Shown: positions 1 through 50,023 of the stretch, piece after piece
Numbering within the stretch: the stretch's first letter is position 1
Layout of the letters: each line of letters starts with the position of its first letter
Assembly: GCA_024697625.1 (NCBI GenBank)
Contig: JAILFJ010000122.1
Location: 1-50,023, forward strand
From: Oscillospiraceae bacterium
GTDB taxonomy: Bacteria > Bacillota > Clostridia > Oscillospirales > Oscillospiraceae
Length of the DNA stretch: 50,023 nucleotides
Direction of reading: 5' to 3'
The notes under the pieces: model-generated
Database searches by the model: none
What the model saw: the letters and a program-made list of their open reading frames with translations, nothing else
Told to the model about the DNA's origin: nothing
Position numbers and translations under genes: made by a program

Positions 1-140
1 GAAAGACTCGCACAGGCCGGATACTTTAGTATCCTTGACCGGTACGAGTCTCTGCACTTATGCGGTTGAACCGCCGTGTACCGATCGGTACGCACGGTGG
101 TGCGAGAGGTCGGGGCTTATTCAGCCCCTCCTACTCGATT
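1..140 (+). mobile_element. Group II intron, 3' end (domains V and VI), cut by the window edge
   Basis: Positions 68-101 form a 34-nt hairpin with the shape of group II intron domain V: a 9-bp lower stem (arms around ACCGCCGTG and CACGGTGGT), a two-base CG bulge on the 3' side, an upper stem TACC/GGTA and a four-base loop GATC. It is followed by a domain VI-like hairpin (GGGGCT, loop, AGCCCC, then CTCCTACTCGATT), where the intron should end at about 138-140. Positions 1-55 hold another nested hairpin (GACTCG/CGAGTC outside, GGATACT/AGTATCC inside), probably the end of domain IV. The reverse transcriptase and the rest of the intron would lie left of the window. The triad position reads CGC rather than AGC. 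Recognition is from remembered intron ends, not a covariance search. Confidence 0.75.
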
Positions 141-199
141 GCTGACATTCGGGCGCGTGACGACCATGCGTCGAGTAAAGAACAAGTGGGGGTTGTATT

Positions 200-958
200 A
201 TGGCAAACTTTTGTACGAATTGTGGGCAGCAGGTAAACCCAGAAGAACTGTTTTGCAAAAACTGCGGGGTCAGGCTCAATATGGAAGAAGACACCCGGGA
301 GCCGGAACTGACTTCCCGGCAGAGAGCTCAGACCCCGATCCATGCCGGAACCGGCGAGGTAAGGGAAGGTTTTCCGCAGCCCGGATTTTCCGACAGGGTC
401 AACCACCCGGAAATCCTCGCGGCAGTGCGCAGGACCCGTAAGGCTTCAAAGCTGGCGGCATTCTTCATCGTTCCGATTCCGCTGATCGGCTTCTGTCTCT
501 ATGCACTGATTACGGGGGAAATGGAGAGCTCCGAAGCCATTCGTTACGGTGGCTTTGTATCTCTGGTCTTCCTGATCTTTGCGATTTTCAGCTTCATCAA
601 AAGCCGCCCTGAAAAGTCCTATGAAGCTGTCGTTACCCGTAAATATACAAAACAGCGCGCGGATAAATCCCGGGACAGCAGCGGTCATCGTGCAAGATCG
701 GTTGACTATGACTATATCACCGTTGCGCGTACGACCGGCGGGAAAACAAAGAAGATCGTTGAGACGGACCACGGCGTTGTGTGGGCATACAACCATATGC
801 AGGTCGGAGACCGTTTCCGCTATCATCCGCAGTTTGCTTTCCCATATGAGCTGTATGACAAGACTCTGGAAGACTCTCTGCACTGTGTCGCCTGCGGCAC
901 AAAGAACCCCGTTACCGCAGACCGCTGCAGGAAATGCGGAGTGCCGCTTCTGAAATAA
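200..958 (+). CDS. Zinc-ribbon membrane protein of unknown function
   Basis: 252 residues. The first 27 residues hold a zinc ribbon (CTNC ... CKNC) and the last 25 a second one (CVAC ... CRKC). Between them, residues about 88-110 and 117-137 are two hydrophobic segments separated by a short loop, so both ribbons probably sit on the cytoplasmic side. The middle part after the membrane segments (about 145-225) is polar and resembles the beta-rich DUF-type domain often attached to clostridial zinc-ribbon proteins. The ATG at 200 follows a G-rich stretch (GTGGGGG) 7-8 nt upstream. It starts only 60 bp after the intron end. Zinc-ribbon membrane proteins of this kind are common in Clostridia and have no assigned role. 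Confidence 0.8.
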   Translation: MANFCTNCGQQVNPEELFCKNCGVRLNMEEDTREPELTSRQRAQTPIHAGTGEVREGFPQPGFSDRVNHPEILAAVRRTRKASKLAAFFIVPIPLIGFCLYALITGEMESSEAIRYGGFVSLVFLIFAIFSFIKSRPEKSYEAVVTRKYTKQRADKSRDSSGHRARSVDYDYITVARTTGGKTKKIVETDHGVVWAYNHMQVGDRFRYHPQFAFPYELYDKTLEDSLHCVACGTKNPVTADRCRKCGVPLLK

Positions 959-1054
959 TACGGGTGTTCAATAGCGTTTCTCCGGCAGAAAGCGAGAGCG
1001 CATCAACAGACTGGATTTCTCTATGCTGTCAGATGAAAAACAGGGAGAAATGAC

Positions 1055-1198
1055 ATGAGCGAAATACTTGTGATTACCACCGGCCTGCGGACTGGCAGCA
1101 ATTCAGATATCCTTGCCGAGCGGCTGCGGATCAGCGCCCGGCGCCGGCAGCCTTCTTCCGCTGGTACAGCATGCTGTCAGCCTTCCGGATATAGGTGA
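1055..1198 (+). pseudogene. Truncated 5' end of a flavodoxin/NADPH-dependent FMN reductase-like gene
   Basis: An ATG at 1055 with a good ribosome site (CAGGGAGAAATGAC) opens a 47-codon frame. Its first 24 residues read MSEILVITTGLRTGSNSDIL and then AERL, the beta1-loop-alpha1 of NADPH-dependent FMN reductases, where the T/S-rich loop binds the FMN phosphate. After about residue 24 the frame runs antisense through the last codons of the diguanylate cyclase gene and ends at TGA 1196-1198, with no further family resemblance. The simplest reading is a deletion or insertion junction near 1125-1131 that left the start of one gene fused to the tail of its convergent neighbour. A real 47-residue protein is possible but unlikely. 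Confidence 0.6.
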
Positions 1199-2282
1199 TC
1201 AACGGCTCTTTCGGGTCCGTACAGCATGCGTAGCCTATGGTCATTCTCAGCTGATATGGCGTCTTCTTTGACAGCTCCTGCAGGAAAGCGTTCACATCCC
1301 GGATGAGCGCCTCGGGATCGGATTCATTGCTCTTGTCCGGCTGACATGACAGCAGAAACTCATCGCCGCCGAAGCGTGCTGCAAAGCCACCGTATTGGGC
1401 TATCGTGCGTTTCAGGGCCTCGCTGCAGAGGACGAGCGCCTCGTCCCCGACGGCATGGCCGTATGTGTCGTTGATCTTTTTAAAGCTGTTCAGGTCACCC
1501 ATGTACAGGTACAGCGGCTTTTTCTCCGAGACAGACTTTATCCTGTCGGTCAGATATTCCTCCGCCTTGCGGCGGTTATTCATGCCGGTCAGTGCGTCAG
1601 AATTGATGTGGGCCTCCTGCAAGGTGATGAAGATCCCGACAATGACGGAGAATATGGCAGCGGGAAGGATGGATGCCTTGGCCAGGGAGCCGTCTGCCAG
1701 AATGAAAACAATGATGACCAACACCGACACCAGCAATGTGGCGTTCGCCTTGCGCAAAAACACTGTTTTTTTCCGGAAAAGATTGGCAATCGCGACTGCT
1801 GCCACGACTAGCAGATACAGGCTGACAGACGCCAGCGTCGGCAGATACATCGGTCCGTGAACAAAATATCCCTCTTCACTGAGATAGAATACCAACCCTG
1901 TCCATGACGTCGTGGCAATCATCAGTGTGGAGAATGCCGCGGGCAGCCATCGCAGCCACCTGCCCACGCCGGTCTGCAGATGCTTCAGCTGCAGCTTCTC
2001 CACCACAAAGAAAAAGAAGGAGGTTGCACAGTTCGTCACAGTCCAGAGACTGACCGTGCAGATCAGCATCATTACGCTTCTTGGAAGATCAATCAGATCA
2101 TACTCGGCCAGAGTCCAGAGACTGTTGAGCAGGAGATACGCCATGTGCGTGACAATCAGAATATAGAACCACGTATACTCGCTCTTTCTGGCAATATTAC
2201 GGCCTGTTTTTGTCAGAATAAAAAGATCCAGCAGAAAAAATGTCAGTTGAAAAACGCTGAATGCAATCAAAACGTCATTCAT
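1131..2282 (-). CDS. Membrane-bound diguanylate cyclase (GGDEF)
   Basis: 383 residues from the ATG at 2282, chosen over an upstream in-frame ATG (2330) because AGAGGG lies 8 nt before it. The N-terminal 215 residues contain about six to seven hydrophobic segments, a membrane sensor module of unknown ligand. The C-terminal 160 residues are a GGDEF domain with the active-site GGDEF at about 305-309 and a DALTGMNNRR-type start. This family makes cyclic di-GMP from two GTP. The RxxD inhibitory site expected five residues before GGDEF is absent (QYGG there), so product feedback at that site is not expected. A promoter lies upstream at 2355-2383. The 3' end abuts the truncated flavodoxin frame, so the last few residues may be affected by a rearrangement. 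Confidence 0.9.
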   Translation of the reverse strand: MNDVLIAFSVFQLTFFLLDLFILTKTGRNIARKSEYTWFYILIVTHMAYLLLNSLWTLAEYDLIDLPRSVMMLICTVSLWTVTNCATSFFFFVVEKLQLKHLQTGVGRWLRWLPAAFSTLMIATTSWTGLVFYLSEEGYFVHGPMYLPTLASVSLYLLVVAAVAIANLFRKKTVFLRKANATLLVSVLVIIVFILADGSLAKASILPAAIFSVIVGIFITLQEAHINSDALTGMNNRRKAEEYLTDRIKSVSEKKPLYLYMGDLNSFKKINDTYGHAVGDEALVLCSEALKRTIAQYGGFAARFGGDEFLLSCQPDKSNESDPEALIRDVNAFLQELSKKTPYQLRMTIGYACCTDPKEPLITYIRKADSMLYQRKKAAGAGR

Positions 2283-2354
2283 CAATGATTCCCTCTTCTT
2301 TCTCCTTCCGACAGAGATGTCTGCGGGCATTCCGCGACAGGTAACATTTCACTG

Positions 2355-2383
2355 ATTATAATCTCAATTGAAGAATAAAGCAA
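2355..2383 (-). promoter_or_regulatory. Sigma-A-type promoter for the diguanylate cyclase
   Basis: On the minus strand TTGCTT (2378-2383) and TATAAT (2355-2360) are separated by exactly 17 bp, about 70 bp before the chosen start. The match is by eye. Confidence 0.65.
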
Positions 2384-2474
2384 GTCTTTCTATAGTTTGG
2401 AAAATACGAGGACCGCCGGCGAAGGTGTCCGGAAGCATCCGGACATGTTTACCGTCACAGGCAGGAATGGTCGG

Positions 2475-4406
2475 TTATGCCGCTCTCGGATACAGGATCT
2501 GAGTGGTCGGCCGGTACTGAGCATCCAGTGAAGGAATATTGACCGGGAGCCTGCCCTCCGTGCTGCACAGACCGAAACAGGCCAGCAGTCCCGCAGGCAG
2601 ATTGGAGGACCAGGAACTTCCCACGGCAGGCAGCTGCGGCATGGCGTTTCCCCAATAGGTCAGGAGCACGGCGTCTGCCTCCGGGAAACGGGCCGCGTCG
2701 TACGGCAGCTGGCAGCTTACAACGATCACAGTGCCGCCCCTGGCATGTACAGCCTCGATGATCCTGTCAAAGCTTCCGCTGGAGAATCCGTCGTCTGTGG
2801 CTGGATCCAGGCAGGCAGCAGCATAGACCCTGTGTACAAGAATCACATGATCTGCGTCCAGCGCTGCTTCAATGCACTCCGCTTCGTTGTCCCGGGTGTT
2901 CTTCATCACGAGGAGCTCTGCGCCCTCCGGCAGGGCCTGCCGTTCTTCCAGCAGCTTACGCGCAAGCTCTCCTGCTCCTGAACGGCTGGCACAGGAATCC
3001 GCGAACAGCACCAGCGTTGTCTCTCCGGCGTTCAGTGTAAGAGGAAAGGCGCTGTTCTCGTTTTTCACCAGTGTCAGCGCTTTTTCCGCAATCTGCCATT
3101 CCTTATCCCGGTGTGCTGCGGATCCGATCCTATCCTTTGCCGCGGCGATCATTTCGTCGGTCACGGTGAAGTCTTTCCTGCCCAGAATACCGTATTTCTG
3201 CTTCAGCCTCAGAATGCGGAGAACGGATTCGTCGATCCGTGCCTCGTCGATCTCTCCGCTGTCCACCAGTGACACCAGCGTATCCACACAGGTTTCCGCC
3301 ATGCGGAACAGTTTCGTATCCTTTACAGGAGGCAGGATCAGCAGATCGACGCCCGCATTGACCGCCAGCTTCAGCGTGTCCTCCATGCTGAAGTTTTCGG
3401 AAATGGCTGCCATATCCAACGCATCTGAGACGATCACGCCTTCAAAGCCCAGGTCTCCGCGAAGAATATCGGTCAGAATGGTTCGGCTCATGGTTGCGGG
3501 CAGAAAGACTTCCTCTCCGGTAGAGAATGAGGTGCGGGTCTCCTTTTCAATCTGCGGATACTGGATATGTGCTGTCATCACCAGATCGGCACCGGCGTCG
3601 ATCGCGGCTTTGAACGGAATCAGCTCACAGCGCTTCAGCTCGTCATAGCTGCTGCTGATGACCGGGAAGCCGGTATGGCTGTCTGTATCGGTGTTGCCGT
3701 GACCGGGGAAATGCTTCAGCGCAGAGGCGATTCCGGCGTCATGCAGGCCGGCCAGATAGGCGCAGCCGTATTCCGCAACCGTATACGGATCATCGGAGAA
3801 GGAGCGGATCCCGATCACAGGATTGGACGGATTGCTGTTGACGTCCACCACCGGTGCGAAGTCGGCATGGATGCCAAGCAGTCCGATTTCCTCTCCATGT
3901 ACGGATGCCATCTCCCGGGCATTGGCGGAATCACCTGTCGCGGTGAGAGCCATGTTGCTGACCCCGAGGGTGCCGTAGCTGACCCGGTTGACGTTTCCGC
4001 CTTCCTGATCCACGAAAAACATCTGAGGGAGACCTCCGCCGATCTGATTTGTGCTCTGAAGATCTGCGACCAGGCGGAGCGTCTGTTCCGGATCCTGGAT
4101 GTTTTCACCGAACAGCAGGATACCGCCGAAATGAATCCGACTGACCATGTCCCGGATCTCGTCGTTCAGCTCGGTGATGTTAACTGAGAGCGGCTCTTCC
4201 TGTGGCTCCTCTTCGTCTTCTGACTCCGGTACTTCTTTCCAGGCCCGGAAGGAGGCGATCATCATCTGGGCGGCTTTTTCCCGCAGGGACATTTTGGAAA
4301 GGGCAGTTTCCAGCGGATCTGTCGTCAGCTTTACCAGCAGCGCAGTACATCCCATAAGAATCAGGATGGAAAGGACTATGGTTCCAATTCTTGTCTGATG
4401 TTTCAT
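2475..4406 (-). CDS. Beta-N-acetylhexosaminidase, glycoside hydrolase family 3 (NagZ-like)
   Basis: 643 residues. The N-terminus is a signal-anchor segment ending LILMGC, a plausible lipobox, so the enzyme is probably an extracellular lipoprotein. The catalytic TIM barrel (about 35-400) carries the NagZ signature KHFPGHG at 231-237 followed by D-x-D-S-H, where the Asp-His pair is the acid/base unique to GH3 hexosaminidases, and IVSDALDM, which holds the nucleophile Asp. A second alpha/beta domain (about 420-640) is the GH3 C-terminal domain typical of the long Gram-positive form. The family removes GlcNAc from peptidoglycan fragments. The start has AGAGGAGAGC 7 nt upstream. It is a single gene with its own promoter at 4489-4517. 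Confidence 0.9.
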   Translation of the reverse strand: MKHQTRIGTIVLSILILMGCTALLVKLTTDPLETALSKMSLREKAAQMMIASFRAWKEVPESEDEEEPQEEPLSVNITELNDEIRDMVSRIHFGGILLFGENIQDPEQTLRLVADLQSTNQIGGGLPQMFFVDQEGGNVNRVSYGTLGVSNMALTATGDSANAREMASVHGEEIGLLGIHADFAPVVDVNSNPSNPVIGIRSFSDDPYTVAEYGCAYLAGLHDAGIASALKHFPGHGNTDTDSHTGFPVISSSYDELKRCELIPFKAAIDAGADLVMTAHIQYPQIEKETRTSFSTGEEVFLPATMSRTILTDILRGDLGFEGVIVSDALDMAAISENFSMEDTLKLAVNAGVDLLILPPVKDTKLFRMAETCVDTLVSLVDSGEIDEARIDESVLRILRLKQKYGILGRKDFTVTDEMIAAAKDRIGSAAHRDKEWQIAEKALTLVKNENSAFPLTLNAGETTLVLFADSCASRSGAGELARKLLEERQALPEGAELLVMKNTRDNEAECIEAALDADHVILVHRVYAAACLDPATDDGFSSGSFDRIIEAVHARGGTVIVVSCQLPYDAARFPEADAVLLTYWGNAMPQLPAVGSSWSSNLPAGLLACFGLCSTEGRLPVNIPSLDAQYRPTTQILYPRAA

Positions 4407-4488
4407 GATACGAGCTCTCCTCTGTGTCCGAATTCAAATCCCTGACGGTAGAGTCGGGCAGCTTCCTCTGTTTCGGGTATACACAGGA

Positions 4489-4517
4489 ATTCTACTATGT
4501 TTTATGCTGCTTTTCAA
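4489..4517 (-). promoter_or_regulatory. Sigma-A-type promoter for the hexosaminidase gene
   Basis: Minus strand TTGAAA (4512-4517), 17-bp spacer, TAGAAT (4489-4494), about 83 bp upstream of the start codon. Confidence 0.6.
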
Positions 4518-4605
4518 TGAATTTCTGCACAGGCTTTGGTTTTTCAGGCGGTGGCCTGTGGAGCAGCGGCAAATTTTCTTTCGATTGCCCGCTCCCGGTG
4601 ATTGA

Positions 4606-4635
4606 TTGCACAGACAGTCTGTGTTACATTATAGC
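4606..4635 (+). promoter_or_regulatory. Candidate promoter with an internal inverted repeat, upstream of the oxidoreductase-hypA unit
   Basis: TTGCAC (4606-4611) and TATAGC (4630-4635) are 18 bp apart, a moderate promoter match. Overlapping the -35 box and spacer is a perfect 7-1-7 inverted repeat, CACAGAC, A, GTCTGTG (4609-4623), placed where a repressor or spacer-binding activator would sit. No regulator gene is adjacent. The promoter call is weak; the repeat is certain. Confidence 0.4.
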
Positions 4636-4867
4636 CAGCTGGTATAAGCGCCAACATACGAAAACAGAACTGCAAAAAGGGGGAATGACAGTTGCCCAAA
4701 GATGCTGCCGGGGCTGCGGGCGACGTTAAGATCGGAATGTCTGCGGCCCCGTATGAACAGTTCCCCGACCGCTGACCTGCTCAGAGAGGTTCGGGAAGAG
4801 TCCTGCCAACAAGCAACAGCCCGGGAGAATGCTCCCGGCGATGTCCATAGAAGAAGGAGGGAATTCT
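4636..4867 (+). other. Long untranslated leader before the oxidoreductase gene
   Basis: About 230 nt separate the candidate promoter from the start codon. The stretch holds G-rich segments and a short hairpin GGGAG/CTCCC near 4822-4836, then the ribosome site. I looked for TPP, Moco, FMN and cobalamin riboswitch signatures and recognised none. No convincing terminator or coding frame is present. Confidence 0.35.
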
Positions 4868-7534
4868 ATGGCACACAGACCAAACATATTAAAACTCGCA
4901 ACAAAAATCAGTCTCGAAAGTCTGACCTATACCGGCATCACCTATGATGATCCTGAATATAAGATTCTGGAGCCTATCGTGGACGACGACATGTGCCAGA
5001 TCATGATGCACATGCGCCTGGAGGCCAACCGCACAGCGGAGGACATCGCCCGCCGGGCGAAAAAAGATCTGGACTTTACGCGGGAACAGCTGGAAAAGCT
5101 GAAGCACGCAGGCGTGATCCGCAGCCGTACGGTCGACGGGAAGCTCTGCTGGTACTACCCGATCTGGGTACCCGGCATCATGGAGGGCGTACTGTCGAAC
5201 CGGGAGCAGTGCGACAGATACCCCGTGCTGGGCGAGTGTTTTGAACGCTATACCCGGGAGCGGGTCGCAATGCTGGCGCCCTTTATGGACGTGGGTATGA
5301 ACCTGATGCGCGTCATCCCGGTCCAAAGCGCTATCGAGAACAATTCGCGCAAGGCCAGCTATGACGAGGTACACAGGCTGATCGAGGACGCGTGGGCAGT
5401 TTCGGTGGGCCCATGCTCCTGCCGCCGGGCCCGCAGACTCATGGGCGAGGGCTGCGGACACCTTGAGGAAGACATGTGCATGTACCTCAACGACAACGCC
5501 AAAAACTACTCGGAGACCGGGTCGCACAGGCTGATCTCCAAGGAAGAGGCCTATGAGATCCTCAGACGCGCGGAGGATAACGGTCTGGTGCACGAGCTGA
5601 ACGTGACGCCGGGCTATGACGACACTACAGCGATCTGCAACTGCTGCGGCTGCTCGTGTTTTGCCCTGCGCATTGCGGAATACTTCCGCACGCCGGACGC
5701 CATACGCACCAACTACATCGCCCGCGTGGATAAGGATAAGTGTGTGGCCTGCGGTCAGTGCGTCGAAAACTGCCAGCTCAACGCTGTGAAACTCGGACAG
5801 AAGCTGTGTCCCAGGCCGGCCAATGAGGAGCGGCCTGCCGATACCGCCCGCAACACGCTGTGGAGCAGCAAACGCTACAATCCGGACTTCCGCACGAACC
5901 GCACAGACGTGATGCCTGAAGGAACGGCTCCCTGCAAGGCGGCCTGCCCGGCGCATGTGCCGGTGCAGGGCTATATCAGGCTGGCTTCTCAGGGGCGGTA
6001 TGCCGAGGCGCTGGAGCTGATCAAGAAGGAGATCCCATTTCCGGCGGTCTGCGGCAGAATCTGCAACAAAAAGTGCGAAGAGGCCTGCACACGCGGCGAG
6101 ATGGACGCTCCTGTGGCCATTGATGAAATCAAGAAGTTCATTGCCGAGCAGGAGCTGAACAGCGAGACACGCTATGTCCCGCCGATGATCAACCAGATTG
6201 GCAAGCCATATCCGGAAAAAATCGCCGTGATCGGCGCGGGACCGGCCGGTCTGAGCTGTGCCTACTACCTCGCAGTGAAGGGCTACCCCGTCACGGTCTT
6301 TGAAAAGGAACCGGTGCCGGGCGGCATGCTGACCCTGGGCATCCCCTCCTTTCGTCTGGAGAAGGACGTGATCAAGGCCGAGATCGATGTGCTGCGCGAA
6401 CTGGGCGTGACGTTTAAAACCGGGGTGGAGGTCGGAAAGGACGTAACGCTGGACGGGCTGCGACAGGAGGGCTTCAAGGCCTTCTATCTGGCAATCGGCG
6501 CTTCCAGAGGTGCAAAGCTCGGCATTCCGGGGGAGGAGCTTCCGGGTGTCATGAGCGGGCTTGACTTCCTGCGTCAGGTCAACCGGGGCGAGCAGCCTGA
6601 GATCGGAGCCGAGGTCGCTGTGATCGGCGGCGGTAACGTAGCCATGGACGTGGCAAGAGCGGCAATCCGGCTCGGTGCAAAGGTGACCGTCTGTTATCGA
6701 AGAAGCGAGGCGGAGATGCCCGCAGACCGCGATGAGATGGCTGAGGCAAGGGAAGAGGGAGTTGCCTTCCGCTTCCTCGCAGCACCGGCTGAGATCCTGG
6801 GAGACGGCACTGCTGCCGGGCTGAAGCTGGAGACCATGCAGCTGGGCGAGCCGGATGCCGGCGGCCGCCGCAGCGTAAAGGGCACGGGGCAGTTTGAAAC
6901 CGTTCCGGTCACCGCGGTGCTGACGGCAACCGGCCAGACAGTGGATCTCGGCGGCATAGATCTGCAAACGGGAGCGAAGGGACTGGTGGAGGCTGACGCA
7001 GTCACCTGCCAGACTGCCGTACCGGATGTGTTTGCGGGCGGCGACGTGGTCACCGGGCCGAAGTTTGTGATCGATGCCATTGCAGAAGGGAAAGAAGCCG
7101 CCGTTTCGATCCACCGCTATGTGCATGCGGGTCAGACCCTGACTTTGGGGCGGGATCATCGGGATTACCGCGCCTTTGACACCGCCACGGCTCAGATCGG
7201 CATCAGCGGCTTTGACAGCGCGCCCCGTCAGAAACCCGCAAGGGCCGAAGGGGCCAGCACGAGCTTCAACGACCTGCGTGCGACCTTTACAGAAGAGCAG
7301 GTCAGGGCGGAGTGCGCCCGATGCCTGGGCTGCGGCACGGCGGTGGTGGACGGATTCATGTGTGTCGGCTGCGGCATCTGCACGACCAAGTGCAGGTTTG
7401 ACGCCATCCATCTGGAGAAGATCTATGACGCGGACAATCAGGAGTATTTCCACACCCTCGGCCGCGTAGCGAAGAACGTCCCGAAGATCGGCGTCAACAT
7501 GGTCAGAAAGCATATCGGAAAATACGGAGGATGA
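4868..7534 (+). CDS. Multidomain Fe-S / FAD, NAD(P)-dependent oxidoreductase (GltD-like)
   Basis: 888 residues from the ATG at 4868, which has AAGGAGGG 7 nt upstream (an earlier in-frame ATG at 4829 lacks one). Order of parts: a helical winged-helix-like start (about 25-110); a Cys-rich segment (PCSCRR near 182, CNCCGCSC near 257); a 4Fe-4S motif CVACGQCVENC from residue 292; the GltD-type Fe-S domain (CKAACPAHVPVQGY, VCGRICNKKCEEAC); an FAD Rossmann fold with GAGPAG near 454; a second Rossmann fold for NAD(P) with GGGNVAMD near 588; the closing AGGDVVTGP motif; and a C-terminal Fe-S pair (CLGCG, CVGCGICTTKC, from about 817). GltD-like proteins pass electrons from NAD(P)H through flavin to Fe-S partners. 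The next gene, HypA-like, starts 1 nt after the stop. The physiological partner is not visible. Confidence 0.85.
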   Translation: MAHRPNILKLATKISLESLTYTGITYDDPEYKILEPIVDDDMCQIMMHMRLEANRTAEDIARRAKKDLDFTREQLEKLKHAGVIRSRTVDGKLCWYYPIWVPGIMEGVLSNREQCDRYPVLGECFERYTRERVAMLAPFMDVGMNLMRVIPVQSAIENNSRKASYDEVHRLIEDAWAVSVGPCSCRRARRLMGEGCGHLEEDMCMYLNDNAKNYSETGSHRLISKEEAYEILRRAEDNGLVHELNVTPGYDDTTAICNCCGCSCFALRIAEYFRTPDAIRTNYIARVDKDKCVACGQCVENCQLNAVKLGQKLCPRPANEERPADTARNTLWSSKRYNPDFRTNRTDVMPEGTAPCKAACPAHVPVQGYIRLASQGRYAEALELIKKEIPFPAVCGRICNKKCEEACTRGEMDAPVAIDEIKKFIAEQELNSETRYVPPMINQIGKPYPEKIAVIGAGPAGLSCAYYLAVKGYPVTVFEKEPVPGGMLTLGIPSFRLEKDVIKAEIDVLRELGVTFKTGVEVGKDVTLDGLRQEGFKAFYLAIGASRGAKLGIPGEELPGVMSGLDFLRQVNRGEQPEIGAEVAVIGGGNVAMDVARAAIRLGAKVTVCYRRSEAEMPADRDEMAEAREEGVAFRFLAAPAEILGDGTAAGLKLETMQLGEPDAGGRRSVKGTGQFETVPVTAVLTATGQTVDLGGIDLQTGAKGLVEADAVTCQTAVPDVFAGGDVVTGPKFVIDAIAEGKEAAVSIHRYVHAGQTLTLGRDHRDYRAFDTATAQIGISGFDSAPRQKPARAEGASTSFNDLRATFTEEQVRAECARCLGCGTAVVDGFMCVGCGICTTKCRFDAIHLEKIYDADNQEYFHTLGRVAKNVPKIGVNMVRKHIGKYGG

Positions 7535-7535
7535 G

Positions 7536-7895
7536 ATGCACGAGATCGGCATTGTCCGCCAGCTTGTTCGGACGGTTACCGCCTTTGCTGAGGAAAACTG
7601 CATCTCCGAGATCCGGGAGGTCATCGTAGACTGCGGTGAGCTGTCGCTGGTGATACCGGAATATGTGGAGGAGCTCTATCCGGTGGCGGCAAAGGGCAGT
7701 ATCCTGGAGAAGGCCAGGCTGAGCATCCACACCGTCCCGGGGCTGGCTGAGTGCGACGACTGCGATGAGATCTTCAACGTGATAGAGCACAAGGGCTACT
7801 GCCCTAACTGCGGCAGCTTTGAAAAAACTGTTCTGAGCGGGAAGGACTTTACCATCCGGGAAATTGTCGTACCGGAGAAAGAAGAAGCATCATAA
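7536..7895 (+). CDS. hypA: HypA-like nickel metallochaperone
   Basis: 119 residues, usual HypA length. It begins MHEIGI, giving the N-terminal Met-His-Glu nickel site (His2), and carries the zinc-site Cys pairs CDDC (about 72-75) and CPNC (about 89-92). HypA delivers nickel, with HypB, to [NiFe]-hydrogenase precursors and sometimes to other nickel enzymes. Its ribosome site GGAGGATGAG lies in the end of the oxidoreductase gene, so the two are translationally close and surely one operon. No hypB, hydrogenase subunit or other maturation gene is in this window, so its client is unknown. A bidirectional terminator follows. Confidence 0.85.
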   Translation: MHEIGIVRQLVRTVTAFAEENCISEIREVIVDCGELSLVIPEYVEELYPVAAKGSILEKARLSIHTVPGLAECDDCDEIFNVIEHKGYCPNCGSFEKTVLSGKDFTIREIVVPEKEEAS

Positions 7896-7934
7896 AAACG
7901 AAAGAACGGCTGTAAAAAACGGCCGAAATATCGG

Positions 7935-7972
7935 AAATCCGGGATTCCCAATGAACGGAATCCCGGATTTTC
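7935..7972. terminator. Bidirectional terminator between hypA and the PTS-like gene
   Basis: A perfect 14-bp stem (AAATCCGGGATTCC at 7935-7948 with its complement at 7957-7970) and an 8-nt loop, with A-rich and T-rich flanks. It lies between two convergent genes and can serve both. Confidence 0.85.
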
Positions 7973-7990
7973 TGATCAGGCGCCCGGAGT

Positions 7991-9616
7991 TCAATTACAG
8001 AGGACTGTGATGACGACCGGCGAGAGACCTGCTTTTTTGATGATCTCAGGATCAGCCTCCATCACCGGCTGCCCCGCAGTGACGGACTCGCCCTCCGTGA
8101 CCAGGGGACGGAGGCCGCTGCCTTTCAGCGTAAAGGTGTCGATGCCGATCAGCAGCAGAATCTCCGTGCCGTCAGCGGTCCGGAAAGTCAGCGCGTGGTG
8201 TGTATCGGCGATCTCGGAGACAGCCCCGTCGCAGGGGGCGAGGATATGACCGTTCTCCGGCATGATGCCGATGCAGCTGCCGATGACACCGGAGGAAAAC
8301 ACGATATCCGGAATCTGCTTCATGGGCACCGTCTCACCGCCTACGGGGGCAACGAGCGGCAGATTGGCCATCGCGCCGCCTGCGGCTGCCGACAGATTCT
8401 CTCCGGCCCGGATGCTCCGGGATTTTTTCCGGCTGAGACGCGCGAAAGTGGAAGAGCGCTGAGCGGCGGCCTGTCCGGCGGGCAGCTCTGTCTCAAAGCT
8501 CAGGTCCTCTTCACGGTACAGGAGATCTGTGATCAGAAAGCCCCCAATATAGCTGATGACAAGAGCAATCAGGTAAAAGAGAACACTCCGTACAGGTCCG
8601 CCCCGGCCTGCGGTCATCACAAAGGCGCCCAGGAGACCTGAGGGGCCCCAGGTGGTGGAGGCCACCTGCGTCAGCATGATGAAGGCGCCTCCGAAACCCG
8701 CACCGAGCCCAGCCGTGAGAAAAGGCTTTCCGAGAGGCAGGGTGACTCCGTAGATCAGCGGTTCCCCGACGCCCAGAAGGCCTGCGGGCAGGGCGCCGTC
8801 AATCACCGAACAGAGATCGCTGTTTCCTGCTTTCTTCGCTTTTCTCCAGAGCGCGAGCGCCGCACCTACCTGTCCCGCGCCGGCCATGGCGAGGGCAGGA
8901 TAGAGGGTGACAAACCCGAGCTCCTGCAGCTGCACGCTGTAGAGTGCTACCAGCCCGTGGTGCATACCTGCCGCAACCAGCGGGAGAAAGGCAGCGGCGG
9001 CAAGATAACCGGAGACAGCCCGGATCAGAATGTTATCAGACAGGCATGCTCTGCTGAAGAGCCAAACGATGCCTCCGGAGGCATAGCCGAACAGCGGCAT
9101 GACAAACAGAATATAGGGAAACACACAGAGAAACATGGTGAGCAGCGGAGTAAAGACCACATCGACGGATCTGGGGATGAAAGAGCGGATCGCTTTTTCG
9201 GTATGGGCGATCAGAAGTGCACCCACAATGACAGCCAGAACACCGCCCTTTCCGCTGCAGAGGATCGAATCCAGCGGAACCTCGCTGTTATAAAGTCCCA
9301 GGATGGCAGAAATACTGTTGATGCCGTCCAGAGAAGTGATCATGCCCAGCATGCCGCCCAGAATGGGTGTACCTCCGAAACGCTCTGCCGCACGATAACC
9401 TGCCCATGCGGTGAGAAAGGTCATCATGGAGCTGTTGATCAGGGACAGAATCTGGTAGATGAGGAACCAGCCTCTGCTGTCTGTGTAGTTCGGCACTGCC
9501 TGGGCGATGAGCGATGCAAAGCCTCCGCAGAGTCCCGCACTGATGATGCCGGGGAGCAGAGGAATGAAGATGTCTCCTATGATCTTCAGGGCGTTTCTGA
9601 TCCTGTACTTTTTCAT
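7991..9616 (-). CDS. PTS-like permease: IIC plus degenerate IIA domain, no IIB
   Basis: 541 residues. Residues 1-370 are a glucose/glucoside-family IIC membrane domain with about ten hydrophobic segments and the substrate-site motif GVGEPLIYGVTLPLGKPF. A basic linker (about 375-430) leads to a IIA-glucose-like domain (about 430-541). There is no IIB domain at either end and no CxTRLR-type phospho-cysteine motif. In IIA-Glc the phosphorylated His lies in a V-H-F-G-I-D context; here that position is Leu489 (CTG at 8150-8152), while the auxiliary His, 15 residues earlier, remains (His474). Thus both canonical phosphotransfer residues specific to IIA and IIB are missing from this protein. It may be a facilitator, a sensor, or depend on partners elsewhere. 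It is the last gene of the long leftward run; sugar specificity is not readable. Confidence 0.85.
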   Translation of the reverse strand: MKKYRIRNALKIIGDIFIPLLPGIISAGLCGGFASLIAQAVPNYTDSRGWFLIYQILSLINSSMMTFLTAWAGYRAAERFGGTPILGGMLGMITSLDGINSISAILGLYNSEVPLDSILCSGKGGVLAVIVGALLIAHTEKAIRSFIPRSVDVVFTPLLTMFLCVFPYILFVMPLFGYASGGIVWLFSRACLSDNILIRAVSGYLAAAAFLPLVAAGMHHGLVALYSVQLQELGFVTLYPALAMAGAGQVGAALALWRKAKKAGNSDLCSVIDGALPAGLLGVGEPLIYGVTLPLGKPFLTAGLGAGFGGAFIMLTQVASTTWGPSGLLGAFVMTAGRGGPVRSVLFYLIALVISYIGGFLITDLLYREEDLSFETELPAGQAAAQRSSTFARLSRKKSRSIRAGENLSAAAGGAMANLPLVAPVGGETVPMKQIPDIVFSSGVIGSCIGIMPENGHILAPCDGAVSEIADTHHALTFRTADGTEILLLIGIDTFTLKGSGLRPLVTEGESVTAGQPVMEADPEIIKKAGLSPVVITVLCN

Positions 9617-9651
9617 AGTTCAGATCTCCAGTCTGCAGGATGAATGCTCGT

Positions 9652-10971
9652 TCACGCGAGGTCACCGGACTTGCCGTGATAACGGAAGCACAGCATGGTG
9701 ATATCGTCAAACTGCTCGGCTCCGTCCACAAAGCTGCCGATGGCGTTCATGACATTCGTCAGAGCCTGCTCCGGCCTGGCGTCCGGATCGCTGTTCAGTG
9801 CGTCCAGCATACGCTCGGCTCCGAACAGCTCGTTCCTGCTGTTTGTGGCTTCGGCGACACCGTCCGTGTACACAAAAAGACTGTCCCCCGGATTCAGCTC
9901 AAACTCATGCTGCCGGAAGCGGAGCCCTTCCATGGTGCCGACAGGCATGGCGTGCCTGTAGATCACCAGTTCATAGCTGCCGCCAGCTCGCCGCAGTGTC
10001 GGATGCTCGTGACCGGCGTTCGCCGCAACACCCTTCCCGGTCGAGAGGTCAATCACAGCGACCCATACCGTCACAAAGAAGCCTTCGTCATTGGATTCAC
10101 AGAGCTGGTTGTTCACGCTCTCAAGCGCTTCTCCGGGGCCTTTGCCGTTCTGCAGGCTGGATTTGATCAGAACGCGGGCCACCATCATCAGCAGAGCGGC
10201 GGGAACGCCTTTTCCGGATACATCCGCCATGACAAGACCGATATGATCATGGTCGATCATGAAGAAATCGTAAAAGTCGCCGCCGACTTCCTTGGCCGGA
10301 GTCATGCTGGCATACAGGCTGAATTCCTTCCGATCCGGGAAGGGCGGGAACAGGCTGGGCAGCTGGCTGGCCTGAATTTTGCGGGCCATGTCGAGCTCCG
10401 CACCGATTCGCTCTTTTTCGGCGGTGACTTTTTTGACCTCGTCAATGTACAGCATGGTGCGGGCAGACTGTTTGGCAAAGGATTCGGCCAGGACTTCAAT
10501 CTCATCTCCGGTCCTGTACGCATCCTCCATCGTGAACTGCCTGCTTCGGACACCCAGGGATGCGATCCGCCGGGTGATGGCATTCAGCGGACCGATAATC
10601 CGGTCTGTGATGGAGGACGCGGAGATGATCCCGGTCGACACAATAAGGACCACCAGCAGGATAAGGATGTTTCGGATATGGAACATCTCGTTATGGAAGG
10701 TGGCCACGGTGCTGCTTCGCAATTCCTCGTACTCGTCGCCCATGCCGCTGTCAACATATACCTGCTTCTGCGACTCATAGACATCACGGACCAGCTGTAC
10801 AGCCCTTCTGGACTGATAAACGAAGACCGCCGTATAGGCCGCGATAATCAGAATAATCGTGATCAGCAGCAGACGGAACACCTTGTACCGGATACCGCCT
10901 TTCATGGCTGTCCGGTTTTTCTTTCCGAACCTGATTCTGCGGGAATCCTTATCCATATCTGTCTTGATCAT
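9652..10971 (-). CDS. Membrane HAMP / SpoIIE-type PP2C serine phosphatase (RsbU-like)
   Basis: 439 residues. A basic N-terminus (1-26), a membrane helix (about 27-48), a short outside loop of 50 residues, a second helix (about 97-115), a HAMP linker and coiled coil (about 116-190), then a SpoIIE/RsbU phosphatase domain. Metal-binding aspartates are in place: GGDFYD, DVSGKG and YTDGVAEA. This class dephosphorylates anti-sigma-factor antagonists (STAS proteins) in response to a signal. No STAS protein, anti-sigma kinase or sigma factor is nearby. The ATG at 10971 has only a distant AGAGGGAG; an internal ATG at 10956 is possible. It lies 30 bp after galE and 35 bp before the PTS-like gene on the same strand. 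Confidence 0.88.
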   Translation of the reverse strand: MIKTDMDKDSRRIRFGKKNRTAMKGGIRYKVFRLLLITIILIIAAYTAVFVYQSRRAVQLVRDVYESQKQVYVDSGMGDEYEELRSSTVATFHNEMFHIRNILILLVVLIVSTGIISASSITDRIIGPLNAITRRIASLGVRSRQFTMEDAYRTGDEIEVLAESFAKQSARTMLYIDEVKKVTAEKERIGAELDMARKIQASQLPSLFPPFPDRKEFSLYASMTPAKEVGGDFYDFFMIDHDHIGLVMADVSGKGVPAALLMMVARVLIKSSLQNGKGPGEALESVNNQLCESNDEGFFVTVWVAVIDLSTGKGVAANAGHEHPTLRRAGGSYELVIYRHAMPVGTMEGLRFRQHEFELNPGDSLFVYTDGVAEATNSRNELFGAERMLDALNSDPDARPEQALTNVMNAIGSFVDGAEQFDDITMLCFRYHGKSGDLA

Positions 10972-11001
10972 AACTGCTCGGCACTGCTCCCTCTGTCTGA
11001 C

Positions 11002-12021
11002 TCAGCCTTCTCCGTAGCCCATGGGGTTCTTTGACTGCCAGTTCCAGGTGTCGCGGCACATGTCCTCCAGGGTGTATTCCGCCTTCCAGCCAAGGAGCTC
11101 GGCGCTCTTGTCCGGACTTGAATAGACGGTGGCGAGGTCGCCCGCACGGCGGGGCGCGATCTCGTAGGGAATGGCGATGCCGTTGACGCGCTCGAAGGTC
11201 TTTACCATGTCCAGTACGCTGTAGCCCTTGCCGGTGCCGAGATTGAAGACGTTCTCGCCGCGGTGCTTCCTCATATAGTCAATGGCGGCAACATGGCCGC
11301 GGGCAAGGTCGACAACGTGGATGTAGTCCCGCACACCGGTGCCGTCCGGGGTGTCATAGTCGTCGCCGAACACGTTCAGGTGATCCCGTCTGCCGACGGC
11401 CACCTGTGCGATGAAGGGCATCAGGTTGTTCGGGATCCCCCGCGGATCCTCGCCGATGCGGCCGCTCTTATGGGCACCGATGGGATTAAAGTAGCGGAGA
11501 AGCGAGACGGACCAGTCGTCGACGGCCTTCGCAGTGTCGCGCAGGATCTGCTCGGACATGTACTTGGTCCAGCCGTAGGGGTTGGTGCACATGCCGGTAC
11601 GCGAGGTCTCGCGCAGGGGCATGTCGTTGTCGCCGGAATAGACGGTGGCGGAGGAAGAGAAGACAATGTCCTTCACCCCGTGATCCCGCATGGCCTCGCA
11701 GAGGCGGACGGTGGAGAAGAGATTGTTGTCATAGTATTCCAGAGGCATTTCGACGGATTCTCCGACGGCTTTGAGACCGGCGAAGTGGATGGCGCAGCCG
11801 ATGTCGTGCTTCTCAAAGATACGGTCGAGAGCGGCGCGGTTGCGCACGTCCTCCTGATAGAAGGAGACCTTTTTGCCGCTGATCTCTTCAATGCGCTCCA
11901 CAGCCTTTGCAGAGGAGTTTACCAGGTTGTCGATGATGACGACGTCATAGTCCTTCGCGAGGAGCTCAACGCAGGTGTGGCTGCCGATATAGCCGGCGCC
12001 GCCGGTGACAAGTACGGTCAT
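11002..12021 (-). CDS. galE: UDP-glucose 4-epimerase
   Basis: 339 residues, standard for GalE. It has the NAD-binding motif GGAGYIGSH at residues 7-15, the SSATVYS strand containing the catalytic Ser/Thr, and the Y-x-x-x-K pair in YGWTK. The enzyme interconverts UDP-glucose and UDP-galactose in the cytoplasm. Together with the nucleotidyltransferase just upstream it would supply nucleotide sugars for cell-surface polymers. It lies 29 bp after that gene, inside the leftward run that starts at recJ. Confidence 0.95.
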   Translation of the reverse strand: MTVLVTGGAGYIGSHTCVELLAKDYDVVIIDNLVNSSAKAVERIEEISGKKVSFYQEDVRNRAALDRIFEKHDIGCAIHFAGLKAVGESVEMPLEYYDNNLFSTVRLCEAMRDHGVKDIVFSSSATVYSGDNDMPLRETSRTGMCTNPYGWTKYMSEQILRDTAKAVDDWSVSLLRYFNPIGAHKSGRIGEDPRGIPNNLMPFIAQVAVGRRDHLNVFGDDYDTPDGTGVRDYIHVVDLARGHVAAIDYMRKHRGENVFNLGTGKGYSVLDMVKTFERVNGIAIPYEIAPRRAGDLATVYSSPDKSAELLGWKAEYTLEDMCRDTWNWQSKNPMGYGEG

Positions 12022-12050
12022 AAGTGATCGGTTCCTTTCGTTATTATTAT

Positions 12051-12959
12051 TCAGTCAAGCAGGGTTTCGGGATAGAGCCCCTGCTCGCGCATGCGGGCGA
12101 TGGCATCTTTAAAGTTCTGCAGATCGTCCCGGTAGGTGATGCCGTACCAGGTCTCGTGGCAGGGGAGGACGCGGACGCGGCCCTTGCCCTCCTGGATGAG
12201 GGAGTTGACGACATAGGGGAGGAAGTATTCGCACTTCTCCGGGTTCTTCGGCAGGTTCTCGTTCAGCCAGGCGGGGAAGCGGGAGCGGAACTCCTCCATC
12301 ATCTCCGGTCCGAAGGCCCAGCAGTTCATGCTGACGGGGACGTCGCCCGGGAGCGGGACCCAGGTTTCGCCGTCTTCGGTGTATGCGGCGTCGTCACCGC
12401 GCTTCTCGATCTTCGTGCGCTCAACCACGTCGGTGAGGAAGCCGCCCTCCACGGTGCAGATGCCGCGGGCAACCGAACCGTTCTCGGTCACGGTCTTCCG
12501 GAGCTGATAGGCGACCATGGCGTGCTCGTTCGTGTCACGGGGGCCGGACATGAAGTCATAGAGCGCCTGAAAAGCGCCCGCGCCGAGAAAGTCGTCCGCG
12601 TTGATGACGGCGAAGGGACCGTCAACCGCGCTGGCAGCGCAGAGTGTGGCGTGGGCGGTACCCCAGGGCTTGACGCGGCCCTGCGGAACCGTAAAACCTT
12701 CCGGCAGCATGTCCAGCTCCTGAAACACCAGCCTGACGTCAAAATACTTCTGCATCCGGTCGGCAATGACGGTGCGGAAGTCCGCCTCGATGGCATGCTT
12801 GATGATGAAGACAACCTTGCGGAAGCCGGCGCGGTACGCGTCATAGAGCGAGAAATCGATAATCGCGTGACCGCGGTCATCCACCGGTGTGATCTGCTTG
12901 ATCCCACCGAAGCGGCTGCCCATCCCGGCGGCCAGAATCACAAGACTGGGTTCGTTCAT
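12051..12959 (-). CDS. Sugar-1-phosphate nucleotidyltransferase-like protein
   Basis: 302 residues with the nucleotidyltransferase signature LAAGMGSRFGG at residues 9-19 and a following K-Q, then an alternating alpha/beta fold with a D-D metal motif (INADDF). The family joins a sugar 1-phosphate to a nucleotide (for example UTP plus glucose 1-phosphate). It is not a close GalU or RmlA by eye, so substrate is left open; the neighbouring galE suggests UDP-hexose chemistry. The start codon directly abuts the stop of the preceding hydrolase gene (no intergenic base), and its ribosome site AAAGGAG lies in that gene's last codons, which indicates translational coupling. Confidence 0.8.
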   Translation of the reverse strand: MNEPSLVILAAGMGSRFGGIKQITPVDDRGHAIIDFSLYDAYRAGFRKVVFIIKHAIEADFRTVIADRMQKYFDVRLVFQELDMLPEGFTVPQGRVKPWGTAHATLCAASAVDGPFAVINADDFLGAGAFQALYDFMSGPRDTNEHAMVAYQLRKTVTENGSVARGICTVEGGFLTDVVERTKIEKRGDDAAYTEDGETWVPLPGDVPVSMNCWAFGPEMMEEFRSRFPAWLNENLPKNPEKCEYFLPYVVNSLIQEGKGRVRVLPCHETWYGITYRDDLQNFKDAIARMREQGLYPETLLD

Positions 12960-13574
12960 TCAAAAACTCCTTTTTGCCTCACGGCAGTAATAGTTAAAGT
13001 TCCGCTCACGCTCCAGCGTGCTGCTGTCCATGTGTCCGGGATAGACCTCATAGTCGCCGGGAAGATCGCAGAGGCGCTTCAGGCTCCTGAGCTCCTGGAC
13101 CATATCGCCGCCCGGAAGATCGGTCCGGCCGCAGCTGCCGCGAAACAGTGTGTCGCCGGTGAAGAGCGCGTCCTCACAGACGATGCTCACGCTGCCGGGC
13201 GTATGGCCGGGCGTGGCGAGAATCTCGAAACTCATGCCGGCAAAGCGCAGGACGTCACCGTCGTCATAGTAGCGGCCGTCTTTCGGGAGCAGGTAGCAGT
13301 AGTGTGTATCGCCCGTCGTATGCGCGTCATCCCGCGGGCAGAGATATACCGGCGCACCGGTCTCTTCCATGACCGCCTCTACGGCGCCGGTGTGGTCGTA
13401 GTGGCCGTGGGTGAGGAAAATGGCCTCACAGGTCAGACGGTTGTCTTCCAGGTAGTCCAGGATCGTGTTGCTCTCATCGCCGGGATCGATCACGACGCAG
13501 TGCAGCGTCTCCCCGTTGGTGACGATGTAGCAGTTGGTTTCCAGCTGCCCGACGGGCAGGGTTTTGATCAGCAT
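12960..13574 (-). CDS. Metallo-beta-lactamase fold hydrolase (glyoxalase II-like)
   Basis: 204 residues from the ATG at 13574, chosen over an upstream ATG because GAGGTG lies 8 nt before it and homologues begin MLIKTLPVG-like. The metal motif T-H-G-H-Y-D-H is present, as are the later histidines in TPGHTPGS and VYPGH and the bridging Asp in FTGDTLF. Short proteins of this family hydrolyse glutathione-type or other thioesters, but most clostridial members have no proven substrate. Placement between rel and a nucleotidyltransferase follows the common Clostridia order rel then MBL hydrolase. Confidence 0.85.
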   Translation of the reverse strand: MLIKTLPVGQLETNCYIVTNGETLHCVVIDPGDESNTILDYLEDNRLTCEAIFLTHGHYDHTGAVEAVMEETGAPVYLCPRDDAHTTGDTHYCYLLPKDGRYYDDGDVLRFAGMSFEILATPGHTPGSVSIVCEDALFTGDTLFRGSCGRTDLPGGDMVQELRSLKRLCDLPGDYEVYPGHMDSSTLERERNFNYYCREAKRSF

Positions 13575-13602
13575 ATCCAAAGCACCTCGGTTTCCAAATA
13601 GC

Positions 13603-15867
13603 TCAGTTGCCGTTGCGCATGACGCTGGAGACGCCGGCGACACCCGCAATCCGGTTCATAATGTATCGAAGCTCCGACAGATTCTTGACCTCCAGCGAGA
13701 TCACGGTGACGGCCTGGCCGTAACCGATGCTGCGGGAGGAGAGATTCCGCACCTGCGCGTTGACGGAGTTCAGCACGGTGGCGATGTCCATGACCAGACC
13801 GTTGCGGTCCTTGGACGAGATGGTGATGGTCGTGATATAGACGTCGGTGATCGTGTCGGCCCAGTCGACCTTGATCCAGCGACCTTCGTTCTCCGGCGAA
13901 GCGTCCCTGCGCCGGTAATTCTGGCAGTCCTTGCGGTGGATGGAGACCCCCTGCCCGCGGGTGATGAAGCCGATGATGTCGTCCCCGGGAACCGGTGTAC
14001 AGCAGCGCGAGAACTTGATCAGGCAGTTGTCCAGCCCCTCTACCAGAATCCCGTGGACAGCCTTCGTGTTCCGCTTTGCCTGCTGCTCGCGGCGCTCGGC
14101 GGCGTCGTTGACCTTCTCCAGGGCGTTCCGGTGATCGGGCTTGGAGTTCTTCACCTCGTCGCGGAGGCGGTTTGCCACCCGGACAACCGTGATGCCGCCG
14201 TAACCGATGGCAGCGCAGAGATCGTCCTCCTCGTTGAAGGAGAGGCGCTTCATCACGGGATGGAGAATCTCCGGGGCCAGGGCCTCATCGAGGGATACAC
14301 CCATATGACGCAGCTCATCCTCCAGCATGGCGCGGCCGCGGATGATATTCTCCTCCCGGCGTTCCTTCTTGTACCACTGCTTGATCTTTGTCCGCGCGGA
14401 GCCGCTCTTGACAAAGCTGAGCCAGTCACGGCTGGGGCCGGGAGCGGATTTGGAGGTTCGGATCTCGACAATATCACCGTTCTGCAGGACCGAATCATAG
14501 GGGACAATGCGCCCGTTGACCTTGGCGCCCACCATGCGGTTGCCGATATCCGAATGGATGCTGTAGGCAAAGTCCACGGGAGTCGCTCCGGCAGGAAGAT
14601 TGATGACGTCACCCTTCGGCGAGAAGACGAAGACCTCGTCAGCGAACATGTCGATTTTCAGGTCGTGGACAAAGTCCGTTGCATCAGACTCCTGCTGGGA
14701 CTCCAGCAGACGCCGCACCCAGGCAAACCGGTCCTCGTCACCGCTGCGCAGGGCGTTTCCGCCGTCGCCCATCTTGTATTTCCAATGGGCTGCGACGCCG
14801 TATTCCGCCGTGTAGTGCATCTCCCAGGTCCGGATCTGTACCTCAAAGGGGATGCCCTCCGAGCCGATCACCGTGGTATGGACACTCTGGTACATGTTCG
14901 GCTTCGGGGTGGAGATATAGTCCTTGAAGCGGCCGGGGACGGGCTTGAACATGTCGTGGATGATGCCGAGGACATTGTAACAGTCCGGGATCGAATCGAC
15001 AATGACGCGGAAGGCACAGAGGTCAAAGATCCCGCCCATATCCAGCTTCTGAGCATACATCTTGCGGTAGATGCTGTAGACATGCTTGATGCGGCAGAAG
15101 ACGGAGGCGTTGACGCCTTCCTTCTCGAGACGTGTGCAGATGCGCTCCTTCATGCTGTCCATGAAGGCCTCCAGCTCCGGCATGCGGCGTTCCAGCGTGT
15201 CCATGATCTCGCTGTAGCCCTGCGGGTCCAGATACTGGAGCGAGAGATCCTCCAGCTCCCACTTTGCACGCTGCATGCCCAGACGGTGGGCGATGGGGGC
15301 GTAGATCTCCATGGTCTCGAGGGATTTGCTGCGCTGCTTCTCAGGGGTCTGATAGGCCATGGTGCGCATGTTGTGGGTGCGGTCGGCGATCTTGATCAGG
15401 ATGACGCGGATATCCTTCGCCATGGCGAGCAGCATCTTGCGCAGGTTCTCCATCTGCTCGTCTTCCTTGCTGGTATACTGGACCCGGGTCAGCTTGGTAA
15501 CGCCTTCGACGATGTCTGCGACGGAGCTTCCGAACTGCCTCGAGATGTCTTCGTGGGTCAGGTTGGTGTCCTCAATCACGTCGTGCAGCAGGGCGGCGAC
15601 GATGCTGTCCTCGTCCAGACCCATGTCGGCGGCGATATCCGCCGCAGCGACGCAGTGGGTCACATAGGGACTGCCGTCCTTCCGGAACTGGCCGGAATGA
15701 GCCGTGCGGGCGACCTCATAGGCCGCATGAATCCGCCCAATATCAAATGGGTGCGGCTGCTGGCGGAGCTTCTCCTCCAGCGCGGCATACATGACGTCGG
15801 GATCCAACGGGGCATGGGGCTGTGTCTGAAGAGTGCCGGACAGAGCGGAATCGGTGTTTTCAGCCAT
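13603..15867 (-). CDS. rel: Bifunctional (p)ppGpp synthetase/hydrolase
   Basis: 754 residues, usual for long Rel proteins. Domains in order: HD hydrolase (about 50-200, with the metal-binding HDVIED and RTHNMRT); synthetase (about 230-350, with GRFKDYI and the QIRT/EYGVAAHWKYK end); TGS (about 395-455); helical region; and a C-terminal ACT domain (about 680-750). Both enzyme halves keep their key motifs, so it should make and break the alarmone in response to amino-acid starvation sensed at the ribosome. The ATG at 15867 has AAGAGG 10 nt upstream. It lies 55 bp after recJ, an arrangement common in Clostridia. Confidence 0.95.
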   Translation of the reverse strand: MAENTDSALSGTLQTQPHAPLDPDVMYAALEEKLRQQPHPFDIGRIHAAYEVARTAHSGQFRKDGSPYVTHCVAAADIAADMGLDEDSIVAALLHDVIEDTNLTHEDISRQFGSSVADIVEGVTKLTRVQYTSKEDEQMENLRKMLLAMAKDIRVILIKIADRTHNMRTMAYQTPEKQRSKSLETMEIYAPIAHRLGMQRAKWELEDLSLQYLDPQGYSEIMDTLERRMPELEAFMDSMKERICTRLEKEGVNASVFCRIKHVYSIYRKMYAQKLDMGGIFDLCAFRVIVDSIPDCYNVLGIIHDMFKPVPGRFKDYISTPKPNMYQSVHTTVIGSEGIPFEVQIRTWEMHYTAEYGVAAHWKYKMGDGGNALRSGDEDRFAWVRRLLESQQESDATDFVHDLKIDMFADEVFVFSPKGDVINLPAGATPVDFAYSIHSDIGNRMVGAKVNGRIVPYDSVLQNGDIVEIRTSKSAPGPSRDWLSFVKSGSARTKIKQWYKKERREENIIRGRAMLEDELRHMGVSLDEALAPEILHPVMKRLSFNEEDDLCAAIGYGGITVVRVANRLRDEVKNSKPDHRNALEKVNDAAERREQQAKRNTKAVHGILVEGLDNCLIKFSRCCTPVPGDDIIGFITRGQGVSIHRKDCQNYRRRDASPENEGRWIKVDWADTITDVYITTITISSKDRNGLVMDIATVLNSVNAQVRNLSSRSIGYGQAVTVISLEVKNLSELRYIMNRIAGVAGVSSVMRNGN

Positions 15868-15922
15868 ATCATGTACCTCTTAATGATCAGAGACTGCATA
15901 AGATCTGCATGGAGTCCGGAGG

Positions 15923-17929
15923 TCAGAGACTGTGCAGGATCCTCATGATTTCGGTATCGTCCAGATCGACCTTGGTCTCCGGACGTTCGTAACTGGAGGA
16001 GTAGACGCCGCCGTCCCTGCTGCGGAGAAGCCCCGCCTGTGAGAAGACTGCCAGACAGAGGCAGAAGCGTTCGGGTTCCATCTCCGGAGGACAGAGCGCC
16101 AGAACCCCTGTGAGCTCCGAAGCGACGCGGAGCCGGGGACCGAAGTGTTTCCACAGCCGGACGAAATCGCTCCTCTCCGGCTTGAAGGGCTGCGCCGCCC
16201 AGAGCGCGCCGCAGTCCTTTTCCAGGATCCTCTCACAGAGACTGTCCGGCTGATGCGGGCGCATGGCGCAGGCGGTGAGCTGGACGCTGACGTTGCCCAT
16301 ATATTCGTTGATCTGCGGGGTGAAGGCGAGGTCGATCAGGTCACCGGCTTTGATGCCGAGCTTTTCCTTCGCGTGGGAGAAGAAAATCCCGTCGAAGCGG
16401 CGGCCGTCAAACTCAACGCTGAACTTCAGGTGCTGCTTTTCGCTTCCGACCCCGTAGGCGCTGAGCAGACGAACCGCAGTGATGCAGAAGACCGGCTTCG
16501 GATTGGCACTCCCATAGGGCTCCAGCAGGTCCAGGTCGCGGACATTCTCGATGCTGAGCAGAGAGGCGTCACAGAGCAGCAGGTCGCAGTCTACGTCCGG
16601 CCGGGGTGTCGGGGGATGCTCATGGTAATAGTGCTGCAGCGCCTCGCGGAAGGCATCGATGCTCTCGCGCCGCAGGTTCAGGCCCGCGGCGAGCGCATGG
16701 CCGCCGAAGCCTGTAAGATGCTCCGCACAGGCGGAGAGCGCTTCGTAGATGTTGAAGTTGCCGTAGCTGCGGCAGGAGCCCTTGCCGTCGTCGCCGTTCA
16801 GGGTGATCATGACGGCAGGGACGCAGAACTGTTCCGAGAGACGGGAAGCAACGATGCCTACAACGCCCTGATGCCAGCCCTCCGCGGCGAGAACGATCGG
16901 TCCGTCTGCAGCTCCTTCGCGCAGGCGGCTCAGTGCATCACGCCAGATCTCGGTCTCGATCTTCTGACGGCGGCGGTTGAGGTCGCCGAGTTCGGCCGTG
17001 ATCCGGGCGGCTTCACCGCTGTCTTCGGTCAGCATCAGCTCCTCTGCCTTCTCCACGCAGCCGAGACGGCCGGCGGCATTGAGCCGCGGCGCAAGCGAGA
17101 AGCCGATGAATCCCGCATTCGGCCTGCGGGCTGTGCTGCCGGGATCCTTCATCATGGCGGCAAAGCCGGGACGCGGATTCTTTTCCAGCTTCTCAAGGCC
17201 GCGCCGGACCAGATAGCGGTTTTCACTCGTCAGGGGCATCACATCGGCGATGGTCCCGACCGCGACGAGATCCGCGTAACGGTCCAGCATCCCGGCGGGA
17301 TCGCCGCTGCATGCGCAGACCAGCTTGAAGGCAACACCGACACCGGCAAGGCTGGGATTGGGATAGGGATCGTCAGAACGCTTCGGGTCGATCACGGCGC
17401 AGGCCTGCGGGATGCTGCCGTCCCGGCACTCGTGATGATCGGTAATAATCAGGTCGAGCCCGATGGAACGCGCATAGGCTGCCTCCTCTGCGGCGGTGAT
17501 CCCACAGTCGACAGAGACGACCAGGGTGCTGCCGCTGTCCCGGAGCTTCTGCAGCGCATCGGGATTCAGCCCGTAGCCCTCCTCGTCGCGGTCGGGGATG
17601 TACCACACGCAGGGGACGCGCCGGCTTCGGAGCCAGTCGGTCAGGAGGCAGGTGGCGGTGATGCCGTCCACGTCATAGTCACCGTAGACCGCTACCTGCT
17701 CGCCCTTCGCTACAGCCTGCAGGATGCGGTCCCGGGCGGACTCCATCCCCAGCATGGACAGGGGGTCATGAAGCTGTTCCGGCCCGCAGTGCAGAAGCCC
17801 GTTCACGGTTTCGGGATCGGTGATCCCTCGGGCGGCCAGCAGCTCCGCAAGAAGGGGAGAGACGCCCATGTTCAGCAGAGTGCGGCTGTCCGGCTGTGTG
17901 TAAGGAATTTTCCAGATTGATTCAGCCAT
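15923..17929 (-). CDS. recJ: Single-stranded-DNA-specific 5'-3' exonuclease RecJ
   Basis: 668 residues. It carries the DHH-family motifs YGDYDVDGIT, the DHH signature in TDHHECRDG, and the DHHA1 glycine motif GGHALAAG, followed by an OB-like domain. It degrades single-stranded DNA during recombination and mismatch repair. It is about 90 residues longer than E. coli RecJ, with a C-terminal helical extension (from about 575) of the kind seen in clostridial RecJ. It is the first gene of the leftward run and has a near-consensus promoter at 17963-17991. Confidence 0.93.
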   Translation of the reverse strand: MAESIWKIPYTQPDSRTLLNMGVSPLLAELLAARGITDPETVNGLLHCGPEQLHDPLSMLGMESARDRILQAVAKGEQVAVYGDYDVDGITATCLLTDWLRSRRVPCVWYIPDRDEEGYGLNPDALQKLRDSGSTLVVSVDCGITAAEEAAYARSIGLDLIITDHHECRDGSIPQACAVIDPKRSDDPYPNPSLAGVGVAFKLVCACSGDPAGMLDRYADLVAVGTIADVMPLTSENRYLVRRGLEKLEKNPRPGFAAMMKDPGSTARRPNAGFIGFSLAPRLNAAGRLGCVEKAEELMLTEDSGEAARITAELGDLNRRRQKIETEIWRDALSRLREGAADGPIVLAAEGWHQGVVGIVASRLSEQFCVPAVMITLNGDDGKGSCRSYGNFNIYEALSACAEHLTGFGGHALAAGLNLRRESIDAFREALQHYYHEHPPTPRPDVDCDLLLCDASLLSIENVRDLDLLEPYGSANPKPVFCITAVRLLSAYGVGSEKQHLKFSVEFDGRRFDGIFFSHAKEKLGIKAGDLIDLAFTPQINEYMGNVSVQLTACAMRPHQPDSLCERILEKDCGALWAAQPFKPERSDFVRLWKHFGPRLRVASELTGVLALCPPEMEPERFCLCLAVFSQAGLLRSRDGGVYSSSYERPETKVDLDDTEIMRILHSL

Positions 17930-17962
17930 AATGATTACAGATCCTCAGATTATGAATATATA

Positions 17963-17991
17963 ATTATACCAAATCCTCATACTGAATTCAA
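17963..17991 (-). promoter_or_regulatory. Sigma-A promoter for the recJ-rel operon
   Basis: Minus strand TTGAAT (17986-17991), 17-bp spacer, TATAAT (17963-17968), 34 bp before the recJ start codon. No other promoter of this quality was seen between here and the terminator at 7935, consistent with one long transcript. Confidence 0.75.
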
Positions 17992-18087
17992 CACTTTTGG
18001 ACTTGGTTTTTCAGGCCGATTTTCCTCTGGTATTTCCTGACGGGATGTGATAGAATTCCCGCAGAGAGAGGGGGAGGGCGGAAAACA

Positions 18088-18576
18088 ATGGAATTCACAC
18101 ACTTTGACGCACAGGGCAACGCCAGGATGGTGGACGTCTCCGGAAAGGACGTGACCGCCAGGACTGCGGTCGCGGAGGGACGGATCCGGGTGAGCCGGGA
18201 GGTCTATGAGGCGATCGAACAGAAGACGGTGAAGAAGGGTGACGTGCTGACGGTGGCGCAGGTGGCGGGCATTCTGGGCTGCAAGCGTACCGCGGAGCTG
18301 ATCCCGATGTGTCACCTGCTGAACCTGACGAATGCGACACTGAATTTTGAGCTCCTGCCGGAGACCCTGGAGATCCGCGCCGTCTGTACGGTGAAGACGG
18401 AGGGAAAGACCGGCGTGGAGATGGAAGCACTCACAGGCGTAGCTACGGCGCTGCTGACGGTCTATGACATGTGCAAGGCCATAGACAAGCGCATGGTGAT
18501 CCGCGAGATCCACCTTGTGGAGAAGCACGGAGGCAAGAGCGGCGACTTCAGCTTCGCGGAAGGGAGCGGAACATGA
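18088..18576 (+). CDS. moaC: Cyclic pyranopterin monophosphate synthase
   Basis: 162 residues, normal MoaC length. It starts with the FTHFD...MVDVSGK family opening and contains LIPMCHLL (the active-site Cys-His strand) and [22 protein letters not shown], the conserved core with catalytic Lys further on. MoaC converts the MoaA product to cyclic pyranopterin monophosphate, step one of molybdenum cofactor synthesis. The partner moaA lies 15 kb away at 33169-34122. A small ORF overlaps its stop codon by 4 nt. Confidence 0.95.
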
Positions 18577-18737
18577 AGGATCTGACCGGACTGCTCTTCG
18601 GAAAACCGAAGCTGCGGAAGAAGCCGAAAAAAAAGAAAGTCCCGCTCTCCCGGAGGCTGCTCGACAAGCTGTGCAGTATCCCTCTGAAGGCGCTGGAGGG
18701 CAGGTGGGATTCGGAACTCTGGGACCAGAGACGGTAA
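18573..18737 (+). CDS. Small basic protein, unknown
   Basis: A 54-residue frame whose ATG overlaps the moaC stop (ATGA, 18573-18576), with GAGCGGA just upstream; the overlap suggests translational coupling. The product is strongly basic, with a run [10 protein letters not shown] at residues 14-23 and no membrane segment. It ends just before a strong terminator. I do not recognise a family. It could bind nucleic acid or be a non-functional tail of the transcript; the overlapping start and clean frame favour a real gene. Confidence 0.5.
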
Positions 18738-18744
18738 AAGGAAA

Positions 18745-18781
18745 AAAAGGCAGATCAGAGGATTGCTCTGATCTGCCTTTT
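18745..18781. terminator. Bidirectional terminator, overlapping the end of the ABC ATPase gene
   Basis: A 16-bp perfect stem (18745-18760 with 18766-18781) and a 5-nt loop, with A- and T-tracts on the outside. It ends the moaC transcript on the plus strand and contains the last codons and stop (18755) of the leftward ABC ATPase gene. Confidence 0.85.
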
Positions 18782-19552
18782 ATATGACAGAAACTCTTCC
18801 GACAGCATATAATCCCGGTCACGCGGACGCGGTGTGGGGATCACCAGCTCGTCCGTCATAGAGGCGGGAGAGCCTTTCATGATATAGATCCGGTCCGAGA
18901 GAAGAATCGCCTCATCGATATCATGCGTGATGAACAGCGTCGACATCCGAATCTCGTCCATCACCTTCAGGTACCACTCCTGGACACTGGTCCGCGTCAG
19001 GGTATCGAGGGCGCTGAAGGGCTCGTCCAGAAGCGCCACCCGGTTGCCGCAGAGATAGGTTCGGAGCAGGGCTGCCCGCTGCCGCATTCCGCCCGAGAGC
19101 TGGGCGGGATACTTTTCCTGCGTACCGGACAGGCCGAACTGGTCAAAGAAGCTCAGGGCTTTTGCCCGGGCGTCCTTTCTGTTCATGCCCTTCAGCAGAA
19201 GCGGCAGCGCCACATTGTCCTGAATGGTCTTGTGCGGGAGAAGCATGTCCTTTTGAAGCATGTAGCTGAGGCGGCCGGTTTCGCCCGCAATGTTTTGCAT
19301 CCCGCCCTCACCGTCAGCAAGCAGGATGCTCCCGCTGTCGGGTTTCAGAAGGCCTGAGAGAATGTTGAACAGTGTGGTTTTTCCGACCCCGCTGACCCCC
19401 AGAATGCTGACGAGCTCGCCGGGGGAGAGCCGGATGCTGACGTCGCCCAGCACCTTCCTGTCGCCGTAGGACTTGACAAGGTGCTCCGCACGAAGAATGT
19501 CTCCCGCTTCTGCGTCTCCGGAACCGGATCTGCTCTGTGTATCTGTGCTCAT
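18755..19552 (-). CDS. thiZ: ABC transporter ATP-binding protein, thiamine-precursor type
   Basis: 265 residues. Walker A is GVSGVGKTT, the ABC signature is LSGGMRQRA, Walker B is VALLDEP and the switch His is in FITHD, so it should be an active ATPase. It resembles the ATPases of nitrate/taurine/HMP-precursor importers. It is the last of four genes under the TPP riboswitch, 19 bp after the binding-protein gene, and would energise import through the permease at 20613-21386. The stop codon falls inside a terminator stem. The thiZ name is by context. Confidence 0.8.
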   Translation of the reverse strand: MSTDTQSRSGSGDAEAGDILRAEHLVKSYGDRKVLGDVSIRLSPGELVSILGVSGVGKTTLFNILSGLLKPDSGSILLADGEGGMQNIAGETGRLSYMLQKDMLLPHKTIQDNVALPLLLKGMNRKDARAKALSFFDQFGLSGTQEKYPAQLSGGMRQRAALLRTYLCGNRVALLDEPFSALDTLTRTSVQEWYLKVMDEIRMSTLFITHDIDEAILLSDRIYIMKGSPASMTDELVIPTPRPRDRDYMLSEEFLSYKRQIRAIL

Positions 19553-19571
19553 GTCTCTGGCGGTACCGCTG

Positions 19572-20579
19572 TCATTCCGGGAGGTAGTCGTTGGTAAAGC
19601 CGGTACCGGCCGGGATCTCTTCTGTCAGACCGTTGTCATAGAGCCATGCATAGAAGGCATCCCACCTGGCTGGATCGATGTAGCCCCAGCGCTCCACCTC
19701 GGCCTTATACTGGTCGGCGAGCCAGAGCTGGCTTGCAGTGACCATGTCAAGGTCCAGCTCCGGAACCGCCTCACAGAGGATCCGGGCGGCCTCTTCGGGA
19801 TGTTCGATGGCAAACTCATAGCCTTTGGCCGTTGCAGCCAGGAAGGCCTTTGCCGTATCCGGCTCCTCAGCCAGGAAGCGGTCATTGGCTATGATCACAG
19901 GGCTGTAATAATCAAATTCCGGCGTGATATCCCTGAAGTAGATCATATTCGTCTCAAGACCGGCCTGCTCGGTGGCGATGCCCGCCCAGGCGTAGTAGAT
20001 CCAGATGGCGTCAATGTCCTGCTGCAGTGCGCTTACCTCGTCGGTCACATACTCCGGGATCAGATTCACCTTGGAGAAGTCGCCGCCGTCGGCCTCTACG
20101 ATGTTCTTCAGCATGGCCTGCTCGGTCGGAAGCTCCCAGGTGGCGTAGTTCTTGCCCTCCAGGCCCTTCGGGGACTCGATGCCGTCCTCCTTCAGCGAGA
20201 TGATACCCGAGGTGTTGTGCTGGATCAGGGTCGCCACGGCGGTCACGGGGATCTTATCCTTCGAGGCGAAAACCGGCGTCAGATAGTCCTGAAAATCGAT
20301 GCCGAACTCCGCCTTGCCGGAGGCGACCATCATTGTCGCTCCGTCCTCCGGCGGCTGGATGATTTTCACCCGGAGACCCGCCTCTTCATAGTAACCGTTG
20401 GCGATGGCGACGTACAGACCGGTGTGGTTCGTGTTCGGCGTCCAGTCCAGCACGAAGGTCAGTTCCTTCGGTTCCACCCCTTCAGCCAGGGCAGAGCCGC
20501 CCACGGCGGTGAGAAGGAGCACGAGCGCCGCGGTCATCAGCAGGCAGAAAGTCTTCTTTGCAGTTCCCATTGTTTTCAT
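19572..20579 (-). CDS. thiY: ABC substrate-binding protein, thiamine-pyrimidine precursor (ThiY/NMT1-like)
   Basis: 335 residues with a Sec signal peptide (hydrophobic 10-32, cleavage likely after SALA). Mature start KELTFVLDWTPNTNHTGLY is typical of ThiY/THI5-like proteins, where the W-x-P-N-T-N-H stretch lines the ligand site. The family binds N-formyl-4-amino-5-aminomethyl-2-methylpyrimidine or similar HMP precursors. There is no lipobox, so it is secreted or anchored otherwise. Its place in a TPP-riboswitch operon supports the thiamine link. It lies 33 bp after the permease gene. Confidence 0.82.
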   Translation of the reverse strand: MKTMGTAKKTFCLLMTAALVLLLTAVGGSALAEGVEPKELTFVLDWTPNTNHTGLYVAIANGYYEEAGLRVKIIQPPEDGATMMVASGKAEFGIDFQDYLTPVFASKDKIPVTAVATLIQHNTSGIISLKEDGIESPKGLEGKNYATWELPTEQAMLKNIVEADGGDFSKVNLIPEYVTDEVSALQQDIDAIWIYYAWAGIATEQAGLETNMIYFRDITPEFDYYSPVIIANDRFLAEEPDTAKAFLAATAKGYEFAIEHPEEAARILCEAVPELDLDMVTASQLWLADQYKAEVERWGYIDPARWDAFYAWLYDNGLTEEIPAGTGFTNDYLPE

Positions 20580-20612
20580 GGTATATCCTCCGTATTGTTG
20601 TATGACAGTGGT

Positions 20613-21386
20613 TTATTTGTTTTCTTCATTCAGATATGCCCACGGCATGCACTTCCGCTGCAGAATCCGCACGAGCCCCATGAGGAGCAGGCTGATGACG
20701 GACACCAGCAGGATGACCGCAAACATCTTGTCATAGCTGTAGGCCTTCTTGACTCGGGTCATGTAGACCCCCAGACCCTCAAAGCCTCCGAGCCATTCGG
20801 CAATCACTGCGCCGATAACGGAATAGGAGACCGCGATCTTCAGCCCGGAGAAGAACTGTCCCAGGGCTGCGGGGACCTTCACATGGCGGAAGATCTGCCA
20901 GCGGCTGGCCTTCATGGACTTCATCAGGCGGATCATATCCTCGTCCACGGACTGGAAGCCCTCCAGCAGGCCGACGGCCATCGGGAAGAAGGAGACCAGC
21001 ACCACCAGCACGACCTTGGGCGCGATTCCGTAGGAGAACCAGAGAATCAGCAGCGGGGCGATAGCCACCGGCGGGATGGTCTGGGTGATGACAAGGATCG
21101 GGTACAGGCCGCGTCTTGCGGTGGGAAAGGCATCCATCAGGGCAGCGACTGAAAAACCCAGGGCCACGCCGATCAGGAGACCCAGACCGGCCTCGATCAG
21201 GGTCGCGCGGCTGTGCTTCATCAGCAGAGGAAAATCCTTCACCAGCGCCTGCACCATCTGGATGGGGGAGGGCAGCATATAGTTCGGAACGAGACCGGAC
21301 ATGCTGACAGCCTGCCAGATCAGCAGGGCAGCGCCGATGAACAGGATGGGCGTCAGCCATTCGGCTGTCTTCGTACGGCGGGACAT
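20613..21386 (-). CDS. thiX: ABC permease, thiamine-precursor type
   Basis: 257 residues with about six membrane helices and the EAA loop of binding-protein-dependent permeases (SMKASRWQIFRHVKVPAALG). It belongs to the nitrate/taurine/HMP importer permease family. It lies 3 bp after the thiamine-binding protein gene and 33 bp before the binding-protein gene, all on one riboswitch-controlled transcript. Confidence 0.83.
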   Translation of the reverse strand: MSRRTKTAEWLTPILFIGAALLIWQAVSMSGLVPNYMLPSPIQMVQALVKDFPLLMKHSRATLIEAGLGLLIGVALGFSVAALMDAFPTARRGLYPILVITQTIPPVAIAPLLILWFSYGIAPKVVLVVLVSFFPMAVGLLEGFQSVDEDMIRLMKSMKASRWQIFRHVKVPAALGQFFSGLKIAVSYSVIGAVIAEWLGGFEGLGVYMTRVKKAYSYDKMFAVILLVSVISLLLMGLVRILQRKCMPWAYLNEENK

Positions 21387-21389
21387 CGC

Positions 21390-21719
21390 TCAGGCGACTT
21401 TCGTGAGCTTTTTTATGCCGTCATTGAGGTGATGCTTGGCGGTTTTGCGCTCGATGGTCAGATTCTCGCCGTCCGGCTTGTAGGTGATCTTGACATAGCT
21501 CATGACGCTGGGGGCGCCGGCCTCGACAGCAATGTACTGACACTGCCGGACAATCTCCATCAGCTCCTCATAGTCGCCCTCCATTGCGGTCTCACAGGGG
21601 CCGACGTAGTATTCGACGCCGGTGCTTTTGATATAGTCGATCACGGCGTCCACAATCCGGACAATCTCCTCATCCTCCAGCACGGAGGGCAGGACCTGGA
21701 TGGCTACGTTTGCGTTCAT
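21390..21719 (-). CDS. Thiamine-binding protein of the MTH1187/YkoF type
   Basis: 109 residues, a ferredoxin-like beta-alpha-beta fold family (UPF0045) that binds thiamine or related pyrimidines in the cytoplasm. The conserved opening VAIQVLP and the Y-x-V-G-P-x-E-T-A-M-E-G segment are visible at residues 5-11 and about 38-48. As first gene of the operon it directly follows the TPP riboswitch; ATG 21719 has AGGAGG 9 nt upstream. Its exact role beside the HMP importer is unproven in the family. Confidence 0.82.
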   Translation of the reverse strand: MNANVAIQVLPSVLEDEEIVRIVDAVIDYIKSTGVEYYVGPCETAMEGDYEELMEIVRQCQYIAVEAGAPSVMSYVKITYKPDGENLTIERKTAKHHLNDGIKKLTKVA

Positions 21720-21814
21720 TGCGTTGTTCCTCCTGAAAACGAATCATTGTTCCGAAACATGCCGGGCGGCTGACGGAGAGAGATCCTTCCGGCAGACGGG
21801 GCAGGACCGGCGGA

Positions 21815-21846
21815 AAAAGAAAGGCTCTCCGCAAGCGGAGAGCCTG
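21815..21846 (-). terminator. Riboswitch-controlled intrinsic terminator
   Basis: Minus strand: a 10-bp stem AGGCTCTCCG/CGGAGAGCCT with a 4-nt loop and a T-rich tail (TTCTTTTT). It lies between the TPP aptamer and the first gene, so it is the expected off-switch of the riboswitch. Confidence 0.85.
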
Positions 21847-21878
21847 AAAATCTTCGTTCGAAAAAGCCCTTGGACAAT

Positions 21879-21985
21879 TTCCCTACGCCAGCATTATCTG
21901 GATCAGGTACCGGGTAATTTCTCCCGAAGGATTGGCGGTAAGCCTATACCGCCTCTCAGCCTAATTCCTTAAGCACTCCTGCTGT
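21879..21985 (-). promoter_or_regulatory. TPP riboswitch (THI element)
   Basis: Read on the minus strand, the sequence has the conserved aptamer parts in order: GTGCTTAAGGAATTAGGCTG then AGA, a GGCGGT...ACCGCC P3a hairpin, a CCTTCGGG arm, ACCTGATCCAGATAATGCTG and GCGTAGGGAA. It binds thiamine pyrophosphate. With the terminator 30 nt downstream it should stop transcription of the thiamine-uptake genes when thiamine is plentiful. Confidence 0.95.
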
Positions 21986-21990
21986 GGCGT

Positions 21991-22019
21991 ATTATATGAC
22001 GACGAGGGAAAAATGTCAA
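21991..22019 (-). promoter_or_regulatory. Consensus sigma-A promoter for the TPP-controlled operon
   Basis: Minus strand TTGACA (22014-22019), exactly 17 bp, TATAAT (21991-21996), a perfect match just upstream of the riboswitch. Confidence 0.85.
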
Positions 22020-22031
22020 GAAACTTATGAC

Positions 22032-22102
22032 AGAAAATCCCCACCCTGAGAAGAGTGGGGACAGCAGGCTGTGTTTCCCGTCCCCGGGAGGGGACGGGAA
22101 AC
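22032..22102 (-). terminator. Tandem terminator hairpins after the flavin reductase gene
   Basis: Two hairpins follow the stop codon on the minus strand: a perfect 13-bp stem at 22073-22102, then a 7-bp GC-rich stem at 22038-22061 followed by TTTTCTG. The second has the U-tract of an intrinsic terminator; the first may protect the 3' end. Confidence 0.75.
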
Positions 22103-22109
22103 GATATTA

Positions 22110-24158
22110 TTACATCTTGCCGAGGGCGTGCTTGGCGGCGATCATGCCGAAGGTGTAGCAGCGGCCCAGGGACAGACCGGTCTGGTGGAACGGATAGTCC
22201 GCACCGCCGTAGAACGGGCCGCCCAGGTTGCCGACACAGTACAGGCCTTCGATGACCTCGCCGTCGGCGTTCAGCGCCTGCGCATTCTCGTTGGTCATGA
22301 CGCCCGAGTCGATGGAGCTGACACGGATGTGCTTGCGGAGACCCCAGAAAGGAGCCTGCTTGATGGGCTTCATGTATTTCGCGGGTTTACCGAAGTCGCT
22401 GTCTTCACCGGCTTCGCAGAGCTCGTTGTAGCGCTCGACGGTCGCTTTGAAGGTCTCGGGATCGATATCGAGCTCCTTGGCCAGCTCGTCCAGGGTGTCG
22501 CACCTGTGCGCGTCGATCAGGTTGACAAACACGCCGGGATGCTCACCGTCGCTGGGAACGTAGTTCATCATCTTGTCGGCGGGATAGCTCCTGCTGACAA
22601 AGTCCTCGGCGGGCCACTCTTCGTAGCTGCTGTCGTAGACCTGGCAGTACCAGCCCTTCGAGCCGTCCGGGTGGTTCGCGTCGACGTTGGCGCCGTTGTA
22701 GCGGGGCTGGAACTTGATGACGTTGCCCATGTAGACAAAGCCGGTGTACTCGTTGGTGAAGCGCTCGCCGTTCATGTTGACATACAGGAAGGGCTCTTCA
22801 TACATCTGGGCCGAGTCAAAGTCATGCATCATCTTGGTGTGGCCGAGCGGCTCCATCTTGGCACCGGCAGCCAGGGCCATGACATGACCGTCGCCGGTCT
22901 TGTGGTACTGCTTCTTATCGAAGTCAGCGGTGTCGGGGCACCAGCGCGCAACCATCGGATCGTTGTTCATATAGTCACCGGTGGCGAGAATTACGGCTTT
23001 GGAGGCATTGAACTGGACGTACTTGCCTTCGGCGGTCTTGGCAATAATGCCGGTGACCTTGTCGCCGGTCTTGACCAGCTGAACACCCGGGGTCTCGTAG
23101 AAGACTTCGAGGTTCGGGCACTTCTCCGCGACATTGTTCAGGACGTTCTTCAGGACGTTGCCGACGTTCTGCGGCTTCGGTCCGATCCACGGAGCCATGA
23201 AGTAGCAGTGGTCGTCGCCATAGTCATAAGTGTCCTGACGGTCCTGCCATACGCCGGTCAGATCCGCACTGGTGCTGAGATAGGCGAAGAGACCCTTGCC
23301 GTCGTTCAGCAGCTCGGCGCTCCTGGCATTGTCATCGATCTTGGTGCCGTCGCCGTACTCCGTCTCGGCGGTCAGACCAGCGCGATTCCAGTACCAGAGC
23401 AGGGCTTCCTCAGAGTTGTGCGCATAGGCGCGGAGCAGCTTCTCGTTGGAACGCCAGTTGTTCAGGCTGTTGGTGTGGTGGACCCACTTCTCAATGCCTG
23501 CGGGGGTGGACTTTTCCTTGATGATGCAGGATGCGCAGTTGCCCTGGGAGACAACCTCGACTTCCTTCTGGAGCAGCGCGACACTGGCGCCCAGCTCGGC
23601 GGCCCAGCAGGCGGCGGGAACACCGCCGGCGCCAGCGCCGACGACGACGATCTCATATTCTTTGGTCTCGTCCGGGGTGATCTCCCAAAGCTCGGCCGCA
23701 GAGGCTTCGACCTCTTCTCTGGTCAGCTCGGCCGGGACTTCATAATCGCCGGCTTCGGTGGTGGCAACAGCAACCTCGACGGTCTCACCCTTGGCCTGGG
23801 CAATGCAGGCCTCAGCGGCCTTCCTGGCGCCGATGGAGGTCTCGGTGGCGGTGGCAACCGCGTCGATGTCGGCGCTCTGGGCATCCAGAATCATCTGGGC
23901 CAGCTCGTCGCCGTGCAGGCCGCCGATGGTGGGCGTCTCTTTTGAAACGTCGACCTTGACGTCGGTGATGCTGTTGGCGTCAAAGGTCATGGTCACGGTG
24001 ACTTCCTCATGGCCCTTCGCGGTGGCGGAATAGGTACCGGGGGTGTAGATGCCGTCAGCGGCGGCGGTGGCGCCAAGACCGATCCCGGCCATGGCGAGAG
24101 TGGCGGCACCCGCGAGGGAGCCCTTTAGAAAGCTTCTTCTGGAGATGTTTTCAGACAA
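22110..24158 (-). CDS. Tat-exported FMN/FAD reductase of the fumarate-reductase flavoprotein family
   Basis: 682 residues. A twin-arginine signal (SRRSFLKG at 6-13, hydrophobic to about 33) implies export of the folded, cofactor-loaded enzyme. Residues about 38-122 are an FMN-binding domain of the kind flavinylated on Thr; the usual SGAT motif reads ATAT (102-105) here. An FAD-binding fold follows, with GAGAGG at 174-179, VNMNGERFTNE near the substrate Arg, and a C-terminal GNLGG...GLSLGRCYTFG FAD-closing motif. Related enzymes reduce fumarate, urocanate, cinnamates or similar alpha,beta-unsaturated acids as electron acceptors. The substrate here cannot be told from sequence. It is divergent from a MerR gene whose operator sits in its promoter, and it lies next to TTT cassette 1. 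Confidence 0.88.
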   Translation of the reverse strand: MSENISRRSFLKGSLAGAATLAMAGIGLGATAAADGIYTPGTYSATAKGHEEVTVTMTFDANSITDVKVDVSKETPTIGGLHGDELAQMILDAQSADIDAVATATETSIGARKAAEACIAQAKGETVEVAVATTEAGDYEVPAELTREEVEASAAELWEITPDETKEYEIVVVGAGAGGVPAACWAAELGASVALLQKEVEVVSQGNCASCIIKEKSTPAGIEKWVHHTNSLNNWRSNEKLLRAYAHNSEEALLWYWNRAGLTAETEYGDGTKIDDNARSAELLNDGKGLFAYLSTSADLTGVWQDRQDTYDYGDDHCYFMAPWIGPKPQNVGNVLKNVLNNVAEKCPNLEVFYETPGVQLVKTGDKVTGIIAKTAEGKYVQFNASKAVILATGDYMNNDPMVARWCPDTADFDKKQYHKTGDGHVMALAAGAKMEPLGHTKMMHDFDSAQMYEEPFLYVNMNGERFTNEYTGFVYMGNVIKFQPRYNGANVDANHPDGSKGWYCQVYDSSYEEWPAEDFVSRSYPADKMMNYVPSDGEHPGVFVNLIDAHRCDTLDELAKELDIDPETFKATVERYNELCEAGEDSDFGKPAKYMKPIKQAPFWGLRKHIRVSSIDSGVMTNENAQALNADGEVIEGLYCVGNLGGPFYGGADYPFHQTGLSLGRCYTFGMIAAKHALGKM

Positions 24159-24175
24159 AATAAATCGCCTCTTTC

Positions 24176-24203
24176 TTGATAATTATTAAAGATGTGCTAT
24201 AAT
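24176..24203 (+). promoter_or_regulatory. Promoter for the merR-type gene
   Basis: TTGATA (24176-24181), 16-bp spacer, TATAAT (24198-24203). Its predicted start point falls at the edge of the MerR operator, so the regulator probably controls its own synthesis. Confidence 0.6.
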
Positions 24204-24204
24204 C

Positions 24205-24235
24205 GTTATATACCCTGTACCCGGTACAGGGTCAA
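24205..24235 (-). promoter_or_regulatory. MerR-type promoter and operator for the flavin reductase
   Basis: Minus strand TTGACC (24230-24235) and TATAAC (24205-24210) are 19 bp apart, the over-long spacing that MerR-family activators correct by untwisting DNA. The spacer is filled by a perfect inverted repeat at 24212-24232 with 10-bp arms ACCCTGTACC and GGTACAGGGT around a single C. This is the classical MerR arrangement. Confidence 0.85.
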
Positions 24236-24305
24236 GAGGGATTACTGACTTTTTTGAAATTATGTCGTGATACGGATAAACACCGTGTTGGGAAGCTGTA
24301 CCGTT

Positions 24306-25097
24306 ATGAAAACAAACACTCTTGCCAACTGCTCCGGCGTGAATGCCGAAACCATCCGAAAATACCGTGACCGGGGCCTGCTGCGGCCTGCCTGCAACAT
24401 CGAGAACGGGTACTATGAATACTCGCAGGCTGATTTTCTGAACCTGCTGTATATCCGCAAGCTGCGGGGGGCGAATCTCTCGCTCGACACCATCGAGAGC
24501 ACCTATTACTGTGACGGCGGCGACATGCTGCGCCAGGAATATGAAAAAACACTGGACGAGCTGCAGAGACAGATCCGCGAGCTGAAGCGGAAAGAGATGA
24601 TGCTACGGCTGACATACCGCCACTATGAGCGCGACGCGGCCTCCTCCGAAAGCATCGGCGAGATTCAGTCCTTCGGGACGAAATACGACATCTACTTTGA
24701 CAGAGACGGCATCTCGGAGGAGATGAAGGCCTGGATCGGCAACATCGACCTGTTCACGATGGTCATCAACATCGATCAGCGTTTTTTCGAGACAGAGACG
24801 CTGCCGGAGGAGATCCCCTTCCGTGTCGGCATAGGGACCTACGGGTCGGTTCTGGAAGAAGAGGGGATCGCGGTGCCCGACACGGCCAGTGTGTTTCCGC
24901 AGGGACGCTATGTGAGCTTCTTCCTGGAAATTGAAAATCTGCATTGCCTGAAAAGCGAGAAGCTGGACGAGGCACGTCGGTACCTGAGAGAAAACGGCCT
25001 GCAGCCCGACAGCAGCACAACGGCCTATCTGTACCGTGTTACCTTTGCGGAAAACGGGTATCATTTCCATTTCTGCGTGAGGCTGAGGGTGAAATAA
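24306..25097 (+). CDS. MerR-family transcriptional regulator with effector-binding domain
   Basis: 263 residues from the ATG at 24306, which puts the helix-turn-helix (LANCSGVNAETIRKYRDRGL) at the very start as in MerR proteins; an upstream ATG at 24267 has no good ribosome site. A coiled coil (about 75-105) follows, then a 150-residue C-terminal domain resembling the GyrI-like effector fold of BmrR-type regulators. Metal-binding Cys patterns of MerR/CueR are absent, so an organic ligand is more likely. It is divergent from the flavin reductase and probably activates it when the ligand binds. Confidence 0.85.
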   Translation: MKTNTLANCSGVNAETIRKYRDRGLLRPACNIENGYYEYSQADFLNLLYIRKLRGANLSLDTIESTYYCDGGDMLRQEYEKTLDELQRQIRELKRKEMMLRLTYRHYERDAASSESIGEIQSFGTKYDIYFDRDGISEEMKAWIGNIDLFTMVINIDQRFFETETLPEEIPFRVGIGTYGSVLEEEGIAVPDTASVFPQGRYVSFFLEIENLHCLKSEKLDEARRYLRENGLQPDSSTTAYLYRVTFAENGYHFHFCVRLRVK

Positions 25098-25179
25098 AGC
25101 ATATCGCATCCCGGAAAGAGATCCGCATCGGTGTGCCGTGCCGTCTGTCCGTTCAGGGAGATCAGGTTCATAATAAAGA

Positions 25180-25214
25180 AAAACCGTGAGGCCTTTTTCC
25201 GACCTCACGGTTTT
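25180..25214. terminator. Bidirectional terminator between merR-type gene and tctA
   Basis: Stem AAAACCGTGAGG (25180-25191) pairs with CCTCACGGTTTT (25203-25214), with an 11-nt loop. It lies between convergent genes. Confidence 0.85.
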
Positions 25215-25239
25215 GATATGATACGGTTTTACGGGCAGA

Positions 25240-26790
25240 TCAGACCGAGTCCTCCTCGGTGAGCTTCTCAATGTCTGCGCCGGTTGCTTCCTCGGCTTCC
25301 TTCTCCGCTTTCTTTTCCAGCTTGTTCATGAAGATCGGAGAGAGAATACCGAAGATGCAGAGAGCAATCAGCACCCAGCAGACGACGGAGGAGAAGAGAA
25401 CGCTGATGCTGCCGCGGGAAGTACGTAGTGCGTTCCTGAGTCCCTTCTCGCCGATGGGTCCGAGAATCAGCGCCAGGACGACGGCAGCGGTGTTCAGGTC
25501 GAGCTTGCGCATCAGGTATCCCAGCACACCGAAGGACAGCATGACAACGATGTCCATGATGTTCTTGTGGATGGCGTAGGAGCCGACGAAGCAGAGCACC
25601 GTCACACAGGGGATCAGGATCGCGTCGGAGAGGCGGGAGATCTGGGCAAAGCCGCGGCAGCCCAGAAGGCCGATGCCGAGCATGAAGAACTGCACCAGGA
25701 CGAAGCCCGCGAAGAAGGTGTAGGTCATGGGGGCGTACTTGCCGAAGAGTTCCGGACCGGGGGTGAGGCCCTGGATGACCAGACCGCCCATCAGGACGGC
25801 GGTGACGCTCTCTCCGGGGATGCCGAGGGTCAGGGTCGGAATCAGAGAACCGCCGGTGACGGCGTTGTTTGCGGCTTCGGAGCCCGCGACGCCCTCTATG
25901 GAGCCTTTACCGAACATCTCCTTGTGCTTTGAAAACTGCCGGGAGGTGTTGTAGCCCAGGAAGCAGGCGATGGAGGCGCCGGCGCCGGGCAGAATGCCGA
26001 TCAGGTTGCCGATGATCCAGGAACGGAGAATCGTCGGACGGAGGATCTTTCTCTCATCCCGGCTCAGACTCATCTTATCGGTGAACTTGGTCGCCTGTGC
26101 GCGGGCTTTGATCTTCTTCTCAGCAAGGATGAAGACCTGGGACATGGAGAACAGACCGATCAGGGCGCAGGTGGTGTTGATGCCCTCGGCAAAGTAGCTG
26201 CTGGGCATGAAGCGCTTTACCCCGGTGATCGGATCGAGACCGATGGTGGAGATCAGCAGGCCGAGTGCGCCGGACATGAGACCCTTAAGGATGGATTTGG
26301 ACGAGACGCCGGCGATGATGGTCAGGCCGAAGATGGAGAGCCAGAAATACTCCGCCGACATGAACTTCAGCGTGAGCTTTGCCAAGAGCGGGGAGAAGAA
26401 GTAGAGTGAAATGCAGCTCAGAAGGCCGCCCCAGAAGGAAGCGTAACAGGCGGTGAAGAGCGCCTTTCCTGCCTGACCGCGAAGAGTCATCTGGTAGCCT
26501 TCGATGGCGGTGGCGGCGGAGGCGGGCGTGCCGGGCGTATGGATCAGGATGGCCGAGATGGAACCGCCGAAGATCGCTCCGCAGTAGATGGCGCCCAGAA
26601 CGATCAGTCCGGTTTCCGGCTTCATGGTGAAGGTCATGGGGAGCATCAGCGCGACACCCATTGCGGCGGAAAGGCCGGGCATGCAGCCGATGATGATACC
26701 CATGGCGACACCGCCGGCCATCATCAGAAGGTTGATCGGGGTCAGGGCGTTGAGAAAGCCGGCGCCCATCAGGGACAGAGTATCAAGCAT
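25240..26790 (-). CDS. tctA: Tripartite tricarboxylate transporter, large permease subunit (cassette 1)
   Basis: 516 residues with about eleven to twelve membrane helices. The TctA signatures are present: GIIIGCMPGLSAAMGVALML near residue 32 and the second GILPGAGASIACFLGY segment near 275. A charged tail of about 35 residues (KLEKKAEKEAEEATGADIEK) ends the protein. TctA forms the sodium-coupled pore that takes carboxylates from the binding protein. It follows tctB by 6 bp, with AAAGGAG before its ATG. Confidence 0.93.
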   Translation of the reverse strand: MLDTLSLMGAGFLNALTPINLLMMAGGVAMGIIIGCMPGLSAAMGVALMLPMTFTMKPETGLIVLGAIYCGAIFGGSISAILIHTPGTPASAATAIEGYQMTLRGQAGKALFTACYASFWGGLLSCISLYFFSPLLAKLTLKFMSAEYFWLSIFGLTIIAGVSSKSILKGLMSGALGLLISTIGLDPITGVKRFMPSSYFAEGINTTCALIGLFSMSQVFILAEKKIKARAQATKFTDKMSLSRDERKILRPTILRSWIIGNLIGILPGAGASIACFLGYNTSRQFSKHKEMFGKGSIEGVAGSEAANNAVTGGSLIPTLTLGIPGESVTAVLMGGLVIQGLTPGPELFGKYAPMTYTFFAGFVLVQFFMLGIGLLGCRGFAQISRLSDAILIPCVTVLCFVGSYAIHKNIMDIVVMLSFGVLGYLMRKLDLNTAAVVLALILGPIGEKGLRNALRTSRGSISVLFSSVVCWVLIALCIFGILSPIFMNKLEKKAEKEAEEATGADIEKLTEEDSV

Positions 26791-26796
26791 TCCGGA

Positions 26797-27267
26797 TCAC
26801 GCTCCTTTCTGGATGGCCTTGATCACGGTGCCCACCGGAAGCTTCACACCCAGGAACCTCTGGAAGGCGAAATAGATCAGGGCGACGATAACGACAACGG
26901 TGATGGCGGCGAACAGGGGCGGTACTTTCAGATAGAGCAGCACCGCAGCCATGAAGATCACGGTGGAGATATAAAAGCCAAAGAAATAAATACAGACGAG
27001 ATAAAGAATCGTAGCGGCGAGGCACACAAAGAACTGGGCGGGCTGAAAGTCCTTGAAAACCACGTCTACACCGCTCTCCACGCCATGCTTCTTTGCCGCT
27101 ACGATCATCTGGATCAGATAGAGCGTGGTCAGCCCGAAAAGCAGGATGATGGTGAAGCGGGGATAGGTCTGGCTGGAGGCCTTCAGCTTCAGCATGTTAT
27201 ACCAGAAAAACCCACAGACAAGATACATGAACACGACCACGCCGATGTCTGTTTTTTTCATTTTCAA
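26797..27267 (-). CDS. tctB: Tripartite tricarboxylate transporter, small membrane subunit (cassette 1)
   Basis: 156 residues with four hydrophobic segments, matching TctB in size, topology and position. It partners TctA in the membrane. It is separated from tctC by a terminator-like hairpin and from tctA by 6 bp. Confidence 0.88.
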   Translation of the reverse strand: MKMKKTDIGVVVFMYLVCGFFWYNMLKLKASSQTYPRFTIILLFGLTTLYLIQMIVAAKKHGVESGVDVVFKDFQPAQFFVCLAATILYLVCIYFFGFYISTVIFMAAVLLYLKVPPLFAAITVVVIVALIYFAFQRFLGVKLPVGTVIKAIQKGA

Positions 27268-27305
27268 GGGAGGGTTCCTCCTTTACTTATCCTCTGTTTT
27301 AAAGA

Positions 27306-27329
27306 AAGGGCAGGTAAATGCCTGCCCTT
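27306..27329 (-). terminator. Intercistronic hairpin between tctC and tctB (cassette 1)
   Basis: A 9-bp stem AAGGGCAGG/CCTGCCCTT with a 6-nt loop, followed on the minus strand by TTTCTTT-like bases. It would end part of the transcripts after tctC and so raise the ratio of binding protein to permease. The same stem sequence recurs in cassette 2 at 37692-37719. Confidence 0.75.
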
Positions 27330-27371
27330 ATTATTTATAATTGATCCTGTGTTTCGTTCACCCTGTCAGGC

Positions 27372-28340
27372 TCAGTAATCGTACCAGAAGCCTTCCGCGA
27401 GACCCTCAGCGAAAGCCTGCTGCTGCTCAATCAGAGCACCGGTAGCGGCGGCATCCTTGAAGTCGGTGGCCATGCCGGCCTGCTCAGCAGCTTCGATGTA
27501 TTCGGGATCTTCCATGGCGGCCTTGAAGGCAGCCTCATAGAAGGCAATGACGTCCTCGCTCACGCCCGCGGGAGCGACCAGGCAGCGGGAGGAGCCCAGC
27601 CAGCCCTCATAGTAGCCCAGCTCTCCGAGGGTCGGGACGTCGGGCAGCTCGGGCAGACGCTCAGACGCGAATACGCCGAGAATACGGTATTCTGCTTCCT
27701 GGCCGGCAATGTCGGCGAGCTTCACAACGCTGAAATCGGCCTCGGCGCCGCGCAGAGACAGAAGCTGGTCAGCAGTGCCGCCCTGAGGGATGTCGGTGTA
27801 CATGAAGCCAGCGGAGTTGGCAAAGGCCTGAGCACCGATGTGGTTGGAGGCCTGCGGTCCGTTGGTGGAGGCGAGAAGCTCCTGCTTGGTTCCTTCATTC
27901 TCCTTGCCGAAGGCGACCAGCGCGTCCAGATCGGGGAAGCGGTCGTCGTCCGCGCGGACGATGACGATGGAGGTCTCGGTCACATGGTTGCAGATGGGCG
28001 CGAAGGATTCAACCGTGTAGGTTCCCATCTCGTTGACAATGGAGCTGGAGAAGTTCGGCAGGTTGATGAAGCCGATCGTCTGACCGTCGGGATCGGCATC
28101 GGCAAGCTGGGACCAGCCGATGGAGCCGGAACCGCCCTCGACGTTCTCAATGACGAGAGTCTGGCCGACATATTTTTCGGCATATTTTGCGAGGATACGG
28201 GCGGTGTTGTCGGTACCGGAGCCTGCCTTGTAGGCAACGACAATGGAAACGGGACCGTTCGGCGCCCAGTCTGCTGAGGCGACGCCGCAGAGGGCGAACA
28301 CCATCATCATGACGAGAACAAGCGCGATGATCTTTTTCAT
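27372..28340 (-). CDS. tctC: Tripartite tricarboxylate transporter substrate-binding protein (cassette 1)
   Basis: 322 residues from the ATG at 28340, chosen because AGGAGG lies 8 nt upstream and the signal peptide (MKKIIALVLVMMMVFAL...) begins there; an upstream in-frame start would add 29 non-signal residues. The mature protein opens with the Bug/TctC motif (VAYKAGSGTDNTAR) that grips the ligand carboxylate and a second loop GGSGSIGW. The exact acid bound is not predictable. It has its own promoter at 28389-28418. Confidence 0.9.
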   Translation of the reverse strand: MKKIIALVLVMMMVFALCGVASADWAPNGPVSIVVAYKAGSGTDNTARILAKYAEKYVGQTLVIENVEGGSGSIGWSQLADADPDGQTIGFINLPNFSSSIVNEMGTYTVESFAPICNHVTETSIVIVRADDDRFPDLDALVAFGKENEGTKQELLASTNGPQASNHIGAQAFANSAGFMYTDIPQGGTADQLLSLRGAEADFSVVKLADIAGQEAEYRILGVFASERLPELPDVPTLGELGYYEGWLGSSRCLVAPAGVSEDVIAFYEAAFKAAMEDPEYIEAAEQAGMATDFKDAAATGALIEQQQAFAEGLAEGFWYDY

Positions 28341-28388
28341 GGTTTTTCCTCCTGAATTATATTTGTTGTTCTCTGGGAAACTGGAATA

Positions 28389-28418
28389 ATTATACAACGC
28401 AGCAGGCCGGATTGTCAA
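28389..28418 (-). promoter_or_regulatory. Sigma-A promoter for TTT cassette 1
   Basis: Minus strand TTGACA (28413-28418), 18-bp spacer, TATAAT (28389-28394), about 48 bp before the tctC start codon. The remaining 28419-28620 holds no gene that I can support. Confidence 0.75.
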
Positions 28419-28620
28419 TCGTAACATCAGGCCCGTTTCACCTTTGCTGCACCAGGTGGAGGTTAAGATAGATTGTATCCAGTTCCTCCTGTTCCATGCC
28501 CGGATATCGCTTTGTGACCCGGAAGTCGCAATGGCTGCAGAGCACCGGGAGCAGTTCCGGCGTTACGCTCAGCAACGTGAAAAAAGTGCGGAAAGCAGCA
28601 AAAATTCCAGGCAAAACCAA

Positions 28621-28668
28621 CTGGAAAAAGCGGCCACCCGATACGTCAATCTGGATGGCCGCTTCCAG
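28621..28668 (-). terminator. Terminator of the moaA-whiA-dnaE operon
   Basis: Minus strand stem AAGCGGCCA (28656-28664 read in reverse) with TGGCCGCTT (28628-28636), then TTTTCC; an outer CTGGAA/TTCCAG pair extends it. It lies 35 bp after the dnaE stop. Confidence 0.75.
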
Positions 28669-28702
28669 GTAATTCCGTGCAGGCTGGTACAGATTATTAT
28701 AG

Positions 28703-31700
28703 TTATTTCAGCACCACATTACGGGCGCCGAGCAGCTCCGTCAGCTCAAGAAGAAGCCCTTCGTGGATCAGGCAGCGCGCACCGAGACGCTTCTGCTCTT
28801 TTTCGCACCAGATGACCAAAGGGGTCCTCCCGGGAAACATGTTCAGGATCAGGCTGAGCCGGCGTACGATCGGGTCCTGCTCGGAGGGGATCCGGATATA
28901 GAGCTTCTGCTCCGGAGACGGGACCGGCGCAGGTCCGGAACCCGGAGAGGGGACAGATCCCCCTGCAGAAGAGGCGGGGGCGGCGCCCTGTTCCGGAGTG
29001 CTGCCGGAACCGGGAAGGGTATTCAGATCCGACAGCGGGCGGAGCGAGTCCACGGTGATCTGAGGCTCCTTCTCGTCCCGGACCGAGATCCTGCCTTTTA
29101 CGAGCACGGCCTGGTTATCGGCAATATAGGAGGCGCAGAGATCCAGAGCCCGCTGAAAGACGATGAGCTCGATGGAGCCGCTGTCGTCCTCGAGCTGGAC
29201 ATAACACATGAGTGAATTGTTTCGGGTGGTACGGGTGCGGTGGGACTGGATAACACCCGCAACCGTGACAGACTGGCCGTCCCGGAAGCGCTGAGGACCC
29301 TCCTCAGAGGAAAACTCTGACAGGATGGAAGCGATGGGGACAGCGCCGACCCGCCGCACGGCGGCGCGGTACTCGTCCATAGGATGTCCGCTGAGGTAGA
29401 GGCCGGTCATCTCCTTTTCGAGAGCCATGCGCTCGCGGGGGGAATAATCCTCCATCTCGGGGATCGGGAAACTCTCCTTCGGGGCATCCGCCTCTCCGTC
29501 GTCCAGGCCGCCGAAGAGGTCGAACTGCCCGGAGAGATTATCCCGGGCCTCCCGACTGATGCTGTCGATCATGGTCGCGGCGACCGATGCCAGGGCACGG
29601 CGCTTATAACCGAAAGAGTCGAAGCCTCCGGCCAGAATCAGGTTTTCGACGGCACGGCGGTTAAAGTCACGGCCGTTCATCCGGCGGAGGAAGTCTTCGA
29701 AGCTGCGGAAGGGCCCGTTTGTCCGGCGCTCCTCCTCAAGCTGCGCGACGGCGCCGCGACCGATCCCCTTGATGGCGGCGAGGCCAAACCGGATATCGGA
29801 GCCCGAAACCGAGAAACCGGCTGTGGATTCGTTCACATCCGGAGGCAGGAGAGAGATTCCGAGCTCACGGCACTCCGCAGTGTATTCGGAGATCTTCTGG
29901 CCGTTCTCAAGAACCGAGGAGAGCAGCGCCGCCATATACTCGCCGGGATAGTGCCGCTTCATGTAGGCTGTGCGGTACGAGACGATGGCGTAACAGACGG
30001 CGTGGGCCTTGTTGAAGGCATAGCTTGCAAAATCGAGGATTTCATCGTAAATGCTGTTGGCGACCGCCTCCGGGACACCCTTCGCGACCGCGCCGGCAAT
30101 GCCGCGCTTTTCGTCGCCGTAAACGAAGGCGACGCGCTCGGCATCGATGACGGCGTGCTTCTTCTTGCTCATGGCGCGCCGGATCATATCAGCCTGACCC
30201 AGAGAGAATCCCGCAAGCTGGCGGAAAATCTCGATGACCTGCTCCTGATAGACGATGCAGCCGTAGGTCACCTCGAGGATCGGGCGCAGCAGCGGATGCT
30301 TGTACTGGACGTGGTCGGGGTGCTGGGAGCACTCAATGAAGCGCGGAATACTGTCCATCGGACCGGGACGGTAGAGCGCGACAATTGCGGTGATATCCTC
30401 GATGCTCTTGGGCTTGAGATTCATGCAGACCCCCGTCATGCCGGCGCTCTCCAGCTGGAAAACGCCTTCGGTCTGTCCGGCGGAGAGCATCTCAAAGACG
30501 GCGGGGTCGTCGTCAGGCAGGTCTTCAACCCGGAAACCGGGTTCCTTCCGGCGCACCAGCTGCGCGGCGTCCTCCAGGACCGTGAGGTTCCGGAGCCCGA
30601 GGAAGTCCATCTTCAGCAGACCGAGCTCTTCCAGTGTGGTCATCGGATACTGGCAGACGACGGACTCGTCATTCCTCGCCAGGGGGACGTATTCGTATAC
30701 CGGCCGCTCGGTGATGACGACACCGGCTGCATGGGTGGAGGCGTGCCGCGGCATGCCCTCCAGGGCCCGCGCCACGTCGATGAGCCGGCGGAGACGCTCG
30801 TCTCCGTCATAGAACTCCTTCAGGGGCTTCGAGAGACGCAGAGCCTCGTCCAGGGTCATGTTCAGCGCAGTGGGCACCTGCTTGGCGACAGCGTCCGTCT
30901 CGGCATAGCTGAGGGACAGAACGCGCCCCACGTCCCGGATGGCAGCGCGGGCGGCCATGGTGCCGAAGGTGACGATCTGGGCCACATGGTCGGAGCCGTA
31001 CAGCCGGTTGACGTAGTCGATGACCTCTCCGCGGCGGTTGACGCAGAAATCCACGTCGATATCCGGCATCGAGACCCGTTCCGGGTTCAGGAAGCGCTCG
31101 AAAAAGAGAGAATACTTGATCGGGTCCACGTCCGTGATGTACAGGCAGTAGGCCACGACGCTGCCCGCTGCGCTGCCGCGGCCGGGCCCGACGGGGATGC
31201 CGTTTCGCTTCGCATAGCCGATGAAGTCCGAGACGATCAGAAAGTAATCCACAAAGCCCATCTTCTCGATGACCCCGAGCTCGTAGTCCAGCTGGGCGTG
31301 GACCTCCGGACGGTCAGGATAGCGGTCGGCAAAGCCCTGCTCGCAGAGCCTGCGGAGCCAGGCGGCGCTGTCGGTCTGGCCTTCCGGGAGGCGGAACCGG
31401 GGCAGGTGATAGTGTCCGAACTCAAAGTCATAGCGGCAGCGCTCGGCAATGATGCGGGTGTTGTCCGCAGCCTCCGGCAGCTCCGGGAAGAGCGTGCGCA
31501 TCTCCCCCTCGCTTTTGAGGTAGAACTCCTGCGTCTCAAAGCGCATGCGGTTGGGCTCGTCCACGGTCTTCCCGGTCTGGATGCACATCAGGACGTCCTG
31601 ATAGTAGGCGTCGTCCTTCTCCAGATAGTGCGCGTCGTTGGTGAGCACCAGCGGGATGCCGGTCTCGCGGCTGAGCCGGATGAGGCCCTCGGCGACGCGC

Positions 31701-32245
31701 TGCTCCTCCTCGATCCCGTGGTTCTGAATCTCAAGAAAGAAGTCCTCCCCGAAGAGCTCCTGCAGCTCCAGAGCTTTGGCCTTGGCATGCTCCGTGTCGC
31801 CGCTGAGGATGGCCTGGGGGATCTCTCCCGCGAGACAGCCGGAGAGACAGATCAGACCCTCGGCATGCTGATGCAGAAGCTCCCAGTCGATGCGCGGCTT
31901 GACATAGAAGCCCTCGGTAAAGCCGGCGCTGACCATATACGAGAGGTTCCGGTAGCCGATCTCGTTTTTGCAGAGAAGGATCAGGTGCGAGTAGCCGCTG
32001 CCGGCGCTGTGTGTTCTGTCAAAGCGGCTCCGTGGCGCAACATACACCTCGCAGCCGATGATGGGGCGGATCCCCTCCTGGATACAGGCACGATAAAAGG
32101 CCACCGCGCCATACATGACGCCGTGGTCCGTGACGGCAATCGCACTCTGCCCGAGAGATTTGGCCCGCTTCGCAATCCTGTCGATGCGGCAGAAGCCGTC
32201 CAGCAGAGAGTATTCGGTATGCACGTGAAGATGGACAAAGCTCAT
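28703..32245 (-). CDS. dnaE: DNA polymerase III alpha subunit
   Basis: 1180 residues. PHP domain at the start (FVHLHVHTEYSLLDG), polymerase core with the catalytic aspartates in MPDIDVDFC (about residue 396), helix-hairpin-helix and beta-binding region, then an OB fold (about 1000-1075). An unusual Pro/Ser/Gly-rich linker of about 35 residues (near 1085-1120) joins the OB fold to a C-terminal tail of about 60 residues. Clostridia usually carry this DnaE beside PolC; it extends primers and handles lagging-strand or repair synthesis. Its ATG overlaps the whiA stop by 4 nt, so the two are coupled. Confidence 0.95.
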   Translation of the reverse strand: MSFVHLHVHTEYSLLDGFCRIDRIAKRAKSLGQSAIAVTDHGVMYGAVAFYRACIQEGIRPIIGCEVYVAPRSRFDRTHSAGSGYSHLILLCKNEIGYRNLSYMVSAGFTEGFYVKPRIDWELLHQHAEGLICLSGCLAGEIPQAILSGDTEHAKAKALELQELFGEDFFLEIQNHGIEEEQRVAEGLIRLSRETGIPLVLTNDAHYLEKDDAYYQDVLMCIQTGKTVDEPNRMRFETQEFYLKSEGEMRTLFPELPEAADNTRIIAERCRYDFEFGHYHLPRFRLPEGQTDSAAWLRRLCEQGFADRYPDRPEVHAQLDYELGVIEKMGFVDYFLIVSDFIGYAKRNGIPVGPGRGSAAGSVVAYCLYITDVDPIKYSLFFERFLNPERVSMPDIDVDFCVNRRGEVIDYVNRLYGSDHVAQIVTFGTMAARAAIRDVGRVLSLSYAETDAVAKQVPTALNMTLDEALRLSKPLKEFYDGDERLRRLIDVARALEGMPRHASTHAAGVVITERPVYEYVPLARNDESVVCQYPMTTLEELGLLKMDFLGLRNLTVLEDAAQLVRRKEPGFRVEDLPDDDPAVFEMLSAGQTEGVFQLESAGMTGVCMNLKPKSIEDITAIVALYRPGPMDSIPRFIECSQHPDHVQYKHPLLRPILEVTYGCIVYQEQVIEIFRQLAGFSLGQADMIRRAMSKKKHAVIDAERVAFVYGDEKRGIAGAVAKGVPEAVANSIYDEILDFASYAFNKAHAVCYAIVSYRTAYMKRHYPGEYMAALLSSVLENGQKISEYTAECRELGISLLPPDVNESTAGFSVSGSDIRFGLAAIKGIGRGAVAQLEEERRTNGPFRSFEDFLRRMNGRDFNRRAVENLILAGGFDSFGYKRRALASVAATMIDSISREARDNLSGQFDLFGGLDDGEADAPKESFPIPEMEDYSPRERMALEKEMTGLYLSGHPMDEYRAAVRRVGAVPIASILSEFSSEEGPQRFRDGQSVTVAGVIQSHRTRTTRNNSLMCYVQLEDDSGSIELIVFQRALDLCASYIADNQAVLVKGRISVRDEKEPQITVDSLRPLSDLNTLPGSGSTPEQGAAPASSAGGSVPSPGSGPAPVPSPEQKLYIRIPSEQDPIVRRLSLILNMFPGRTPLVIWCEKEQKRLGARCLIHEGLLLELTELLGARNVVLK

Positions 32246-33147
32246 GAGGACTCCTTCTCTGCAAGGAGAATGATCTTGTTCAGCCTGTGGGAGAGACAGC
32301 TCTTCGAGACCGGCGGATCGGAGAGCAGCGCAAGGTCGGAGAGGCTCGCCTCGGGATTTGCCAGCCGTAGAAGTGCTGCATCGCGCAGAGGCTCCGGCAG
32401 GGCATCAAGGCCATCCCGCTTGATGAGCCTGCGGATGGCGCTGCTCTGGCGAATGGCGGCGGAGACCGTCTTATCCGCATTGGCGGAATCGCAGTTAATC
32501 TGACGGGTGACGGTGTTGCGCATTTCGCGGTCGACCTTGGCTGTCAGGATGCCCATCGCCGAAACCGGCGCGCCGATGCGCGTGAGAAAGTCCGAGATCT
32601 GGTCCGATTTTTTGAAGTACAGCAGGGAGTTTGCGCCGCGGGAGGCTTCCTTCGGGTCCAGATCCATCTCCAGCAGGACGGAGCGCAGCTCGCGGCTGAC
32701 GCTGCGGTGGCTGGTGGTGAGCTCCAGATGAAAGCGCTTCTCCGGGTCGGTCACACTGCCGCCGGCTAGAAAGGCGCCTTTCACAAAAGCTTCGGGACAG
32801 CTCGGCTCCTCCAGAACGCCGAGGTTGACGTGATGCGAGAGCGCACCGTCCGGCTCAGAGCCGAAAGCTTCGAGAATGCGGACGGTTTTCTCACGGTCGG
32901 TGATGCAGAAGCTCCGCTTGCCCTGCGCCCCCTCCGAAGGAATCCGGTCAAAGCTCAGTGAAAATGCCTTCCGAAACAGAAGAGGGAGCCGCTCGGCAAA
33001 TCCCGGATGGGCTGTGATGATACGGATCTCGTCGGGGCGAAAACTGTGACAGTAGAGCAGAACTCCGTAGGCCTCCGCAACGGCGAGGGACTTTCTGTCC
33101 GGACGGCCGGAGCAGAGCTCGGTCTTGACATCGGATGAGAATGACAT
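32242..33147 (-). CDS. whiA: WhiA-type DNA-binding protein
   Basis: 301 residues. The N-terminal two thirds resemble a LAGLIDADG-homing-endonuclease fold (FLAGGSVTDPEK near 130) lacking catalytic acids, and the C-terminal 85 residues are a helix-turn-helix domain. WhiA is near-universal in Gram-positive bacteria, regulating sporulation in Streptomyces and affecting cell division and chromosome segregation in Bacillus. Usual clostridial neighbours are rapZ, yvcK and HPr; here it sits between moaA (21 bp) and dnaE (overlap). Confidence 0.9.
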   Translation of the reverse strand: MSFSSDVKTELCSGRPDRKSLAVAEAYGVLLYCHSFRPDEIRIITAHPGFAERLPLLFRKAFSLSFDRIPSEGAQGKRSFCITDREKTVRILEAFGSEPDGALSHHVNLGVLEEPSCPEAFVKGAFLAGGSVTDPEKRFHLELTTSHRSVSRELRSVLLEMDLDPKEASRGANSLLYFKKSDQISDFLTRIGAPVSAMGILTAKVDREMRNTVTRQINCDSANADKTVSAAIRQSSAIRRLIKRDGLDALPEPLRDAALLRLANPEASLSDLALLSDPPVSKSCLSHRLNKIILLAEKESS

Positions 33148-33168
33148 GACGATAACCCCTTCTCCGGA

Positions 33169-34122
33169 TCAGCCGCCGATCTGGTTCATGTTGCGTGCGG
33201 CGCGGCTCCGCTCAAGGTAGGAGAGCTCGCCGTGCCACTTGGGCTTGGAGAGTATGGCGGTACGGACGGTCTCCACCATGGCGTCATAGGAAAGCCCTTT
33301 GACCGAGATCTCGTCCGCAGAGTGCAGGCAGGGCTTGAGTTTTCCATCCGCAGTGACGCGAATGCGGTTGCAGGCGGCGCAGAAGTGCGCGCTGACCGGG
33401 CTGATGAGGCCGATGCTGCCCTGTGCGCCGGGCAGGCGATACAGCTTGGCCACACTCCCGTCGGCGGGCAGCGGCTCCAGATCCGGCAGGGCTTCGGTCA
33501 CACGGGTGTAGGGGATGAAGGCCTCGGGGCCGAAATCCCCGCTGTCATACATGGGCATGAGCTCAATGAAGCGAACGTCGACCGGATAGATCCGGCTCAG
33601 CTCTGCAAGGGCGGGGATCTCATCGTCGTTGAAACCGCCGATCAGAACGGCGTTGAGCTTGACCTTTGCAAAGCCCTCGTCCAGCGCAGCTTTGATCCCG
33701 GCAAGGGCTTGATCCAGCTCGCCGTACCGGGTGATATGGCGGTACTTCTCCGGAACCAGCGTGTCCAGGCTGATATTCAGCCGGCTCACGCCCGCCTCCC
33801 GCAGCGGCCGGGCGAGCTTCGGCAGCAGAATCCCGTTGGTTGTGACACAGACCTCGCAGATGCCGTCCGTCGCAGCGGCCTTCCTGCACAGCTCGACAAT
33901 CCCGGGCTTCACGAGAGGCTCGCCGCCGGTAATCCGCAGCTTCGTCACACCCAGTGCCGCACAGGCCCGGACCACGGTGAGCATCTCCTCCTGGGTCAGC
34001 ATTTCGTCGTGGTTCTTCTTGCAGACGCCATCCTCCGGCATGCAGTAGCGGCAGCGGAGGTTGCAGAGTTCGGTTACGGAAAGACGCAGGTACGAGATGC
34101 TGCGTCCATATTGGTCTAACAT
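33169..34122 (-). CDS. moaA: GTP 3',8-cyclase
   Basis: 317 residues. The radical-SAM cluster Cys are C20-x3-C24-x2-C27, and the C-terminal second cluster appears in HFCAACNRIRVT...KPCLHS. The protein ends in Gly-Gly (residues 316-317), the tail needed for activity in MoaA. With MoaC it turns GTP into cyclic pyranopterin monophosphate. GGGAG lies 6 nt before the ATG. It heads the transcript that continues into whiA and dnaE. Confidence 0.95.
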   Translation of the reverse strand: MLDQYGRSISYLRLSVTELCNLRCRYCMPEDGVCKKNHDEMLTQEEMLTVVRACAALGVTKLRITGGEPLVKPGIVELCRKAAATDGICEVCVTTNGILLPKLARPLREAGVSRLNISLDTLVPEKYRHITRYGELDQALAGIKAALDEGFAKVKLNAVLIGGFNDDEIPALAELSRIYPVDVRFIELMPMYDSGDFGPEAFIPYTRVTEALPDLEPLPADGSVAKLYRLPGAQGSIGLISPVSAHFCAACNRIRVTADGKLKPCLHSADEISVKGLSYDAMVETVRTAILSKPKWHGELSYLERSRAARNMNQIGG

Positions 34123-34172
34123 ATGGATCTCCCGCCTAACAGGCTGTTAAAGCCAGAATTGATCAAATAGAA

Positions 34173-34201
34173 ATTATTTCACAGTTGCGCAGTTCTGTCA
34201 A
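34173..34201 (-). promoter_or_regulatory. Sigma-A promoter for moaA-whiA-dnaE
   Basis: Minus strand TTGACA (34196-34201), 17-bp spacer, AATAAT (34173-34178), 50 bp upstream of moaA. Confidence 0.75.
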
Positions 34202-34276
34202 GGCAAAAAAGCCTGTGTTCCTCTCATTGACATGAGAACGGCGGGCCGCCTCGAAGACTGCGCCGGAGGCTGATGA

Positions 34277-34303
34277 CGCACCCGGCGGAGCAGGCCGGGT
34301 GCG
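34277..34303. terminator. GC-rich hairpin after the secreted-protein gene
   Basis: A 10-bp stem CGCACCCGGC/GCCGGGTGCG with a 7-nt loop, 30 bp beyond the stop of the secreted protein. On the minus strand no U-tract follows, so termination activity is uncertain. Confidence 0.45.
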
Positions 34304-34333
34304 CCAGAACCCTGTTTTTACGGAAAGCTGTCT

Positions 34334-36391
34334 TCAGTACACGATCGGAACGTCGTCATCAATGATGTCATCTCCGCCGTCATCCCACTGCCCGTACACC
34401 TCAACACTGACCGGCTCATTGTTGAGGAAGTCCACGGTGCAGCGGTCGCCTTCACTGATGATTCCCGTGTCGGAAATGCAGATGTCATAGCCTACCTGAA
34501 TGAAAACCCCGTTATCCAGCTGAATCGCAACAATGCCCTGGGCAAGCGCCGAAACGGTACCGTCAATGGAGCTGTACTCCGGATCCGGTTCAGATTTGCC
34601 GTAGATGATGACAAGGGTGACCGAATCGCGGGTGATGCTGTTCCCCTCATAGTATACGGTGCAGGGACAGCCGACGGACAGTGTTCCCCCCGACATCTGA
34701 CAGACATCTCTCAGCACCTGCAGGGTCTGCCCGTTCTCAAGGTAGATGGTAACGGTGCTCATCAGGGCCTCCGTGACAGTGCCGTCCATCTCTCCGGGAG
34801 TCGGAGGAAACGGTGACGGCTGGACAAACAGATAGGCGGCGCTGGTTCTTGCAACCTGTCCCTTATAGTAGAAAGTACAGTACACACTCCAGCCATCCAG
34901 CGCTTCGGAGACGCTGCCGATACAGAGGTTGGGACCGTCGTCACCGCTCAGCCAGCAGTTGGGATAATAGTATTGAAAATCACTTGCGGAGTATTCGACG
35001 CCGTTTGAACCGATAAACGTCCATCTCAGGGTCTCCCAGGTGTTTGCGGAGGCGATAAACCAGGCAGTCTCGCCTTCTTCGTGATACTCATTGGTCGGGT
35101 TCTTCGTGATGATCATGACATCCGGCGCGGGCTGAGGGGCGGGAGCCGGGGACGGTGTCGGAACAGGACTGATTTCGTCCGGGGCTTTCTCACCGGTGAA
35201 GATGCTGTAGCTGTCTGTCAGCCGTGCGGCGGTCGCCTTTTCATCGAGGCGGAACCAGTCAAAATGTGTATTGCTTCTGTCTTTGCCGGCAAAGGCATTC
35301 ATCCCTGCCGCGTTGTAGGCATCGGCCGTGATCTCCGCACCATTTCTGTCCTGGAAGGAGACATGCCCGTTGCTTTCAACATGCTGGGTGGCAAAGGCTT
35401 CATAGCTGAGCTCACGGTCTTTCAGTACGACAGAGCACTTGACAGAATATGCCTCGTCTGCGGAAGGCCAGATGTTGTCATAGAAGAGATAAGACCATGT
35501 ATCGCTGTCCTTGTCAAAGTAGGTATCCGCATTCTCGGAGATAATGTCCGGGAAGGTTTCCCCGTCTTCAAGCGGAATGCTGCACGCTTCAAAAAACGCA
35601 CCGGAGGGGTTGACTTCCCAGACCTGCATGTTCGTAGAACGGTCTTCATGATGCATTGAGGCCGCTATGATTTCGAGACATCCGTTGTGGTCCAGATCCG
35701 ATACCGTGTAATACCATTCATATGTGGATTCGTCCTGCCGGAAGCTGTCAAGACTGTCGGCAATCATCTGGAGCTGACCGGCGGCATCCTTTGCCTTCAG
35801 AATCTCGGAGGAGGCAGGAGAGGAGACGCTGTCCTTGTCATACGGCATCACAGACAGCCACCGGGCAGCGGGATAGAATTCCAATGCCTCTGCTCCGGGA
35901 ACATGCTGATCTACCGGGGTGTATTCCGCGTCGGGATTGTTCTGAATATCAAGCACTTCATCGAAGAGCTGCTCCGATACGAGATTTTCGTTCAGCAGGG
36001 AATAACGGGTTGCTCCGGCAGCGCCCATCTGAGCCCACCAGAGAATAACACCGTTCTTCTCAGGGTCGGTGTACAGAGCGGTATGACCAAGACCGAAATC
36101 ACCGGCGCGCTCCGCCTTTCCGTCTTTGAAAAGGTAGACCGTGCCGACGTAATCGGCTTCACAGGTTCCGGTTTTGGTAATGAGCTCGGGAGTTCCGTCC
36201 TTGTCGATGTCATAGAGCAGATAGCTGTACTCTGCGATGCTGCCGGCAGGTTCCGACCCTGCCGCCGTGTTCATTTCGTCAAGTACGGCAGAATAGGCGT
36301 CTGTCCATCCGTCCGCCCATGCTGTTATGCTGCCGCAGGCCAGAATAACGGCAAAGAGAAGTACCATGGCGACTGTTTTTACCTGTTTCAT
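34334..36391 (-). CDS. Large secreted protein with Ca-loop-like motifs, Ig-like domain and C-terminal repeats; function unknown
   Basis: 685 residues. A Sec signal peptide covers 1-26 (cleavage likely after AWA). Two DxDxxG calcium-loop-like motifs lie in VCBS/FG-GAP-like settings: DIDKDGTPEL at 61-70 and DLDHNGCLEI near 231-240. A Pro-rich linker (SPVPTPSPAPAPQPAP, about 415-430) leads to an Ig-like domain (about 432-525) and two similar repeats of about 55 residues (about 536-590 and 609-667), each opening with DGTV and holding one or two Cys. The tail is acidic (WDDGGDDIIDDD). No catalytic motif is recognised. AAGGAGG precedes the ATG, and the gene has its own consensus promoter. A surface or extracellular role is inferred. 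Confidence 0.7.
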   Translation of the reverse strand: MKQVKTVAMVLLFAVILACGSITAWADGWTDAYSAVLDEMNTAAGSEPAGSIAEYSYLLYDIDKDGTPELITKTGTCEADYVGTVYLFKDGKAERAGDFGLGHTALYTDPEKNGVILWWAQMGAAGATRYSLLNENLVSEQLFDEVLDIQNNPDAEYTPVDQHVPGAEALEFYPAARWLSVMPYDKDSVSSPASSEILKAKDAAGQLQMIADSLDSFRQDESTYEWYYTVSDLDHNGCLEIIAASMHHEDRSTNMQVWEVNPSGAFFEACSIPLEDGETFPDIISENADTYFDKDSDTWSYLFYDNIWPSADEAYSVKCSVVLKDRELSYEAFATQHVESNGHVSFQDRNGAEITADAYNAAGMNAFAGKDRSNTHFDWFRLDEKATAARLTDSYSIFTGEKAPDEISPVPTPSPAPAPQPAPDVMIITKNPTNEYHEEGETAWFIASANTWETLRWTFIGSNGVEYSASDFQYYYPNCWLSGDDGPNLCIGSVSEALDGWSVYCTFYYKGQVARTSAAYLFVQPSPFPPTPGEMDGTVTEALMSTVTIYLENGQTLQVLRDVCQMSGGTLSVGCPCTVYYEGNSITRDSVTLVIIYGKSEPDPEYSSIDGTVSALAQGIVAIQLDNGVFIQVGYDICISDTGIISEGDRCTVDFLNNEPVSVEVYGQWDDGGDDIIDDDVPIVY

Positions 36392-36498
36392 TGCGAGTCC
36401 TCCTTGTTCTGATATTGAAGAGTGTCCGGTGAAAACGCGGTTTTAAAAAACGGCGTATTCCGCTGAAATGTTCTGACAGTGAACCGACAACTGTATGT

Positions 36499-36527
36499 AT
36501 TATAGTGCTGATTCGCCATGCTGTCAA
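36499..36527 (-). promoter_or_regulatory. Consensus sigma-A promoter for the secreted-protein gene
   Basis: Minus strand TTGACA (36522-36527), 17-bp spacer, TATAAT (36499-36504): a perfect match, giving an untranslated leader of about 100 nt. Confidence 0.8.
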
Positions 36528-36573
36528 TGTCAACATCCCGGCGGCAGGCCAGTCAAGAAAGATAAAATAACAA

Positions 36574-36602
36574 TTGACAGTAAAAGACGTTGATGATAAA
36601 AT
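36574..36602 (+). promoter_or_regulatory. Sigma-A promoter for TTT cassette 2
   Basis: TTGACA (36574-36579), 17-bp spacer, TAAAAT (36597-36602), 60 bp before tctC. Confidence 0.75.
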
Positions 36603-36662
36603 TCTTTCCATGAAAGAACAGGCGGAAACCTGTTCGAAAAATACAGTAAAGGAGCTATATCA

Positions 36663-37634
36663 ATGAAGAAACTTCTCGCTATCCTTCTGGCGGTTGTCAT
36701 GGTAGTCTGCCTGTCTGCCACCGCGTTCGCGGACTATCCTGACAAGGGCATCAACGTGATCTGCCCCTGGGGCGCCGGCGGCGGCACGGACAACTGCCTG
36801 CGCGCCTTCTGCGCTGCTCTTGAGAAGCAGCTCGGCGTCACCCTCACGGTTGACAACCTGACCGGCGCCGGCGGCGTCATCGGTCACGAAGCCATTGCCG
36901 ATGCTGAGCCGGACGGCTATACTTTCGGCATGATCACATGGGAGCTCCCCTCCTACCTCCCGCAGGACATGTCCGAGTACACCTATGAGAGCTACATTCC
37001 TCTCTGCCGTGTGAACACCGATGCCTCTGCCATCACGGTCAACACCAAGTGGGCAGCCGACAACGGCGTCACCGATCTGGCCAGCTTCATCGCCTACTGC
37101 AAGGACCACCCGGGCGAAGTCACCATGGGCGGTTCCTCCTCCGGCTCCGTGTGGCATGTCGGCGGCGGCTACCTGATGAACGCCGCGGGCATCGACATCA
37201 AGATGATCACCTATTCTGACGGCGCTGCCTCCGCCGCGAAGGCTGCCGCGCAGGGTGAGATCACCGGTGTCACCATCTCCGCTGCAGAAGCCCGCTCCTT
37301 TGTCGAGGCCGGTGACCTGACCATGCTCGGCATCATGAGCGCTGAGCGCAACAGCGTCTTCCCCGATGTCCCGACCTGCCAGGAAGAGGGCTATGACCTG
37401 ATCTGGGGTACCTGGCGCGGATTGGCCCTGCCTCTCGGAACGGACGAAGAGGTCGTGAAGGTCCTCAGCGATGCCTGCGCTGCCGCAATTGAGGATCCTG
37501 ACTTTGTCGAATTCATGAAGAATGCCGGCCAGACCATCTCCTATCTGAACGCAGAGGAGTACACCGAATTCCTGGCCCAGGAGACTGAGAATGTTCCTGC
37601 AGCCATGGTCGCTGTCGGCCTGATCGAGGAGTAA
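36663..37634 (+). CDS. tctC: Tripartite tricarboxylate transporter substrate-binding protein (cassette 2)
   Basis: 323 residues with a signal peptide (MKKLLAILLAVVMVVCL, cleavage after TAFA). The ligand loop is WGAGGGTDNCLR and the second loop GAGGVIGHE, both typical of Bug/TctC proteins. It differs widely from the cassette 1 protein, so a different carboxylate is likely. Codon use in this gene leans strongly to C-ending codons, as in highly expressed genes. AAAGGAG precedes the ATG. Confidence 0.9.
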   Translation: MKKLLAILLAVVMVVCLSATAFADYPDKGINVICPWGAGGGTDNCLRAFCAALEKQLGVTLTVDNLTGAGGVIGHEAIADAEPDGYTFGMITWELPSYLPQDMSEYTYESYIPLCRVNTDASAITVNTKWAADNGVTDLASFIAYCKDHPGEVTMGGSSSGSVWHVGGGYLMNAAGIDIKMITYSDGAASAAKAAAQGEITGVTISAAEARSFVEAGDLTMLGIMSAERNSVFPDVPTCQEEGYDLIWGTWRGLALPLGTDEEVVKVLSDACAAAIEDPDFVEFMKNAGQTISYLNAEEYTEFLAQETENVPAAMVAVGLIEE

Positions 37635-37691
37635 TCAGCGATCCGGAAGAGATTCCGCATGGATTCAAAAAACAACGATTCAGAAATGCCG

Positions 37692-37719
37692 AAAGGGCAG
37701 GCAGATTGCCTGCCCTTTT
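37692..37719 (+). terminator. Intercistronic hairpin between tctC and tctB (cassette 2)
   Basis: A 12-bp stem AAAGGGCAGGCA/TGCCTGCCCTTT with a 3-nt loop and TTTTGTT after it. It would partly end transcription after tctC. The core stem is the same as the hairpin in cassette 1. Confidence 0.8.
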
Positions 37720-37732
37720 GTTAAGGAAAGGA

Positions 37733-38275
37733 GTGGTTTCCCTGGAAGTCAAGAAAACGCAGTCCAAGGCCTTCGCAAACCTGATCGCATCCCTTGCGCT
37801 GATCGTCTTTGAAATCTGGGCCTGGCTGCAGACCAACAACATCAAGACTGCGAAAAACGCTGCAGTCCAGCCTTCCACCTTCCCGCGCATCATGATTATC
37901 GGCATGGCGGTTTTCACCGTGGTGCTGCTGATCCAGTCGCTCATCAAGCTGGGCAGCATGAAGACGGACGATCCTCTCGCCGAGAAGGCGGAGACGCTGA
38001 ATTTTATCAAAGACAAGGGCGTGCTCGCAGCTCTGTTTGTCGTTCTGCTCTGCTGTGTCTACGTATATTTCTTCAAGAGCCTGGGCTATGTCATCGTGAG
38101 CTTCCTGCTCTCCGGCATCATCATGTGGCTGATCGGCCTGCGCAAGCCCGTCCCTCTGATCCTCATCTCAGCGCTGGTGCCGCTGCTTATGTGGCTGGTT
38201 TTCTACAAGATGCTGAAGGTGAATATCCCGATGGGACCGCTCCAGTTCCTGCGTGAGCTGGTAGACAAGATCTGA
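37733..38275 (+). CDS. tctB: Tripartite tricarboxylate transporter, small membrane subunit (cassette 2)
   Basis: 180 residues if it starts at GTG 37733, with AAGGA 5 nt upstream. A CTG at 37742 lies 8 nt after AAAGGAG and would give the more family-like start MEVKKTQ; no ATG is available in this stretch. Four hydrophobic segments (about 18-36, 60-75, 102-120, 125-165) match TctB. It sits between the hairpin and tctA, which starts 17 bp later. Confidence 0.82.
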   Translation: MVSLEVKKTQSKAFANLIASLALIVFEIWAWLQTNNIKTAKNAAVQPSTFPRIMIIGMAVFTVVLLIQSLIKLGSMKTDDPLAEKAETLNFIKDKGVLAALFVVLLCCVYVYFFKSLGYVIVSFLLSGIIMWLIGLRKPVPLILISALVPLLMWLVFYKMLKVNIPMGPLQFLRELVDKI

Positions 38276-38292
38276 GAAGGGGGAACGGATTT

Positions 38293-39822
38293 ATGGATTG
38301 GAACTTACTCTTCTCAAGCTATTCGAATGTCTTTCTGGATCCGCAGGTCCTGCTGATGACTCTCCTGGGTGCTGTCGGCGGTGTGCTGCTGGGCGCAATC
38401 CCCGGTATGACAGCCACGATGGGTGTCGCACTGCTGATCCCGTTCTCTTTCGGAATGGATCTGATCCCCTCCATCGGCCTGCTGCTGGGTATCTACTGCG
38501 GCGGCATGTACGGCGGCTCCATCTCCGCCATCCTGATCCATGCTCCGGGTACCCCCTCCGCAGCCGCGACGCTGCTGGACGGTTACCCGATGGCCCAGAA
38601 GGGAGAGGCGGGCAGAGCGCTGTCGGTGGCGATGTTCTCGTCCTTCTGCGGCGGCGTGATCGGGGCCCTGATCATGACCTTCCTGTCACCGCTGGTGGCG
38701 AAGGTCGCAATGAAGTTCACTTCGGCCGAGATGCTGATGCTGGCAGTCTTCGGCCTGTCGGTCATCATCTCCATCTCCGGCAAGTCTATCTCCAAAGGAC
38801 TCATCAGTGCCTTTTTCGGCATGCTGCTCTGCACCATCGGTCTGGACCCGACCTACTCGAAGCAGCGCTTCACCTTCGGCGTGACAAGCCTGAAAGGCGG
38901 CCTGAGCTTTATCCCGGTTCTGATCGGACTCTTTGCCATTGCGGAGGTGATTGCCGGAGTCGAGCGCATCATCGCCGGGCACGAGAGCGCCTATGCCAAA
39001 TCCAACGAGAAGATTACCCGTGTGCTTCCGGACGGAAAGACTATCGGTCAGATCTGGCCGAACATCTTCTCCGGCGGCATCATCGGCACCTTCATCGGGG
39101 CGATCCCCGGTGCGGGCGGCGATATCGCGGTCTTCGTCTCGTATGCCTTCAACAAGGGCGTCAGCAAGCATCCTGAAAAGTGGGGCACCGGTATCCCGAA
39201 CGGCGTTGCCGCCACCGAGTCGGCCAACAACGGCTGCTCCGGAGGTGCGATGATCCCGCTGCTGTCCCTCGGCGTGCCCGGCGACTCGGTCACGGCAATT
39301 CTGCTGGGCGCCTTCATCATGAAGGGCATCCAACCCGGACCCATGATGTACGTCTCGGAGCTTCCTACCGTGTACAAGGTCTTCGCAGCGCTGATGCTGG
39401 CGAACCTCGCAATGCTGCTGGTCGGCTGCGCGGGTGTCCGGATCTTCGCGAAGATCGTCTCTCTGGAAAAGCGTATGCTTTACCCGATCATTCTGGTGGT
39501 CTCGCTGCTGGGTGCCTTTGCCATCAACAAAAACGTCTATGACGTGGGTGTCTGCGTCTTCTTCGGCGTAATCGGCTGGCTCATGAACAAGTATGAGTTC
39601 CCGCTCTCTCCGATCCTGCTGGCCCTGATCCTTGGGCCGATGTGCGAACAGAACTTCGTCCGTTTCATGGACCTGAACCAGGGCAACTTCGGCGCCATCC
39701 TGAACTATCCCATCGCTGTCGGCTTCTTTGTCGTGGCTGTCGGTGTCGTGATCTTCTCTATTTTCAACCAGAAGAAGATAGAGAGGCGGGAAAAGGCGAA
39801 TAAAGCCGCGGCGGCAGAATGA
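38293..39822 (+). CDS. tctA: Tripartite tricarboxylate transporter, large permease subunit (cassette 2)
   Basis: 509 residues, about twelve membrane helices, TctA signatures LLGAIPGMTATMGVALLIPF near residue 33 and FIGAIPGAGGDIAVF near 263. A short basic tail (QKKIERREKANK) ends the protein. It is preceded by a GGGGGAACG ribosome site. The stop overlaps the start of the following hydrolase gene (ATGA). Confidence 0.93.
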   Translation: MDWNLLFSSYSNVFLDPQVLLMTLLGAVGGVLLGAIPGMTATMGVALLIPFSFGMDLIPSIGLLLGIYCGGMYGGSISAILIHAPGTPSAAATLLDGYPMAQKGEAGRALSVAMFSSFCGGVIGALIMTFLSPLVAKVAMKFTSAEMLMLAVFGLSVIISISGKSISKGLISAFFGMLLCTIGLDPTYSKQRFTFGVTSLKGGLSFIPVLIGLFAIAEVIAGVERIIAGHESAYAKSNEKITRVLPDGKTIGQIWPNIFSGGIIGTFIGAIPGAGGDIAVFVSYAFNKGVSKHPEKWGTGIPNGVAATESANNGCSGGAMIPLLSLGVPGDSVTAILLGAFIMKGIQPGPMMYVSELPTVYKVFAALMLANLAMLLVGCAGVRIFAKIVSLEKRMLYPIILVVSLLGAFAINKNVYDVGVCVFFGVIGWLMNKYEFPLSPILLALILGPMCEQNFVRFMDLNQGNFGAILNYPIAVGFFVVAVGVVIFSIFNQKKIERREKANKAAAAE

Positions 39823-40646
39823 GCCGCGGCTGCCGATTTCTGCGGAACCTTGCTCTCGGAATCCTCCCGCTGCTGGCAATCCTCTTTCTCTGCGGCGCGG
39901 GGATTCCGGAGAACCCGGAGAAAGAAGAAAATCCCCTGCCGGAGGACGGACGGGTGTATTCCGACCTCGGGCAGGGGACCTTCTGCCTGATCCGCGATGC
40001 TTTCGTCTACATCCCGGAGCACTGTGACGACAATACCGGATACCTTCTGCACTATGCCGGGGGGACTGGCGGACTGGATGACTGGGTCCTGCAGCAGCAG
40101 TATCCCGAATACTACCTGCGGGAATACCGGCCGAATGCGGTATGCGTATTCTTCAAGGGGTCCGGCCTGCGTGACATCCCTGCCGCCTGCGAGCGGACGG
40201 GGGAGCTGCTTGCGGAGCTCGGGGAGCTGACCGGCGTACGGCCGGAGAAGATCGCTGTCAGCGCCGCCAGCAACGGAGGATACACCGCCCTGCACGCGGC
40301 CTGCCGGCTGTATACCGACTATGGGATCCGGACAGACCGTATCCTGCTTCTGGACATGGGAGACAGCTGGAGCAAGGAGGAGCTTCTGATCACGGGGGAG
40401 GAAGCGGCACCGCTGCTGGAGATGGGGACAACGGTCTATGCCCTGGGGGCCGAGGGCGATGCCTTCACGCTCCCGGGCGCACAGAAGTTTGCCTCCTCAG
40501 GGGTCCCGCTGATCGAGGTCGTCAGCCGGAAACGCAACCATGATGAGATGACTGTCGAGGCCTTCCAGGAGGGCGTGCTGTCCTTCCTCCTCGGAGAGAG
40601 TGCCCGGCTGAACGAGAAGCGCTACACACTGAACCCGGTGAACTGA
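39819..40646 (+). CDS. Membrane-anchored or secreted alpha/beta hydrolase (esterase-like)
   Basis: 275 residues. An N-terminal hydrophobic segment (about 9-27) acts as signal or anchor. The likely triad is Ser151 in VSAASNGGYTA (an A-x-S-N-G nucleophile elbow), Asp near 179 or 182 in LLLDMGDSW, and His241 in RNHDEMT. This resembles polyhydroxybutyrate-depolymerase/feruloyl-esterase type hydrolases in layout, but the family is not fixed. The start overlaps the tctA stop by 4 nt, so its amount is tied to the transporter; it may release the transported acid from an ester outside the cell. The 3' end is 11 bp from the convergent Rrf2 gene. Confidence 0.7.
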   Translation: MSRGCRFLRNLALGILPLLAILFLCGAGIPENPEKEENPLPEDGRVYSDLGQGTFCLIRDAFVYIPEHCDDNTGYLLHYAGGTGGLDDWVLQQQYPEYYLREYRPNAVCVFFKGSGLRDIPAACERTGELLAELGELTGVRPEKIAVSAASNGGYTALHAACRLYTDYGIRTDRILLLDMGDSWSKEELLITGEEAAPLLEMGTTVYALGAEGDAFTLPGAQKFASSGVPLIEVVSRKRNHDEMTVEAFQEGVLSFLLGESARLNEKRYTLNPVN

Positions 40647-40657
40647 CCCGTTGAGCG

Positions 40658-41086
40658 TCAGCCCGCGCAGTCACAGCCCCCGGAGCTCTTTGCTGCCAGG
40701 TCCCGCACCGTAAAGCCGCTCAGATAATCGCTGACAACGGTGTTCAGACCGTTCCAGAGAGGGAGCGTCGGACAGCTTTCCGCTCGCTGACAGGGGATGC
40801 TGCTCTCCTTGAGACAGGCAACAGGAACCAGCGTCCCTTCGGTCAGCTGAAGCACTTCCAGCACGCCGATCGCCTCGGCCGGACGGGCCAGCCGGTATCC
40901 GCCGCCCTTCCCGCGCAGACCTTCGACCAGCTTCCCCTGTACCAGAAGCTTGACGATGCTTTCGAGATATTTTTCCGAGATTTCCTGCCGGTCGGCAATT
41001 TCCCGGAGGGTAATATATCCGCTGTCCCGGTTCTCAGTAAGATCTATGAGAATACGCAGAGCGTAGCGGCCTCGGGTAGAAATCAT
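40658..41086 (-). CDS. Rrf2-family transcriptional regulator, IscR-like cysteines
   Basis: 142 residues. An N-terminal winged helix (MISTRGRYALRILIDL; recognition region ISEKYLESIV) and a three-cysteine cluster site C91-x7-C99-x5-C105, the pattern that binds [2Fe-2S] in IscR/NsrR-type proteins. The last six residues, GCDCAG, add two Cys (138, 140) not usual in the family. It is divergent from proC and has a promoter with an inverted repeat at 41119-41151, probably its own operator. It could sense Fe-S status, redox or cysteine supply. Confidence 0.88.
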   Translation of the reverse strand: MISTRGRYALRILIDLTENRDSGYITLREIADRQEISEKYLESIVKLLVQGKLVEGLRGKGGGYRLARPAEAIGVLEVLQLTEGTLVPVACLKESSIPCQRAESCPTLPLWNGLNTVVSDYLSGFTVRDLAAKSSGGCDCAG

Positions 41087-41118
41087 GATAGGAACCCTCC
41101 TGAATCATTTCTGATATT

Positions 41119-41151
41119 TCCTATTATACATCAGGGTTTATAGGAATTCAA
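41119..41151 (-). promoter_or_regulatory. Promoter and candidate Rrf2 operator
   Basis: Minus strand TTGAAT (41146-41151), 17-bp spacer, TATAAT (41123-41128). Arms TCCTAT (41119-41124) and ATAGGA (41140-41145) form an inverted repeat that overlaps the -10 box and the spacer, as expected for autorepression. Confidence 0.7.
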
Positions 41152-41252
41152 GCGGGTCCGTGACCCGGTCCAGTTCAGATCAGAAACACGGGGTCTGCAG
41201 GGCAGATCCTGAGAGCCGAAGAGCTTACACACAGAAAGGCGATGCAAATGTT

Positions 41253-42023
41253 ATGAAAATTGCTTTTATCGGAACGGGAAACATGGGCGGCGCCCTTGCG
41301 AGAGCCGCCGCCGGAGAAAAGACAAACGAACTGTTTCTGGTCAACCGGCATCCGGAGAAGGCCGCGCTGCTTCAGCGGGAGACCGGAGGCACTGTCACGG
41401 ACCACGCCGGGGCCATCGCCGCTGCGGATTGCATCTTCCTGGGTGTAAAGCCGGTTGTGCTCCCCGCCCTGTGCGAGACCATCGCTCCCATGCTCCGGGA
41501 GAAGACGGCACCGTTTTTCATCGTGTCGATGGTCGCCGGTATCCCGATCGCAAAGCTCCGGGCACTGCTGGGAGCGGATTATCCGGTGATCAGAATCATG
41601 CCGAACACGCCGGTCTCCGTCGGAGAGGGCATGATCCTGTACACCAGCGCTGCAGAGGAATATCTTGAGGGCTTTCTGCACGCCATGCGCTTTGCCGGAA
41701 GATTCATGCCGGTCGAGGAGAGACTGATGGAGGCAGGCATGGCGGTGTCAGGCTGCGGACCGGCCTTTGTCGATCTGTTTATCGAGGCGCTGGCAGACGC
41801 CGGCGTGGCCGGAGGACTCCCGCGCAGGGACGCTGTCACGATTGCAGCTCAGATGGTCCTCGGCTCTGCCAGACTGGTCCTGGAGAGCGGGAAACATCCC
41901 GGAGAGCTGAAGGATGCGGTCTGCTCACCGGGCGGGACAACCATTCAGGGCGTGCGCAAGCTGGAGGAGAAGGGATTCCGCTCGGCGGTGATCGAGGCTG
42001 TGATTGCAGCAAAGGACGCATGA
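41253..42023 (+). CDS. proC: Pyrroline-5-carboxylate reductase
   Basis: 256 residues from the ATG at 41253, where the Rossmann motif begins at once (MKIAFIGTGNMGGAL); the open frame extends upstream but without family match. The C-terminal dimer signature is present (LKDAVCSPGGTTIQGVRKLE). The enzyme makes proline from pyrroline-5-carboxylate with NAD(P)H. It is slightly shorter than average (about 265). The next gene follows after 37 bp, so the two form an operon. Confidence 0.93.
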   Translation: MKIAFIGTGNMGGALARAAAGEKTNELFLVNRHPEKAALLQRETGGTVTDHAGAIAAADCIFLGVKPVVLPALCETIAPMLREKTAPFFIVSMVAGIPIAKLRALLGADYPVIRIMPNTPVSVGEGMILYTSAAEEYLEGFLHAMRFAGRFMPVEERLMEAGMAVSGCGPAFVDLFIEALADAGVAGGLPRRDAVTIAAQMVLGSARLVLESGKHPGELKDAVCSPGGTTIQGVRKLEEKGFRSAVIEAVIAAKDA

Positions 42024-42060
42024 GGGATGCATAGACGACTCGGAAAGGAGTGCTGCCCCG

Positions 42061-42795
42061 ATGCTTACGGATTATTATGAGATCCTGCAGAGCGGCCTGC
42101 CCGACGGACTCACTGTCCGCAAACTGGTCCACGGAGTCTCGTGGACGGCGGCGGTACTGGAGAACGGAGGCTGCGGTGTCGCCATGCATACCGCCGGCGA
42201 AACGGTCCCGCGCATGTTTCCGACGCTCGAGGGACGCACAATCCGGGAGGCGGGAGAGGCTCTGATGTCCTGGAACATGGAGGAAGCCAGCGAGGCGCTG
42301 GCCGCCGTCAACGCCTGGTATAATTCCGAGAACTGCGGCTGTGCCGCACCGGAGTCAAAAACGCTGGACGGGATTACGCTGGACGGGAAGACCGTCGGCA
42401 TGGTCGGCCACATGGTCGGGCACAGCAACATCACCTGGGAGCTGCTGGACCCTGCAAAGAAGCTTTACATCATGGACCGGGAGGAAAAGCAGGGGGCCAT
42501 GCCCGACAGCGCCTGCGAGTACGTGCTGCCTCTCTGTGACGTCGTGATCATCACCGGCAGCGCTGCAATCAACAAGACGTTGCCCCGGCTGCTGGAGCTG
42601 AGCAGAGACGCCAGAGTGATCATGACGGGCCCGAGCGTGACCTGCTGCCCGAAGCTGCTGCCCCTCGGGATCGAGCGTCTGCACGGCCGTCTCATCACGC
42701 AGCCGGAAGCCATGCTGAAGGCGATCACGGAGAGGCGGATGTCGGTCAACGCGTTTTCGGTCCCCTTCCTTCTGGAGGCGGGGTCGGCAGAGTGA
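42061..42795 (+). CDS. DUF364/DUF4213-type protein, putative heavy-metal chelation family
   Basis: 244 residues; ATG at 42061 with AAGGAG 10 nt upstream. An N-terminal enolase-like small domain (about 1-85) and a Rossmann-like C-terminal half with VGMVGHMVG near 120 and TGPSVTCCPKLLPLGI near 195-210, the site corresponding to the family's G-P-S/T-x-P motif. Cys are notable at 39, 97, 99 and the C-C pair near 201. Homologues are placed by structure with metal-chelate or molybdenum-related functions but are biochemically uncharacterised. It is cotranscribed with proC and divergent from the Rrf2 regulator. Confidence 0.7.
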   Translation: MLTDYYEILQSGLPDGLTVRKLVHGVSWTAAVLENGGCGVAMHTAGETVPRMFPTLEGRTIREAGEALMSWNMEEASEALAAVNAWYNSENCGCAAPESKTLDGITLDGKTVGMVGHMVGHSNITWELLDPAKKLYIMDREEKQGAMPDSACEYVLPLCDVVIITGSAAINKTLPRLLELSRDARVIMTGPSVTCCPKLLPLGIERLHGRLITQPEAMLKAITERRMSVNAFSVPFLLEAGSAE

Positions 42796-42847
42796 GAAGC
42801 ATCGCATACGGAGAATAACCGGTAAAAAATAGCCGGTATTATAACAG

Positions 42848-42882
42848 GCAGGGCTGTCTCGCGGGACAGCCCTGCTGGCTTT
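42848..42882 (+). terminator. Terminator after the proC operon
   Basis: Stem GCAGGGCTGTC (42848-42858) with GACAGCCCTGC (42865-42875), 6-nt loop, then TGGCTTT. The rest of 42883-43035 is AT-rich toward its end and holds no gene I can support. Confidence 0.7.
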
Positions 42883-43035
42883 ACGGTCCCCCTCTGTGCT
42901 GGAAGTTCTGCTGCATCTGTGCCCCGCATACTATGTTCCGACGGAGAAGAGAGGCTTTTTCGAAAAGACTGTGATTGCAATAATATAAAGATTGAATTTT
43001 GGTAACACATTATGACAAAATGTTATAAAAAGGGC

Positions 43036-43065
43036 TTGCCCGGACAGTACCATCTGTGATATGAT
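43036..43065 (+). promoter_or_regulatory. Promoter for the zinc-finger/KTSC-like membrane protein
   Basis: TTGCCC (43036-43041), 18-bp spacer, TATGAT (43060-43065), 48 bp before the start codon. Confidence 0.5.
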
Positions 43066-43113
43066 AGAAGAAAACCGGGCAGACCCGGACCAGACAGATG
43101 GGAGGCAGGGCAG

Positions 43114-44577
43114 ATGGATACCGAACAGATCTATCAGCGGATCGATCCCTGGAAGAAAAGAGAATATTTCCCTGGCGGGCTGGATCAGGCCCAGAAGGTG
43201 GTGTCGGTGCTGCAGAGGATCGCGGACATACCCGAGGATCGCGCACTGGCGTTTTATCTGAACGTCGCGGAAGTGGTCAGTCTGTTCCAGAGAGTCGACA
43301 ACAGGACCAGAAATTCCCTTGCGGAGACTTACGGTGAATTCCTGCCGGGGGACAAACTGGACACCGGATTAGAGTACTGCCGCAAGATCTTTGAGAAATA
43401 CGACAGGGAGGCCGCCGCATCGGTGGGGACGGAAGCGGATGGGCAGCCGGAGGGAAGAAAAGAGCAGGCTGCAAAGCCTGCCGGTGAACCGGTGCCGTCA
43501 CGCCGACCGGAGCAGCAGCGGGAGAGCCCCGCGCGGAGGCAGAGAACCGGGCAGACCTCTTCCGCGTCGCAGCTCCGTGACAGGGAAAACAGCATCCGGG
43601 CGGCGGAAGCGCCGGAGCGGAGCCCGCTGAAGGGGCTGCTGATTGCTTTGATTGTCCTTCTGGTCCTTGCACTGGCAGCAGTCGGCGCGCTGTTCTTCAT
43701 GAGGCGGACGCCGGCGGCAGATCCGGGACAGACATCGATGCCGATCTCGACACCGACGCCGGAGCCGACGGCCGCCGCAGCCGCGCCGGTCTCTGCCCCT
43801 GTGCAGCCCGCAGCGGTGACAGCCACGGCTCCGGTGGCATCTGCACCACCGACAGAAACCACGGCAGCTCCGGCCCTGACCTCGGCTGCGGCCCCGACAG
43901 AGCAGGCGCAGGCTTCGATGCCGGCCCCGGCGGTACAGCCGGCTCAGACAGTCTTAACCCCCGCGACGGCGACTGCAGCTCCGGAGGAGGCTTCTCCGAT
44001 CACCATTGCGGGGGCCTGCGCAGCCTGTGGAAAGCTCCTGACAGCAGGGGACGTGAGGACGGTGCGGCTGTCCGCCGGCGGGCTGATCCTCTGTGACAGC
44101 TGTTACCAGGAGCTCATCCGGCAGGCGAGCGCCGCTGCGGCTGCTGCCGAACAGGATCTGACGGATTCATATGATCTGGCAGATCCATACACCGATTCCG
44201 TATACCCCGAGGAAGAAGCGACGGAAACCGAAGACGAGGTGCCCGTGGAGACCAGAGAGCTCCCGAACGAGTGGACCTCGGTAACCCGCTATGAACGGGA
44301 CGTTATTCTGCCCCTGATGATCGACTTCCCCTGGGGGGACGGCGTGAAAGACGACACCTCCGTCGAAGAGGTTGCGTACTTCCCGGAGCTGAAGATGCTT
44401 GCGGTCACGCTCACGCGGGAGCCTTCGGAGGTCAATGTCTTCAAGCAGGTACCGGTGGAGCGGTTCTGGGAGTTCTATGACTCAGATTCACCATACACCT
44501 ATTACTGGAACAAGATTTATACCAGATATCCGCGGGACACCTTTACGGTCAGGGCTTCCAGGCTGATGCAGCCGTGA
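43114..44577 (+). CDS. Single-pass membrane protein with a zinc-finger-like domain and a KTSC-like C-terminus
   Basis: 487 residues, GGAGG 12 nt before the ATG. Parts: a helical N-terminal domain (1-97, unknown), a charged low-complexity stretch (98-174), a membrane helix (175-196), an Ala/Pro/Thr linker of about 100 residues, a Cys4 zinc-finger-like domain (CAAC ... CDSC, about 301-335), an acidic linker rich in Asp/Glu, and a C-terminal KTSC-like fold (about 405-470: VEEVAYFPELKMLAVTL, QVPVERFWEF, YTYYWNKI). The order predicts a cytoplasmic N-terminus and an outside C-terminal half. KTSC domains are small, of unknown function. I do not know this architecture from elsewhere. Its own promoter and no close partner suggest a stand-alone gene. 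Confidence 0.7.
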   Translation: MDTEQIYQRIDPWKKREYFPGGLDQAQKVVSVLQRIADIPEDRALAFYLNVAEVVSLFQRVDNRTRNSLAETYGEFLPGDKLDTGLEYCRKIFEKYDREAAASVGTEADGQPEGRKEQAAKPAGEPVPSRRPEQQRESPARRQRTGQTSSASQLRDRENSIRAAEAPERSPLKGLLIALIVLLVLALAAVGALFFMRRTPAADPGQTSMPISTPTPEPTAAAAAPVSAPVQPAAVTATAPVASAPPTETTAAPALTSAAAPTEQAQASMPAPAVQPAQTVLTPATATAAPEEASPITIAGACAACGKLLTAGDVRTVRLSAGGLILCDSCYQELIRQASAAAAAAEQDLTDSYDLADPYTDSVYPEEEATETEDEVPVETRELPNEWTSVTRYERDVILPLMIDFPWGDGVKDDTSVEEVAYFPELKMLAVTLTREPSEVNVFKQVPVERFWEFYDSDSPYTYYWNKIYTRYPRDTFTVRASRLMQP

Positions 44578-44587
44578 GACGTGGACA

Positions 44588-46114
44588 TCAGACCTCGCTG
44601 AGCTTCCTGCGGACATAGTCGGAGATCTCTGCCCGGTCGATGACGTCGCGGTGCAGAATCTCCTTCCCGCGCAGACCTGACAGGGACGCGGGCGCGTCTA
44701 TCCCGGAGACCCGGGAGAGCTGCTCCATCTGGGCGAAGGCGTCCCCCTCAGGGGTTTCGCCCAGCGCGCGGAGGACGGCTTCAGGGAACTTGAAGGGGGA
44801 GGCAGTGGAGAGCACGACAACGGGTGCTCCGCTGCTCCTCTCTTTTTTGTACTGCCCGGCGGCGTGAAGCGCTACGGCGGTATGCGTGTCCGGCAGGTAG
44901 CCTGTGGCCTCGAAGCAGCGGCGGATCTCCAGAAGCGTCTGCTTCTCGTCGCAGCAGAATGCCGAGAAGTCCTTCCGAATGTAATCCAGTGCACCGGCCG
45001 GGATCTTGTAGTATCCGGAATTCTGCAGACGGAGCATGTCGTTTTTTACCGCCTGGGTGTCGCCGCCAGCGGCGTAGTACAGGAGGCGCTCGAGATTCGA
45101 GGAGACCAGGATGTCCATCGAGGGGGAGTTGGTCTTAAAGAACTCCCTGCGCCGGTCGTAGACACCGGTGGTGAGAAAATCCGTCAGGACCCGGTTGGCG
45201 TTTGAGGCACAGACAAGCCTTCCCACAGGCAGGCCGAGCTGCTTGGCATACCAGCCGGCCAGAATATCACCGAAGTTGCCGGTAGGGACGACATAGTCCA
45301 CTCTCTCACCGAAGGAGATGCGGCCCCGCTTCATGAGCTCGGCATAGGCGAGAAAGTAATAGACCACCTGTGGGGCCAGGCGCCCGATGTTGATGGAGTT
45401 GGCGGAGGACAGGGATACCCCCGCGACGGAGGGGGGATCGGAGAAGACCTGCTTTACGGCGCTCTGGCAGTCGTCGAAGTTTCCTCTCACGGCGCAGACT
45501 GCGACGTTAGCTCCGACCTGGGTCAGCATCTGGGCCTCCTGCACCGACGAGACACCCCCGTGGGGGAAGAACACGATGATCCCGGTGCCCGGTACATCGT
45601 GGAAGCCCTCCAGCGCAGCCTTGCCGGTGTCGCCGGAGGTGGCGGTGAGGATGACGGTCTTCTCCTCTGTACCCGTGAGGCCCCGGGCGGCGGTCATGAG
45701 CTGCGGCAGCATGCAGAGGGCCACGTCCTTGAAGGCCGCTGTCGGGCCGTGGAAGAGCTCCAGGACCCAGTCCTCTCCGACCGGGACCAGCGGGGTCAGC
45801 GCCGAAGAGGCGAAGCGTCCGTCATAGGCTCCTGCGACCAGCTCATCCATATGATCGAAGCCGGGCAGCAGCCGGCTCAGGATCTTTTCGGCCTGGCCGA
45901 AGGGGTCCAGCGCGAGACAGCCCTGCACATCAAAGCCGCCCTTGCCAATGTCCGGGTCGACGTAAAGACCGCCATCCGGCGCAAGCCCCTTCAGCACAGC
46001 TTCAGGAGCGGTGGCGAAGCAGTTTCCGCGTGTAGAGCGGAATGGCCCCTCAGGGCTGTACGGCTCCTCTGAGGAGGCGGATTTTTTTACCTTGAAGCGC
46101 TCAAACAGACTCAT
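44588..46114 (-). CDS. thrC: Threonine synthase
   Basis: 508 residues, the longer clostridial/yeast-type threonine synthase. The PLP lysine is in GPTAAFKDVAL (about 113-123), the phosphate-binding loop in TATSGDTGKAA, and the N-terminus holds RSTRG for substrate phosphate. It converts O-phosphohomoserine to threonine. It lies 19 bp after the ACT-protein gene on the same strand and faces the hom-lysC-asd genes across a shared control region; thrB (homoserine kinase) is not seen in the window. Confidence 0.95.
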   Translation of the reverse strand: MSLFERFKVKKSASSEEPYSPEGPFRSTRGNCFATAPEAVLKGLAPDGGLYVDPDIGKGGFDVQGCLALDPFGQAEKILSRLLPGFDHMDELVAGAYDGRFASSALTPLVPVGEDWVLELFHGPTAAFKDVALCMLPQLMTAARGLTGTEEKTVILTATSGDTGKAALEGFHDVPGTGIIVFFPHGGVSSVQEAQMLTQVGANVAVCAVRGNFDDCQSAVKQVFSDPPSVAGVSLSSANSINIGRLAPQVVYYFLAYAELMKRGRISFGERVDYVVPTGNFGDILAGWYAKQLGLPVGRLVCASNANRVLTDFLTTGVYDRRREFFKTNSPSMDILVSSNLERLLYYAAGGDTQAVKNDMLRLQNSGYYKIPAGALDYIRKDFSAFCCDEKQTLLEIRRCFEATGYLPDTHTAVALHAAGQYKKERSSGAPVVVLSTASPFKFPEAVLRALGETPEGDAFAQMEQLSRVSGIDAPASLSGLRGKEILHRDVIDRAEISDYVRRKLSEV

Positions 46115-46133
46115 GTTTCTTACCGTCCTTTCT

Positions 46134-46571
46134 TCATTCTATAGCCAGCAGCCGGAGGTTATCCAGACCGGGAATCAATGCGAGCTTCTGAGAGAAGGCC
46201 TCAATTGTCCCGTCCAGACCTGTAATGTCGATGGAGATGGTGACGCTGGCCTTACTGTGGATGGGAAGGCTCTGAGTGATGGTCAGAACGCTGGCCCCTG
46301 TCCCCGAGATACAGCTCAGCAGAGCTGACAGCACCCCCGGCTCGTGATCCAGCATCATCGAGAAGACTGCCTTCCGTGAACCGGTGAGGTCGGAGGGCTC
46401 AAACAGATAGTCCTTATATTTATAGTAAGTACTGCGCGAAATCCCCACCTGGCGGACGGCCTGACTGACCTCACGGATCTTTCCGCTCTCCATCAGGCGG
46501 CGGCATTCCAGAACCTTCTCGTAATACTCGGGCAAAATGCTTTTGTGTACAATCAGATAATCGGAAAGCAT
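46134..46571 (-). CDS. ACT-domain protein with a helix-turn-helix-like N-terminus (UPF0735/PheB type)
   Basis: 145 residues. The N-terminal half has a helix-turn-helix-like stretch (VSQAVRQVGISRSTYYKYKD, residues 36-55) and the C-terminal 75 residues form an ACT domain (MMLDHEPGVLSALLSCIS...). ACT domains bind amino acids, so an amino-acid-responsive regulator is plausible. It is the first gene before thrC and is divergent from hom, so the natural target is this control region. No biochemical function is established for the family. Confidence 0.82.
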   Translation of the reverse strand: MLSDYLIVHKSILPEYYEKVLECRRLMESGKIREVSQAVRQVGISRSTYYKYKDYLFEPSDLTGSRKAVFSMMLDHEPGVLSALLSCISGTGASVLTITQSLPIHSKASVTISIDITGLDGTIEAFSQKLALIPGLDNLRLLAIE

Positions 46572-46613
46572 TGTTCAATATCTCCAATTCTGAAAAAATC
46601 AAATAGACAAGAC

Positions 46614-46642
46614 TTGTTTTTCCTGCGGGACTATGATACACT
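46614..46642 (+). promoter_or_regulatory. Candidate promoter for hom-lysC-asd
   Basis: TTGTTT (46614-46619), 17-bp spacer, TACACT (46637-46642), 65 bp before the hom start. Confidence 0.5.
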
Positions 46643-46707
46643 GTCGCCCGTCAAAAAACAAGTGTTTGTATTTCACGAACATATTGAACTCTGGAGGAGG
46701 ATATTTA

Positions 46708-47859
46708 GTGAAAGTTGCGGTTTTGGGTTACGGTACCGTCGGCGTCGGTGTATATGAGATGCTGTGCGCGGCGGAGGGGCTGGAGGCTGGTCCGGTGCTG
46801 GTGCGCCCGGGCAAGGCAGACACAGCCTTCAAGGTGACGGAGATCCAGGCGATTGTCGCGGATCCGACGGTGGACGCGGTTGCCGAGGTCATGGGCGGCG
46901 TCGAGCCCGCCTTCAGCTATGCCATGGCGGCCATAGAGGCCGGTAAGCACTTTGTGACCTCGAACAAAGCGCTGGTCGCCGCGAAGGGTGTCGAACTGAA
47001 CCGTGCTGCGCGCGCAAAGGGCGTGGCCTTCCTCTTCAGCGCAGCCTGCGGCGGGGCGATTCCCTTCCTGCACAACCTGGCACGCGCCGCCGAAACAGAT
47101 ACGGTCCTCTCCTGCGGAGGGATCCTGAACGGCACGACCAACTTCATGCTGGATCAGATGCAGGGCACGGGCAAGGACTATGCCGATGCCCTGAAGGAGG
47201 CGCAGGCCCTGGGCTATGCAGAGGCTGATCCGACAGCGGATGTGACGGGCCTGGACGCCCTGCGCAAGATTATGCTGGCCTGTGCCGCTGCCTGGGGCGT
47301 ACTGCCGCAGGAGGGATTGCTGAACGAGGGCATCGACAGCCTGAGTGCCGCAGACGTGAAGGACTTTATGTCCAGAGGCCTGGTATGCCGCCTGCTTGCA
47401 AGCGGCAGGCGTGCCGAAGACGGACGCATCTCCGCCTACGTCGAGCCGGTGCTGGTCGGAGCCGGGGATGCGGAGACCGCGGTGCTGAAGAACTTCAACA
47501 TGGCGCGCTACGTGGGGCAGAATTCCGGCTCCATCGCCATGATCGGCCAGGGCGCAGGCCGTTATCCGACGGCCTCGGCAGTGCTCCGGGACCTGAGCGG
47601 CATCGCCCAGGGCGAGAGCGCCATGTTCCCCGCCGGCTGCACCTACGGCGCAGCGGACAACAGCGCGGAGAGCCATGCCTACTATGTCCGGCTGCCGAAG
47701 TCCTGTGAAGACCGGCTCCCGGTAAGTGAGGTGCTGGCGGAGTGCGGCGACAGCGTCACCGTACTGACCGAACCGATGAGCGTCAGCTGTATGCACACTC
47801 TGGCCGGCGAGATCCGCAAGAACGGCAACAGCCTGTTCTTTGCGGCGATCCGGAGGTGA
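46708..47859 (+). CDS. hom: Homoserine dehydrogenase, compact form
   Basis: 383 residues from GTG 46708, chosen for GGAGGAGG 7 nt upstream and because the Rossmann motif VLGYGTVGVG begins right after. Catalytic signature GGILNGTTNFML and the E-A-D-P-T-A-D-V-x-G-x-D segment are intact. It reduces aspartate semialdehyde to homoserine. It is about 45 residues shorter than common ACT-tailed Hom; the last 60 residues begin like an ACT domain (AYYVRL) but lack the usual D-x-P-G-V-L loop, so feedback by threonine may be altered. lysC starts 2 nt after its stop. Confidence 0.93.
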   Translation: MKVAVLGYGTVGVGVYEMLCAAEGLEAGPVLVRPGKADTAFKVTEIQAIVADPTVDAVAEVMGGVEPAFSYAMAAIEAGKHFVTSNKALVAAKGVELNRAARAKGVAFLFSAACGGAIPFLHNLARAAETDTVLSCGGILNGTTNFMLDQMQGTGKDYADALKEAQALGYAEADPTADVTGLDALRKIMLACAAAWGVLPQEGLLNEGIDSLSAADVKDFMSRGLVCRLLASGRRAEDGRISAYVEPVLVGAGDAETAVLKNFNMARYVGQNSGSIAMIGQGAGRYPTASAVLRDLSGIAQGESAMFPAGCTYGAADNSAESHAYYVRLPKSCEDRLPVSEVLAECGDSVTVLTEPMSVSCMHTLAGEIRKNGNSLFFAAIRR

Positions 47860-47861
47860 GC

Positions 47862-49175
47862 ATGCTGAAGGTAGCAAAGTTCGGCGGCTCGTCGGTCGCA
47901 GGGGCCGAGCAGTTTCGCAAGGTCAGGGCCATTGTGGAGGCGGATGAGGGCCGCCGCGTTGTGGTCATCTCGGCCGCAGGAAAGCGAAACGGCGAGGACC
48001 ACAAGCTCACGGACCTCCTGTATCTGATCCATGCGCACCTGAGCTACGGCGTCTCGTGCGACGAGATCCTGAAGACCGTCGAGGACCGGCTGCTGGAGAT
48101 CCAGACTGCACTGAACATCGGCACCGACATCCGGGGCGAGCTGGCCGCATTCCGGAAGAGCCTGTCAAAGAGCAGCTCCGCCGACGAGATCGTCTCCCGG
48201 GGCGAGTACTTCACCTCGAAGCTGATGGCGGCCTACCTCGGCTATGCGTTTGTGGATGCGGCGGACTGCGTGTTCTTTGCCCTGGACGGGACGCTGGACC
48301 GTGAGAGGACCGACGCTGCCATCCGCGAGGCGCTGGAGAAGCACGGCAGGATCGTGATCCCCGGCTTCTACGGGAGGCTCCCGACAGGCCGGGTCCGGGT
48401 CATGTCCCGCGGAGGCAGTGACATCACCGGCGCCATCGCGGCGGCGGCGGTGGGAGCGGATATCTATGAGAACTGGACGGATGTCTCGGGCATCCTGATG
48501 GCGGATCCCCGCATCGTCCCGAACCCGGCGCCCATCGGCAGGATCACCTTTGCCGAGCTGCGGGAGCTGGCTTTCATGGGTGCTTCGGTGCTGCATGAGG
48601 AGTCGGTCCAGCCCGTGAAGGAGAAAGGGATCCCGCTCAACATCCGCAACACCAACCGGCCCGAGGATCCCGGCACGATGATTGTCGAGAGCGTCAGCGA
48701 CCTGGAGAAGAGCGAGCGCTTCATCACCGGCATCGCAGGACGGAAGGACTTCACTGTCCTGACGGTCAACAAGCGGGCCATGAAGCTCAGCCAGAGTCTC
48801 CGGCAGGCGCTGGAGATCTTCGACAGATACGGTGTGCCGGTGGAGCATATCACCCTGGGCCTGGACTCTTTTGCACTGGTGTCCTCCACGGCGAGTCTCG
48901 GCGACGCGGTCTATGACGTGATTGCCGAGATCAAGAAAAACTGCCGCCCGGACGAGGTGCTGCTGCGCGAGAACATCGCCATGGTATCGGCTGTCGGCCG
49001 GAAGATGAGCAGCCAGCCCGGCGTATCGGGCAGACTGTTCAAGGCGCTGGGCGACGAGGGCATCAACATCCGGACGATTGCCCAGGGGGCGGACGAGCTG
49101 GCCATCACCGTCGGCGTCGAGAATAAAGAATATGAGAAGGCCATCCGTGTCCTGTATGACAGCTTCGCGGGATGA
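47862..49175 (+). CDS. lysC: Aspartate kinase
   Basis: 437 residues; GGAGG overlaps the hom stop just before the ATG. Nucleotide and aspartate sites: KFGGSSVA at 5-12, the phosphate loop RGGSDITGA and the W-T-D-V-S-G segment. Two ACT domains lie in the last 130 residues (from about 305). It phosphorylates aspartate, the entry step for lysine, threonine and methionine. Operon with hom and asd matches pathway order. Confidence 0.95.
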   Translation: MLKVAKFGGSSVAGAEQFRKVRAIVEADEGRRVVVISAAGKRNGEDHKLTDLLYLIHAHLSYGVSCDEILKTVEDRLLEIQTALNIGTDIRGELAAFRKSLSKSSSADEIVSRGEYFTSKLMAAYLGYAFVDAADCVFFALDGTLDRERTDAAIREALEKHGRIVIPGFYGRLPTGRVRVMSRGGSDITGAIAAAAVGADIYENWTDVSGILMADPRIVPNPAPIGRITFAELRELAFMGASVLHEESVQPVKEKGIPLNIRNTNRPEDPGTMIVESVSDLEKSERFITGIAGRKDFTVLTVNKRAMKLSQSLRQALEIFDRYGVPVEHITLGLDSFALVSSTASLGDAVYDVIAEIKKNCRPDEVLLRENIAMVSAVGRKMSSQPGVSGRLFKALGDEGINIRTIAQGADELAITVGVENKEYEKAIRVLYDSFAG

Positions 49176-49222
49176 GGCCAAGTTATCTGACTTAATCACA
49201 GTATAAAGGAGAAGCGAGCAAG

Positions 49223-50023
49223 ATGAAAGAAATGAAGATCGGTATTCTGGGCGCGACGGGCGCCGTCGGCCAGGAGATGCGCAAGGTGCTGGAGGAATAT
49301 CAGATCCCCGTCAGTGAGCTGAGACTGCTGGCCAGCGCACGCAGCGCCGGCGAGAGTGTGAAGTTCCAGGGCAGGGACGTCGTGATCCGTGAGGCGACCG
49401 ACGACAGCTTTGAGGGGCTGGACTATGTGCTGGGCGCGGTCGAGGGCGACATGTCCCGCCGTTTTGCCCCCGCCATCAAAAAGAGCGGCGCCGTCTACAT
49501 TGACAACAGCTCTGCCTTCCGCCTGGAGCCGGACGTGCCCCTGGTGGTACCGGAAATCAACGGCGAGGACGCCCTTCAGAACCACGGGATCATTGCCAAC
49601 CCTAACTGCTGCACCATCATCGCACTGATGGCCGTTGCCGGGATCGCGAAGCTCTCTCCGATCGAGAATATGGTCGTCTGCACCTATCAGGCCGTCTCCG
49701 GCGCGGGACAGAACGGCATCCGTGAGCTGGAACAGCAGATGAAGGCCCTTGCAGAAGGCGGGAAGCCGGAAGTCAGAACCTTCGCCACGCAGATCGCCAT
49801 GAACGTCATCCCCTTTATCGACGCACCCTACGGCAACGACTATACCAAGGAAGAGATGAAGATGCAGAACGAAGGCCGAAGGATCCTGCACGCGCCGGAT
49901 CTGAAGGTCAACTGCACCTGCGTCCGCGTGCCGGTCATGCGGTCTCACTCCATCGCGGTGACGCTGAAGACCGCGGAAAAGGTCTCGGTGGAGGACGCCA
50001 AGGCGGCGGTCGCGGCCTATCCC
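49223..50023 (+). CDS. asd: Aspartate-semialdehyde dehydrogenase, cut by the window end
   Basis: 267 codons without a stop; the full protein should be about 330-360 residues. AAAGGAG precedes the ATG at 49223. The NADP motif GILGATGAVGQ is at residues 7-17. The catalytic Cys129 lies in NPNCCTI, where the residue after it is Cys instead of the usual Ser. The acid-base His region should be near 240 (RSHS visible). It reduces aspartyl phosphate to the semialdehyde used by Hom. It follows lysC by 47 bp. Confidence 0.93.
   Translation, partial: MKEMKIGILGATGAVGQEMRKVLEEYQIPVSELRLLASARSAGESVKFQGRDVVIREATDDSFEGLDYVLGAVEGDMSRRFAPAIKKSGAVYIDNSSAFRLEPDVPLVVPEINGEDALQNHGIIANPNCCTIIALMAVAGIAKLSPIENMVVCTYQAVSGAGQNGIRELEQQMKALAEGGKPEVRTFATQIAMNVIPFIDAPYGNDYTKEEMKMQNEGRRILHAPDLKVNCTCVRVPVMRSHSIAVTLKTAEKVSVEDAKAAVAAYP

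Follow-up and report, generated by a model that had tools for sequence, protein, structure and literature searches.

A PTS-derived permease without its phosphotransfer sites, encoded beside a sensorless PP2C phosphatase: a candidate two-gene membrane receptor

UhpC is a transporter homologue that works with the membrane signalling enzyme UhpB, and the permeases of the LacS type carry a C-terminal IIAGlc-like regulatory domain, with a phosphorylatable histidine, on a carrier of the GPH family. UhpC-UhpB and DctA-DcuS are described as transporter/sensor pairs of E. coli (PMC5703999), and a role in peptidoglycan recycling is described for the PTS transporter MurP (PMC6262408). Among the signalling phosphatases, dCache_1 serine phosphatases have been proposed to be among the AI-2 receptors of rumen bacteria (PMC9540692), and coiled-coil linkers have been argued to make the N-terminal sensors of PP2C dimers exchangeable, so that varied sensors can control them (PMC12143880). 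In the open-licence literature, searched by titles and abstract openings for a PTS-derived sensor, a PTS-PP2C pair or transporter sensors, nothing was recognisable as the pair described below.

Here we describe a gene pair in a 50,023-nucleotide stretch of DNA from an Oscillospiraceae bacterium (contig JAILFJ010000122.1 of assembly GCA_024697625.1; the window), in which a permease derived from a PTS enzyme II is encoded beside a membrane phosphatase of the PP2C class. We consider it fairly probable that the permease serves as a receptor subunit which replaces the sensor of the phosphatase, the two genes together making one membrane receptor. The permease gene has the following parts, where the clade is the group of orthologues set out below.

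7991..9616, minus strand: PTS-derived IIC-pseudoIIA protein, 541 aa (ORF, Pfam, NCBIfam, predicted structure, orthologues)
8705..9577, minus strand: IIC transport domain, placed by Pfam at residues 14-304 and IIC-like as far as about residue 372 (Pfam and fold matches)
8957..8962, minus strand: His219-His220 of the GMHHGL motif, kept in 27/27 clade loci by alignment
8762..8764, minus strand: Glu285 of GVGEPLIYG, kept in 27/27 clade loci by alignment
8369..8500, minus strand: variable linker, residues 373-416 (median pN 0.32, against 0.08 in IIC and 0.15 in IIA)
7994..8356, minus strand: pseudo-IIA domain, residues 421-541, IIAGlc fold (Pfam, phmmer, AlphaFold2, Foldseek; median pN/pS 0.27)
8195..8197, minus strand: His474, the auxiliary histidine position, His in 25/27
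8150..8152, minus strand: Leu489, codon CTG, at the phospho-His position (Leu 25/27, His 2/27)
8132..8134, minus strand: Phe495, Phe in 27/27 of the clade and Val in 9/9 IIB-IIC-IIA relatives

Pfam places PTS_EIIC (PF02378) at residues 14-304 of the permease (E 3e-24; 86.1 bits against a cut-off of 30.7) and PTS_EIIA_1 at residues 421-541 (E 2.5e-36), and it finds no IIB domain in the protein. In the phmmer alignment with E. coli IIAGlc (1ggr), the histidine of FVHFGIDT falls on Leu489 and that of NHAF on His474, 15 residues from it. The AlphaFold2 model, built on a 32-row alignment, has a mean pLDDT of 80.6, with block means of 83-94 nearly throughout the IIA. In Foldseek comparisons the predicted IIA superposes on B. 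subtilis IIAGlc (1gpr) with an rmsd of 1.2 A over 122 columns, and the predicted IIC matches a PTTBC model, a PtsG model and MalT (5iws). The best NCBIfam match is TIGR01995 (beta-glucoside IIABC), at 251.9 bits against a curated cut-off of 614.7, followed by the MurP model NF007152 at 203.9 bits against 516. We take His219-His220 and Glu285 to be sugar-site residues. These results confirm the permease as a derivative of the glucose superfamily of the PTS that lacks both IIB and the IIA phospho-His while its IIA is still folded. They bear out an earlier note on this DNA, which had read an intact IIC including GVGEPLIYG, no IIB, a leucine for the phospho-His with His474 retained 15 residues earlier, and a folded IIA.

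A scan of genome contigs confirmed 114 relatives, the best 80 of which were compared. Among these 80, the first 27 loci (L057-L083, from 26 genomes) make up the clade; they are 73-82% identical to the window permease, at full or nearly full length in 26 cases, and their hosts are mostly Clostridia MAGs, many from the ruminant gut, with the isolates NK3D112 (L066) and NK4A144 (L082) included. In L083 the permease frame runs into unrelated sequence past residue 485, through a break or an assembly join. Residue counts refer to 27 sequences, namely the window and L057-L082 with L083 left out. Not all members of the clade are independent: the five loci L061, L063, L066, L067 and L069 are near-identical to one another, one genome carries both L069 and L071, and L073 matches a contig of genome G033.

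Residue 489 is leucine in 25 of the 27 sequences, encoded by CTG, CTC, TTG or TTA, and histidine in the other two (L068 and L070); residue 474 is histidine in 25, asparagine in L076 and serine in L080. Outside the clade, all 59 distinct IIA copies of the loci compared have histidine at both positions, a count that excludes 2 further non-clade matches which stop short of position 489. In the alignment none of the 27 orthologue loci, L083 among them, has an IIB stretch or an NCxTR-type motif ahead of the IIC. Over 351 pairs the median pN/pS is 0.17 for the IIC and 0.27 for the IIA, a ratio by which the pseudo-IIA domain is evidently under purifying selection, and the 27 frames read are free of stop codons. 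A tree of 81 rows built from the IIC alone joins the 28 rows without IIB in a single clade (support 100/100, stem 0.52), within which the two His489 rows are nested among the Leu rows; judged by inspection of the tree, their histidine was more likely regained than retained. A recent mutation or a pseudogene is rejected in view of the 25/27 leucines, the low pN/pS and the single clade, so the leucine is not a deviation of this strain alone, a case that the earlier note had raised against itself. The emphasis which that note laid on Leu489 holds for most of the clade and is softened by the two nested orthologues with His489, both in genomes with enzyme I.

The nearest IIA copies outside the clade lie in the loci of IIB-IIC-HPr genes (L096, L093 and L105; 55-57%) and also in IIB-IIC-IIA relatives (L084; 54%), and so do not single out the exact ancestor of the permease. 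The relatives have arrangements of their own. At L095:9680-13519 an IIB-IIC-HPr fusion is followed by an EI-IIA fusion, which puts a whole PTS into two proteins, and IIB-IIC-HPr fusions occur also in L004, L092, L093, L096 and others of L092-L124. An IIC-only relative, L007 (G014:C3; 55%), has NY for HH and GVGQPL for GVGEPL, and enzyme I, IIAGlc and IIB were not found in its genome, G014; it is possibly a second, independent loss of phosphotransfer.

The gene immediately upstream, 35 bp from the permease gene in the window, encodes the partner.

9652..10971, minus strand: membrane PP2C/SpoIIE-type phosphatase, 439 aa, without dCache (Pfam, alignments, neighbour search)
9679..10251, minus strand: SpoIIE/PPM phosphatase domain, residues 241-431, with the same Asp motifs in all 24 rows of the alignment
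10819..10884, minus strand: TM1, about residues 30-51 (by eye from the alignment)
10672..10818, minus strand: short extracytoplasmic segment, about residues 52-100, lacking the dCache that the paralogues have at about residue 70 (alignment)
10447..10671, minus strand: TM2 and HAMP-like stretch, about residues 101-175 (HAMP by eye, unscored by Pfam here)

By sequence the partner is a SpoIIE/PPM phosphatase: it scores 168.2 bits with PF07228 against a cut-off of 25, and its Asp motifs, presumably the catalytic residues, are the same in the window and in 23 of the 27 loci. Its structure model, with a mean pLDDT of 64.8 and much of the linker under 50, was too poor to build on. A PP2C homologue, 66-80% identical, lies at most 100 bp upstream on the same strand in all 27 orthologue loci, with a gap of -4 to 51 bp and four 4-bp overlaps (the start codon in L079 being unsettled). 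With most orthologues the alignment begins only at about residue 17, and the true start of the window PP2C may accordingly be later than the frame given here.

No other gene in the flanks compared keeps company with the permease in this way. When nine other window genes were compared, the GGDEF gene alone recurred closely, at one locus (L077, 80%), with weak partial matches at L078 and L080; the Rel, galE, NTP transferase and MBL genes were found in none of the 27 other clade loci, in flanks of a few bases to 10 kb. A comparison of the ORFs of 16 loci with all 27 gave no other neighbour shared beyond a handful. With PP2C constant and Rel and galE not shared in these flanks, the conserved module is the permease-PP2C pair. 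The earlier note had set the permease in an operon with a stringent-response enzyme and a PP2C phosphatase; the phosphatase, of which it made little, proved to be the constant neighbour, and a stringent-response link finds no support in the flanks compared and was rejected. The window also has a gene of the GH3 family (NagZ-like) at 2475-4406, 3.6 kb from the permease and not conserved beside the pair.

Strict exclusiveness of PP2C to the clade was rejected: among the best 80 of the 114 relatives, 3 of the 53 non-clade loci (L085, L099 and L103) also have a PP2C in the flank, and 39 of those 53 span at least 1.5 kb on both sides. At L099:7791-11551 the gene of a 619-aa PP2C, whose N-terminal part is longer, precedes an IIB-IIC-HPr gene by 20 bp, which suggests that PP2C-PTS operons may have arisen more than once.

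What sets the partner apart from its paralogues is a missing sensor. Paralogues were sampled from 200 family genomes as listed PP2C matches with E <= 1e-60. Among the matches listed, the PP2C rows outside the pair match the window PP2C from residue 72 or later and lie in frames of 461-1152 codons, and the two that reach its N-terminus (starts at 1 and 16) come from the window's genome and G033, both beside the permease. Twelve paralogues were fetched and five were aligned, one of them from the same genus (G174, the nearest, with 63% identity across the part shared with the window PP2C) and another encoded in the genome of the window itself (G000:C4). All five consist of TM1, about 300 residues with dCache_1, TM2, a HAMP-like stretch and PP2C, and dCache_1 exceeds the Pfam cut-off in 6/6 paralogues scanned (these five and L189); several of the other fetched paralogues carry different N-terminal parts. 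The window PP2C has about 50 residues between its membrane helices where the paralogues carry about 300 extra, and in it and in the 5 orthologues aligned with the paralogues the dCache, and nothing else, is missing. Pfam does not score a HAMP in the window PP2C, and the HAMP scores of three paralogues, 20-24.4 bits, fall short of the cut-off of 25.

PP2C phosphatases of this class are described as acting on STAS proteins (PMC11418112), and genes for such proteins occur in places near the pair and its paralogues. At L076/L194, genes for a STAS-APH protein and an RsbW-like HATPase_c_2 protein lie divergent from the pair, about 0.5 kb off; as L188 and L194 share 16 kb at 99.99% identity, this is one locus in effect. 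The 16 kb around the pair common to G217:C12 (L188) and G218:C38 (L194), which belong to two MAGs, represent a shared or contaminating contig or a recent transfer. The order STAS, PP2C, STAS-APH, HATPase is seen with a dCache-PP2C at L189 and L154 and with a PP2C at L192, L189 and L192 having been selected for their STAS-APH content. Among the seven dCache-PP2C loci not picked for STAS (L154 and L160-L165), L154 has both genes, L162 a HATPase and L164 a partial STAS-APH match, and L160, L161, L163 and L165 have no STAS-APH or HATPase match in the stretch compared. At L076:6961-8142 and L189:6509-7678 a single frame encodes a fusion of STAS with an APH-like kinase domain, and genes for HATPase and PP2C lie next to it. 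Homologues of STAS-APH at E <= 1e-30 were found in 19 of 24 genomes and not in the other 5, the isolate NK4A144 among the latter; the window's genome has a distant one only (36%). HATPase_c_2 matched in 7/7 genomes but also in 12/14 controls, so that the former count says little.

The window's genome (G000; 3.55 Mb, 89% complete) encodes an HPr with the phospho-His context. Searches with the glucose-class model found no IIB of that class in it or in G033 (100% complete), and the enzyme I N-domain was likewise not found in either, in a search that was positive in 8 of the 12 family genomes given to it. The sole PEP-utilizers_C match in the window's genome is a 928-aa protein, which we take from its length and look to be PPDK. 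The permease IIA is the one IIAGlc found there, and G033 is likewise without another. These are the outcomes of a genome check that the earlier note had proposed for HPr, enzyme I and IIB. Of the parts of a group-translocating enzyme II system, the IIC is present and the IIA phospho-His is not, and neither IIB nor the full set of enzyme I plus HPr was found in these two genomes. Across the 26 orthologue-bearing genomes enzyme I was detected in 11 and a glucose-class IIB in 8, and both His489 genomes (G211 and G213) have enzyme I and lack a glucose-class IIB. A strict coupling of the loss of His489 to the loss of enzyme I is thereby ruled out. Since two genomes lack a detectable enzyme I but 11 of 26 have it, the permease is independent of a PTS, yet not confined to PTS-free cells; and with His489 in two members from enzyme I genomes, some of the clade may still be phosphorylated.

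The earlier note had offered three options for such a protein, a non-group-translocating transporter, a sugar-binding sensor or an allosteric partner. All three survive, and the sensor and partner options are favoured by the PP2C gene being the invariant neighbour in 27/27 loci and having lost its own sensor in the aligned copies. A sensorless phosphatase always encoded with a phosphotransfer-less permease fits a two-protein receptor. With the sugar-site motifs of the IIC kept, the permease may equally well transport. An account in transport terms alone would make it a PTS-independent facilitator: free sugar would pass through the IIC under allosteric gating by the pseudo-IIA and be phosphorylated by a kinase in the cytoplasm, with the PP2C gene no more than co-regulated. 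We regard this as unlikely: the intact HH and GVGEP motifs throughout the clade and the two genomes without detected enzyme I suit it, but in the flanks compared the pair has no widely recurring catabolic neighbour, the one constant neighbour is a phosphatase that has no sensor, and murQ, which many of the relatives have nearby, was found at none of the 27 clade loci.

Still less probable is that the permease remains wired to the PTS, its pseudo-IIA docking HPr or P-Ser-HPr, or an IIB acting in trans, so that it reports the state of the PTS. The HPr of the window's genome, the enzyme I and IIB genes of some orthologue-bearing genomes and the two enzyme I-bearing His489 genomes speak for such wiring; against it stand the window's genome and G033, with neither enzyme I nor glucose-class IIB detected, and the lack of IIB even in the His489 genomes. 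That the gene is a PTS relic in decay, without any function left, as the loss of two catalytic parts might suggest, is scarcely credible, the low pN/pS of both domains, the uninterrupted frames (the broken L083 excluded), the single clade and the invariant neighbour having already contradicted it.

The receptor reading itself meets contrary results. His489 persists in two members, enzyme I in 11/26 genomes, and 3/53 relatives also have a nearby PP2C; the STAS-HATPase genes adjoin the pair at one locus, four of seven dCache-PP2C loci have neither gene, and STAS-APH was missed in 5/24 genomes. With these weighed, a receptor of two subunits is the reading we prefer. Its steps would be as follows. 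A permease of the MurP/beta-glucoside type has lost its IIB and, in 25/27 sequences, its IIA phospho-His, so that it can no longer phosphorylate its sugar, while retaining the sugar-site motifs of the IIC and a well-folded IIA. In its partner, reduced to TM-TM-HAMP-like-PP2C by removal of the extracytoplasmic dCache, the permease-like protein would fill the role of sensor. Sugar bound, or moved, by the IIC would shift the pseudo-IIA, the membrane helices or both; the shift would alter the HAMP/coiled-coil linker and with it the dimerisation and activity of the phosphatase, which would then dephosphorylate the STAS proteins of a STAS/HATPase partner switch. What the sequences show directly is the loss of domains, the conservation, the constant pairing of the genes, the absence of the sensor, and STAS-HATPase genes next to one pair locus and next to some paralogues; the physical coupling of the two proteins, the direction of the signal, its target and its ligand are what we infer here.

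As to the ligand, a murQ homologue was found by tblastn in the flanks of 28 of 53 phosphotransfer-type relatives (among the best 80 of 114), 2 of the 9 IIB-IIC-IIA loci included, and NCBIfam confirmed murQ in the two neighbours scanned (L084 and L091). The same search found it in the flanks of 0/27 clade loci and nowhere in the window. The sugar of the ancestral permease may have been MurNAc-like, and from the murQ genes near the relatives one might guess that the present ligand is MurNAc or a similar cell-wall sugar. More tentatively, as a history that is plausible though rather short of probable, we suggest that a PTS permease was converted once to a subunit that serves a Ser/Thr phosphatase as its obligate receptor, the permease shedding both phosphotransfer sites and the phosphatase its dCache, and that sugar sensing, possibly of MurNAc, was thereby joined to a STAS/HATPase partner switch without transfer of PTS phosphate. 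Transporter-derived sensors are known for histidine kinases; here it would be a gutted PTS enzyme II with a PP2C output. The two complementary losses amount to a natural experiment on sensor exchange on PP2C phosphatases, and the pair, present also in the isolates NK4A144 (L082) and NK3D112 (L066), is a small and testable two-gene receptor candidate.

Among known systems, the permease is nearest in build to the MurP/BglF-type enzymes II of the glucose superfamily, with which it shares the IIC and IIA folds and the HH and GVGEP motifs; unlike them it has no IIB and no IIA phospho-His, scores far under the cut-offs of TIGR01995 and NF007152, and lies in a genome without detected enzyme I. The LacS-type permeases resemble it in joining a permease to a C-terminal IIAGlc-like domain, but their GPH-family carrier and phosphorylatable histidine both differ from what the window permease has. 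The partner shares TM1, TM2, the HAMP-like stretch and PP2C with the dCache-SpoIIE/PP2C phosphatases, and differs in having no dCache sensor and a permease gene adjoining. In principle the proposed pair resembles UhpC-UhpB and DctA-DcuS of E. coli, where a transporter homologue likewise goes with a membrane signalling enzyme, and its genes look as those of a UhpC-UhpB-like system might be expected to look, a pair conserved in 27/27 loci whose signalling enzyme lacks a sensor; here, however, a Ser/Thr phosphatase would provide the output in place of a histidine kinase, and the permease is of PTS origin.
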